NCBI GenBank assembly: GCA_021234155.1
Contig: JAJEKV010000057.1
Span: 2,325,821 to 2,389,820, forward strand
DNA length: 64,000 bases
Reading direction: 5' to 3'
Origin: Isoetes taiwanensis
Taxonomy: Eukaryota; Streptophyta; Lycopodiopsida; Isoetales; Isoetaceae
Shown: one piece after another, positions 1-64,000 of the stretch
Layout of the letters: each line of letters begins with the position of its first letter
How positions within the stretch are numbered: the first letter of the stretch is position 1
Notes under the pieces: generated by a model
The model's input: only the letters and a program-made list of their open reading frames with translations
Databases searched by the model: none
What the model was told of the DNA's origin: nothing
Position numbers and translations under genes: made by a program

Positions 1-1457
1 CATTACATGCAATGTAATAACCTTTGGACCTATGCCTAGGTTAACTACACGTCTCCTTCAGCTACTTTCTAGCATGTTGTACAATAATAACTACGAATCC
101 ATATACACCACATTAAATATTGGCAATGGTTAAAAGTCGAAATGCATCCTCCCCTCCCCATAAGTTCAATTCAATTTAACATTTTAAGACTTTAAACATT
201 CATAGCACTTTATCTCTCTCGCAATAGTCTAGATTTATAGTCCTCTCTCCCTAGCAACAATGCAATGAAACAGACTTCTTCCATAACAAGATGCCATGAA
301 GATCATATTAAACAATACCAGTTTCCAAACAAAATAGATGCAAAGAACTATTAGCTATTCATAATTAACAACTAAGAAAACATAAAAAACATAATAAAAG
401 GCGTGTTAAGCAATTGATGTGAAGAAATATCCAAATACTCTAGCAGAACATGCAGAAATATGTAGCTAAGTAATAAAACCAAAGACTATTGATTTGAGAA
501 AATATCCAAAGACTCTATGCAGAACATGCAGAACTATGCAACTAAGAACTGAAGTAATAGAAAAACAAAAGCAAAACATTCCTCAAAAAAACCATAATCT
601 AAGAAACATCATAATCTAGTCTAATAATCTACTTGAAACACTTGGATTAGTGCTTGCAGCTTGTTCAGATGGCTTTAAGAACTCGCCCACGCCTACCAGT
701 GCTTCGGCTGCGGTCGCCAGATCCTCTAGACGCCATAGAGCTGCAAGTTCAGAAGAGATGTTTGAAGCATTCCAATTTATACGTATGGGAGGATTATCTA
801 AGCTGCCGGATTACTTCTACCATTTTAAATTCCCGTCCCTTTCTAATTATCCCGCCTATGTAACTGCTTATCTTCCTCATTTACATTTTCAAAACTTAAT
901 TTCAAGAAAATTATTATTAATATTTTCAAGAAATGCCTATGTGGCATGCTCATTTGCTTGTTCACCCTGCCACCGTCTATTTTCAAGAAAGCTTGAGCCG
1001 ACTGGTCGACCGCTGCGCCTGAGATCGACCACTGCACCTAGGATCAATCGTTGCGCCTTCATTTCGTCGGATGAACATGTAGGGTGAATTGTGGTGAGTG
1101 ACCTTTCAAGATGAATTAAGGATAGTTCGTTCCTATTTTTATGTTCTTTCCTTCGTTCATTCTGGTCTTTTATCAGTGTTGGAGAAGAGTGCTATCTGTT
1201 GACAACAAACTTGAAGCGTCGGCTAGGATTATGTCGAATCGAAAATCTAGATCCACAAACTATGTGCCATGGTGTTCCTCTTGGAGAGAGTTTCTGTAAG
1301 ATATCCATCTTAAATTACGATTACGAGGATGAAGTTCTTCCACGAAGATATCCTAGTGGCGACATAATCGGGGAGAGCGTGGGCGCATTTGTGGCATGGC
1401 TGAAAGACCGTCTAAAAAAGGTGTGTACAGACACAAATTTCTGAAGCTATATGATAA
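1..1457. other. Non-coding stretch, no gene recognised
   Basis: This AT-rich DNA lies beyond the 3' end of the LRR gene. The short open frames here (for example around 650-1087) show no recognisable domain, no splice structure and no family resemblance. I see no RNA gene in it. Confidence 0.5.
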
Positions 1458-2582
1458 ATAAAAGGAAAAATTACAAGAATGCCCTTATATTTCTGGCTTA
1501 TTTTATGAAAATATCCCTGTATTTTGTTAATTCGTCAAAATGCCCCTATTCATATTCCGGCATCAAAATCACCCACGAAGACAACTCCAGAAATCCACTA
1601 GAAAGACCTTGTCGCATTCTGCATTTTCAAGAATAAGAATGCATGTTCTGAAGTCAGTCTTCAGATTACTACCATTGATTCGAGTTGCACGAGGTATTAC
1701 CTTTAGGGTGAAACAACTGCCTTTTGTGGAACAACTGCCTTTGCCGTAGTGGAATCATATGCATCTGGCTATGGTAGTTTAGGTTTATGGCATTTGATGC
1801 CACAGAGTTAATTACCGCTTCCGGCAGTGGAATCTCAGCCTTAGTCTCTAACTCCAAAAGACGTTCTCCTTGAACTGTGGTTCTAATTGTAATTGCCCTC
1901 TCCTCCTAAATCTAGAGCCTTCGAAGAACATGCAAAATAAGAATCAACGTTGGGAGCCTTCAACGTTCAGCATCTGGAAGGTACTGAGTTCTTGTTACAA
2001 AATGATGTTAAAATCTTGGTTGCATTATTTTTAACAAAGAAAAAGAAGCGGCCTTCTTGGGTTCCATCAGTTTGGAATCAGAATTTGCCAAAGCTTGAAT
2101 CATTCCGGCTATGCAAGAACCCCTGATTAAATTTTACTTTCTACCTCAAAATTTTCTACCCCAAAAGTTGCTAACTTGGAACACGGTAGTGAACCCCGCA
2201 TGGATTTCTAACCCAGCAGAAATTTCTGACCCAGAAGTGTACCATATAACTGAATTGAACACGTAGAACTCTACTTCAGATTCGAACAAGAACCATTGCG
2301 CATTTTGAGGTTAGATCCTTATCCAAGTTCAGAAGACTAAATGCAAAATTAGCTTTTTGCTCAAAAGTAATCTTCACAAACATGTTGAAGAATAGCACCA
2401 CTGTGCTGCCGTGAATGCATAAGAACCAGAGACCATAACACGAAGGATTGTTCTAGATAAATGAGATGATTTTTCTGAGAAACAGAGGGAAACAAAGGGG
2501 CATTTCAAGAATTTGCTAAAATACAAAGGCATTTTCATATTTTTTGTCAAATAAAGGGGCATTTTCATAATTTTCCCTTTAA
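1458..2582. mobile_element. Short element with about 90-bp inverted ends (MULE- or foldback-like)
   Basis: The segment near 1460-1552 and the reverse complement of about 2490-2582 follow the same order of words: a GGAAAAATTA-type start, AAAATGCCCCTTT-type blocks, a GTATTTT block and a closing AATGCCCC block. They align imperfectly over about 90 bases. The 900 bases between them have no convincing coding region. I could not find a matching target duplication at the two ends. Just outside the right end, a segment of about 50 bases ending in TATTGGATTTT is tandemly repeated (about 2565-2650). The layout fits a non-autonomous Mutator-like or foldback element; the superfamily is not decided. Confidence 0.45.
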
Positions 2583-3095
2583 CTCAATTTATATTGGATT
2601 TTGGGCATTTTTATAATTTTCCCTTTAACTCAATTTGTATTGGATTTTATAACTCAGAGACTCCAAACATTTTCATTTTCTCAATCTCGGGCTTGATAAC
2701 CTTAAGAGGCACACGTCTTGCCTGATGGCCCCAATTTTCCACCCCGTGGGCACCTTTCTTGAAAAGCATCACATGAACACAGCAAGTTATCAGCCTGTTG
2801 AAAATTCTGCCTTCATTGATAAATACTAAGACCCATAATAAGAGAATTTACATGTGTCCATTGTGCAACGCTGCAGGATTAATTCCTGCAAAGCATATTG
2901 CATGTTTTAATATTTACATACCCACCCACCTCTATCACAGTAGGGTGCAGGGTTCTATACAGATGACTTGGTACCCTGGCCTTAGCAAATTACACACCTT
3001 CAGAAGGGTTTCTGGAAGCCAGAAACTATGGAACTTTACAAGGGAATATACAGTGCCCACTACTCAACCGGCAGTCCTGTAGCAGCACATCAAAG
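2583..3095. other. 3' flank of the LRR gene
   Basis: This follows the stop codon of the minus-strand LRR gene and probably includes its 3' untranslated region. No other gene is visible. The plus-strand frame at 2798-3082 has no recognised domain. Confidence 0.4.
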
Positions 3096-6000
3096 TCATT
3101 GAAGCCTCACTACTACAAGGTTTGGAAGTGATGATGCACGTAATCTTTCCACTGCTGCCAATGTGACTTTACATGACTGGAGGGCTAATGAAGTCAAGTT
3201 TTTGAGAGGAAGCAAATACTGCAGACCAGCATTTGTTATTGAGCAATTGCCGACATTTAGTGATTCCAGATTTGTCAACCCTGTACACATAGCCAATAGG
3301 TTATAATAACTGAGCTCTACATTACACATTCTATCCATAGTTAAACTCTCAAATACAAGACAGGCACACATATCCTATCCATACCAGATAGAGAAGAAAG
3401 GGCTTGATCTGTGAGCTGAAAATTCTGTGACAGGTTTAGAAACTTCAAATCTGTAAGATCCTTGATGTTTTTTATGCCAGCATCAGTGATACCTCCCCCA
3501 CAAATTTCTAGGCTCTGCAGCTTCTTGAAATCTGCACATTATCATACTCCAAGATGCACAACATCAACAACGTTCATGAATCCAGAAAAAAGACACGAAA
3601 AAAAAATGCAGTTTAAAAATAGTTGGATGAATCATATGGCTAACAATCTCAAACGATAAAAGTCATACATCCTGCTATAAGTTAAAAACCTAAACTACAC
3701 AAAGCACCAACAAAGCACAATTAGAATGACATAGCATTAGGTTCAGAATATTACGACGTAAAGCTGCAGTTCCCGAGTCTGTAATACGTGCACCAAAAAG
3801 GTCCAAATGTGTAAGATTGGTTAGGCCTGCAAGATAAATATCAAATAATCAAGCAATTTGAACAGTCAAAATAAAATTCCTCTCAAGGACCAGACAATAC
3901 CTGAGAGTGCAACTAGGCCAGCATCTGTGATTTTTCGGGAATCAAGATTAAGCGATCTAAGCGATGTCAGCCCAGAAATTTTACGAAGGCCACTATCTGA
4001 TATATCTGTGAAAGATAAATTCAAACTCTCCAATACCTTCAAACCTGAACCAAACCAGTGACAGCTAAGTCTTTGGTAAACACATTTAAATGGATACAAG
4101 AATTTTAACCATAAATCTTAGCTCGAATGTACATTCATCAAGAAGGAAGGGCAAACACGGTTCAAAATAAATATGGATGCAATGCTACTATAGAAAACAA
4201 GTTCACGTAGCTTTCAGGCTATATCCACAATACATGTGCTAAACATACAGATAAGACAAAACCAACCAGAGACAATATTGAGGCCTGCATTGCCAACTTC
4301 AGTGTCTGAGAGATCCAGTACCCTCAACTTAACAAGACCTGCAAGACATGTACAAGACGCATCATTATAGTATACAATAGAGCCAAATCAACATGATAAT
4401 CCTACCTCAGCTCCAGATGCCAGCAAACCTAAAACGTATTCTAATACTGTGCAAAAAGTGGAGCCTTCCATAACCCAGCCCATAAGAGTTTTTAACATTT
4501 CCATACAGAACTCACAGTATCCTGCCATAGTAAACTAATATGCATCTTCAAGAAACCTCGTTGAGTCATTTTGTCGCTCTCAACAGCTTAAATGTCATAT
4601 TGGGATTTTGTATTAGCAGTATTCACCGATGCTAGTCTAAGCTAAAATTAATAACTTCTTGGCATCTCAAACATGTCAACATTGCAGCATCACAACACTT
4701 ATCATGCATATCTAACACTTGCTTGAAGTCAGCATAAACGTCACTAGGAATAAGCCAATTAGACTGTTCATAATTATATTTGGAACCTTTCAAGTGCTTC
4801 ACGCCCAGATCACCCACTTTGCAGGAATCGAGATTCAGAATTTCAAGTTTCAACAATCCTGCATTATGAAAGAACCGTGTTAGCTTGCAAAAAGTGCAGC
4901 ACGACTTACATTGATACATATCAGATTAAAATAGCTAGCAATCTCTGGCACTGTACTGTCAGCTGATAGTAATCAGTTAATAGCTGGTGTGATTTTGTCT
5001 ATCTCTTTCTGCATATATTCTAATTTGTGTGTTTAACATTAGGCTTAACTCTGGACATATGAAATTCACAGTCAATTCAAAATGAATCCTCATGTTACAA
5101 GTAGGATAAAATGTCGACAACTTTCCTCAGGACACCAAAATAGGTAAAATAAATAGTGGAGCCTTTTCAATTTCCTTCTACATTCTTTTATGATAGTACT
5201 ATTAGAAACTAGAAAACCAGCAAGAGGATAGACAAGAGGGCAAAGGACGACCATTCCTACATTTAACAATGCAAATAAATGAACATGTACATATGAGTTG
5301 GCACAAACAGGTGCTGTCCATATAACGTGATTGTTTGGCACCTTTAAAATACTCCATGCCGATATCAGTGACACTCGTATAGCCCATGTTCAATATCTTA
5401 AGACTAGAAAGTCCTGTACAGCATTTAAAAGTCATTTGCATCTCGAAGCCAGCCATAAAAAAAGCTGATGGTCACTCTCCTGACCTTCAAGTCTTTGGCA
5501 CCAGGGGTCGCATATGGAACAGGATTTGAGATTTAGTGATATAAGACACTCTAAACCTGTTCATTGCAAAACAACTTTAATATAAAAACTATCCTTTGAT
5601 AGGAAAATGAAGCCACTAGAAATGCCTGTACTTAAGAAATGTTTTCAAAGACAAGCAAATAGGCCTATTGAAATGTAGTATTTATAATTTACATTATATG
5701 CAATTGATAGCCAAATGGAGATACTTATGTCTACGTGATACAACGCTTTCATCATTGACATCCTAATAAAGATAAAAGAAACAATAATGTCTATGGTAAC
5801 TATAACATGCTGGGGCAATGTTATAATGCTTTACTAAAATTTATCAAAACGGCATGCAACACGTATAACAAGCACATCCAGTGCAGAATGATATGAAAAG
5901 GACCAAAAAGAAAAAAACCCTGACCTGCTAGCATATCCATACATGTTGGACCAACAGAACACCCTTCCAAGCTAAGGTCTTCAAGCTTTCTAAGATCTGA

Positions 6001-8708
6001 AGAAAGAAATGTACAAATATTAGTACAGCATCTTATAAGTCTTACGTGGACCACAAGACCTATGGATATGGTAAGAGCAATGGTTAAGAGACAGCAAAAA
6101 CATTTTGTTCTTTTTGCCAGTCTAGCAGCTATGACATTGGATTTGAGGTATCCTGCCATTTAGTTGTCACAATCTGTTTCTACCGCAAAATGAAGAAGTA
6201 ATAACCATAATGGCTGGCCCAGTAGGAGGTTCTGCAGCTGTCATTGTCAATACGGATGGAGCAAATGATTGATCTGTCATATCAGAACTGCCTGATGGCC
6301 ATTAAGGTTCTGCATGCATTTGTGGATCGCCATCTGTTGTCTACCAGGCAACACGGATCAGCTCGGGTGCTGTGAAGCACCAACGATCCTCCTAGGCTCT
6401 CACCCCGAGCCCCCACATGGTGGCAATCTAGCTGAAAATCTTCATTCCAGTAAGCACAGCAGTTACTAGAGGATTCCCATGTCGACCGGGATGAAAATGA
6501 AGCCTGATAGATTTTGGTCTTTGAGAAATGCTATCAAGGAACACGGAGTTTAATAAGAAATAAAGAATTCAGATAACTGACAAAAACTCCAAGGCAAAGA
6601 CCCGTAGACCGAAGACAAATAGCAAAATGAGAATGAAATCTTCTAGTCGCTTAATCTACCTAATGAATTTCTAATAACAATGTTTCAAAACACGGAAATT
6701 GTCAGTACATGACATCATCGCACATCTCACATCGTGGGTCTTTTCTGTTGTACTCTGGCTTCTATTGATAGTTTTGCCACACCCGATATAACTGCCCATC
6801 ATAATTGAGTCTTAGACGACCTACAAGGCTCATAGCCTTGAACGTGCTAGGCAAATAGTAAACAATCTAACAATGGGAAAAAATATCCATGACAAGAAAT
6901 ATTTTTGAAAAACACCTTTGAGAAAAGTGAAGTCACTTGCTCTACTCCTTGCAATTTGTAGCTCCTTGAGGTTCACAAGACCTGTAATATGAAAAAATCA
7001 GGAACAAAAAACTCTTGGAAGAAAACTTGCAATGTCAGGATGACAACCAATAGGAAGGAAACTGTTACAATATATTGGGGAAACACACATCCTGATTAGT
7101 TTGAAGATATTTGTTTTATTCCCTTTCCTATTTTATATGTTCAATGTCCAAGATTTAAATTTTAGATTTTAGATGCTACTATATTTATTATGGTATAAAA
7201 ATGCCGTGATCAGGTTATATGTAATAAACAGCACCTGAAAGATGCTTGACATCTGAATCCTGTATGCAATTGCACCATCCTATGTTCAATTTCTCCAACA
7301 TTGTGAGGCCTATAAAACAGAAAGCACCAGCATTAATGTTTCAGAAAGACCAAAGCATTTATGAGCCTTTACATTTGAAATAAACAAGGATAGTGTCTCT
7401 AATAATTATTATTATTCAGCATCCACTGTGATGCCTTCAAAGGATGCCAATTTGCTTCAGTACAATTTACTCTAACAGAAGTCATAAACAAATATGGATA
7501 TGAGAAATTCCTATAGTTGCATATTGTGATCATGAACAAGGATAGTAACACACATAAGCAATCACCAGAATAGGTTGATTGAAGAGCATTAAACGTAACA
7601 TGACAAGTGGCCGCAAGACCCAATTGGACAGACACAGGCAATCACCAGAATAGAAGTGGCCGCAAGAAGGGGAACCTTCGGAGAATTTTTCTATTAGGAT
7701 CTTACCTCTAATGTGAACAAGCCCTCCATGGATTTTCGGACATCGTTCAAGGTCTAGACTTCTTAGATGGACAAGACCAGCCAGATGAACCATGCCTGTT
7801 GCTGTGATTAATCTGCTCCTTCGTAAACTTAGATATGTCAGGTCGGAGAAACCTGCAAGACAGTTGGCAATTGTTCATCAAGTGACATATTAGAACAGCA
7901 CGAACGTGGAAGACAATATGAATACAAGTAAGGGGAACAGAGAACAGGCCTGATATGCAACACAACCCACGGTCTGAAATTCGATCACAGTAATTAATGC
8001 ATAAAGTTTGCAGTTTTGAGCAAACATGAATAAGCTGAAGCCCCTCATCAGTCACATCAGAATCAGATATGTTAATCGCCAACAGAGACTTCCCTTGCGA
8101 AGCAATAATTTCCATCCAACTATCATCAACGTTAGGATAATCTCCAAGCAAGATGTCCTGCACAGATACACTTGAGATACTTCCTATGCATAATCTTTTG
8201 GTACAACCTCCAAATAAAAATACCAGCAGTTGAATCATAGAATAACTTCAAACGGTTAGATCATCTAGCTACAATTTTTCAATAATGTATGAGCTAGAGT
8301 GCACTTGCTTGGAGCGCACAGTCTTTGAAGGCTTCTAGAGTCGTTCTTGATAGTAATTGAGAGGAGACTAGCTCATTAAAAATGAGCTGGCTTAGGTCCC
8401 TTGGAAGTAGAGCAAACGACTGATAATGAGTGATATTCTGCAGTTCCATGATCCACAGTAAGCTATGGCTGTATTATATGTGCCATATAGATAGGACGAA
8501 CTATTGAAATTGCACTTACTTTGCATAATTCTTGGATAGCGAGTTCTAATAGAGATGGGCACCCTCTTTTCCTACTTTCAATAGCCTCAGGAAACTTTTT
8601 TGGCCACTTAATATATAAACTTCCACTCAACTTCCTTGAGCTTCCGCTTTGGAATTCTTCAACATCATTATCAGGTTGAGCCCTCTTTCTGGAACACGCT
8701 CCCCCCAT
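3096..8708 (-). CDS. Leucine-rich repeat family protein (AT1G15740-like), 15 coding exons
   Basis: The exons read together as a protein of about 573 residues, close to the size of the plant AT1G15740-type LRR proteins as I remember it. Coding exons from high to low coordinate are 8708-8520, 8437-8309, 8157-7950, 7852-7706, 7309-7235, 6981-6916, 5996-5925, 5556-5485, 5413-5342, 4858-4787, 4338-4267, 4044-3901, 3826-3755, 3531-3385 and 3280-3096. The start at 8708 gives MGGACSRKR, the family's conserved beginning. A CPSLLELAIQELC segment and an LLPRDLSQLIFNELV segment follow, then LRRs. Many exons are exactly 72 bp, one 24-residue repeat each, and nearly all junctions are phase 1, so the array probably grew by exon duplication. 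Repeats carry the LxxLxxLNL...ITDAGL pattern. Two donors look like GC instead of GT (after 8309 and after 7950). No stop or frameshift was seen, so the gene looks functional. Its biochemical role is unknown; repeats of this kind bind proteins. Confidence 0.85.
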
Positions 8709-10589
8709 TGTATGGTGCAACTACCTGTGCATGAGGAAGCACTGCTTTAGATTGCTAATATGTTACGTCCAATTGTAATTGCCGTGTAAGGAAGCTTAGT
8801 CACTTCCCATTTTAGTACCTTAAAGAGTTATGTGTATGCACGCCCAATTGATCGACCCATTTGTTTATGCAACATACTTACTATCGCCTATGACAAATAG
8901 TAGAAATCAAGGCAGCTGCGCAGTTGGTCAAGTAACTCAACTCAAATTGCTCAACAACAAGTCGATAGCCTATAAACACAACACAACAGTAAGCCAGTGA
9001 TATCAAACACTGCCAAGCATCCTAAAAACGTAGAAAACAAACTACTGTCTTTTGTGCTAAATGCATACTATCCCTGAACGTTCTGCAGCGAAAACGTAGA
9101 TTCCTTGAAACGTTGAGGACCAAATTCGGATGGTAATAAACTAAAAACAAACTGTTCATAACTAGCTCAAGTTAGGAACTACTTCCTACGGGAAAAAACA
9201 AGTGGAAAAGGCAAACGATTTGCACCTGAAAAAACAGGAAGCTCGATATAATTCAAATTCTCCGCAATTCTTCTAGCAGCTATGGTCAGAAGGGGACTAA
9301 ATTTGGGGGCCTCAAGGATTTGGGCTTCAAACCCACATTTTCCATCCGATCAGGCCATAAAAATTTACAAGGGGGGAAACAGGGGGTCAGGATGAAGGCT
9401 AAGAGGAGCAGGGCATAATCCGATCGTCAGAACGGGCTGGGCCATAGCCGTTCCTTCATCTCCTTCAACACACAGCAGAAGAGGAAGATACACGGGGACG
9501 GCCGTACAAGCGAAGGGAGCCAATAGAAAAGTTTGGCGGGTGCCGTACCGGTGAAATTTCGAGGGCAACAGTTTGACCACGTGTCTTTATAATAAGCGGC
9601 TAAGATCGACACTCGGCCCCACCACATAGCATGGGGCAATCTAAGCGTCATTATGTTGTTATAAAAAAAAAAAAACTGCATCAGCCCCCCATTCTCTCGG
9701 TCAAAGGTCTTTTTGTATTTGTAAATCATAAGCATGCTATAAGAACAAGATTACCAGTCAAAGGATGTCCTGACTCTTCCCAATTCTTAAACACCTCGTG
9801 TCGTGAGATTATCCAATCGCAACAATGCCCACCCTTGGATCAGCATCTTGACAGCAATGGTTAGTTCTGATAATACATCACTCCTGAGTGATTGATTATC
9901 AGTTTCGCGGCTGAGATTGGGAAGGTCATCAGATCAATGGTGATCCTCGCCTCCACCCAATTGTTTGAGGGTCAAACCCATGTCCCTTGTTACACCCAAC
10001 ACTCAACCTTATCTTGTTATACCCTTTATTACGCAACAAATGGGAACTGCACAAATAATCCTATCTAGTGTCTCTCACGTTATCTTGTTATTGCCCACAT
10101 CAAGTAACAATCAAGAATTAATGAAATAATCCTATTCATTACCCCATGTAATGCACATCTAATTGTATACATTTTTTCTTGGCACGTTGAGAATAAAATT
10201 GCTACCTTGTGTGCTCAATAAGAAATTGGAACCTTTATAAACGGTGGGGTGCAATGTGGGCCATGACAATTTGAAAGGTAGTGTCTACCTAATTTTTTCT
10301 ATAGCATAGAATCACAAGGAATCTAAGGTGACTTGTTTATGGCAGTTCAAACCTCATCTCAATGATATTCATATTGTATATTGTGGAGGGGATTGAGATG
10401 ACGTTGCACTACCGATAAAATTTGTCAACTTGTGTTGCTTAATCATTAAGATCTAGTAGTTCTTTACACGTATTTTAGATATACTACAAAAGGTTGAAGT
10501 AATGTTTCTATGTTAAACCAAATGAAACGCCCTTTTTGCCAAATTTTCCCAACCATTTAGATAGACTGTTAATAACACCTTCTGGCTAT
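8709..10589. other. Upstream region of the LRR gene, no gene recognised
   Basis: This holds the likely promoter and 5' untranslated region of the divergently placed LRR gene. A run of A's lies near 9661-9674. Open frames around 9365-9864 overlap on both strands and resemble no family. No promoter element can be assigned with confidence. Confidence 0.4.
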
Positions 10590-10617
10590 TCAAATTGCAA
10601 TGAAAGGGCCTTGAAGC
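10590..10617 (-). pseudogene. 3' end of the zf-RVT remnant cut by element A
   Basis: If element A and one copy of its GAAGC duplication are removed, the minus-strand frame of the remnant at 48176-48738 continues here for a few codons (reading LQGPFIAI) and stops at a TGA at 10592-10590. This supports the element boundaries and shows that the insertion hit the end of an older LINE-type sequence. Confidence 0.5.
10613..10617. repeat. Left target-site duplication of element A (GAAGC)
   Basis: GAAGC directly precedes the TGTGACG start of the left LTR. The same five bases follow the right LTR at 48171-48175. Five bases is the usual duplication for Ty3-type integrases. Confidence 0.85.
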
Positions 10618-11821
10618 TGTGACGCTCCCCGAATCCATACGATGCTCCCATCGTATAAATACGGGAAATTCCCCTCCCATGGCGAATCTGAATCATGCTA
10701 TGACGTGCTTGTAGCCCTCCGGAGACGCAATCCCAAGGAATCACCCTTCGGGACTACTCTGGGTTACATCTTCCCGGTCCGACGAGGCAGATCAGAGAGG
10801 TGTCTCCTCCCCGGGTATGACAGCTCCCTAGGTGTGCTAGAGAACACGTGCCGCATCAGCGACCCCCGCATCCATACCCGACTTACTCCCCTAAATCTAA
10901 AGGTCAGCTCACCAACCCGTTCGAGCCCAGGGGGTCCATATAGGCACCACCCTCCGGCCCAGGGAGTGTCAGACCCATACCTAGCCCACACACGGTGACT
11001 GGCTATAAGAATAGAATAGTCTAGCACACTGTAGGAGTCCCGTAGCCGCGCTAGGCAGGACCCCACCCCCGATTCACCTTCATACCCGTTATTTGATGCT
11101 GAACCACATCATAGCATCTACAACCAGGTTGGCTCTTGTGCACAGGCCGCATTTACTGGGTTTTAAGGGTTCTATCTAGGAGCATCTCTACTTCTAGATG
11201 GCATTTAGGTCTCTACCCCCTTTTTACCCATACAACACAAGAGGAACAGAAAGAAAGCTATCCTTATACATCCATCCATCCATAGCTTTGAATAGAACAT
11301 AAAATAGAGATTAACCATACATCTATCCATACAAGGGTTAATCCTAGCTACCTTCTGAGCATACAAGGGTTAATCCTATGATTATCCAGGACTCCAAGCT
11401 ATCTAGGTACTAACCGGGATCAAGCTAGGTCCACTATCGCTCGGGTTCTCCATCCTGCTGGCTGGAACAAGGTGGAATAGCAGCTCCTCCTCCACCAACC
11501 TCCCCCAATTCGAATTGGGGCAAATGGGGGTACAAAACCCCAATTTGGGTCCCAAATTAGTAACTCTCCCTTGCCCAATCGATTTGGGCCAGGTGGCAGC
11601 TCTAGATTGGTTAATATTAGCTAATTTGGTATTTTAGCCCTTTTTAATATTAGGATAAGCCCTAAATTCGAATTAGGGTTTTGGGTTAGGTTTCCACCTT
11701 TTAATTTAATTATTAACATAGCTAACCTTAGCTTATGAATAATTAATGTGCCATTAATTATTCATAGTGACATGTCATGTATTTATACTTAAATAGGCGT
11801 ATAAATATGTGGAACGTCACA
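10618..11821 (-). repeat. Left (3') LTR of element A, with internal deletion
   Basis: It runs from TGTGACGCTCCCC to GTGGAACGTCACA and is 1,204 bases long against 1,598 for its partner. The missing piece of about 394 bases lies soon after the GGCGAAT near 10685, where this copy jumps to the sequence at about 47045 of the other LTR. Elsewhere the two copies are nearly identical by eye. Confidence 0.85.
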
Positions 11822-11834
11822 TTCTCCCCACCTT
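11822..11834 (-). promoter_or_regulatory. Polypurine tract of element A
   Basis: On the minus strand this reads AAGGTGGGGAGAA and touches the LTR. It is the expected plus-strand DNA primer. Next to it (about 11838-11857) lies an imperfect hairpin sequence matching a perfect one in element B. Confidence 0.75.
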
Positions 11835-14006
11835 AAAAATGATGTTGTCCTCAGCATCAAGACTACTCTTGTTGCAGGGCAACACATGATACATTGAAAG
11901 GAAGTCTCCCCTCCTTAAAGAGATAGCGTGAGATTATAAGTCACACAGACGTTGTCATGTTCAAAGTGATTAAGTTTGAAATGACTTGTAATGTGCAATT
12001 TATAACTCTGGAATATAAGAGGTAGAGGTATAGATCAGACATGATCATCGCTTAGGACTGTCAAAAGTGAACAGTCAAGGTTTGTGGAAGTCTCACTGTT
12101 TCATTCGTGGTGACAAGTTCACAGTCTATCTATTTTAGAAATAATTCTTTCTATACATACAGGTAACTGATTATATATTAAAGACAGGTATAGATATAAA
12201 GAACTTCTATTTGTTGTTATATTATAATACAGAGTTATTAACCTCGCACTGTTTAGTAGAAAGTCATTCTAATCATATTAACTTCTGTGTATATATCTAT
12301 TATATTCTCCCTTCACTTTGCAAGTGATTTTATTACAGCCAGGCTTAATGTAATTTTGCATCTAAATTTTGTTTTCCTATTTTGTTACAATTTTAACAAC
12401 TCATATATTGCTATCGTGAGTGTTTAGATGCCCCTGACATTTATAGTTACCCTTTAATAGAATTATATATTGTACTGTATTTGCCATTTTGACCTATATA
12501 CTTTAATATTAATTACAGACAGACGTTCTTCATTTATTATTCATAACCTTGTTATAACATTATCTAAGTCTCGTTACTCCCTTAGGAGTTTGTGTAAGAC
12601 ATATATAATTATATCCTTCTATTATATTTGACTATGTGTTTAAATAGCTTTCCCCTTTTGAGTATCTTTAATGTTTCCACACTCACATTCTCGATCCATA
12701 GTTTACACTTAGTCAGAATCGATAGCGGATCTCGATATCACGAGGGGTAAAGACCCTTAGAAAGTGAGACTACATTGTTGATTAAAATGTTGGTTTAATT
12801 TCAAATAAAGTTCTAAGGTGTAAAACTCCAATTGCTATATTGTTGGCTTTAAGTAACCATGGGTAAAACCTTTGTGGCGCTAAATCTAAAATCATGGATC
12901 TAAGGCTTGTATCTGATAATGCTGCAAAATAGAATAATAGATGATTCCTTAGGTTAATTGACCAACGGAATTTCGAGGCGAACTAATACTAAAACGAGCT
13001 TTACCTCACATGAGCACACATATTAATTCCTTAGTTATATCTATACGTTTATTAGATATCTAGACATTCGTACATTGACATGGCACAGGTACGACGGAAG
13101 CATAGAAAGCATGCCTGGTGCTTCTTGAGGCTATTATATAATGGTGGTTAAGCAGGTCCTGGGCTCGCTCTTGAAGTAGAAGTCTGAATGATGGGAATAA
13201 GGAGTGGTAAGGTATCCTTATTTTGGATGGATACTGGAGAAAATTGATATGACGATGGTTATCATACGATTGAAACACTGGACCTAATAATTACGAGGAT
13301 GGATTTACCATGCGGCATATATGTTGCCATTCAACGTAGAAGGAGACTGGATATAGCACCATATATCTGATGGAGAAGTGGTTTATGATTATCTACCGTA
13401 GACCACGTTAAAGAGGTACTATAGTAAGGTGGAAAACTGGATTATAAATATCCAGCTCATGAAAGGTAGATCACTTTAGAAGTGTAGGTTTCGACAATGG
13501 TGGTGAAGGTATAGAATGTTGACCTACTTGAGTTGAGGTATGATTCGCGGAACGGTAGAGAATAATGTCGTATGAGGATGTTGATCCATAAACTATGGAT
13601 TATAAAATTACACATATATTGTGTTTGGTAGAGAGATTGATGTTCCTGAGGCGTGAAATAAAGACCCAAGATTATAGACGACTAAGAAGACCACGTAGCC
13701 TCGTGGATATGCTTAATGACGTTGGTGAAATGCATGACCATTATGCATGATATAAATTAAGGAAATGGACACATGTTATGTCTGCTGGGAGCATCGAGAT
13801 GCCGTATAACAGACTGGAGAATAGTGTGGTAGTTTCCACATAAGGTCAAGAGAAGACGACAATTGGTAGGAACAGGCGCAACCATCGAAAAGCTGCAAGG
13901 TATGTTGGATCTTTGGTGAAGCCAGACTATAAAGGAAAGTTGACCTTCAACTAATGATACATTAGGAAGGCAAGTAATGTACCCACACGACAAGTGGGAG
14001 ACAAGA
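11835..14006 (-). other. Internal region of element A, 3' part, decayed
   Basis: About 2.2 kb between the polypurine tract and the CACTA-like insertion. No intact reading frame and no protein motif could be recognised on either strand. The open frames near 13060-14011 are short and have no family resemblance. Confidence 0.5.
14004..14006. repeat. Left target-site duplication of the CACTA-like element (AGA)
   Basis: AGA stands immediately before the left inverted end. AGA also follows the right end at 42015-42017. Three bases is the duplication made by CACTA transposases. Three bases alone are weak evidence; with the matching ends they are convincing. Confidence 0.65.
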
Positions 14007-14037
14007 CACACTCACCCCGGTTTTTGGTCCACTGTGG
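14007..14037. repeat. Left terminal inverted repeat
   Basis: Of the first 24 bases, all but positions 7 and 14 match the reverse complement of 41984-42014. Similarity fades after about 28 bases. Confidence 0.75.
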
Positions 14038-14204
14038 AAAACATCAGTTTTGGTAGGTCTACATGTCCTGTTTTCAAAGAATCCTACATGTGGATTTGTG
14101 GAGGTATGGTTTTGTTCAATAATGGTGTTCTTTTTTCAGTGGACTAAAACATCCACTGTTGTTTTGTAGTTTCCTCTATTGTGACATGTCATTTTATAAT
14201 ACAA

Positions 14205-14715
14205 TCCACCGTAGGAAAGAATACTTGAATTTCTACATGTCTAATAATTCTGTTGTCACATGTCTTTCTAGATGTAGGAAAGAATATTTGATTCTCTACA
14301 TGTCCTATGCTTCCATTCACATGTCTTTATAGTAGTAGGACAGAGTACTTTATTTACTAAAGCATTGTAGGAAAGAATACATGAATTACAACATGTGTAA
14401 TACTTCTATTGTCACATGTCTTTATAGAAGTAGGAAAGAATACTTGATTCTCTACATGTCGTATGCTTCCATGTCACATGTCTTTATAGTAGTAGGACAG
14501 AGTACTTTATTTGCTAAGGCATTGTAGGAAAGAATACATGAATTACGACATGTGTAATACTTCTATTGTCACATGTCTTTATAGAAGTAGGAAAGAATAC
14601 TTGATTGTCTACATGTCGTATCCTTCCATATCACGGGTCTTTATAGTGGTAGGACAGAGTACTTGATTTGCTACGTGTGATGCACGTGCACGATCACATG
14701 TCCTTATACTAGTAT
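14205..14715. repeat. Left subterminal tandem repeats, unit about 62 bp
   Basis: At least six units contain GTAGGAAAGAATAC or GTAGGACAGAGTAC, then CTACATGTC, then TCACATGTCTTTATAG. Two larger blocks of about 185 bases repeat almost exactly. ACATGT occurs throughout. In CACTA elements such repeats bind the element's own proteins; here that role is inferred. Confidence 0.75.
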
Positions 14716-14729
14716 TCCATGTAAGACAA

Positions 14730-15262
14730 GTTACTTCAACTACTTCAATTACTTAACGCATATTTTTGCATAACAAAACCATCAAGAATTTGATTTGTAT
14801 CCCTTGAGGGGGTGCAGGACCGCTGCAACAAATCCCTAAGCATTAATGTCATAGGACCACGCAAAATCCTAACAATATCCTAACATTTTGGATATTGTTA
14901 GAGAAAGACCATTAAACCACGCCTACATTTTTGCATAACAAACCATTAAGAATTGTGAGATGTATTTCTTCATGGAGGAAAGGACCATTGCAACAAATCC
15001 CCAAGCATTAAAATGGCAAGACCATGCAATATCCTAACATTATTCCCCCATTTTGGATATCGTTAGTGGAACGCCATTAAACCGTTCCTACATCTTGGTA
15101 TAATTTAGACCATTAAGAATTTGAGATGTAATTGTCTATGGGGAATATATAGGACCATTGAATCCCCAAGCATTATAAAATGGCAAGACTACGCAATATC
15201 CTAACATTATCCCCCCATTTTGGATATCATTAGTGGAACACCATTAAACCATGCCTATATCT
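14730..15262. repeat. Three diverged direct repeats of about 150 bp
   Basis: Each unit contains words such as ACCATTAAGAATTTGAGATG, CAACAAATCCCCAAGCATTA, GCAATATCCTAACATT and CCATTTTGGATATC in the same order. They extend the subterminal repeat zone of the CACTA-like element. Confidence 0.65.
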
Positions 15263-15279
15263 AGTTGGTACTAAGGTTC

Positions 15280-15552
15280 GCTATAGACGATCCAATAGTT
15301 ATCCACGTCATCCAATGGTTTTAATTGTATCTAATTTATCTTATCCAATGGTTCTTTCTAACGATTTGCACTAAGAATCCAATGGTTATTTGAAAAACAA
15401 GATAACTTATTGTACTTAGACGATTTGCACTAAGAATCCAATGGTTCTTTGAAAAACAAGATAACTTATTGCACTTAGACGAATTGCACTAAGAAATAGA
15501 AATGTAATTGTTTGCACTTAACGATTTGCACTAAGAAATAGAGATGTAATTG
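15280..15552. repeat. Short direct repeats around TTGCACTAAGAATCCAATGG
   Basis: Several copies of GATTTGCACTAAGAA and ATCCAATGGTT, with spacers of about 50-60 bases, follow the preceding repeats. No coding content. Confidence 0.6.
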
Positions 15553-16607
15553 TTGGAGCCATCAAGCAAAAAACCACAGCTAACATCTTAAACCTAAACA
15601 CAAACTCGGGAAAACCTTGCTCGGGAAAACCGTGCTTCCGAGTCATGTGCACGAAGGTATCAGAGCTCCTGTGCATGGTAATCCTCTAAACTAGTGGCTA
15701 GACGTGATAGTTTGGCAGCTCCCCAATTCCAAACGATTGCATCAGAATATCTTTGTCATACTTCTGCATAGCTAGGAATCCTTTAAATCGTTGACTAAGC
15801 TTCCTAAGGAGTATGAATGCAATCGAATTGACAGGGTAGGTTTTTGCAGGCAGCTGAATTGGGTGGAAAGATTATCTCTTAAGGGCCTTTATTCTTGTTT
15901 AAATGGCAAACTTGCTGGAGTCCTGCTGTAAGTGCTTTCTTCCTTTTTTACAGGTTATAATCTCCATAGAAAACTTTGTATCAAAGACATGACTGTATGA
16001 AGAATCATAATATCTTAGACAACTTATGCAACAAGCAAACAATTGTTAAGACTCCTAAGAGAACCTCCACATCCGCATGAATGTTTGGTGCTTATGACAA
16101 AGCGTGATTGCTGCACCATCTTGTGCTTTCGAATGCATGAATGCGAAGGAAGGAGGACCCTAAGTGAAGTTATGCCCTTTAGAACTTGATAGGAAGTAAA
16201 GAATTATAGATGCCACGGGGGTTCCATCGGGGATCAAAAGGGACTACTTCCTTTCTTTGGTTCGCTCCTTCAACCTCTTGTATTGCAACCTCTTGTATTT
16301 TCTGTAATTACATAGTTTACAACTTTGGTTGTTTTACTTATTAAAAGCGGCCATTGAAACCAATACATGATTCAAATTAAATTCTAGTAAGAAATACATG
16401 TCTTGATTGTTTCTCTTCCTATCTCGGGCACCTCATCTCCAAGGAGCATCTTTGTCGACTTGGTAATGTAAACAAGTTGTTTAAAAGCACGATGCATTTT
16501 ACTTGTATTGAAGACCTTGCACTTGTCAATCTTGCATTTGGGCGCAATTGACAAGCTAGAAGTGTCACAGAGTGAGGCGTTCGAAGCTGATCTCTCCTAG
16601 CTACCAG
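15553..16607. other. 5' region of the transposase gene
   Basis: About 1 kb between the subterminal repeats and the first methionine of the transposase gene. No protein family is recognised. It may hold the promoter or an untranslated exon, but no specific element can be defended. Confidence 0.35.
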
Positions 16608-19600
16608 ATGACGAAGAGTAACAGAGGTTTAGGTTTGAAGAAGCCACAATCCACAAGCAAGAGGCAGTTGAAGCTCTGCTTCTGCCAGAAGTGTGAAGCC
16701 AAGAATCCAGCTGGTGTCTTGATTCCGTACTCAACATGGTGGGATCACGATAGAGAGTCCAAATGGGCATCATTCAGGGCAAGCCTTCGCAAATCCAAGA
16801 TTGCTGTGAGGGATTGCATTTGCCAATGCCAAAGGTGTATTCTTGCCAATCCCCATGGCTTGTCTTTTAGGCGTGCAGATTATCTGCGGCATTTGCGCAT
16901 AAGTAATGCAAATCTTGGCTTCGATGTTGGGGCTGAAGTGAACATGATTGAGGACTGCGATGTGGCAATGCCTCGCACAGAAGAGGGACATGTTGGTTGC
17001 AGCCAGGTGGCCGCTGAGGAAACAGAGCAGGGGAGTGGCTGCGACACAGATATTATTTGTGAGCCGAGGGCTTTTGTTGCTCCAGAAGAGCCGGTTGTCA
17101 GAGGTGATCGCCATCTCGTTGTTTTTGCTGCTGTGGAAGATCAGTTGGACAGCGATGGAGACGAGGAGGGGGATGATGATGCGCCTGGGCTTTTCGAAAC
17201 CAGTCATACTACAGATGCAACCGTAGATGACCATATTCTCCTGGCTATAATGAAGCTAGAGAATGTCCTCGAGATGCACTCAGGATCAGAAAGTTTGAGA
17301 GACGACATTCTTAGAGTTCTATTCTGCGATGCGAAACAATCTAGTCTAGCTTCCCTGATCTCCCAGAAGGGCAACTGGGACGGCTTTATCAATGGCCATA
17401 AAGTCCCTTCTAGTTCGAGGAGCATGAAGCGTCTTCTAAAGCACCTGGGCCTCACACCAATTCAGCGTTATGCAATTTGCTACCACAAAGCGGGCTTTCA
17501 AGGATCGAAGAACCATGTATTCAGCGCTGTAGTTGATGATGAGAGCATTGTTACCGCTCCAATTGCAGTCTGCCCAACTGCAGCAAAGACACGGAAGGAG
17601 AGTGTACAATTTGCTGTGATTCCTTTGGCGAACCGTGTTAGACAGATGTGCTCCGTGCCCTCGATTTGTTGGAATTCACTTCACAGCTGGAGGTTGCGGG
17701 ATGACTGGCTTGGCAAATCAGTTGACTCTGCACCAGAGGTACGACATTTGTGTGGAAGCACCATGACAGGTGCGTTTGGAGAAGTTATAGTTGATTAAGT
17801 TGCATTGTTTTGGCAGTTCATGAAACATTTTTGTCACGGAAAAATTTGGAGGCAGCGACAAGATCTATGGAATCCAAAAGCATTGTTAGAGCTTCCAGCA
17901 ATGTGCCCCAAGTGTGAGACTGGGCATAGATGTTGGCCCGATGTTCACCCTGCAGTCTTGGACAAGAAGGAGCATGGGACTGGCTTTGCAGTTGAATGTG
18001 CAAATTGCTCCAATGAATTCAGATATGAGCCCAGATACATTGCAGGTGACCCGCGCCATTGGGCAGCGATGTTGCACAGGGATGGCTTCCAAGCTGCGTC
18101 AACAAAAGTGCATTCGGTTGAAGCGTACTCTCTAGTCGTCCTAAATGGAGATCCGATGCTGCCCGAGTCAGAGGTTTTTGTTCTCCCGCTCATGTACATC
18201 CCGAGCGAGCTAGTCGAGGGTGGGGGGGCAGATGTGTTTGACGAGTTCGAGGACATCATCGTGAGAATGATTGACCGGTTGTTACGCCCGCGGTGTGGAA
18301 TTGGACTATGCTATTGACATCCCGGACTTCGAAGGTTTGAAATTTAATAGGCACTTCATCCACAGGACTTCTTTCTTTGGTTTCATGGGAGACCACATTG
18401 CTCATTGCGCAATCGCCAAAACTTCGCAAGGTCCTTGCTTACTCTATTAAAGCCGTTGACTTATTGACTGTTGCTTACCAGTGACTTCCTCGAGTGCAGC
18501 TAGCCTAAGCCCGTGCGCCATTGCTTACACTTGATATCATTTGCAGGTGGCCTAAACCCATGCCGTTACTGCCATGTTCGTACGGATGGTGGCATTTTCA
18601 AGGAGCTGCACAAGAAGTCAAGATTTCCAGATGAGCCAAAGACAATGGAGTTCATTCTTGAGTCCATTGACAGGTACAAAAGCAGCAAAGCAACATTCAG
18701 GGAGCATGGCGTGAAGGGGAAGTCCACACTACTTCATCATTCGCAAGGTCACGATCTTACCGCGCATCACCCCATTGATACGATGCACACAGTTGCCCTT
18801 GGTAACACGCTAACCCCGTTCAAACCCTGGAATATCTTAGTATTGAATGTGGTCTAGTTTAACATTTTGATGATTTTGTGTAGCAAGAGTTGTGGCACTG
18901 GCCCTGACCCCGTATAATTGAATTGGGACTGTTCCTTCATGCAGGTGTGGCCAAAGACACCAACGAGGACACCTTCAGGTTGCTAGAGGTGAGAGACGGT
19001 GACACTTCAAGACGCAAGGAAGTTGAGAGGCGATTAGCCGAGGTTAAACATAACCGAACTCCGTATTTACGCAATAGAAGATTTCCAGGCGATCCTTTAC
19101 GCCAGCAGGGGTATTGGAAAGCGATTTAACATCAAGCTTTTGCTCGGTTTTATCTTGAATATGTTTTTACGTGGTCGATCTCGGAGGAAAGAATGCTCTT
19201 TCATCAAGCTGGCGGCTGATTGTTGTCGTCTCATTTACGACCAGTCAAGGAATGGTGGCTGGTCCCAAGTAGCCCTTGAAAGTCTTGCTAACCTGCAAGT
19301 CTCCTGGCGGATCATGAGCGAAGCCTTCTTCGGAGAGAATAGCAAAATCATCCATCATATGTTCGGGTCGAGGCACATGATTGAGGACATTCGCAACTAC
19401 GGTGGGCTGGATGGGACATGGTGTTACAGGTATGCAACAACCTTGAATTACTTTACATTTAGGGTTTGCTTAGTAAACTTCCGCCACTTACTAAGCAGGA
19501 TGGAGAGGCGCTTCTCGAAGGTTAACAAGATATGCACCAACCCCGTGCACATGGAGCTCACTTTTGCAAAATTTGCGAACAAACTTTTTTTCTCGGAGAT

Positions 19601-20697
19601 TATGTGTGCTCGAATCCAAGACAGGAATGGTGATCTACACCCACAAAGGTGGGAGAATTTGCTGCGGTCATCACTTGAAGGGGACTTTGCGTCAGGTACA
19701 AGTAACCTTGTGATTCCCCTTGCAAGTGACCTTGTGATTCCCCTTGCGTGATACATTTATAAGCTCAACTTTGCCCTTCTTTGTTTGTATGAATTGGGTC
19801 TATTGTACATGAATTGTCCTCATTTTGAGCTGTTATAATGTGACATCCCTACGTGCAGGGTACATTGCCACCAGAAATGAGAGGGACGCACGATTTTTGG
19901 GTTCTGTAGGTGTTCCAGAGGAGAGGCGAGAGATTATTGCAGAGACTCCAATCTTGAGCGGGAGAAGCCAAACCAGAGATGCCTCGCGAATGGAGCTATT
20001 GGCTGCCCGCAATTATGACCTGGAATTGACGTCCAACGAAGTGAGACTGTTCAAGCATTGTTTCTTCCGTGGAACTCTCTTCCGGGTTGGCGATCAGGTC
20101 GCTGTTGCTTCAGACACGGATGTTCATGATTGGTATTGTCGACTGATTAACATCATCATATTCAGCACAACCACTGGATCAGCGCTGTGTTTCACAGGTC
20201 TTTACCACAAGGTATGTCCTGTTGAAGGAAATCGCATCGAGAAGGATAGCACCGGGAAAGTGGTGTTGCAAGGAAGTGTTGGAATGACATCGGAGTGCAT
20301 CAGACCGCTCAACCACCTGCTTAGAGAGGTTTGCATTTTAGCGGGTCACAGAGATGGCACAAAGGTGGTTCTAGAGACCAGGACACTTGAAGTTCCTTCG
20401 AGATTACTTTCACCAGGTGGCCCGGGCATACCTCCACACTATCCATGCCAGGGGGACATAGTAAGATTGCGCCACTCCCGTGGTGACGAACTTTGGATGG
20501 GACAGGTCGACACGGTCGACTACGAGGCGCAGACATTCAGAATGACATGGATGAAGAGCCATGCTCATGGTTGGTTGCGCCACTATGAAGAAAGACTCGA
20601 ACAGTCATTTGGCACAATCAGCTGCGTAGTCCCCTGCCAGGTGAGTCATTGGAAGGGTAAGCACACGTTATACATTCCTACCGATGACATGAACTAG
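16608..20697 (+). pseudogene. tnp2-like transposase gene, six exons, two frameshifts
   Basis: Exons are 16608-17738, 17817-18430, 18547-18801, 18945-19429, 19499-19695 and 19859-20697. All five introns are GT-AG and the phases join correctly, giving roughly 1,170 residues. The first in-frame ATG is at 16608. The N-terminus has two similar cysteine clusters (about residues 24-29 and 70-77), each followed by an NPxG turn, which look zinc-binding. The middle has MCPKCETGH and NPCRYCH cysteine pairs and then PIDTMHTVALGVAKD across a splice junction. That last stretch corresponds to the MHLVCLGV block of tnp2/Plavaka-type transposases. The C-terminal exon resembles a BAH-like fold. Single-base frame breaks lie near 18280-18300 and 19118-19128, so this copy is probably inactive unless they are sequence errors. 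The gene sits inside the CACTA-like inverted ends and would encode the enzyme that cuts them. A KDZ-type relative is an alternative family label. Confidence 0.7.
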
Positions 20698-21059
20698 GAA
20701 AAAGCCTAGTTTGAATCCGACGGCGACCATTGGCAATCAGCAATGTATTTTACCAGAAATAAGAAGGGCTTTTGTTAAAGAAACATTGCTGCCAAGAACT
20801 CCTACTATGACATTCTGCGTGCCTTTTGCAGTTGCATGCCAGAAATGAGCGGAGCATATAGTTTTAATCATGTTTGACTACTGGTTTATAACAGTTTTTC
20901 CAGTTCTTGTACTAGTTAACAGTGCAGCAGTGCAAGAAACAGAGTAGAGTGTTTGATGCGATGCGATGCGGTGTGAGTTATATTTTTCGGTGCGAGGTTA
21001 CCTTTGCTATAATCAATGCGGTGCAGTGCGGTTTATATCGGTGCGGGTGTGCATTTCTT
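20698..21059. other. 3' region of the transposase gene
   Basis: No gene. It contains a short simple repeat of GATGCG/GGTGCG units at about 20955-21050, directly beside the left LTR of element B. Confidence 0.4.
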
Positions 21060-22663
21060 TGTGACGCTCCCTGAATATATACGACCCTCGGACGTATACA
21101 TACGGGGACTTTCCCCTCCCATGGCGATCGTCTCACCATGAGCAGGGCCCTCCGTCTGTTTCGGGCCTCCTATGAAATGAGGCCCGAAGGAAGGACACGA
21201 AGGGGTCATTCGGCCCACGCCTTCAATGGGACTCCTACGTCGCGGAAGCATGAATACAAGGGTTAGCACACAGCACGAATATACATAAATATCCACCACG
21301 AAGGGTGGCACGTCCATCCAAAATACCAATGACATAGAATATGCATCTAATCCTAAGGAAACACCCAAACCCGGTGTTCTACCCCCTCGAGACTCTAGTG
21401 AGGATCGACCCAATACCGGGCCTCAAGAGATCGGCGAGGCCGAAGTCTTGGCATGGCGTTGGGCGGCATAGAACATCGGCTAGGGTAGTCCACTCCATCC
21501 GCCCCTCTCCGTGCACACTTTGCGGATGGGTCAATTCATGCTATGGCCGCTATAGCCTTAGGAGAGCGCAAACTCGGGGCATCACCCTCCGAGCCTACTC
21601 CGGGTTCATGGCGCTTTGGTCAGATGAGGCAGGGAGGGGGAGGCGTCCCCTTCGAATCACAGTGGTTCCATGGGCGAAGCTAGAGAATACGTCGCGCATC
21701 GGCGACCCCCGTATCCGTGCCGACTTACTGCGCCCTAAATCTACTCAAAGTGCAAGGTGCTCCATACGGATCACACCTTCCCACCGGGAGTGTCGGACCC
21801 ATACCGGCCCTCTACGTGACCAGGGCCATCGGGGCCTAGCCCTTTGTAGGAGTCTCAGGAGCCTTGTATGCTCTTGCGAGACCCCACCCCTCATGTCACC
21901 ACTTTGTGTTCCTTATCCGGTGCTAAGCCGGACCATAGCATCTAGGACCGGTGGGTTCTTGTGCCAAGAAACTAATGGGACTTTTCTGAGGCTATCTAGG
22001 AGCATACTACTATACACGGTTGAGGCCTCTACCCCCCGTAATCCCCCGTTTAGTCGGATGAAACAAAGAACTAACAATCCATCCTTTGAGTAAGAACCGT
22101 AATTGAATATAAAGAGAGCTTGTTTGTACAAACAAGGGTTAGTTTCTATGATGAATTACAAAAAGAGAAGAGAAAAGACGGACACAACCAAGTGTTAACT
22201 AGAATTCACATAGCCACCCACCTGAATTTGGCTGGACTCATTCCCATGGGGCGCCTCCATCTCTGGCGGTTGAAGATTCATTTGTGGCTTCCACGAGGGG
22301 ACGCGGTATGGCGGTTCTCTGCCCGGTGGTTGATGGCTCGGCTCTGGCCTTCCTTGGTCGATCTTCAGGAGTCAATCCCAGGGATAGGGGTCAAGTTGGC
22401 ATCCAAACTTGGCAATCCCCATGCTACCCAATCGATTGGGGCAGGTGGCGCCTTCCCAATTAGTAATTATCCTAATTTACTAGGTTATAGGTTATTATTG
22501 ATAATGTGTTAAATTAGCATAGCTAATTTAATCCTTTGTAAGGTAACCCCCTAGGTTGCAATTAAGTTCCCATACCCCCATGGTAGCGTACCCTTAGGGA
22601 GTGACGTGCTTGTATTTGTACGTGTCCCGTATAGTAGACCGTATAAATACGTGGAACGTCACA
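21060..22663 (-). repeat. Left (3') LTR of element B
   Basis: It begins TGTGACGCTCCCTG and ends GGAACGTCACA, 1,604 bases. Open frames inside it (for example 21341-22093) recur in the other LTR with breaks and are not genes. Confidence 0.85.
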
Positions 22664-22702
22664 TTCTCCCCTCCTTAAAAATAATGCTGTCCTCAGCATT
22701 AG
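22664..22702 (-). promoter_or_regulatory. Polypurine tract and adjacent hairpin of element B
   Basis: The minus strand reads AAGGAGGGGAGAA up to the LTR. A few bases upstream is a perfect hairpin, AATGCTG-AGGA-CAGCATT. The same layout with slight changes occurs in element A, so both parts are probably under selection. Confidence 0.7.
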
Positions 22703-22987
22703 GGTTAGCTAATTGAATACATCTAGGTAAAGCACTCAATTAGAGAATGAAGTTAAGAATATAACAGTAATACGTTGAGATTATAGTAATTTGAACAGTA
22801 ATACATTGAAGTTAAAATATGAAAGTACAAGCACCAGGGTGCTCGATACAAACTTATGATGAAAGGAGTTTAGGACCGGAGTCCGGTTTAAAACATTCTG
22901 ACAACAAAATTCATACATGTAGACAAAAGCAATACGGGACAAGTTGGGTCATCAGCAACCCTCTATACAATGCAGGTGACGACTTGT

Positions 22988-23483
22988 TCATTGGCCTTTT
23001 ATTGTCACACGTGCTCCATTAGCGGCGTTGAAGGTGACCTCCCGTTTCTCACAGTCTATGTGGGCCCTAGCAGACGCTAAAAACTCCATTCCCACAATAA
23101 GATCATATTTGCCAATGTCCATTAACTCGGCACCTAAGGCAACTGGTGCACACGGGCAGTACATTTTAAGGTTAATCTGGCGGGCCATGAGTGTGTCGAT
23201 CTTACCGCTAGCTAATGTGACCGGCTTAGGGGGGATCTCAATGTTTCCAGCTGCGTGCACAGGCCATTCTAGGAGAAGCAAAATTATGCGTACTACCCGT
23301 GTCCATCAAAATTATGAAGGGCTTACTGTCTACTTGGCCTATTGTAGAAATAACAGAAGGCTGACTTTCAGCGTTGCCTGTTTCTATAGCGGCAAGAATA
23401 TGAGACGCACCATGAATGTACTCGGGAGCCTCGTCCTCCGCAGCAAGATTGGACTCCAAATCTTCCCAATCCAGGTCGGCCAT
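22988..23483 (-). pseudogene. Ty3-type aspartic protease (retropepsin), frameshifted
   Basis: In one minus-strand frame I read a catalytic ILMDTGSTHNF motif after a QPSVISTIGQ lead. In a second, shifted frame the domain continues with ASGKIDTLM and then DLIVGMEFLASARAHIDC, the flap and C-terminal hallmark of Ty3 retropepsins. The enzyme would cut the gag polyprotein. The break near 23260-23281 means this copy cannot make the full domain. A reverse transcriptase would normally follow, but only about 300 bases remain before the polypurine tract. Confidence 0.75.
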
Positions 23484-24687
23484 GGCCAGTTGAGCGTCTA
23501 GCGTGGCGTCGCGGACAATTACGCATGAAGTGTCGGGGCCTCATCATCGGTAGCATGCCTTATCCCGGCGGAGCTGTTCTCTGGCCTCTTTAGGAATGGA
23601 CTGTAAGAGGCCCCTAATTTCCTTACCAGCATTGTTCTGCTTATCCGGCGTGCTAAAAGCAACTTTCTTCTCCTGGCGTCCATAGGAATTGTGCTGAGAG
23701 GGCCCCGGACTTGGCGAACGGGGTTTGTAAGGTGTGGACGGCCGTGGCTGCGAGTAAGGAGCAGGTCGCGGATACTGGCTCCTTGGCGTGTCTTCCTCAA
23801 GGCTTAATGCCTTAGCTTCCGCCTCTGCCACTGACTTTGGGTCGATGGCCTTGACCATTCGTTTAATGGATGGGGCCAATCCTTCAATGTAGCCCTCTAC
23901 TGCTCTTTTTTCATTCATTCCTGGCACGTACAACCTCAAACGCATGAATTCGTCAGTGTAGGCCTGCACGGACATGCCCTTCTGTTCCAACTTTGTAGAA
24001 GGTGCGAATTGTTGGCATTTGTGCGCACGGGCACGTAATGCGATTTAAAAGCCTTAGCAAACTTCACGAACTTGCATCCGCTCCTATCGGTGTTTAGCTT
24101 TCGGGTAACCCTTCCACCAAAAAGGGGCTCCGGTAAGGTTAGGTGGTGGCGACCTTCCCTGTATCCTTCTCCAGTCATTCCATAGGACTTCCCGAACTCC
24201 TTCATTTTCGTCCAACCAAGATTCCGCATTCAAGCCTCCTCTGGATTTCCCATCAAAACCGAGCCAACTTCCGATTCTTCCATATACTAGTGATAGTCGT
24301 ATCAACAGCTTTTTTCGGTATTCCTTATCCTTACGCCTTGAATGGTCACCATGCGATAGCGAGGGAACCCGAAGAACCCGAAGTGGTTGAATGTGAGGAA
24401 GCGGCGCTATCCTTAGAGGAACCGATGGCGCTTAGCATGAGTCCTCCCCAATGCAGTGCGGGGGCTAGCTCTGGGAGGAGATGGCATTTGCAGTGAGTGG
24501 ACTCAATGGTATGAGGTAATTCCGGTCCGTCCTCCTGAATATGTGGCAGTGGATTGGTATGCAATACATAAGCCTGTAACTCGCCGAGTTGCCTTTTCAT
24601 TAACATCAATTCCTGTTCAGGGTTGAGCCTACTGGCGTTGGAGGGTGTTTGCCAAGCGGCGTTACGTACACCGTCTATAGGAGTCAT
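23484..24687 (-). pseudogene. gag capsid/nucleocapsid region, several frame breaks
   Basis: An ATG at 24687 opens a frame with a QELMLMKRQLGELQAYV helix. After a frame break there is AESWLDENEG and PFWWKG, the usual landmarks of Ty3 gag (AE-WL and WW). Then, at 23990-23544, come EQKGMSVQAYTDEFMRL, YIEGLAP and a proline/serine-rich linker. It ends in a damaged zinc knuckle in which CYRC and HFMRNCP stand in different frames. The protein would package the element's RNA. Frame changes near 24330, 24070-24000 and 23540 show decay. Confidence 0.7.
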
Positions 24688-24919
24688 TCATGAATATATA
24701 AGCAGATTTACATTCATATGCAATCCCTTTTTAAGTTAATTGAACAAAAATATATACAAATAGAAGACAATACTTGTATTTCATTCAAGTTGATTATTAC
24801 AACGGGTTGATTGATACATGGATTGAGACAAAAGTAGGTATGATACAATGGAAACTTTGAAAGTTCTACTTGCACACAGCGTAACCACAACAAAGAAAAC
24901 ATAACGGGAGGCACCAAGC
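24688..24919. other. Spacer between gag and the upstream open segments of element B
   Basis: AT-rich DNA with no coding signal recognised. Confidence 0.4.
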
Positions 24920-25408
24920 CTAGGGGTTGGCGAAGGGGTACAGGATCGCGTAGCGGGTACTCTCCCGTACAGCTCGGACGAGTTTATAGCGTGCCCAGGC
25001 TTGGACAATGATTGCTTGGTACTCCCATGTTGGGCTGATAATCAGAAGGTTAAAGAGCCTTCGCATCGCATAAAAGAGTTGCCAAAGATGGTCGTTGGCG
25101 TCCTCAAAGGCTTCGTGCCTGGTCATATTCCAATAGTCCCAGGTACGACACAGGGTCATCTTCAGATCCTCGAAAGCTCGATCCCTAAGGATGTTAACTA
25201 TCTCCAGCCCTTTGTCAGGGTCATAGAGTTCCCCTGGTGGCGGTGGTTCAGTTTCATAGCCTTCCTCCCACTCTGGATATTCACCATATCTCTGGCCATA
25301 GTCCTGGTCTGGCGGCCCGGGATCGTCCCTCCTAACCATGTCGGTGATTCTTTCCTCATACTCCCAAATGGTTTCCTCTGCAACATAGTTGGAATGAATA
25401 GAGAACAT
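24920..25408 (-). CDS. Unknown 162-residue open frame in element B
   Basis: It starts with a true ATG at 25408 and is uninterrupted. The N-terminal third is acidic and rich in D, E, P and Y; the rest is rich in tryptophan, leucine and arginine with helix-like spacing (for example HLWQLFYAMRRLFNLL). I do not recognise the family. It lies between gag and the other extra frames in the same orientation. It might be a captured exon or an element-specific accessory protein. Confidence 0.4.
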   Translation of the reverse strand: MFSIHSNYVAEETIWEYEERITDMVRRDDPGPPDQDYGQRYGEYPEWEEGYETEPPPPGELYDPDKGLEIVNILRDRAFEDLKMTLCRTWDYWNMTRHEAFEDANDHLWQLFYAMRRLFNLLIISPTWEYQAIIVQAWARYKLVRAVRESTRYAILYPFANP

Positions 25409-25624
25409 TTTGTAATTCCACTATACCTTAAATTTTAATGCTTTGGAAGAGGATGTCATAAAAAAAACAATTTAGTTATACTCATCAAGAAAACTTTGTA
25501 TTTAATAAGTAGATAAGGTACACACTTTTCAATATGGTTTAAACAATTGCCAATCCAAAATCTCATAACTACATGTGTATATATATATATATATATATAA
25601 CAAAGTTTATATAACACCCGTAGT
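25409..25624. other. AT-rich spacer with a (TA)n run
   Basis: A TATATA run lies near 25576-25600. No coding signal. Confidence 0.5.
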
Positions 25625-26449
25625 TCAGGAACTAGGCCCTGCCTCTTTATCCTTAGCCCTAGGAGGTGGTGGAGGCGGTCGGTGTCGCAGGAGAGCTACC
25701 CCAGGGTCCACGGTGGCCGCCGCAACAGATGCAACCTCTGGTGGATAGGCAACGGCCAATGGGGCTGCTGTGAGGAGCTTCATGCCCATCCAAGGCGCAA
25801 TATCCTGGCCCAAGGCCGTAAGGGCAAGATCCCGTCGTACGAGTACATACGTAAACGTACGATAGGGAAGCTTCTTGTGGCCGGCAAGTGTAGAAAGTGC
25901 ACGGAGGGCCCACCATGAAGCTTCAGCCTCCGGCCCTAAATCCCGGGCTATGAAGAGAACCTGCCCGTATTTGAAGGCCGACAAAAAGAAACGGGTGAGG
26001 TGGTTACCCAGCACCTTCCCTTGCGGAGTTTCAGATGCGGCCACTTCCTTATCCAAGTCCATGGGGACTTCTTCCTCCTTGAGCTCCTGTTGCTCCTCCT
26101 TCTTATGCGCAGGGTTATGATATAAATCTTCACCCTCATCATCTGAGTCGGAGGGAACCTCAACCATATTAATGTTTGGGACGTGAGGTCCCATAGCCGT
26201 GAAGGCATCTGCTGCAGGTTGCGAAGCTGGTTCCTGCATCACGAAGTCGCGAAGACGCAATAGAGTCTCCGCCGGCTCTAGGGTCTCCTGACGGAACTGC
26301 AGCAACTGGTGCACCTCCGGAGGAAGCTCGGTAGAAGTGAAATCGATGAAATCATCCATACAATACTCCGCAAGCTCATAAAGTACATGGTCTTTGCGCT
26401 TGCGCCTAAATCCGGCCACCACATGATACGTCCAGATAATATCATCCAA
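25625..26449 (-). CDS. Unknown open segment of 274 codons in element B
   Basis: The frame is open for 274 codons without a good ATG at its beginning; the first methionine is about 30 codons in. The middle is strongly acidic with serine (SDSDDEGED and runs of E and K) and the C-terminus has a seven-proline run followed by a basic KDKEAGPSS end. The first 80 residues are predicted helical by composition. I do not recognise the protein. It may be one exon of a longer captured gene or a decayed accessory protein. Confidence 0.35.
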   Translation of the reverse strand: MDDIIWTYHVVAGFRRKRKDHVLYELAEYCMDDFIDFTSTELPPEVHQLLQFRQETLEPAETLLRLRDFVMQEPASQPAADAFTAMGPHVPNINMVEVPSDSDDEGEDLYHNPAHKKEEQQELKEEEVPMDLDKEVAASETPQGKVLGNHLTRFFLSAFKYGQVLFIARDLGPEAEASWWALRALSTLAGHKKLPYRTFTYVLVRRDLALTALGQDIAPWMGMKLLTAAPLAVAYPPEVASVAAATVDPGVALLRHRPPPPPPRAKDKEAGPSS

Positions 26450-27223
26450 GAGAAGGTATTCCCTTTGGTGATAAATAAACTGGAAGGCCGTCTAACCCCG
26501 ACAAGCCTATAGATTGGTCACGGCGGTGGTAGCTCCTCTGCTAGCTCTTTCCAGCGGGCAAAGTAAGCCCATTCCTATATGCTCGTCATCCCCCTCCTCG
26601 GAGGGTTCCGCACCGGTGGCTCTTCTCTGCGAGGCAAGGTTTCATCCTCAACGTATTGGTCCATGAGGATGGCTAGAGCAAAAGTAGCTTCGAGATCTGC
26701 TGCCCACGATGTTGGACCACGGTGAGGTGCTTACCCCATCGGAGTTTCCCCTTCAAGGCGTCATAGGCATGTGTGTCCCGCCTAGCATCTGCCGAACTAT
26801 CTCCGCTCCAAATACAAGTAGGGAGGATCCCTAGAGGAATACGAGAGGAAGCATTTCCTCCATGTAAAAGTCAAGGAATCCGGCATAGTCCGGATGCATC
26901 TTGCATGTTGGCAAGGAGATCTATGCGTTGGCATAGCAAAGGCTGCCAGGTCGAAGGGAACCTGTGGATCCCATTTCTCTCCATCAAGGTACCCAAGGCG
27001 ACGGCGAGCGGCGGCGGCGCCATGGCGCTAGAAGGGAGGAAAGGAAAAAAGCGTTTAAAATAACTCTCTGGTCCCCTTTTAAACCCTCTTAATAAAGCTG
27101 ACGTCAGCATTTTATTTTAAATTTAACATGGAGAAAAAAACATTAAACTTTTAATTCAAAATAAAAGCTTCTTTATTAATTATCACAAAAAAATATGTAC
27201 AAATGCGGATCCCCGCAAGTAGG
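26450..27223 (-). other. Broken coding-like stretch between unknown frames of element B
   Basis: A minus-strand segment starting with MAPPPLAVALGTLMERNG near 27021 runs open to about 26871 and is then broken by stops and frame changes. No family recognised. Confidence 0.35.
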
Positions 27224-27631
27224 CTAAGGTTGCTCCCCCCGTATCCTACGGGCGAGGGCTAAATCCTTAGGCATTATGGTGACCCTCTTTGCGTGGATAG
27301 CGCAAAGGTTGGCGTCACCAAAAAGTGCTACCAAGTAGGCTTCAGCAGCCTCTTGGAGCGCCAAAATTGCAAAGGTCTGGAAACGGAGATCGGTCTTAAA
27401 TTGCTGTGCGATCTCCCGTACCAGCCTCTGGAAAGGCAGCTTTCTGATCAGAAGGTCCGTGGACTTCTGAAATTTGCGGATCTCCCGCAATGCCACGGTA
27501 CCGGGTCGGAACCGATGAGGCTTCCGCTGCGGCCGAGGCCCCGACGATGTTGGCACCGTCTTAGCCCCAAAGAATCGGTGGGCGTTGTCAACCCATTCTT
27601 TGCCTCCGGTCGGAACTGGTCTTCTTCCCAA
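27224..27631 (-). CDS. Histone H3-like protein inside LTR retrotransposon B
   Basis: From [15 protein letters not shown] (codon 37 of the open frame, near 27523) to the stop at 27226-27224 the frame is a complete histone H3 fold. It includes [46 protein letters not shown] and ARRIRGE. I count about 13 substitutions in 94 core residues against a plant H3.3 recalled from memory, with no gap. Histone-fold loop 1 has the canonical H3 length, so it is not a CENH3. The 36-residue tail is abnormal: TGGK and AKTVPT echo H3, but the K4 region, the ARKS around K9 and the ARKSAPT around K27 are absent. The open frame has no ATG at its start; an upstream lysine-rich frame is shifted and may be the original tail. 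It lies between the primer binding site and gag, in the element's sense orientation. It could be a transduplicated host gene or a domesticated accessory protein. Confidence 0.85.
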
Positions 27632-27918
27632 AAGCCCCGGCGCCGGTCTTTAACTTCTCCTTGTATTGACTGTCGGCCTTATGGGCGACTCCCTTCTTCC
27701 GGTGCTTAGCGATTACGTCGCGTCGGTTTTGGGTGCAGGTTACTCGGATGCACCTCCCCTTTGGTCCGGGCTGGTCTTGTCGGTCCCGTTCCTCTGCTCA
27801 AGCTTTCTCCGTTCCTCCCGCGGGCTCTCCTCGAGATCTTCTTGCATCACGGGCAAAAGCCGGGCCGGCGACGCGGCGATCCGGTTCGGCATGGTAAATT
27901 TGGTGGTCGCAGCTCATA
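27632..27918. other. Arg/Lys-rich broken segment upstream of the H3-like frame
   Basis: A minus-strand frame here reads as a basic, lysine-rich stretch (for example AKHRKKGVAHK) and runs out of phase into the H3-like frame, where it stops. This may be a displaced N-terminal region. Confidence 0.35.
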
Positions 27919-28461
27919 TCAACTGGATCGTGGTCGGGTAATCGGCATCGATATCGAGGGGATCGGGGCTCCCCACATGAAGCTCTGAGAGCCTTCATGC
28001 CATTGGTACGGGGGAACCTCAATTGCCCTGCCATCTATAACGCCAAAACCGTCCCCTAAATACCGGTACTCCCTTCCACGCGTAGCGGTATCTGCCCGCT
28101 CTATCTCCCGACGGTCATCCTCCCTGGCGAAGGCCCTGATGCGGTCAGCTTCTGTCCTGATATCCTCCTCTTCGGTATGGCCCTCTTGCTCGGGAGGATA
28201 GAACTTAATCAGCATCATAACCATATCAGGTTGCTCGACAAGGGTATAGGAAAGCTGGCGAAGGTTCAGCCGGATCAGGAATGGCTCCGAGAAGTGATAG
28301 ATAGGATAGGGAATCCTATCGTTATTCTCAAAACGGTTCACCAACTCATCCAGAAGGAGGTCGACGAAAACCGGGTCGGTAGCCATGTGCCGGGCAACCA
28401 AGGCATAGATCTGCACTATGCTTAGGGTCTTTGGGTCTATGGTGCTCTTGGTATTGGCCAT
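27919..28461 (-). CDS. Unknown 181-residue open frame of element B
   Basis: The ATG at 28461 (MANTKSTIDP) opens 181 codons; the frame is also open upstream to 28629. The protein begins with helix-like segments (YALVARHMATDPVFVDLLLD), followed by an acidic and basic coiled-like part (EEEDIRTEADRIRAFARED) and a glycine-rich end. No family is recognised. It is the first substantial frame after the primer binding site, a place where Ogre-type elements also have an extra frame; a relation to that protein cannot be shown. Confidence 0.4.
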   Translation of the reverse strand: MANTKSTIDPKTLSIVQIYALVARHMATDPVFVDLLLDELVNRFENNDRIPYPIYHFSEPFLIRLNLRQLSYTLVEQPDMVMMLIKFYPPEQEGHTEEEDIRTEADRIRAFAREDDRREIERADTATRGREYRYLGDGFGVIDGRAIEVPPYQWHEGSQSFMWGAPIPSISMPITRPRSS

Positions 28462-28753
28462 AGCTGTGGTACTAGGGCCTACCGAGTCGGGCGGTGAGGC
28501 GCTTGTGACAATGGAGGCGGCAAAGAGGGCGCTAGGGTTCACAAGGCACAAGGGCGGAAAAGCAGAGTCAGGTCTGGTGGCGATGGCGGAGGGCGGCTCG
28601 GGCGGTTGGAGGTGCGGAAGCAAAAACAAATGACAAGAAATGACTTGTTAAACGGCCACTTAACTTTTAAAATTTCAAAATTTTATTATTAAAGAAAATT
28701 ATCGGGTGAAATACGCTACCACATCCGGTCGGAAAACGATGGCATTATACGGG

Positions 28754-29050
28754 CTACACGACCTCGGCGGGCGTCGAAATGCAAGCGTTTCGAAAGTTGA
28801 CTGGGCGGCCCCGCGCTGACTTCGGTTCGACGGTCGGGCCGACAAAGATTTCGGCGCCGAACATGATCGCGGCGACAAAAGGCAAGCGGCGCCCGAGTTC
28901 GTTTTTGGGCCTGCCCTTGACCATTTTTCGCCTAGAGTTGACGGTTCTAGGGTAATTCAAGTACGCCCGATCCGAGGAAACCATCTCCTTCGTCATTTGA
29001 GCTACCCACTGACACCTGTTAGGCCTCCAATCTTGGCCCCTCCACTTCAA
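28754..29050 (-). other. Leader open segment after the primer binding site of element B
   Basis: 99 codons are open on the minus strand, basic and without a recognised domain (contains KMVKGRPKNELGRR). It may simply be untranslated leader. Confidence 0.25.
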
Positions 29051-29188
29051 GCTACAATTTCTTAACTTAACCTAACACCAAGCCAAACAACAAAGAGAAC
29101 TAACGACACATTGACTTAGCCTCCTCCTAACTACCGTGCTACGAGTTAGTGTTTGGCCAGTGCTATGATTTCGAGCAACCGAAATCAC

Positions 29189-29201
29189 GGCTCTGATACC
29201 A
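29189..29201 (-). promoter_or_regulatory. Primer binding site of element B (initiator tRNA-Met)
   Basis: The minus strand reads TGGTATCAGAGCC one base after the LTR. This is the common plant retrotransposon site for the 3' end of initiator tRNA-Met. Confidence 0.9.
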
Positions 29202-29202
29202 C

Positions 29203-30803
29203 TGTGACGCTCCCTGAATATATACGACCCTCGGACGTATACATACGGGGACTTTCCCCTCCCATGGCGATCGTCTCACCATGAGCAGGGCCCTCCGTCT
29301 GTTTCGGGCCTCCTATGAAATGAGGCCCGAAAGAAGGACACGAAGGGGTCATTCGGCCCACGCCTTCAATGGGACTCCTACGTCGCGGAAGCATGAATAC
29401 AAGGGTTAGCACACAGCACGAATATACATAAATATCCACCACGAAGGGTGACACGTCCATCCAAAATACCAATGACATAGAATATGCATCTAATCCTAAG
29501 GAAACACCCAAACCCCAGGTTCTACCCCGGCTCAGACTCTAGTGAGGATCGACTGACGGCTGGGCCTCAAGAGATCAGCAGACCGAGTCTTGGCATGGCG
29601 TTGGCTGGCATAGAACATCGGCTAGGGTAGTCCACTCCATCCGCCCCTCCTGTGCACACTTTGCAGATGGGTCAATTCATGCTATGGCTTCGCTTATAGC
29701 CAGGAGACGCAAACTTCGGGGCATCACCCTCACGAGCCTACTCCAGGTTCATGGCGCCCGGTCCGATGAGGCAGGTGGGGAGGCGTCCCCTTCGAGAATC
29801 ACAGTGGTTCCATGGGCGAAGCTAGAGAATACGTGCGCATCGGCGACCCCGTATCCGCATTCGAGCTTACTGCGCCCTAAATCTACTCAAAGTGCAAGGT
29901 GCTCCATACGGATCACACCTTCCCACCTGTGGAGTGTCGGACCCATACCCGGCCCCACGTGACCGGCCATCAGGCCCTAGCCCATTGTAGGAGTCTCGGG
30001 GAGCCTTGTATGCTCTTGCGAGACCCCACCCCTCATGTCACCTTGTGTTCCTTATCCGGTGCTAAGCCGGACCATAGCATCTAGGACCGGTGGGTTCTTG
30101 TGCACAAAGCCGCAACTAATGGGACTTTACAGCGCTATCTAGGAGCATACTACTATACACGGTTCGAGAGGCCTCTACCCCCGTAATCCCCCCCGTTTCA
30201 GAGTCGGATGAAACAAAGAACTAACAATCCATCCTTTGAGTAAGAACAGAATTGAATATAAAGAGAGCTTGTTTGTACAAACAAGGGTTAGTTTCTATGG
30301 TGAATTACAAAAAGAAGAGAGAGAAAGACGGACACAACCAAGTGTTAACTAGAATTCACATAGCCACCCACCTGAATTCGGGCTGGACTCATTCCCATGG
30401 GGCGCCTCCATCTCTGGCGGTTGAAGATTCAAACCGTGGCTTCACAGGGGACGGCCGGGTATGGCGGTTCTCTGCAGGTGGTTGATGGCTCGGCTCCGGC
30501 CTTCCTTGGTCGATCTTCAGGAGTCAATCCCAGGGATAGGGGTCAAGTTGGCATCCAAACATGGCAATCCCCATGCTACCCAATCGATTGGGGCAGGTGG
30601 CGCCTTCCCAATTAGTAATTATCCTAATTTACTAGGTTATAGGTTATTATTGATAATGTGTTAAATTAGCATAGCTAATTTAATCCTTTGTAAGGTAACC
30701 CCCTAGGTTGCAATTAAGTTCCCATACCCCCATGGTAGCGTACCCTTAGGGAGTGACGTGCTTGTATTTGTACGTGTCCCGTATAAATACGTGGAACGTC
30801 ACA
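29203..30803 (-). repeat. Right (5') LTR of element B
   Basis: It has the same ends as the left copy and is 1,601 bases long. Relative to the left LTR it shows many one- to five-base insertions and deletions and few plain substitutions. Confidence 0.85.
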
Positions 30804-32589
30804 GCTGCTGATCTGAGCAACTGCTTACAAACATTGTCAACAAATTATGCATTCCCTTTGCTGATAATTCTTTTCTCACTTAATTGTTTTTCATTAATGC
30901 GTATTAAGGTTGGTACTGTTAGCCATAGTGCCATAGGACATGTTTGAACTAGTCAGAACAGCTTGCAGATGAGCATATGAAATTTGGGCCTTGCTGGAGT
31001 TACATTACACGTATTATATTGTCCATTACTAGGTTCCATATTTTTGTAGAGACAGTTCTCATGGAGTCATGAATCTCTTATTCTGAGATAGTTCTGAATA
31101 GAGACGGTTTTGAAAAAGTTGAATAGAGACAGTTCAATCTCCTAATAGAGGCAGTTCTAACAAATCTGAGAGGTCCTAGCCACGAATCTCCAAGGAGTAC
31201 AATGGGGTCCTAGCTTTTGAATCTCCAAATTGTACAATGGTAGTACAATGGTAATAACTGTTAGATCCATACGGTGGAGTCTTGGAGGCTAGTAGTTACG
31301 CATCGAGGATCTACTTGATCTTTAAACCAAAACAAAACGAGAATAAATAACAAGGTAAGGTAGTGGAGTCCAAAAGGTGGCAGTTGGAGTTGCATTATCA
31401 CATGTTATCACATGTCATGTTTTAAAAGTACATAAATGAAACAAGAGCAATTGTGTTAATCTGAATAGGAGAGACCGAGGCACCAAAGATCAAGCTCTAC
31501 TTCTCAAGGTTGTAACTATTTTGGAGAGCAAATGAAAGGCAAAATGAGTGATAGGGAGGCTCAAGCTGCAAGATCAAGTGTTGTTGCTGAAGCACCAAAG
31601 TTCGTTCTGTTGGTGTCATAAACTTTTAACAAAACTGCAATGGAGCAAATAATGCCATATGGTTGAGTGATTTCGGATTTGTGTTTTGGGTCAAATAATG
31701 CCATGTGGTTGAGTGAACAGTGCCTGCGGCCATGTAGAAGCATCAAAACGAAATCCTGGAATGCATGCAAAGTTTTTGATGCCTAGTTCTGGATTGATAG
31801 ATAGTTTACAGAAGAAATTTCATTGATCCGACATAGTTTTGGCAAATCCGTGAGCTGGAGAGGTAAAATTTGATGTAGAATCTGATGGTTCCGGCACTGA
31901 AACGAATTCCTGTTTTCACAAATAAAAAAACCTAACGTTATAAATCATCAATGTTACAACCTATTATACCTATTACTACTACTCCCGACAATGGGTTATT
32001 ACCAATAATAATGTGTTACAATAGTAAGTTCAAATATTATTAACTTATAATATTACTCCTAAGATTATAAATTGTAAGGCACGAAAAATCCTCAGACCAT
32101 AGGGCTCAAAAGGTTACCAAGTTACGGGTTGGCGGCGGTTAGAATTAGTTGGGGTTAAAACAGGTAATGATCTTTAGAATATTCTGAAGATTATTTGGAA
32201 TATTCTAGAGATTATTGTGATAATCTCCAAAACATTCTTTTATTTCGTTATTATTTGTAGTACGGCTTTTGTCAAAAACATTGAAAAACAACTTGTTTAA
32301 CATAGTCCGGCACTAGCAGTGCAAATCCAAACATTTGCTATTTTAAACAATGTCTGACAACGAAGGCCAAACTGCTCATCTTTACCCATGGGTTGAAGAC
32401 TGGTGCTTGCGCACTAGAGGCCAGAATGATGCTTTCAGATGTATAGGAGCCTTTAGACTAGTTTAATTAACACATCAGACATATCAAAGAGGACTTCCAA
32501 GAATAGAAGCAAACCCACAAGGGATAGTGAAAAATGTGGCAGTCACATTTGATGCAGCCAAAGATGCCCCACTTAAACCTACTACCTAA
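30804..32589. other. CACTA-element interior without recognised gene
   Basis: It contains degenerate GAGACAGTTCT-type repeats at about 31050-31160 and a 38-codon ATG frame at 32350-32466 beginning MSDNEGQTAHLYPW, neither identified. A run of similar GAATATTCT-like words lies near 32170-32240. Confidence 0.4.
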
Positions 32590-32682
32590 ACGCCGAGGTG
32601 GCATGTTGGAGCTCACGTGGCATGTTGGATCCTAGGTGGCATGTTGGAGCCTAGGTGGCATTCTAGGTGGCATTCGTCAGTT
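32590..32682 (-). repeat. Inverted copies of the 19-bp minisatellite unit
   Basis: About five units reading AGGTGGCATGTTGGAGCCT stand here in the opposite orientation to the array at 33.85-35.26 kb. The two could pair in a transcript. Confidence 0.7.
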
Positions 32683-33050
32683 TCTATTGCTTCTGGTTTT
32701 CAACTGCAGCTTCTCGACCATGTCTCAAGTGCAACTGAATAAAACTCGACCTCCATAACGTAAACCCTACAATAACCTGGCAAGGCACAGGGTTTACGTT
32801 TTGGAGGCCATACCCTGGTCAGATTAGACCAGGATCTTGCACAATGTCATGAGTTAGTGGGAGGGCATTGAAGCCAGAAGACGGAGCCCTAAAACCTTCC
32901 AGAAGAAGTTCGACCCAAAGGTCCTCTCTGGAGGGTCCCTGGCCACGGACGGGCAACTCTCCCACCCCGGGCGTGATCGACTCACGCCAGCGGACTCGAA
33001 ACATCGACATTACCACGGAGACCAAGTTTAGGTAGGCAGAAGACCACCCC
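32683..33050. repeat. Long direct repeat, copy 1 (about 370 bp)
   Basis: It starts GTCAGTTTCTATTGCTTCTG and is repeated at 33484-33845 with small insertions, deletions and substitutions. Within it CGTAAACCCT and AGGGTTTACG form an inverted pair about 27 bases apart, so it can fold. Confidence 0.75.
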
Positions 33051-33483
33051 CGCTCGGACGGCGCCAAAGTAGCTCATGTCCAGGACACGTTAAGTAGTGA
33101 ATTGGCCTTAGCGGAGGTGCGAGAATCTTGCCATGTAAAGGGTTCGTGTTTCTTTTGCTGCAAAAAATGACCGGGTAACTTGGTCCCTAGGGTAATTTCG
33201 CTATTTCGGACGACATGGCGAAGTCAAATCTCCATTCGGGGCCTTTGTGCGCCCTTGAGCGACAAAACACTTGGTTTTCTACCGTCGACCCATGAGGACA
33301 CTTGCGGTTTTATATGTTCTCCGGGGACGGATCTTGAATTTTTTGAGCTGCTTTCGAAGCAAGTTACTTGAATGGAGAATTCAGCGGTCGGATAGGAAAC
33401 CGGGTTCGGGAAGGGAGGCATTGGCATTTGCCCTTGGGAGGCTGCTGAGTGGGAAAGCACGCCTCCGGTAAATCAAACCCCAT
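33051..33483. other. Spacer between the two long direct repeats
   Basis: No coding family recognised; short overlapping frames on both strands are not convincing. Confidence 0.4.
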
Positions 33484-33845
33484 TTCGTCGGTTTCTATTG
33501 CTTACGGTTTTCAAGCTGCGGCTTCCGACCATGTCTCAAGTGCAAGCTGAATAAAACTTCGACCTCCATAAGCGTAAACCCTACAATAACCTGGCAAGCG
33601 CCACGGGGGTTTACGTTTTGGAGGCCATACCCTGGTCAGATTGGACCAGGATCTTGCACAATGTCATGAGGTAGTGGGAGGGCGTTGAAGCCAGAAGACG
33701 GAGCCCTAAAGCCTTCCAGAAGAAGTTCGACCTAAAGATCCTCTCTGGAGGGTTCAGCCCGGGCGACGGGCAATTGTCCCCCCCAGGCGTGATCGACGCC
33801 AAGCGGACTCGAAACATCGACATTACCCTGGAGACCAACTTTCGT
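33484..33845. repeat. Long direct repeat, copy 2
   Basis: This partner of 32683-33050 leads directly into the minisatellite. Confidence 0.75.
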
Positions 33846-33849
33846 GGGC

Positions 33850-35262
33850 AGAACATGCCAACTAGGCTCCAACATGCCAAGTTGGCTCCAACGTGCCACC
33901 TAGGCTCAAGCATGCCAAGGTGGCTCAATTATGCCACCTAGGCTCCAACATGCCACCTGGGCTTCAACATGCTACGTAGGCTCCACCATGCCAACTAGGC
34001 TCCACCATGCCTCGTGAGGCATGCCACCCAGGCTCCAACGTGCCACCCAGGCTCCAACATGCCACCTAGGCTCCAACATGCCACCTAGAATGCCACCTAG
34101 GCTCCAACATGCCACCTAGGCTCCAACATGCCACCCTAGGCTCCAACATGCCACCATCGGCTCCAAATGCCACGGGCTTCAACATGCCACGTAGGCTCCA
34201 ACATGCCCCGTGAGCTCTAACATGCCACCTAGGCTCAAACATGCCACCCACGGCTCCAACATGCCACCTAGGCTCCAACATGTCAAGGTGGCTCCAACAT
34301 GCCACCTAGGCTCCAACATGCCAAGGTGGCTCCAATATGCCACCTAGGCTCCAACACGCCACCTACGCTCCAACATGCCACGTGGGCTCCAACATGCCAC
34401 CTAGCATGCCACGTGTAGGCCGCAACATGCCACACGGCTCCAACATGCCACGTGAGCTCTAACATGCCACCTAGGCTCCAACATGCCACCCACGCTCCAA
34501 CATGCCACCCAGGGCTCCAACATGTCAAGGTGGCTCCAACATGCCACCTAGGCTCCAACATGCCAAGGTGGCTCCAACATGCCACCTAGGCTCCAACACG
34601 CCACCCACGGCTCCAACATGCCACGTGGGCTCCAACATGCCACCTAGCATGCCACGTGAGGGTCGCAACATGCCACCACAGGCTCCAACATGCCACGTGA
34701 GCTCTAACATGCCACCCTAGGCTCCAACATGCCACCCACGCTCCAACATGCCACCAGGGCTCCAACATGTCAAGGTGGCTCCAACATGCCACCTAGGCTC
34801 CAACATGCCAAGGTGGCTCCAACATGCCACCTAGGCTCCAACATGCCACCACGGCTCCAACATGCCACGTGGGCTCCAACATGCCACCTAGGATGCCACC
34901 TAGGCTCCAACATGCCCACGGGCTCCAACATGCCACGTGAGCTCCGCTCCAAAGATGCCACATAGGCTCCAACATGCCAAGTTGGCTCCAACGTGCCACC
35001 TAGGCTCAAGCATGCCAAGGTGGCTCAAATATGCCACCTAGGCTCCATCATGCCACCAAGGCTTCAACATGCCGCGTAGGCTCCAACATGCCACCCTAGG
35101 CTCCAACATGCCAAGGTGGCTCCAACATGCCACCTAGGCTCCAACATGCCACCCACGCTCCAACATGACCACGTGGGCTCGGGCGTGCCACGTGGGCTCC
35201 AACATGCCGGGGGGATGGCTTAGACATGCCACGTGGGCTCCAAATGCCACCTAGGCCGGGAA
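33850..35262 (+). repeat. Minisatellite, 19-bp unit GGCTCCAACATGCCACCTA
   Basis: About seventy units fill 1.4 kb. Variants replace CCTA with AAGGTG, ACGTG, CCCACG and similar. Blocks of roughly 230 bases, marked by a CATGTCAAGGTG variant and a CCTAGCATGCCACGTG junction, repeat at about 34.28, 34.50 and 34.73 kb, so there is a higher-order period. Open frames through it (repeated NMPPRLQHA or CWSLGGMLEP) are by-products of the repeat. Confidence 0.9.
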
Positions 35263-38200
35263 CATGTTCTTAAGGTTCATCCTCTCTTTTCCGCTTTTTT
35301 GTTGTCATGAGTTACAAAACCGGGACACCTAAAGACGAGGACACTTGCAACATGTTAGGCGAGACAACATTACTATGTGGCGAGCTTGTATGCGTGTAAG
35401 ACAACTATTGCCCTCTTCTTTTTTTTCAACGAAGGCGGGCGAGATCGATGCATTATTTCACGGGATGTGGCGGATGGTGGGCGGGATCAACTTCTGGCCG
35501 CATGGTTGGTTCCAACTTCACTTGGGTATCGCACCCATTGAGCGGCATAATATTTGCTACCGCTTTCAATGATCAATCCGGACTATGGCGTCGACTTCTT
35601 GTTCACATTCACATTTTCAATGCTAGATTTGCCACAATAATGGCTTGTAACATTGGTCCACCTTCATGATTTGTTCATAACAACAACATGCTAGTTCGGA
35701 GTGACACATTAGGGTTTTAAGCACAATGTTGAGCTAACACATTAGGGTGTAAGTGCGGGGTAAAAAATTATTCTTTTCTTATAACCATTGAACCATGCAA
35801 GCATTTCCACCTTGCGTGAGCGGTCCACGAGTCCGCCCACCCAAATCGAAATTATCCGAAATTATTGTGGAGGGGCGGAGGAATGAATGATCAGCGGCAG
35901 TGATACAGCCGGGGAGATGGGTTCGATTGGGTCGGGGATTCCACGGTTCTTTCTCCATCTCCTACTCCTTCTCCTCGCTTCCTCCGACTACGAAATCTGG
36001 CTGATGGCTCAATCCGGGGTTTCTCGAGGCCGAATTCAAATCTTGGAGCTGGGATAAGATTTTTGAACACATTGCGGGGCATGTTTTGCGGGGAGGATTG
36101 GGAGGATGATCGAAAGATCATCGAGGCGGGCTTTAGAGAAGGGAAGAGTTAATGGAATGGCCTTCTTAAGGCTCAAACTTGAGCATTGGATGCAGATTCT
36201 GGGGCTGCCGTTCAATAGGCATTGCCGATTCTTTGGTGGGAATAGCCCAGGAGATTTACGGACCAAAGGCACGCCCCCATCGTGCAAGGGCCCCGGCATG
36301 TCCAAAACATCAACCGGTGTACAAACAAGCGGCTCATCTTCTGAGGCCGTTTTGATGCGGTCGACTCTAACCGTAATAACGGCTGACCTTTCTATCGATC
36401 CAAACTCATTTTACAGCAAGGGGCGAAAGGGGCTACACTCATTTGGATTTAAAGAGATGTGGGTATGATGAGCGAGTGGAGCATTGCTTGAAGCAATTTG
36501 GGCGTAATCCGGAGTGGGCGGACAAACACTTCCCCATTTATGATGAAGTGAATTTTAGCAAGGACAGCGTGGAGGAGAGAAACTTGAGGGCTAAAGTGGC
36601 TGAAGAGATACTTGCAAAGCGGTTCTCTCAAGGTTTGTGAAGTTCGAGGATGGATGCTCTCGTTTGCCTAACCGAGTTTCGTTTACCTACAGAAGTAAGT
36701 GGATTCTTTGGATTATTTTTTTAACTTTCTTTAAGTTGCTAGTGCCGGTGATTCTGAGAGGTGAAAGTGTTAGTAGGTTACTCTTTGTTTTTGAGCATTA
36801 CATTCTTTGTAAAAGTTTTCTGTTTTTGAGTTCGGATCTAGAATGAGTTGCTTTCTGATTACAAATAGGTTACTCTTTATTTGAGCATAGTAAAGTTTTC
36901 CTATTTTTTAACTCGGATCTAGAATGTGGGATGTTGTAACCTGTGTGTGTACCAAACTTTGGGAGTATGAATGCTTGTTTGCCCTCCAATGGGTTCCTCA
37001 AAGTGCTCCATACTTTTCCCTCAATCCATTCATGGCGGATCGAGGGGTTCCATTCTTGAGGTTTTGGTTTTCATTGCCAAAGATAAGATCTAGACCGGGG
37101 CTTTCTTTTAGGCTGGGGACGAAGATTGAGTACATGTACGGAGGAGGTTCAACAACTTCGATCCTATTTTGCTTGCAAATTCCAGCTTTTAGTTGTTAAA
37201 CTATCGCCATTTATTACGTATAATTCACTAGTGGTTGATTGAATCATGTAGGATTTGTTTACCTCGCCTAATGAATGGGCTAAAAACTTCCATAAAACCG
37301 AGAAAAGGGCTGACCAAAAAAATGAGCAATCACAATTGTATTAATTCTTTGATGCTTGCTAAATATCGGATACTTCCTTTTCTTCCTCTTTTTAATTGCG
37401 GGATTTCGACATACTTGCGAAGAGGGCTCGGCTCAAGGACATGCTCAAAAGCGAGAGAGGCCTCAAAGAAATTATGACTTTGGTGAAACCATCGTCTTCC
37501 TCGTTGGAACTTCGGCGATTGTTCGAGCTAAAGGGAGCTGAAATGCGTGATGGCGTGTATCTTTGCGTTGCAAAAAGAGAGAAATACTATGAGGACCTCA
37601 CCGATCCGTTGGGACTGCCATTGTACATGGTATTCTTTGTGGGGGATGGTATGCATGAAAGCTTCGAAGTAATCGTCAAGACAATTGTCACTCCGGAAGA
37701 CACATTGCAAACAATGTTTGTCAGGGGCTAAAGCGTCGCTTTCTAATGCGGAAGTAGAGGTAAATTGCTTGCGCCGACGTGCTTCATTTTCTCGTGATTG
37801 GTCATTGAAATTAGTATTTACAATCGAGGTTGTCTTAAATTTACTTTACGAATCGTTGTTTCAATAGATGTTTGCATTTTCTTGTCATTTACATTCTTTG
37901 GACATTTATCCAATAGGAGAAGGTCATCCGGCGAGAGTGTATGACAGATTTGAATGGGGAAGTCCTTGCACGAGCGGGGGGAGGCGGAAGGTAGAGGCAC
38001 TCGATTCCTTTCATGAGTGTTTAGTTCAATTCGCAACTTTGTGTGGTGCGCTCATTTTAACATGTTCTCTTTTACGCCAGGAGGGCAAGGAGGCTAAGTC
38101 TTTGGTTTGTGCGGCGGGCATCAACGGAAGCGAGGAGCAGGCCGTGCAATCCCCTCGTGGTAGGTACCTTGGCACATTGAACTTGTTTTGTTTACGTTTT

Positions 38201-39610
38201 CCAAATCGGAAGGGCGTCTGGGGCTCTAGCGGGGCGTGAAGTTTGTGCTTGAAATGAAATTCCGTCAACGCCACTACTTCAAGTGGATATTACGAACCCC
38301 GACCTGCGGGTTGAAGTTACGGATGGCGGGCTGGGAGGATTGGCAAGAAGGCACGCAACTAGGGTCAACTCCACATGAACAACATCTTTGGTAGCGGCGA
38401 GGAGGGACGGCTGCAGAGGGCGTAAGTTGTAGAATTAGTGCCGCTATAATGCGTTTTGTTGCAACATTATTTTTCTAATGCCTCGCGATGATGACGGGAT
38501 GGCGATGACAAGTTCCACAAAGGGGACAACATCATTCTTATGAATGAAGATGGAGAAAAGGTCGCCGAGGCGAGTCAAGTCACACGAGGGGAGTTAGAGA
38601 TACTTATCCAAGGGGTCCGCGGATAAGCGGGACTGATATCATCAAAGCGATGGTTGCCTATCCTCCAAAGCATACCTGGTCTCCCAAATTGGTACGTCCT
38701 TTCTAGTTAAACTAGGTCGCAATAGTGTTTAAACATGAATTTTAATGGGAGCTCTAGGTTAAGATGCTTGTTTCTAGCGATCATGATTTTAATTCTAGCT
38801 TTTGTTACGGCGATTTGCAAGGTAATCAGCTTTAATACTTTCTTCACAGTGCGCCAAATGGGGACGAAGATGAGGAAGAGTACGATATCGGTCTATCATC
38901 TTCCAAAACATGGAAGAATAAGTCATGAAGCGAAGTCCCGCAGATTTAAGAAATCTTGCCCAATTTGTCCTTCAAGATAGGCGCCTTTCGGCCAACCGCA
39001 TCATGTCCTTCTGTAAGGAGAAGCATGATGGCAAGTTCCACCTGAAAAACATCAAGATAGACGAGCTCACGACGAGTTAGGTGGAGCAATGCTTGGAGTT
39101 GCGTGTGCTGCTTTCGTTAGGGCGGATGCATGGGATGGCAGCAAATTTGAGGACAACCCGGCTTCTCCTTATCGCACTTTTATGTTATCCGTTCTCGATT
39201 TAGCTTTCATCTTCCGATCACAATACTCTACGAACTAGTGATTAAGCACATAATCTTATGTGACGTGCTACTTTTTTTGTTTTTGAACTTCTAAACCTTT
39301 GTGACTTACGTTTTACGATCTTCTAAGATCTATAGCGATCCGGATAATATATGCTTTGAATTATGTAACAGTTCGGATAATAGATGCTTTGAATTATGTA
39401 GCAGTTAGGATAATAGATGCTTTGAATTATATATCGCCTCTCTCCGAATATCCATCCAAGGTCATTTTGAACTTCAAACTTACGTAACCAAACAGAAAAA
39501 TCGTTACTACTGTTTTTTGTATGGTCCGTAAGTAGCCATCCATATTAGGCTTACTTGTTGGCATAGGCTTCACGGGCACAAACATTTGGAGCGACATGAA
39601 GACCAGGTAA
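35263..39610 (+). other. Exon-like islands of unknown origin inside the CACTA-like element
   Basis: Several plus-strand segments look coding and end at plausible splice sites. At about 36420-36630 a frame contains RVEHCLKQFGRNPEWADKHF and ends at CTCAAG|GTTTGT. At about 37396-37731 one contains DPLGLPLYMVFFVGDGMHES. At about 38490-38695 one contains KGDNIILMNEDGEKVAEAS and ends before GTACGT. At about 38925-39180 one contains RNLAQFVLQDRRLSANRIMS. I do not recognise these proteins. They could be exons of a second gene of the transposon (CACTA elements usually have one) or fragments captured from host genes. Stops and frame changes between and inside them suggest decay. Confidence 0.35.
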
Positions 39611-39844
39611 TGAGGACTTCATCCTTGCTTTAGAAATCTACAAAAATCTGCTTGCTTTTGTTATTGACCATTGCTATTTACTAGGGCCTGCTCGATTGTG
39701 AAGGAATTTGCTGACTAGGTACCAGACCAAAACATTTTCCTCCACAACTTCTTCTATTCAGGTATTTATCGCTTTATGGTTGTTTATAGTTCTCTACCAT
39801 GTCTCAAGTTATCAAGTTTAATGAAGTTTATTGGATTATAGCTG

Positions 39845-40692
39845 CAGGGATGGCGTCTGCGATGCCGGTTCGCAAAGTGTTCTCATTTGTAGAGTTGGCA
39901 AAGAAGATGCAAGTTGAGCGGCCAAGTCTACATTGAGAAAACTTGCGGTGGGATTATTTGGACGCCATCCCCGCAACTATAATCCAAAGATAACATTAAT
40001 TGTTGCGCAGAAACGTCATCATACATGTTCGATTACTGCGGCAAGTGAAATCTTTTGTTTCTCATAGCGGTGTTCATCATAGCCAGGTAAAATTTTTAGT
40101 TTCTGTTCTGTATATGCACTCTCAAATTGCTTAGAAATGTGGTGCAATTTCATCCAGGAACAATCATGGATACGGTCCGCTGTATGTCATCCCCAAAACT
40201 ATGAGTTCAGCCATGCTGGGGTTATTGTAAGTGATATGCTTTTAATTATCGAAATCTGGCGACAACGGATATGATTAATGTGCACACATGAACTGCGCAG
40301 GAACAACGGACCAGCATACTCACGTTGTTTTAATGGCTGACATCAATTCGGACATTGATGCTAGAGCATTTCAGCATGTATTACAGGTACGCATGAGATT
40401 ACTTCTGGGCTGATTTTGCAGAGAGCCATGAGTTAATAGTTTGCCATTCTAACAGGCATGCTTAGGCCACAACTACTGATCCAAAAGGGTTGTCGCTGCA
40501 CTTGATCGTTTAGTTTTGTATTAAGCGGTGGGAAGAAAAAGTAAGCTCGTGAATTATGTGTATGCGCACTTACACCCGCCACTAAGGCAACCAATATTTC
40601 ACGGATATGACGGCCTACCAGAATGCAGCATCTTCCGGAGGTAGGCACTTCGAAAGTGGAACACCGCGGCCGAGGTCGGATCAAGCCGCATG
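39845..40692 (+). pseudogene. Argonaute PIWI-domain fragment, decayed, with intron remnants
   Basis: Four pieces appear in the order found in plant Argonautes. RDGVCDAGSQSVL follows a TGCAG acceptor (compare the RDGVS segment). NPKITLIVAQKRHHT lies at about 39978-40025, the hallmark stretch near the end of the PIWI domain. FHPGTIMDTV and FSHAGVI come next (about 40150-40230), matching the PGT-VDT and SHAGIQGT blocks. GTTDQHTHVVLMAD then follows a GCGCAG acceptor near 40301. A YAHL / RQYF end sits near 40560-40600. Introns remain, so the source was genomic DNA and not a processed copy. Frames shift between pieces and stops occur, and the slicer catalytic region is incomplete, so it cannot encode an active Argonaute. 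It lies inside the CACTA-like transposon, about 1.3 kb from its right end. Confidence 0.75.
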
Positions 40693-40699
40693 AGAAGAT

Positions 40700-41039
40700 G
40701 CTCCGAGGTCTCTTTTTGGTAATGCTCTATCGGCCACAAGACAATCATAATGTAAATTATGGGCGGTTGTGCTCTATGCATCTTGTGTTCACTTTTCGTT
40801 CCATAATATAAAAGATTTGTTCATATTGTCTCTTGCTGTAATTAAGAATGTATGATAGAATATATGTTTAGGAGGCAGAGACAACAAATTAAAATGCTGC
40901 ACCAAGAAATATGCAACAATATCTAAAAGTGAGAAGAATACAATACTAAGAAACACGTGTAGAAGAAAAGAAAAACATTAGACCTTTCACACAGAAACTG
41001 TGAGAAACATCACATACTTTAAATAGAAACCCTTGAAAC
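40700..41039. other. Spacer, no gene recognised
   Basis: AT-rich, between the Argonaute fragment and the right subterminal repeats. Confidence 0.4.
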
Positions 41040-41620
41040 CACAATGCTTTTTAGATGGGACATTGTGTAGTATTACCTTATTCACATGTCTAAAACAAGA
41101 ATATATATATCGTAGCTTTTATTTGGGTATTGTAAACGGGTTTTCCACGTATAAAACAACATGCTCTTTAAAGGACATCACTGTTTCTCCACCTATTGCT
41201 TTTCTAAATGTTACATGTCTAAATGCATAAAACAACCAAACAGGATTCTTTTGGACTGTTGGAAAGCCATATAGCAACGTGTTTCTTCTCAAATAAAATT
41301 GTTTCTCTACACATTGAGTTCACAAAAATGACATGTCTCAAATGCCTAAAAGAACAATATTCAACTCTATAGTTTTCTTTTGGGTGTTGTAAATTGGTCC
41401 AAAAAGTATAGAACAACATGTTTAATTTAGATATAGCAATGCATACAAAATTGTTCCTCTACATATTGAGTTACTAAAAAGTACACGTCTCAAATGCCTA
41501 AAACAACAATATACAACCCTATAAATTTTTTTTGGCTATTGTAAATTGGCTCAAAAAATATAGAACAACTAGTGTACTTTGGAGATAACAATACATGGTT
41601 TATGCAAAAAAGTGGTGTTT
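41040..41620. repeat. Right subterminal repeats, unit about 120 bp
   Basis: Four or so diverged units contain GTCTCAAATGCCTAAAACAAC, a CTATAGTTTTCTTTTGG-like block, GTATTGTAAATTGG and a TATAGAACAACATGT block. They are the counterpart of the repeats near the left end. Confidence 0.65.
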
Positions 41621-41983
41621 TTTCCCTTCTCCTACATGTGGCTATTTCTTTAGTCTTTTATTTATAGTGTTGATATTAAGTGGTCCACATGTATAAATGT
41701 TTAAACCTACATCTGTTATTTTGAAGACAAACAACACCTAGAACCTCATAAAACCACATTACATAAAAACAACACGTGGATAAAAATTAGCAAAAAACAA
41801 TAGTCAAGAAAAAAGACATGTTAGAAAAAAAAAAATATTTGCGCCAATTTTCCACGTGTAGACCTTTTCTTCCAAAAAACCACTGTCCCTTTGTGCAAAT
41901 CCGGATAAACGGGCCACGTGGTCTTTTAGGACCATTTTGGTGTTGTTTTTGGCATAAAACAACACTTCCGTACAACAAAAAAA

Positions 41984-42014
41984 CAACTGTGGACCAAAAA
42001 TCGGGGTCAGTGTG
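41984..42014. repeat. Right terminal inverted repeat
   Basis: On the plus strand it ends GGGGTCAGTGTG; its complement matches the left end. AGA follows at 42015-42017. Confidence 0.75.
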
Positions 42015-43559
42015 AGAGGTGCTTGAAAGTTGTTGTAAACAACGTTTCAAATATAGAGAGTTTGGAATGACACGTTGAATGTACCAAAGTCTGGAGTATG
42101 AACAAGGTAGGCGCCCAATGAACATCCCACCAAGGAGAATGTGTTCTGGACTTGGTATCGTGTGTGTATTCCGAGGAGTAACTCCGCGTTGGTATATGTG
42201 TACTCGGACCATTTAATAGTAAAACATAACTAAAAGAAGATAGGATATATACCAGAACTTTTAGTTCACATTCCATATGAATACGGAAGTAATGAAGATA
42301 AGAGTTCTTATACTAGAGATCAAACATGTCCACAAGGAACCTAGGTTGGCATTTGCCCCTGTGGAAGTGATGACTAGAGCTTGAGGACGAAGGCAACTAA
42401 GGCTAGTGGTGTTGAAACCACAACATGTGTATGGTACTAGATAACCAAGTTGAGGAAATAAGTTGGCCGCAAGTATGAATATAGCTAGATGCCTATGCCA
42501 ACGAGTTACATATGAGTCTAGACTTAGGGTTGGTGCACACATGTTACTATATCATATAATAACAACGTAGCAGTCTTGGATGTAGGAAGGATTTAGTAGT
42601 ATCAAATACTATAGTGGTGATCATATCGAGGATGTCGATTGTGATATTCAGATGTATATGATATTAAAAGATAGTAGAATATTCATACAAGGCGAGTGAA
42701 ATATTACTTGACAAGGTTTAAAGAATGAGCATAATGATATGCTTATATACGAAGATATTGGGTTAGGTATGCTTATCAGAGATAAGCATTCAAGTTATCC
42801 CAATGGTTGGAGTTGACTATTTTAGATACGTCGTACTAAGGGATATGAGAAGAGTTTAAATCAGTGAGAATAGCTAGAGTAAGTCTAGCATATACGGTGA
42901 TGTTATATTCAAAAACATCCCGAGGATAATTGGAATGGTGTTGAAATGACCGATAATGAGAGCTTAGCTACTCAAAGGTTCTAGATACCAATGAATTACT
43001 TCATTGTTATAAGCTGAGAGCATTTATTTGGTTTTGGAAATAAAATGATGTATAAAAATATCGCGTCCCCCTGATGGAAGAAAAGAAGGAATACGATGAC
43101 TTTGGCGATTATACCTTTAGGGATAACTGAGAAGAGGGCAATACACAGCAATTCCAAGTCCCGATAAAAAATCAGGACGAGGTGTATAGATTACAAGGAG
43201 TGAGATTATATAGAGCAGTAGATCCTAAGAGTTACCCTACTCGCGGGGAACAATTGTAGGTACTGAAGTAGAAGGTGGAGTATCCGTTGCCTTGAGGCAT
43301 AGATCCGTTAGAGATTATGACTTTGAAACTCTTAAGAGGGTAAGGAATTGAATAATCATATGACGGTTACTAACGAAGATTGAAACATTGGATTTTCCTA
43401 TTAGAAGACCAGGAGGTTTTAGTGCCTCCACTTCATTATGAGGGAGCCAAAGACGGCAACATTTGAAGCTGATCAAAAGCTGAAGTCCACATGATAACTT
43501 AAGAAAAAAATAGGTTAATTGTAATTAAGCATGAATGGTATGGAACACAAAGGATCCTT

Positions 43560-43922
43560 AGCGAAAAATACCTTTAGAAAAGCTCCTCATCTGGGGTAGT
43601 AAACCTTCGGAATTATGGCATAATCCCATGGGTGGTATCATAGTGTATGTACACGACTGGAATACCATAAGGCACTAAAGGGATGGTTGAAGTAGCTGGG
43701 GATCCTATCAAAAATGTAGGCAGCATATAGATTTCCAACATAGTGTTGGCCACTGCCCAGTTGGGAAGTCGGTGGCTCAGCCACATTATAAAGGTCCATA
43801 GGTAATAGGTTTTGTTTCAAGGAACTACCAAGCATTGTGGGATGTGGAGATATGTTTATTATGTACATACCATGTACAAATACGACAAACATCTTAGGGA
43901 GGTAATTTAGGTGGCGACGCAA
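43560..43922 (-). pseudogene. Possible decayed Ty3 integrase core
   Basis: Reading across frames on the minus strand gives a CRIC pair, then HPFSAL, then HGIMP followed by a region ending EELF. These are spaced roughly like the C-C pair, the HPF-A block and the LHGIP...SDRD...FW block of Ty3 integrases. The frames are broken and the catalytic aspartates cannot be confirmed. The position and strand fit element A. Confidence 0.3.
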
Positions 43923-45894
43923 GGAGAGAAAGACGAGGGTATCCTAAAGTTACTGATGAAGGATCTGGAGATACGTTTGAAATGTGCAAAGGACCGTCAA
44001 TCCGTTGCATGCTAGGGTATGATGTGGTAGTTGGCACTTGAAATAAATGTCAACGGCCAATAGAATAAAGCTTAAGGTAGTGGGGTTGAGTAGTACAATA
44101 GTACAATTCCAGGATAAGTAGCGAATAGCAGTTACCTGCTAAATGTTCGAATGTGTCTTGCATAGACACTTAAGACTAGCTTTCCCACATGATCCATACG
44201 GATGGGCAGAGGTGACGCCATGGGTTACATGGGGTGCAAGTTAACATATCTGAGGACTTCGAATATTGATACAAGCCCGGGTTATATTAAGCGTAGGTAA
44301 TTGTAGAAAGGCTCACAAAATACAAGACAAGCACCTTGATGACTCGGGTAACTTACAAAGGCTCACCATTTGTTAGGCCATGACTATGGCTTAAATGAGG
44401 ATGCCAAGTTATTTGGAATGCCGTAACAACGTTATAGCATCATGACGAGAGAAATGTACCGACTAACATTTCGGGATGTAGGACAATGTTGAATCATAAC
44501 CCCCAATGATAGGTGGGTTGACAACAGAAGGAGCATATAATAGCGGCTTAGAAGCTACAAGACGGTTAACGGATATGTAAAGGAGTAATTGGATTGGTGA
44601 CTCTACTGAATAAAGGTCACAACAAAAGGGTGAATTGGATACGTTGTGCTAGGCATAAAGGCCGGACGACTGAAAATCGGCCATAGACGTAGAAACCATA
44701 TTGAGGAAGGGAAGGACCTATATAGGAAGGTTATTACCTTCACGATTGTTGGATGAATGGCATAACTTCAAGGGTGATCTTCCCTATTATGCAAAGGTAG
44801 ATTTCTGGCTTGAGAAGCAGCAAGGGCTGAAAAGCTTATGTAAAGATTTGGTGCATGGCTTAGGGAAGAGGACTTTCATGTCCTAAGACAAGATGGTGAA
44901 TTGAATTCACAAAGGACATTTTTTTTTTTATATAAATAGATAGATAGGTAGATAGCATCTATACGTCATGGCACATTAGCAGCGTCCATTGGGATATTGA
45001 CATAATCCCTTGGAATACGTAAGTTCATTTGCGGGACTTAAAGACGCTTAGGCATTAAAATAATGCTTGGCCCGAACCACGTCGGGATATCCTAGGGAGA
45101 GTTGACTGGACACAATGGTTGGTTTGCATTAGATTGATATACTAGAACAATTCTAAATGATCGACTAAAAGGAATTCTAGTATGGTAGAATATCCTTGTG
45201 TAGAATTGGAACGAGTGAAGATGTACTGCAAGTCGAGATAACAGTAGGTAGAGTCATGTGGCGGTTCAAAGTGATACATGGAAGAAGCATCTAGCTAATT
45301 GAAGATTAAGGACAAGAATTTCTAGACTAGAATGGTTTACATTAGGAAAAACAAAGCTACTACTAAATGGTAGAGAGATGGGTTATTATATCCATTGAAT
45401 ACGTAGAGGAAGCATTTCCTCATCGTAATGAATGGGGGTAGAATAAAAGGACAAGGTTGCATTCTAAGTGTTCGTGGATAGGATATTGGTTGCGTCCCAC
45501 GGTTACGAAGTTCCACGACGAGCATCTGTCGCGGCGGGGAAATGGAGAATTCGCTCTCCTTCCTCGAATCGCGGGTCCGTTCACGAGGTTACGGAGATTA
45601 ACATCGAAGTTGGCCATGTCGATGTAAGTGTTGAAAGGCGCTTGGCGAGGAAGCAAAACAATAGTGCAGGACCGGTCGGTGGAGGTCGGCTATGACAGAG
45701 AGAGGTCGACTCCCGCGGCTATGGCAAGACTGCTTATTCCGGCGCCTATGGCGAAAGAGGTTGCTCTGGCGGCTATGGCAAAAGGGCTTGCTCCGATGGA
45801 GTTGTTGCCTCCACAACGTGGGTTTACCAAAGGCATGCCTCTAATTTAAATATGGAATAGATGCACTATAAATACTACAAGGGTTATATCCCTT

Positions 45895-46120
45895 CAAGAA
45901 AGCTTATTGGTAAAGGTGTTGGCTTGGGTGCAGAAGGTCAGGGGTTCAATTCCATGATGTACCTTTTGCTTTAAAGAACTGCTAACTGGATAAAACAGAA
46001 CATTAGATATGTATAACAAAGAAATGGAATATATATAGCCTACATAAAAGAGAGTTGGCAAAATGGAAAGAGTGTTGGGTTGGAAGTGGAAGGTCATGGG
46101 TTCAAAACTGGGCGAATGTA
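45895..46120 (+). repeat. Two tRNA-like (SINE-head-like) segments in tandem
   Basis: Segment 1 (about 45900-45965) has TTGGTAAAGGTGTTGG followed by AGGTCAGGGGTTCAATTCC. Segment 2 (about 46050-46115) has TTGGCAAAATGGAAAGAG followed by AGGTCATGGGTTCAAAACTG. These resemble the A and B boxes of an RNA polymerase III promoter in the spacing seen in plant SINEs. No full tRNA cloverleaf forms by eye. Confidence 0.4.
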
Positions 46121-46558
46121 AAAAAAATGACGTTAAATTTTATACTACGCGTATTTTATAAGGCGGAACAGTATAAGGGCGCTGTTTGTTAGCGTTATAC
46201 GCTCATAACTTTTGATTTTAAACCTTTTGGGTTCTAGCCTTGGGGTCACCATTTTAACCTCGGAAATGTGCCCCTAGGGTATTTGGGATGTGCCCGAGCC
46301 ATTGGAACCATTTTCGCCTTCATCCGAGCTACCTACAAAAAGTTATGGCCCATCTAAACCTGGGTCCTCTAATTATACCATTTCCACACCAAATTCACCC
46401 TAAAGTTCCTAAATCTCAACAATTTATTACACAAACCTAGCCTAAAGACTAAATCACTGAGAAATTAGGCAGTTTAGCTAAACTTAAACTCCCACGTAAC
46501 TACCGAACTAACGGTTTAGAATTTGGTCAGTGCTATAATTCCGGTCAACCAAAATCAT

Positions 46559-46571
46559 GGCTCTGATACCA
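46559..46571 (-). promoter_or_regulatory. Primer binding site of element A (initiator tRNA-Met)
   Basis: The minus strand has TGGTATCAGAGCC one base from the LTR, identical to that of element B. Confidence 0.9.
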
Positions 46572-46572
46572 C

Positions 46573-48170
46573 TGTGACGCTCCCCAAATCCATACGATGC
46601 TCCCATCATATAAATACGGGAAATTCCCCTCCCATGGCGAATCCATCACCACGGAAAGGCCCTCCGTCTAACTCGGACCACTTGTGATGGCCAAGTGTCC
46701 GGGTGAAGGACACGGAGGTGTCATTCGTCCCACGCCTTCTATGGGAATCCTATATAGCGGAAGCGTACATACATGTTAGCACCTAGCAACAATACTAACA
46801 AATAATATACCACCACGAGGGGTGGCCCATCATCATCAATATAACTAACAACAGAATACTAACATAACAAAGAAAATACACCATAACTAAGGGCTCTACC
46901 CCAGACTCAGACTCCATGGGGACGACTGACGGTCAGGGCCTCAAGATAACAGCAGACAGAGGTATAACATGGCGTTGGCTGGCATAAGACAATGGCTAGG
47001 GTTGTCCACTCCATCCGCCCCTCCTGTGCACACTTTGCAGATAGGCTGAATCATGCTATGACGTGCGTGTAGCCCTCTGGAGACGCAATCCCAAGGAATC
47101 ACCCTTCGGGACTACTCCGAGTTACATCTCCCCGGTCCGATGAGGCAGGTCAGAGAGGCGTCTCCTCCCCGGGTATGACGGCTCCCTGGGTGTGCTAGAG
47201 AACATGTGCCGCATCCGCGACCCCCGCATCCATACCCGACTTACTCCCCTAAATTTAAAGGTCAGCTCACCAACCCGTTCGAGCCCAGGGGGTCCATATA
47301 GGCACCACCCTCTGGCCCAGGGAGTGTCAGACCCATACCCAGCCCACACACGGTGACTGGCTATAAGTCTAGCACACTGTAGGAGTCCCGTAGCCGCGCT
47401 AGGCAGGACCCCACCCCCGATTCACCTTCATACCCGTTATTTGGTGCTGAACCACATCATAGCATCCACAGCCAGGTTGGCTCTTGTGCACAGGCTGCAT
47501 TTACTGGGTTTTAAGGGTTCTATCTAGGAGCATCTCTACTTCTAGATGGCATTTAGGTCTCTACCCCCCTTTTACCCATACAACACAAGAGGAACAGAAA
47601 GAAAGCTATCCTTATACATCCATCCATCCATAGCTTCGAATAGAACATAAAATAGAGATTAACCATACATGTATCCATACAAGGGTTAATCCTAGCTACC
47701 TTCTGAGCATACAAGGATTAATCCTATGATTATCCAGGACTCCAAGCTATCTACGTACTAACCGGGATCAAGCTAGGTCCACTATCGCTCGGGTTCTCCA
47801 TCCTGCTGGCTGGAACAAGGTGGAACAACAGCTCCTCCTCCACCAACCTCCCCCAATTCGAATTGGGGCAAATGGGGGTACAAAACCCCAATTTGGGTCC
47901 CAAATTAGTAACTCTCCCTTGCCCAATCGATTTGGGCCAGGTGGCAGCTCTAGATTGGTTAATATTGGCTAATTTGGTATTTTAGCCCTTTTTAATATTA
48001 GGATAAGCCCTAAATTCGAATTAGGGTTTTGGGTTAGGTTTCCACCTTTATAATTTAATTATTAACATAGCTAACCTTAGCTTATGAATAATTAATGTGC
48101 CATTAATTATTCATAGTGACGTGTCATGTATTTATACTTAAATAGGCGTATAAATATGTGGAACGTCACA
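46573..48170 (-). repeat. Right (5') LTR of element A
   Basis: A full-length copy of 1,598 bases, ending GTGGAACGTCACA and followed by GAAGC. Confidence 0.9.
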
Positions 48171-48175
48171 GAAGC
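48171..48175. repeat. Right target-site duplication of element A (GAAGC)
   Basis: Identical to 10613-10617. Confidence 0.85.
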
Positions 48176-48738
48176 CACAACCAAGCATGCTTAATATGTC
48201 TACATAGGAAGAAGCAATGCTCAACTGTCTTGTCCCTCTGTGCACATAAGGGACAAAGTGCAGATACCTCTGGACGAAATCTGTGCACCAGAATATTAAC
48301 GCGCAGACAACGATGAATGACTTGCCACTATAAAACAGATACTTTGGGATGGAGTAGTTTATCCCATACCCATTTCCATACTGCATTTTGCCAATCCCTA
48401 GGAATGACCAAAGGCCACTTGGATGAAGGAGGCAAGACGTCCGCAGCAAGCAAGACCTTGTACATGGAATTCACCAACTTATCTGCTTTAACACGCTCAT
48501 GAACTACCCAAGGTTGGGGGTCATCCACTTGTGCTATTGGAGGAAGAATTGAAGACACCTTCTGCCAAATAGCCCGATCCCATCTTAAAAGGAGGAACTT
48601 AGCTCTAAACTCTTCCCATGTCAGCAACTGCCTTTGATCATTATGCCAATCAGCACACCTGCTGATCTTCATCGACGCTACGTCAATGGGTGGACTGAAG
48701 ATACCAGAGGACCACTGTCCAATGGAATCCACCAACAA
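48171..48738 (-). pseudogene. LINE-type zf-RVT (reverse transcriptase zinc-binding) remnant, split by element A
   Basis: The minus-strand frame has WEEFRAKFLLLRWDRAIWQK, then WKWVWDKLLHPKVSVL and WQVIHRCLRV. A cysteine cluster CPLCAQRDKTVEHCFFLC then a HAWLW end complete the zf-RVT domain found at the C-terminus of plant L1-type LINE polyproteins. A frame change occurs near 48328. The last codons are 37.5 kb away, left of element A. I see no reverse transcriptase upstream, so only the tail is present. Which LINE family it came from is uncertain. Confidence 0.6.
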
Positions 48739-48740
48739 CT

Positions 48741-50235
48741 TGCAGTAGTGCTAGTGTGCGCAAAATGGCATATATTAACTTTCCATCCAGTCCAGGCTAC
48801 GGATATTCTTGATGCTTTTGATTTCTATGATATTCTTACAGATTGTGGCATTCCAAAGGTTTAAGGTGCAGCTTGCCAAAGCATGTTTCTTACATTAAAC
48901 AATCACTCACAATCCTCTGCTTGATAATTATTTTGTGGAAGGAGAAAAACATAGCAAAAAAGTTGCACAAAGGAAAAGCTGAAACAGATAAAAAGAACTC
49001 TTCGCATTTGGATACTCTGAGCTATATTTACACCCGCTCTTTCACTGATTGTATCTTCTTATGCTTTTATAGCCTCGTTAGAGATTCTTCGGCTTTGTAT
49101 GTCAGATCAGTTCCAAAAACTCCAAGCTAGCAGAGAACATATGATTCTCATTCTTTTTGGGTTGCATTGTTGTCTGAAAGTCAAAGAGTAAAGAGCCGAT
49201 ATCATAGTGAAAAGAATGGAACACATTCGATATGGAGCTTGATGTCTCCAGGTTCTGCGCATCAATAGTACAAGGCCTTGAGAGAACAGGCATACACATT
49301 AAATTACAGAAAATGGCATTAAAGAAAGGAAAAGCAGCAAAATTACCCACAATTGGCCTGCAGCCAAGAAAAAGATCGGCGAGATCTGTTCTTTTCTTCC
49401 ATATCAGATGGTAAATATACATGTTTAACCAGGACATAAAATTCCTTCTTACACTCAAATGACCCTCCAGTGCGTAGAAACATCATTCCTCCTGCTTTGC
49501 TTGACCCGAAATTCACCCCATGCAGCAGGTTGGAGAGTAATGAAGCTATTAATGAAAACATTGAAGCAGCTCCATTCAATTGCGATGGAACTAATTGCTA
49601 TCTGAAGGCAAAGGTTAGAAAAGCTTTAAATGATAAAGACTACAATGTTTAATCCTCACGGAGCTCATGAAGAATACCTGGGCGCAGAGCTTTGAGAAGA
49701 TGCAAATGGCACTAAGAAAAAATGCGAGAGAGCACATGATCTGTAAGCATCCATATAAACCTATTCTACATCCAAACCTGCTATTCAAATATATCTGATA
49801 TAACATGTATCTTATTTCACATTTGTTAAACGGGGCATCGTAATAATGCCTTCTAGCCCATATCCATGCACTTTCACAATCTGTGTCCAATATTCTCTTT
49901 GCAATTCTGTTGCCAAAATGCATCATCACTTCTTAAGCACAAAGTAAAATTGTTGTGGACAATAAACATATCAGTTCAAATCTTAGTCCACCCTAAGCAT
50001 AACCAAATCTTAAAACACAGGACTATAAAATCCATGAACTTAAATTCTCAAACGACCATGCTACACCTACTAAATACCATCAAACCCAAGCAGCCTGCAA
50101 CTATGTGCCACTGTCTTAAATTCTCAAACGACCATGCTACACCTACCAAATACCATCAAACCCAAGCGTCCTGCAACTATGTGCCACTATCTTGCCATTT
50201 TAATTTAAAGACACAGATGCATTCACCTGTTATAC
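48741..50235. other. No gene recognised
   Basis: A plus-strand segment at 48770-48862 (ATDILDAFDFYDILTDCGIP) looks exon-like but is not identified. The rest is low-complexity or broken in all frames. Confidence 0.35.
50039..50190. repeat. Tandem duplication, two copies of 76 bp
   Basis: The unit starts CTTAAATTCTCAAACGACC at 50039 and again at 50115. The copies differ at a few bases only. Confidence 0.85.
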
Positions 50236-52801
50236 TCCTACAGGGGCTAGCGCAGTGGATTACCTTTTGGCCAGTAAGCAAAACTCGGTGAAAGACTTTG
50301 TGATCCTAGAGAAAGAGATAGAATCTGACCATGTTGGTCTATTATTTGATCTGTTTGGACAGGTAAGCGGGCAGCCCATCATAGATGCTTTCAAACCAAG
50401 AATCAAGCTGGATTTCAGAAACAAGGATAAATACCAGAAACATTTGAGCAATATGCTAGAATGCTTACAATGGACTGGAGCTCCTGAGGTAGACTCCCAA
50501 AATTTGACAAATATAATGTTGGAGGCAGCTAGCTTGGGGTTTGGTGTTACCAAAAAACGACCAGGTAGACGTCTTCATAATAGTTGGTGGGATGATGATT
50601 GTAAGAAGGCGAAGGCAGCCCTACCAAAAACATGCAGGATAAAACCGAAGTGGTACAAGAAGCTTATCAAAGAGAAGAAGAACATTTTTCATGCAAAAAA
50701 GCAATCTGATCTTAGTCACTTACTCCATGAGAATCCTAGATTGTTTTGGAAGAACCTGCAAGGTAAACAAGCTACAACCAATTTAGATGTAGAAGACCTT
50801 ATCTCGTTGGTCAAGAAGATATATTTCAATGCTAATGCTGGCGAGATGCCAATCATAAGCATCACAGAAGATATCTTTGATGTAGGTGACGTGGAGATGC
50901 AACTTAATCGCATGAAGAATGGGAAAGCCTCGGACTTAATGGGCATATCAAATGAACTTATGAAATGGGCAGATGGTGAATTAGTCCACAAGGTAATGAT
51001 CTAATGAACATGGGCCGAAATGGTTTACCAAAATCATGGAGAGAGTGCAAGATTGTTCCAATCCATAAGTCGGGCTGCAAGAAGGATGTGCATAATTATC
51101 GCACCATAATGATAGGCAGCATGTATTCTAAACTTTTAGGTGGCCTGCTAGAGCAAAAAATCAGTGAATGGGCAGAACGTCATGGTAAGAGAGCTTACTG
51201 CCAGGCAGGTTTCAGGAAAAAACACAATACCTTGGACCATCTCCTTACTCTGAGGGTTCTATTTGAGCAAGCTAAGAAACCCAGACAAGCACTCTATCTG
51301 GCCTACATTGATTTCTCGAAGGCCTTTGACACAGTACCTCGGGAAAAATTGTGGATAAGAATGGAACAGCTCGGTGTTCCACTTGTCTGGAGAGGTGCAA
51401 TAGCCCGCTTATATGAAGAGGTATTAGCCAAATTGTCTTCTGAGCTACCACATGAGATTCGTAACACAATGGGAGTCCGACAAGGATGCCCTTTGTCGCC
51501 GACTCTGTTAGGGCTTTATATAGATGAATTGGAAGATTGGCTCTGAGGCAGGGGGGGGACAAGCTGGAGCAAAACTAGGAAGTTTTGTAGTGCAATTGTT
51601 ATTGCGCCGATGATGTAGTGCCGATAGCGAGATTCTCAAGCGTGCCTACAAGAGCATTTGAACAATCTGAGTTCCTTTTGCACTTCCCACCGGATGAAAG
51701 TAAACCTTTCAAAACCAAGATTATGGTGATTGAACCGTGAAGCATCCCAATTTCATGTATCAAGATGAGCAGCTAGAAGTGGTGGACATTATAAATACTT
51801 GGGATTAGAGATTTGCTCGAACTATAAATGGAAGGAATGTGTAAAAACGCATCATAGGAGGTAAGACCGCTTTATACTCTATGCTTTCTAAGTGTCACAA
51901 AGTCGTCCTTATCCAATTGGGGTCTCAAGAAGATGCTTTTTAAAACCCTAGTTCAGATAAGAGGTTGTATGGTGCTCCCATTTGGGGCCTTCTATTCACA
52001 CCGAACATGGAACCAGATAGAGCAAGTAATGAAAATATTCATTCGGGAGGTGTTGGGTGTGCGTAAGCAATTCCATATGCTATCTTCTTGCGTAAAAGGT
52101 CTTCTCCCATTAGAAGCTGAGGCTTTGTGTCAAACCATGAATTTCCTAAACAGATTGAAGAATATGGATGCTGGCCGATTACCAAAAAGGGCAATGGACT
52201 TACCATCAAATTGGTTTAAGGAGGTACATGATTGGGCTGGTCGGTGGGGGATAATGGCGAAAATTGGGCGGATTCGAATCGGTACTAGAGAGTTGGTACA
52301 GGAAGCATTTATTAGAAAGTTATGGGAAAAACGTGGTTCTAAGATGGACTTTTACCAGAAGGAAGTAAATCCTATACTTGTATATACTCACGCAGAATAC
52401 TTGGATGCCCCTATTTCTAAACAGTTGAGAAAAACAATTGCAAGATACAGATCTGGTTCGCACTATTTGAAGGTTGAGACAGGTCGTTGGGCAAAGCAGA
52501 TCCGTGAAGAGAGAACTTGCGAGATCTGCAAAACAGACGAAGTGGAAGATGAGGCGCATGTTTTCCTGCGGTGTTCTGCATATCAGGGGATACGGGACCA
52601 ATATGACATATGTCAACCAAATTTTCATTCTCTATTATCATTAGATCCTAGATTACTAGGCTGTTATATGACATCAGTGGAATCTCATAGAGATTTTCTA
52701 CTCAAAACACAACAATAGTGTGATACATTGTACTTTGTTGCTTCATGATCTTTAGGGTCCAACGAAGCATGATAATATAATAATATAATAATAATAATAA
52801 T
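50236..52801 (+). mobile_element. Non-LTR retrotransposon (LINE, I/Jockey-like), 5'-truncated and frameshifted
   Basis: It starts inside the endonuclease domain (VDYLLASKQNSVKDFV and an ESDHVGLLFDL end). A linker follows, and then a reverse transcriptase. I read RMKNGKASDLMGISNELMKW, KIVPIHKSGCKKDVHNYR, ALYLAYIDFSKAFDTVP, MGVRQGCPLSP and a CADDVVPIA active-site region (normally YADD). The last frame (51933-52718) ends with a CEICKTDEVEDEAHVFLRC zinc cluster. Breaks lie near 51002, 51546 and 51930. The (TAA)n tail and the animal-like domain spelling fit the I/Jockey side of LINEs better than the common plant L1. The encoded protein would nick DNA and copy its RNA at the nick. Confidence 0.85.
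52771..52801 (+). repeat. (TAA)n tail of the LINE
   Basis: A run of TAA/ATA units about 55 bases after the final stop. TAA-repeat tails mark I-clade elements. Confidence 0.75.
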
Positions 52802-54244
52802 TTACCCTGCTCAAAAACACAAAGCACACTTTAGCAACATACCTTTCAAAATTCTGAGTTGATAACACCCTCCATGCAATGAAACTACCATAATATTCAT
52901 ATCGCAAGCTAATACTAGGTCTATGGAAACAATACAACACTCATACCTCATGGAATCTCCATCCCCTTATACACGTGTTACTTTTGATAAAGGACATGTT
53001 GCAGCATGCAGCCACCGCCTCACAATACCTACATAACTTCATAAAGCAACTGAGACTAGAGCACATGGATTTGAACCCTCCGCGAATCCGATCCTGCGAT
53101 GCTCCACCATGGCGTAAAGCTAGGGGGCTATTCCCATGAAATCATGCTCAAAGAATTATGCACAAATACATGAATCAAGATTTTTTTTCTGGTTTTCCTC
53201 TCTGTTATTCGTTCTCTCTTTTTTTTTTTTTTTTTTTTTTGAATGCATAAATAACTTGCTCAAACACGCTACGATATGCAAATAATGCATGCATTTACAC
53301 TAATTATACCTTAAGTTCAGAGCGCTTGCGTGTCTCCGTTGCAAGCCATCAATCCTTCAAAACCCGCGTATCAAAATGCCTCTTGCCAAGTTCGTGTAGG
53401 CTCTAAGGGCACGCCTTTCCTCCATGGAAACATTGACCTGCTCCCATTCTATAATTCTTATGCACTGCTCCAACACATGGAGCAATCTGCCCAATTGAAT
53501 CCTCATAACTTCAATTGCAACCTCCACAATTTTAGTTATTGTGTTAATTTCCACAACATTTTCAAGCATTTCTGTTGCTACATGGATATGTTCATCTTCT
53601 GCAGTAGCAACTGCAGGATGTAGTAGCCCATTTGCTACTAGATTGGCAACGGAAGGCATTTTTCCAACATGAGCATGAGGAGGAGGCCTATGGCACTCCG
53701 TTTGGAAACACATATGGCTACCCAGGTTATAGAGGTAGCAAACTAGGAGGGCGTGGCAAAGCAACATGCACAGGTGGTGGAGTACTTAGGGGGAACAAAG
53801 GGACAGACACGACCGCATCCTGCCGCTATGTCCTTATTTCCACTACTTCATGTGCTGCAGCATGACCATTAACCTCAATGACTGCAGCATGACCATTAAT
53901 TAGTCTCTATACCTGGCATACCTGCATGATCAAAGGATAATTTATGTTATGAACTACATTAAACTAAGACAACATGGATTGTCACATGTACAAAATTTAC
54001 ATAGAAATAGAAGACAAAATCCAGATTCATATCAAAGTAAGATTACAATGCAAAAACATGTAAACAATATAGCATAGCTCACTGCCATCGTGTAACCAAG
54101 GAAATTTAGAGGAATATAGTCAATCCCGCTGACTTTTCCTTATACTTTCTGTCTATACTCTTCGTCATATGCACCACAAAGTGTGTATCATCATCTTCGC
54201 TACCTGCATCATCCCAGTAACACTTCCTCCCCTTCCCAAGCCTC
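52802..54244. other. No gene recognised
   Basis: A T run lies at about 53219-53240. Frames at 53330-53865 overlap on both strands without family resemblance. Confidence 0.4.
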
Positions 54245-54930
54245 TTCCATTAGCTGCATTTCAGTAGACACACAAAACAGGATGCATCTCACATCACTAG
54301 GGCATTGCAACTCGGGATTTAGAGTCATCCTCCATGCTGCTTCAACTCTGTACTCATATATGAAGGCCATGTTTGTGGGAAGGATCCACTAACTAGATAG
54401 CACAATTCCCTTGTGCATCGCATGTGACATACAGTATAAACCAGACTGGTAGACACTTGTTTCCTATTGTGATGATTCACATAATGGGCAGCCCTATGCA
54501 ACACATTCTTGTTGTTCAACACAACAAGGTTCTTTAGATGCTCTGCATCATACCTCAAATAAAGACGTTTACCTATTCTATCTGTTCCTCAATGACATTA
54601 TGGAGATAGAACTTGTAATGGACTTTGTCGTAATCCTTAACCCACAATTCCCTCGAAGCAATGAAGCTTCGTCTTCTTAAGCGCCTTACAAATTAGAAGC
54701 ACACTTGTTGGCTTGTGAACACCCCAACCAAAGAATTTTTTGATTGCGGTGTTAATATGCCTTGGAGTTTTAGTGGTTGCCTGGCAATGCAGATGGTCCA
54801 ATTCTGAACCCTTTTCCAATGCCACCGCTCTAGCAAGGGTCTCAGACTTACAGAAACCAACCAGAAAATCTGTACATGCACTATGGGATATCCATTCCTG
54901 CATATCCCATAGTGACACTGACATCAAGGA
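54245..54930 (-). pseudogene. Replitron-like HUH endonuclease fragment
   Basis: On the minus strand I read a LEKGSELDHLHCQA segment, the histidine-hydrophobe-histidine signature of HUH nucleases. FGWGVHKPTSVLLICKALKK and a GIVG break before KDYDKVHYKFYLHNV follow; this corresponds to the GYC-KD...H-NV block. In the next frame LKNLVVLNNKNVLHRA and a TVCHM segment continue the same protein. This order matches the Rep/HUH proteins of Replitrons known from green algae and seen in seed-free plants. HUH enzymes cut one DNA strand with a tyrosine and start replicative transposition. Frame breaks near 54640 and 54560 make it inactive. The catalytic tyrosine cannot be placed with certainty. Confidence 0.6.
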
Positions 54931-55419
54931 GCCAAGTCCCTTCCTCTACAACCTTTCCATCCTCCCTCGCCTTTGCACTACCCCTACCCTTCCCACCGAT
55001 GCCCATTAATTCATCTATGGTGCCAGCATACAAATTGACACCACACTCTTCCCTTTCCTAGCCTGCCTCTTGAGCATACCTATTAATCGATGAGCAACAA
55101 CACCTATTTTCAAGTCCTCTAAAACTTGCAACAGAGCTTCAAAGAAGGCAATAGGATGGAAATTAACGTATGCCATACCTGGAATCGAAGCTGGACTTTA
55201 AACCTAGGCCATGCCAACCCCCTCGTAGAATCGCCTACATGCTGAAACTCCATTGACATCTGGAGCAGGAAATCGTTTCCTCAGCGATTCCATAAGGTTT
55301 AACATCCAATTCGTCATTTTCTCTGCCAGAAAAATTGGATTCCATTGTCCAACATCATAATTATACATACAAGGAGTTTGTCGCGGCGACCAAGGCCACC
55401 GCGTACATTTCGTTTTTTT
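54931..55419. other. Possible N-terminal flank of the HUH fragment; T run
   Basis: No domain recognised. A T run at about 55408-55430 separates it from the lipase-like pseudogene. Confidence 0.35.
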
Positions 55420-56560
55420 TTTTTTTTTTGAGTTGTTTTATTGAGAAGCCATCCAATGTTTAAGCTTTTTGGGGGCTCCACATCTTTTACAAAGCTTCTT
55501 TTCATCTGCAAAGTATCATTCTCACGAAGAATGGACATCGAACATATGTTGTATGAGAGTTCTTCTAAACACCCTACTTGTTTTACTTGTATGCTTCCAA
55601 ATTCATCAGCCAATAACCTAGTTGTAGCTGCATAGCATCTTGTCATACTTAAGGAATTGATCTTCATCTTCATGTAAGCAGGCAGAGCTCTAGCTATGGC
55701 CTGTGACACCTTCACTTGGTATGAATCCATTGTGTGTTCATATGCATCAAATCCCAACCCCAGTGCAAAATTTAATTATGAATGCCACACATTCAAATCT
55801 TCTGCATTTTTATACCTAAATGATATCGAATCTGTGTCCAACATCAAAATCTGACCAGCAAATACATATGAACCTGTCATTTCTGAAGGCAGTGCCAGCT
55901 TCAGGAAGCACCTGATAAAAAATTTAATGTAGAAAGGAATCTTCTGTTTTAACAATTTGATCAAAATTTGAATTCGAAGAAGAAATTCAAGGCAAATGGT
56001 CATCAGGGCTTATAAAGGCCGTTGGAAAACAGAAACCAGGGGGAGGATTCTCGGCACACAGTCTCTGGTAGAAACTAAGTGAACAAAAGCATCTCTATAC
56101 TTAAAATTGATCAATTCTGCTAGTTTTCTACTGGCAAAAAGAGGAGCTCCAAAAGTAATGCACTGCAATTGCCTTCTAAAACAATCCTGATTATGCTCTA
56201 GAAGTCTTAGACAGAGCAAAAGCAACGGCACCTCCTAAAGAATGTCCTGTAAATACTAATTCTTCCCCTGCTTCTAAAAGCATGTAAATATTTCAAATCT
56301 TGAACTACATCACTCATGCCGGAAGTTCCCCTGCATGCCACCATAGCCAAGCCGCTCGTATTTTTGCTTGCAAAAACTGCTTGCTTTCCATTGCCTTCAA
56401 ATCCATAATCCATCAAAGACGCTACTGCACGCCCAAATCTTTAATGCAAATCCCTCAAAACTTCTTCCTGAGTAGGGTAATAAATCGCGTTTGAGCAAAT
56501 TAGGGCATCCATGATTCGGGCGGTCAAACAATCCTTTTCTGCCATAGCCAAGTACGGCAG
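55420..56560 (-). pseudogene. Class-3 lipase-like (alpha/beta hydrolase) gene with several frame breaks
   Basis: Reading down the minus strand: VASLMDYGFEGNGKQAVFAS and VACRGTSGMSDVVQDL form the strand before the active site. Then comes GEELVFTGHSLGGAVAF, the GxSxG serine elbow; then CITFGAPLFASRKLAELINF; then HLVSTRDCVPRIL, containing the aspartate of the triad. Then SEMTGSYVFAGQILMLDTD and GFDAYEHTMDSYQ. The frame changes near 56420, 56285 and 56215, and a TAA stands in frame near 55776. The middle segment may contain an intron ending at 55912. This domain set occurs in class-3 lipases and in the lipase-like immune proteins EDS1/PAD4/SAG101; I cannot choose between them. The breaks point to a pseudogene. 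Confidence 0.7.
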
Positions 56561-56633
56561 AAAATAAGCAGCTACCAACAGCAAACAAACTCAAACAAAA
56601 AAAAGGGCACAAACAGGAAAACAAAACAGGCAC

Positions 56634-59600
56634 ACTTGGATGTCGCCAGCATCAACTCGGTTCTACGCCATCGGAGTCACCTTCCATCGTCTCTCTCTAG
56701 ACACTCCGTCTCCTAAACCTATGGCCACTATGCCTTAAACCAACCGGCTGCTCCTCCCTTTTATATCAACACAAAGCCTTCTCAGATCATTCGAGAAGCC
56801 CCCAAGCGTTCCGATTAGCTTCCAGAAAATCCCCGACATTGCAGCTTCTAGAAATGCCTCGTTCTCCTGCAATCTTCTAATAGCTTCCCCTCGCACGAAC
56901 CATTGAAAAATTTAGGCTCAATCTCTATTTATGGAACATTCCAGAAACTGCCCCTTTATAATTATATGTTAGAGATAACTATACGAATACAAGACCTAAA
57001 CCTTATAAAATCCATTTCACAACTTTTGAACCTTATCCATAAGCTTCCAATTATTTCGTTTGGTATTTGTGGACCGTATCCCACGCATGGTTTGGCCTAG
57101 ATTTCGCCTGGGTATTGTACGGAAAATCGTATGCAAAGCATATTTTTTTAGCTGATTTGAGCTGTTTGTTGGCCGAGATGAAGGTAGCATTCCAAAATCG
57201 GTTAAGGCATACGTTTTTCTTGTTGTTTCTATGCATGATTTGAGAATAGAAGGATAAGAAAGCATGTTGCTTTCTTTTTTGAGCAAGCGCGGCCATGGAT
57301 CCCGGTGGGGCAGGCTTGGAGGCCATCGCCTGCTTTGTAAAAGAGGCGTGTGATTGATCATGCGGCTCAAATCGGCCATGCGATTCCAGGTCAGAAAAGG
57401 AAGAGGGGGATTTTGAGCTTTAAGGGAATCAAACAAATCCATGGTCTGCCTAGATCATCGCGGCTAAATCATAGCCTGCTTCCTTGTGTAGAGGGAATTC
57501 ATGGATTTGAAGGAAATGGGGGAGTAAAGCTGGCCGTTTGGAGCAAGGATTGAAGGGGGTATCAGAATGGCGGAGTAGGCTCATGCACACTGCACTAAGC
57601 GTGTGTATGAGTGAGCCGAATCTTATGGCCTTGGCTTTTACATGCAGGTAGAGCAGGGTTTGCATGCAGGTAGAGCAGGGGATTGATTCCGGCGGTACCA
57701 TCTGCGCTGCCATATGTTCTGTGTATGATCTCGTTGTTCTGTCTGAGGGGCAATGGATGCCAGCAGAAGGCGGGCTTGGAGGCACGTTGGCAGTTTGGTT
57801 CGGCACAGGCTGCCTTCGCTTTTTTTTTTTTTTGCTTCTAACCATGTATTACGTTTGGACCATTGGAAGTGGCGGGCAAATTGTCGATAAATGTAATGGC
57901 CTTTGATGTGGCATAGGACACGGAATATTCCAGAGATCCATGGTCAGAAATGAAAGATGCAAAAAAACGCAATCCTATATTATGAAGTTTTATTGTAAGT
58001 GTTAGACCCAGCCCTAGATCTAACGGTCTAGAATTTGTTTGATTGCTTGAACGGACGGCAAGGATTAGTCTAAAAAAGAGTAAAAAAAGGCGTAAGGTTT
58101 TTTTTGGACAGGAGAAAGAAACGAATGCCCTGCTACCTGTTTCGGAGATGGATCCTGCTCAACGACGGGCTATGGCGTATAGGGTAGAAGACCACTATAC
58201 CCGTTCTACTCTGTTATTTTCCCTAAACTCAATCTGGCAACCGATATTTTTATGGTTTCCTGTAAAATTGCCATGGATTGTTCAGGTTCTGGAGCTATAG
58301 ACTTTGATGTTAATCAACGTACTCTTTGTCTGCACTTAACTGGGCTACGCACAGGCAAATTTTGCAGCAAGTATGATCACCACAATCCTCTCAGAAGCCT
58401 TTTCCCCAGTTTTTCCTTCTGTATATCATTGTGGCCTTCTCATTATGGATATGGATAGCGTAGTGAAGAATCCGAAAGAGCTTGAGGTTACTGTAGATTG
58501 TTTTTTTGCTCTATTTTTTTTGCAGATCGCTAATCTTAATGATCTGTTCTACAAGATATCTCTGAAGGTTTTAAGCTCTCCAAGTGCTCATTACAAATCT
58601 TTATTCCAAGTGGTTTTATTTATCTTTTCCTTTTTTCGGTTTGAACAGCTTTGAACGGTGCAGAGCTCCCAAGCATCTTGCCTCTTCTGAGATATCAATC
58701 TTGTCTGACGTCAGATAAACAACCTCATGTTCGAGATAGTTGCTAATAGAAGGGAATCTCCTACTTATATACGAATATGTGGCATGTGGCATCGTATACG
58801 AGCAGGGGGCGTCACAATGCCAAGTGTCAACTTAGCATCCAATAGCTTTTTGAGAATCAACCCTCATTGCAAAACAAATATGTCCTGGATTGTCAAATTC
58901 AAGCACATGGGACAGGTTGAGCAACCCCAATGGCACCACAAGACTCTCAAGTTTGGTTTCCACTAAAATGAAGTTAGGGCCCATCTCCATCAACCCGATT
59001 GTGCAACTATCGGGTGCTTCGTGGCAAACCCAGATTATGCTTATTGCCCAGATAGGCACAACCAGAATTCAAGTTTTTTGGATGCTTCGTGATAGCACTT
59101 GGCTTTATCTATCTTTGTTTGGCCTTTTCTTTTCTTAGGCTTCTTTGTCTTCTTTTGCTGATCTTGTTCTTGATCTATGCTATTAGAATGAGGCAATGGG
59201 AATGGCAGGAAACGAAGTCGTGGCAAGAAAATGAATGGCAATGTCGTAATGGGGATGTATCCTTATAGTGCAATGGGAAGGGGAGGGCAACCCTAATGGC
59301 ACCACAGTTTGGCTTCCATATATGATGTTATCTGAAATAGGAAGGGCGTTCTTGCCAGCCTCCCAACTTGCAAAATTTGAGAGCGTCGTTGAGGCAGATG
59401 ACCAGATTTTGCAGGCCAGGGGCTGACACTGGACCCCTTCCTGTTCCATGACGTCAAGGTAAGACGACTTGATTCTTCTAGTTTTCAGGCCAATGGCTGG
59501 TAAGAATGTTGGACCCCTTCCTGTTTCACGACGACAAGACAAGACGACTTGATTCTCTTGGTTTTCTGCAGGCGAGTTTTTATTCTAAATAAAAATGATC

Positions 59601-60254
59601 CATAAATCAATAAGAATCTATAACTACTTACCTTGACGTATAAGGGTAAGACAACTGGGACATGATTCACGATTTGGCAATGACCAACGTTAGCTAGGAG
59701 CTATAAACAGGTGAATCATGGAGCAGTTGCCTTACCCTTACAATATCATAGTTGGGGAGGCATTTTCAGATATGGCATTTTCGAATCAAGCTGGCTATGG
59801 CGTCTCCATGGCCATGACAAATAGCTTTTGTTGAGCTGATATACAAGTGCCAGAACAAGAACAAACAAGTTTTTGTCTTGTGTTAACCAGATCAACAAGT
59901 AACGACGAATGTTGTGACCCAATTAGCATTCCGGGATATTGGTGATGTCATCAAAATAGGCCAGTTGGTGAAATGCTAACCTAACCATGATATCGTATAC
60001 GGGAAGGGTTTTTTGGATGAAATTCCATGTTTGCTTGGTGGATGCTGCAATTGATGGCAACAAGGAGCAGCCCACCGAAACAAAGAAGAATTGTAGACCA
60101 GAATGTTTACCCTAATAATATCACAATTGGGGAGTGGGATTTTGATCAGTTGTTTTCATGTGCCAGTGCTGCAAAATTGGAATTCCTTGTTATCAACATA
60201 GACGATGAGAAAGCCTGATGGTCTATTGATGGGCACATTTTCTCATCTTCAAAG
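56634..60254. other. No gene recognised
   Basis: 3.6 kb without a protein I can name. Open frames at 57017-57442 and 57450-57845 overlap and look random. A T run lies at about 57821-57832. Short duplications occur near 57640-57680 and 59414-59572. Confidence 0.4.
59414..59572. repeat. Tandem duplication, period about 74 bp
   Basis: Two copies share GGACCCCTTCCTGTT, AAGACGACTTGATTCT and a GTTTTC end, with small differences. Confidence 0.7.
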
Positions 60255-61194
60255 TTAACAAGGATAAACATGAACTGGCTGATTTTCCCCACGCAATGCT
60301 TGACCTTCTTCCACCAAGTCAGCCAACGTTAGCCTTAGCATTTCCATCCTTCCAGCCATTTCACCCTACAAAAGATAAGTTGCAGACTTGTATAAACAAA
60401 TATATGATGCATCATTCATACAAGTCCTGTTCCTAGCACTTTATAAGAGAGACAGACTCACATGCTGCATATGGAACTGCCGCGAAATCTCCAGATGAAC
60501 GTTCTGAACATCATTATGCACTGCCTTCTGAATAGCTTCAAGACCTCTATCTAAAGCATGCTGCACCAACTGAAGAGCAAAAGGTGGCATCAATTGCTCC
60601 TGATTCACGTAGGTACCTTCCACAGTGGTTTGAAAAGGTTCCTGCTAATCAGAACATGATAATACAGCTCTTAGTCCACTGATGATTGGTGGAAAATGGA
60701 AAACGATATTCTACGTATTGAAGAACATGACAAAATCATTATCATTTTCTAACTGTATGTGATGACCACCAGTCAGAAAGAGAAACAAAGGTGATAGAGT
60801 GCTTGCATTTGAAAGATCTCAACCAGTATTTACATCATTGTTGTTTTGTTTTACATAAGCTATACCACATACATTTTGTCTTCTTCCATCTTTTGGACTT
60901 CGATTAATCTGTTCACTGGATCTAGTAAATGGAATGATATCAGACCTTATTCCTTTGATCGAATAAGAACTATTCCTCAAGTTTTTTTTTCCTTCCAAAT
61001 CTGCTCGTAAAATATTTGATGTAACAGCGAAAAGGCCAGCATCTTGCATATTCCCATTCAAGGATTCTTGGACTGTCAGATGGTTATTATTTGCTTCCAT
61101 TCGAGAAGCAGATGGAGTCTGAGACAACGCTGGTAAAAAAACGAACTGTCCCATTATCAAGACCTTGTGACCTTGCCTCTGGTTGTGAATAATC
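60255..61194 (-). CDS. NEDD1: NEDD1-like protein, three C-terminal exons
   Basis: Exons are 61194-60873, 60641-60462 and 60365-60255, with GT-AG introns and matching phases. The middle exon carries FALQLVQHALDRGLEAIQKA and VQNVHLEISRQFHMQ. The last gives GRMEMLRLTLADLVEEGQAL and a RGENQP end. This is the C-terminal helical region of plant NEDD1, which binds gamma-tubulin ring complexes and places them on spindle and cortical microtubules. The N-terminal WD40 propeller is not present: the UDP-glycosyltransferase gene begins 375 bases upstream on the same strand. Either this is a fragment, or the earlier exons lie beyond 64000 with the transferase gene inside an intron. One unidentified exon-like segment lies at 61270-61390. 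Confidence 0.7.
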
Positions 61195-61569
61195 CTGAAA
61201 ATTGAAAATACATAGCAAATAATGTGTTAGGAAAGCTTTTATAAGCCAAAACGAAATTATCACACAGAATGTGCTGTTTATAATCATATACATCATATTC
61301 AGCTGGCTGAAGTGCACATGGAAAGTTCTGAGTTATTTGTGAGGTCTTCAAATTTTTGTGAAGCTTTGGAATCATAGAAGTGTGCATAATAATGCATCAA
61401 TGAAAATGGAAACACACATGGAAGTAAGTGCGTTATATAAAATGTGGTGGTGTACCAAGAGACACAGCAGAGGTAGTCAGAAATTGCAACAACTGATACT
61501 TAAGTCCTTAAACTATTTTCATTTGTCATGCCTGTCATTTCTAATGGATTCTCACGGGTGAATGAGGAA

Positions 61570-63011
61570 TCAACTTTCTACAGCGAGTACAAAGGCTTCC
61601 AAATTCTTAGATGAAGAACCGTCTGGCATCAATGCCCTCTTTGCTACATCACTCATCTCCTTAGCCCTTTTCCTAAATTCCTTTGCTTCTTCCCCACTCA
61701 TCAGTCTCAATATGAGCTTCACAATCTCTTCCTTACGCACAATACCATCCTTTCCTTTCTCAAACCGCACCCCATTCTTCCACACATCCGCTATCATCTT
61801 ACAATTCACAAATTGGTCTCCTAACTGAGGCCAGCCCATTATAGGAACCCCTAGGCAAATACTCTCAAATGTAGAATTCCATCCAGAATGAGACAAAAAG
61901 CCTCCAACAGCAAAATGCTTCAAAACTTCCAACTGTGGAGCCCAAGAAATGACCATCCCTTGCTCCTTAGTCCGGATCACAAATTCATTTAAAAAGATTT
62001 GGGCAGATTCCTCGACCAGGCCTGGCCGAAGAACCCACAAAAAAGGTTGGCCGCTTGCTTCCAGTCCTTCAACGAGCTCTTTCACCTGCTCCACTGCAAC
62101 CTGTGCAACGCTGCCAAAAGAAACATATAATACAGAATTTGGAGCCCTCGTATCCAGCCATTCCAGGCATGAAGAATCCTCTTTTAGCATAGCCGGACGT
62201 AATCCCTCGCTTTTCTCGAACATTGGAAGCACCGGACCTATGGCTATTGCGTTGGGCATTTGCTCTAACAACGCCTTGTCTAACTCTTCAACATTGTTAA
62301 CAAGTATCCATTTCGTATTTACCATAAGCTCCGGCATGAACTTGACCAGTGGACAAGCTTCTCTCTCTGCCTTGTCCTGTAGATAATGGGGCAGATCTGG
62401 AAGATGAAGAACAGGGAGCCCTGGCACTATATACTCCGATTTTTCACCTATTCAATTTGCAAGTGAATTATACCCACATAAGAAATAAAGTCACAAATCC
62501 AAAACAAAAAAGATCACAAACCATATTTCTCGATTTCTGCAACAAGCCTCCGTATGTGTCGATCTACCAGAGCTGAACCAAGGTAGGCGGTCCAGTAACA
62601 AGCACAAGGGACGTCAAAACGTTCCCCCAAATCCAAAGCCCAGTGGAAGAAAGGGTCGAAGATGATACAAGAGGGCCGGGAGTTGGAGTGGATCAAGTTT
62701 TTGACAATACCATCTGCTGCATTTAGAAAATCCGTCTGATCAGAGGCTATGAAATCACGAACTCTGTCTCGGCTAATTCCTTGTGCGTAGGGTTCTGGGA
62801 GATGAGCTATGCTGAGGTTTTGGTGAGAATCTTGGAGGTCTTGAAGAATGCGAGAACTGCTGGCGAGGGTCACGGTGGAGCCAAGGGAGATTAGACGCCT
62901 GGCCAGATGAAGAGACGGATTCAAATGCCCTTGAGCTGGGAAGCATAAGAGTAAGAAATGTTTGCCATAGCCAATTCCGGTAGGTCGCTCCATTGCAAAT
63001 ACTAGGCCCAT
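61570..63011 (-). CDS. Family-1 UDP-glycosyltransferase, two exons, intact
   Basis: Exons 63011-62522 and 62447-61570 join across a 74-bp GT-AG intron in phase 1 and give 455 residues, the normal length. A second ATG at 62993 is an equally possible start. The N-terminal half binds the acceptor: KHFLLLCFPAQGHLNPSLHL holds the conserved histidine after the first strand (His in PAQGH), and CIIFDPFFHWALDL follows. The C-terminal half binds the sugar donor through a PSPG box from WAPQLEVLKHFAVGGF to WPQLGDQ. The final glutamine suggests UDP-glucose. One oddity is HSGWNS where HCGWNS is usual. The enzyme would add a sugar to a small lipophilic molecule in the cytosol; the acceptor cannot be told from sequence. 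No stop or frameshift was seen. Confidence 0.9.
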
Positions 63012-63778
63012 GCTCACACATCCTCCTTATATCTTTCTCACATATTTAATTAAACCTCTCTAGGGGTATCATACCAAGTATTTCATATTTTTCTTACTAG
63101 AAAATTGCCAACCTTCCCTTCGGTGCGCAGTTCATGTGCTTATACATAAGCAAAAATGCAACATAACACCACGTTTTAAAAAGCACTTTGTTTCAAAGGA
63201 TATCTTATAACTCTGTTTTCAAGGAGTGAAACGCATCTTATAACTCCTTTACACCATCTGGTGTGGAAGACAGTCGGCCACCCTTCGCCCAATTGTCCCA
63301 CGTGACACCCTTAATTAAGTGAAAATGCAAAAAATTCTGCCATGTGGCAGAATTTGAATTATTTGAGCATTCCATGTGCAAAAGACAACAATGAAAGCAT
63401 ACCATACAACCATAGTTACGAAACACGGCCACGGGAAACGCAACGGGTCCCCAAATTTTAGAGAACGGAAACGGCAACGGAACACGGAAACGGATACCAC
63501 AGGAATATTCCCTAAAGATACTTTGAATTTATAAAAAAATAAAAAAAAATATTATATAAAAAATCAGCAATGGTTATGAAAAAAATTAATTGTTAGAATT
63601 TCCTAGCCCTGCCGGACGACCAACACAGTAGAATGTGTCCTGATAGACGCCAATAGCGAAACAGGCCAAGGAAGAATACATAAGCCTAGTCTCTCAGTGT
63701 TAAAGAAGGTTTTGTATCCCAGACCCATTATATTCTTCCATTAGAGTAAGTAATCCCCATTAATTCATTCACCTGATA
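63012..63778. other. Upstream region of the UDP-glycosyltransferase gene
   Basis: On the minus strand an AATTAAATATG word near 63040-63050 could serve as a TATA box, but this is weak. A stretch at 63420-63495 repeats ACGGAAACGG-like words. No gene recognised. Confidence 0.3.
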
Positions 63779-64000
63779 CAGTATTCTCTCAGAATCTGGC
63801 AACGCAGCAAGAATCGGAGCATGCTGAATCTGATTGTAAAGTTCCCCATTCCTGCTCGTTTCAACATACTGCTAGACAAGGTGGAGCTGGATGCCAAGCC
63901 TTGCCATTCTACCTCTTGGCTTCTAAACAGAACCCTTGCACCTCCTGTGATGAGTAAAGCAGAGATGACCCAAAAATCATACTCTTGCAAAGAGCCCTTA
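63779..64000 (-). other. Exon-like segment at the window edge, possibly broken
   Basis: A minus-strand frame beginning MARLGIQLHLV near 63903 continues, after a TAG where a glutamine codon would fit, with YVETSRNGELYNQIQHAPIL and AALPDSERILYQ. It ends at CAG|GTGAAT, a good donor. I do not recognise the protein. It may be a 5' coding exon of a gene whose body lies in this window (for example NEDD1-like) or a pseudo-exon. Confidence 0.3.

Follow-up and report, generated by a model that had tools for sequence, protein, structure and literature searches.

A histone H3 core under purifying selection at the end of the first open reading frame of a chromovirus family in Isoetes taiwanensis

In the window, i.e., the whole stretch of 64,000 nucleotides of Isoetes taiwanensis DNA that was analysed (GCA_021234155.1, contig JAJEKV010000057.1, positions 2,325,821 to 2,389,820 of the forward strand), an LTR retrotransposon on the minus strand contains a frame that encodes a histone H3 core. 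Based on Pfam, PDB and tblastn comparisons, this H3-bearing frame (27224..27631, read on the minus strand from 27631 to 27224) was determined to be the C-terminal part of the element's ORF1; it is 135 amino acids long, has no stops and holds the histone core at 27526-27227 on the same strand. The Pfam Histone family (PF00125) was matched at 6.6e-42 over residues 33-131 of the frame, and the top PDB match was Histone H3.3 (6.2e-54), with which the frame aligned without a gap from KPHR to residue 134. The Pfam and PDB matches and the core alignment all identified residues 37-135 as an H3 fold, which bears out the original prediction of a complete H3 core with neither gap nor stop. By tblastn, the window H3 matched the H3 of another copy (L035) at 99%. 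Identity with CENH3, which has a longer loop 1, was ruled out, since there is no loop insertion and the core is ungapped against H3.3, the reference used for this comparison.

The element around this frame is bounded by a 5' LTR (29203..30803, minus strand) and a 3' LTR (21060..22663, minus strand) that pair with each other and show 113 differences in 1579 aligned columns (K2P 0.075; BLAST identity 93.6%). The primer binding site TGGTATCAGAGCC, which we take to be of the initiator-Met tRNA type, was read from the sequence next to the 5' LTR (29189..29201, minus strand), and the polypurine tract TTTTAAGGAGGGGAGAA adjoins the 3' LTR (22664..22680, minus strand). No target-site duplication was found in the flanks read at the outer LTR ends. 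All of the coding parts lie on the minus strand as well. The N-terminal domain of ORF1, which starts with MANTKSTID (27922..28461), is closest to the older subfamily of the element; it is stop-free over 28461-27946, where it matched residues 1-171 of the L035 ORF1 at 84% (tblastn), and loses the frame at its 3' end. The basic linker of ORF1, which is of the AHKA type (27606..27722), is in a different frame in the window copy, and the N-terminal part of ORF1 upstream of H3 is severed by frame changes. ORF2, which has about 467 amino acids when intact, is broken (25625..27018; tblastn 71.7%, six stops) with an open part at 26449-25625, while the conserved ORF3 of 162 amino acids (24920..25408) is open. 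The damage to gag and protease that had been noted beside the H3 frame was also found: the Ty3 capsid type gag (23706..24303) was recovered as tblastn pieces with three stops apiece, the open one matching Ty3_capsid at 2.8e-05, which is under the curated cut-off, and the protease as two tblastn pieces (22991..23405). No match to reverse transcriptase (RT), RNase H (RH) or integrase (INT) was obtained in the window copy, which is a dead element, broken and devoid of pol. It is also a mosaic. From about 28.43 to 27.83 kb, its closest match is the older subfamily (94% and 81% to L050 vs. 81-82% and 71-73% to the younger copies), while its H3 block is 96-99% identical to the younger copies, the blocks after H3 are 87-97% identical to them and, in the part upstream of 28.43 kb, copies of the younger type are equally near or nearer. 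Because this stretch of ORF1 is closest to the older subfamily and the other parts compared are equally close or closer to the younger, recombination between the lineages is suggested.

Searching the I. taiwanensis assembly (1,658,258,908 bases in 1110 contigs) revealed that the window copy is one of many. When the window H3 was used as the query, about 60 of the 150 candidates that were scored, out of 9271, lay in open frames of at least 400 amino acids (counted by eye). A rice H3.3-like query, for which 150 of 9125 candidates were scored, found 15 host-like places at 273-282 bits, followed by element-like places from 193 bits. An element-specific H3 peptide of ten residues, written as a degenerate DNA pattern, occurred at 696 places, and its reversed control at none. 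The architecture was examined at 20 places of about 10 kb each, ten of which were copies that were also present as shorter loci and 19 of which could be oriented by their H3. The order of the element is LTR, primer binding site, ORF1 with H3, ORF2, ORF3, gag-PR-RT-RH-INT (PR, protease) and chromodomain, although in single copies parts are often absent or broken. Of the 40 distinct copies, 19 have an ORF1 that is open throughout as a single frame of 409-420 amino acids with the H3 core at its C-terminus. Such an ORF1 consists of an N-terminal domain (about 190 residues), a charged coil with a basic linker (together about 120 residues) and the full H3 core, and in the 19 full-length copies the linker is in frame between the N-terminal domain and H3. 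The other copies with H3 at the same place that the original prediction called for therefore exist, and the splicing of an upstream basic frame to H3, which it had considered, is needless because the N-terminal domain runs into H3 in a single frame in these 19 copies.

The remaining parts of the element place it among known retrotransposons. The first 12 bases of the primer binding site were present in 15 of the 19 oriented and annotated copies. In one copy (L044), a single open frame contains all of the gag-PR-RT-RH-INT domains in order, with the integrase core slightly under its cut-off. At the integrase end of another (L045:8004-8399), a chromodomain (PF00385) was matched at 2.5e-10, above the cut-off, and a chromodomain-like stretch is also readable in L037. 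From overlapping partial copies, we estimate that a full copy has about 13 kb. The family is a high-copy Ty3/gypsy chromovirus, an assignment that was based on the LTRs, primer binding site and polypurine tract, the order of the domains and the chromodomain. An association of the N-terminal domain with H3 was also seen from the other side: with the N-terminal domain as the query (150 of 3692 candidates scored), H3 lay at most 2.5 kb downstream in at least 90 of the 150 when compared with 196 places from the H3 searches and 33 of the 100 listed motif places. On the contigs with a complete motif list, 11 of the 13 copies of the N-terminal domain were followed by the exact H3 motif. The 60 copies without a listed H3 had open frames that were scattered from 231 to 494 amino acids with no evident class of a single length.

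Convincing relatives were found neither for the N-terminal domain nor for the two frames that follow ORF1. The N-terminal domain was also searched against a large protein set. None of 38 candidates was a relative with an E of 0.1 or less, and none of 3059 with an E of 0.01 or less; Pfam gave no hit for three copies even with the limit set at E 10, the PDB gave a single match that was not meaningful (E 0.88), and NCBIfam gave two matches far under the cut-off (E 0.12-0.14) in one of two copies. The structure predicted for the window N-terminal domain from its lone sequence had a pLDDT of 42.6 and was unusable. ORF2 and ORF3 were compared with the family libraries, and ORF2 with the PDB as well. 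Neither matched a Pfam family; ORF2 likewise had no counterpart in the PDB up to an E of 1, and its NCBIfam match (E 0.00057) was far under the cut-off. Complete or partial matches to ORF3 were obtained in 17 of the 19 copies examined (dN/dS 0.076-0.156), and both ORF2 and ORF3, which lie between ORF1 and gag, are conserved across copies in a pattern indicative of purifying selection.

The selection on the H3 core was analysed using pairwise Nei-Gojobori estimates for up to ten younger and nine older copies. For the H3 core, dN/dS was 0.042 among the younger copies, 0.048 across the two groups and 0.039 among the older copies. The corresponding values were 0.225, 0.041 and 0.057 for RT; 0.289, 0.079 and 0.175 for gag; 0.617, 0.109 and 0.166 for PR; 0.343, 0.084 and 0.190 for INT; 0.319, 0.132 and 0.125 for ORF2; and 0.076, 0.052 and 0.098 for the N-terminal domain of ORF1. 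Fetching the copies by their H3 similarity selects for an intact H3 and lowers its dN relative to the other genes, most strongly within the younger group, where the other genes include decayed copies and the lead of H3 is exaggerated. This sampling cannot explain the whole constraint on H3, because in a neutral simulation at a distance of 0.8 the number of amino-acid changes was 60 or more in all 20,000 trials, while a mean of 7.8 nonsynonymous differences was observed between the groups, and because of the sampling that used the N-terminal domain as the query. Its substitution pattern thus shows that strong purifying selection acted on the H3 core during the multiplication of the element. The test of dN/dS that had been proposed for the core came out at about 0.04-0.05, as is expected of a frame kept by selection, and the H3 is a component of the element family, being neither confined to a sole copy nor evolving neutrally. 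Between the subfamilies, dS was 0.79 for H3, 0.96 for ORF2 and 1.5-1.8 for the N-terminal domain, gag, PR, RT, RH and INT, the values above 1 being rough. Because the dS of H3 is lower than that of the N-terminal domain and RT, exchange between the subfamilies or synonymous constraint may act on H3.

A conserved core could also be explained by youth. The original prediction held a recent capture of a host gene to be an equally good account, in which the H3 would be a passenger, a recently caught host gene or pseudogene that has merely had no time to change. In favour of this account, the element H3s are 83-89% identical to the host H3.3-like gene (L052), i.e., about 11-17 of the 99 core residues differ in 37 distinct copies, a range into which the roughly 13 substitutions first counted in the window also fall. 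These 37 were compared out of 40 distinct copies after two without an intact core start (L026 and L049) and one in which the filter found no H3 frame (L048) had been dropped. The synonymous sites, on the other hand, are saturated relative to the host gene (pS of at least 0.87 in 47 of 47 rows, ten of which are duplicate fetches), and, when placed in a tree together with 22 further H3s, the 37 element H3s form one clade with a support of 100/99 and with fixed residues of its own. Moreover, the subfamilies are separated by a dS of about 0.8 for H3 and of 1.6-1.8 for the N-terminal domain and RT, and yet the dN of H3 is near 0.04. Because of the single clade and the synonymous saturation, a recent capture or a stray pseudogene was rejected, and we consider it extremely improbable. 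Given these two features and the positions fixed in all copies, the capture of H3 is old and, as far as the sampled copies show, single. A fungal source was considered, as the fungal protein P0041 shares the motif DLALA, but the element residues 110, 120 and 130 are plant-like and this source is not favoured.

The differences from the host gene are unevenly distributed. Ten positions (54, 86, 87, 89, 102, 105, 107, 124, 125 and 135) were changed in all 37 copies; seven of these were fixed to a single residue (Y54F, S86T, H87F, G102A, E105G, T107A and I124L), while at V89, Q125 and A135 one copy each had a different new residue. Using the lists of DNA-contact sites (including S86) and H3-H3 bundle sites that we take to apply, 47 of 703 cells were changed at the former, 37 of them by S86T, and 39 of 370 at the latter, 37 of them by T107A. 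Both classes were changed more rarely than the remaining core sites (441 of 2627 cells). Positions 86-89 presumably lie next to or at those that separate plant H3.1 from H3.3, and the fixed changes there hint at an altered choice of chaperone. The ten sites that were changed in all copies suggest altered contacts with chaperones or H4, not a loss of the fold.

The tail was replaced. In eight copies, no similarity of the linker to H3 residues 1-36 above shuffling was found (p 0.16-0.75), the canonical tail with its K4, K9 and K27 contexts was absent, and a retained H3 tail was therefore rejected. Since there is no tail similarity beyond shuffling, the ORF1 H3 is best described as an H3 core domain inside a fusion protein and not as a canonical H3. 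The missing tail that the original prediction described thus stands as regards overall similarity to residues 1-36, and has to be qualified as regards single contexts: phmmer paired AKTVP of the window frame with the K27 context, so that a lysine is kept at a K27-like place, and ARK[S/T] was found in the linker of seven of the eight readable older copies (among L041-L050). This motif occurred in none of the 23 younger copies (among L003-L029), all of which have AHK[A/S] instead. ARKS is the K9 and K27 context of H3 and was seen in the host gene; the ARK[S/T] of the linker may be a remnant, a mimic or due to chance.

The most likely use of ORF1 is that of a chromatin tether. We would give a probability of about 0.5 to the full reading that, in this fusion with an old and selected H3 core, the core pairs with host H4, the N-terminal domain replaces the tail and the protein acts as the tether. 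The ORF1 core would behave as an H3 core in pairing with host H4 and would enter (H3-H4)2 tetramers or nucleosomes, in which the N-terminal domain would thereby stand in for the H3 tail. In nucleosomes or on H3-H4 chaperones, the protein might then help to draw the nucleoprotein complex of the element to chromatin and would work beside the integrase chromodomain, a module that is normally tied to the targeting of marked chromatin. This tether step is argued from domain logic, because the N-terminal domain is without known relatives and the fold predicted from its lone sequence is unusable. The presence of S86T at a presumed DNA-contact site in every copy counts against a nucleosomal reading. 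A bolder version, which we regard as tentative and rather doubtful, is that ORF1 supplies an element-made nucleosome subunit that would replace H3 on the element or target DNA and present a private domain instead of the tail; the ARK[S/T] of the older lineage could then be bound by the element's own integrase chromodomain or by host readers, a self-made address that is absent from the younger lineage.

Two other uses of a conserved H3 core have to be weighed against the tether. Deposited on the DNA of its own element, the ORF1 protein might form nucleosomes without a K9/K27 tail and so keep the copy expressed. Such anti-silencing, which corresponds to the escape from heterochromatin raised in the original prediction, would agree with the conserved core, with a tail no more similar to H3 1-36 than shuffled sequence and with the methylatable-looking context that differs by lineage (AHK[A/S] in 23 of 23 younger vs. 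ARK[S/T] in seven of eight readable older copies), whichever of the two is ancestral. The older lineage, however, kept ARK[S/T] and multiplied too, and a lysine persists at the K27-like place. In our judgement, the tether is favoured because the integrase of the family has a chromodomain and because no route is evident by which a histone acting in trans could single out the DNA of its own element; anti-silencing is accordingly unlikely. It is also rather unlikely, if slightly less so, that ORF1 works outside host nucleosomes as a component of the particle, where the core and basic linker would bind nucleic acid, compact the cDNA or sponge up H4 and chaperones. The linker is indeed very basic, ORF1 sits before gag, and the separate ORF1, ORF2 and ORF3 are all conserved, but the contact surfaces of H3, as given by the site lists that we assumed, are conserved beyond the general needs of nucleic-acid binding and gag-pol has a capsid domain of its own.

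Compared with known systems, the family resembles plant chromoviruses in its LTRs, its primer binding site of the presumed initiator-Met type, its gag-PR-RT-RH-INT order and the SH3 fold and chromodomain of the Tf2-1 type at the integrase end, and differs from them in having three additional ORFs between the primer binding site and gag, the first of which ends in an H3 core. We know of no plant chromovirus with a histone. An extra ORF upstream of gag is shared with the plant Ty3/gypsy elements of the Ogre/Tat type, in which, however, the extra ORFs are not known to be histones and the lineages are not known to have a chromodomain. The element H3 is like plant H3.3 (PDB 7ux9 chain E and the host gene) in that the core is ungapped from KPHR on and Leu90 is kept, and unlike it in the ten positions changed in every copy and in the approximately 310 residues of other sequence that replace the tail. 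Histones are also made by mobile or viral genomes in the case of the bracovirus histone H4, which has an extended tail, and the Marseillevirus histone doublets, but these are other histones of DNA viruses and not an ORF of a retroelement. An H3-like frame that is 36% identical to the H3 part of ORF1 was observed in a contig from a viral collection (L051). To our knowledge, no retroelement with a histone ORF has been described.

Retroelements can read chromatin marks by means of chromodomains; a family in which an H3 core has long been retained by selection would be a supplier of chromatin, and the long-kept H3 suggests that some of a transposon's chromatin might be made by the transposon itself. 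The family may offer a natural experiment in which the parts of H3 that tolerate change under maintained selection can be recognised, and it allows a direct test of the idea that a transposon, in the role of a histone, can write chromatin or tether itself to it. A limited literature search found no histone-bearing retroelement, and the family can tentatively be regarded as a chromovirus with a new and unexpected component. The word "histone" occurs 0 times in the main text of the I. taiwanensis genome paper (PMC8566536).

Several other features were observed in the window. A fragment at 46497-47254 is 73-76% similar to part of the LTR of the H3 family and is perhaps an LTR of a relative. Direct repeats of 1.1 kb at 10688-11821 and 47046-48170, which are 96.6% identical and 36 kb apart, may be LTRs or else copies of a different element. 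Positions 33800-35150 are taken up by a long array of 19-base tandem repeats, the reverse transcriptase frames at 50255-52718 (RVT_1 8.9e-19 at 51004-51543) probably belong to a non-LTR retrotransposon, and a host gene for a UDP-glycosyltransferase lies at 61570-63017 (UDPGT 1.6e-23 at 61573-62427).
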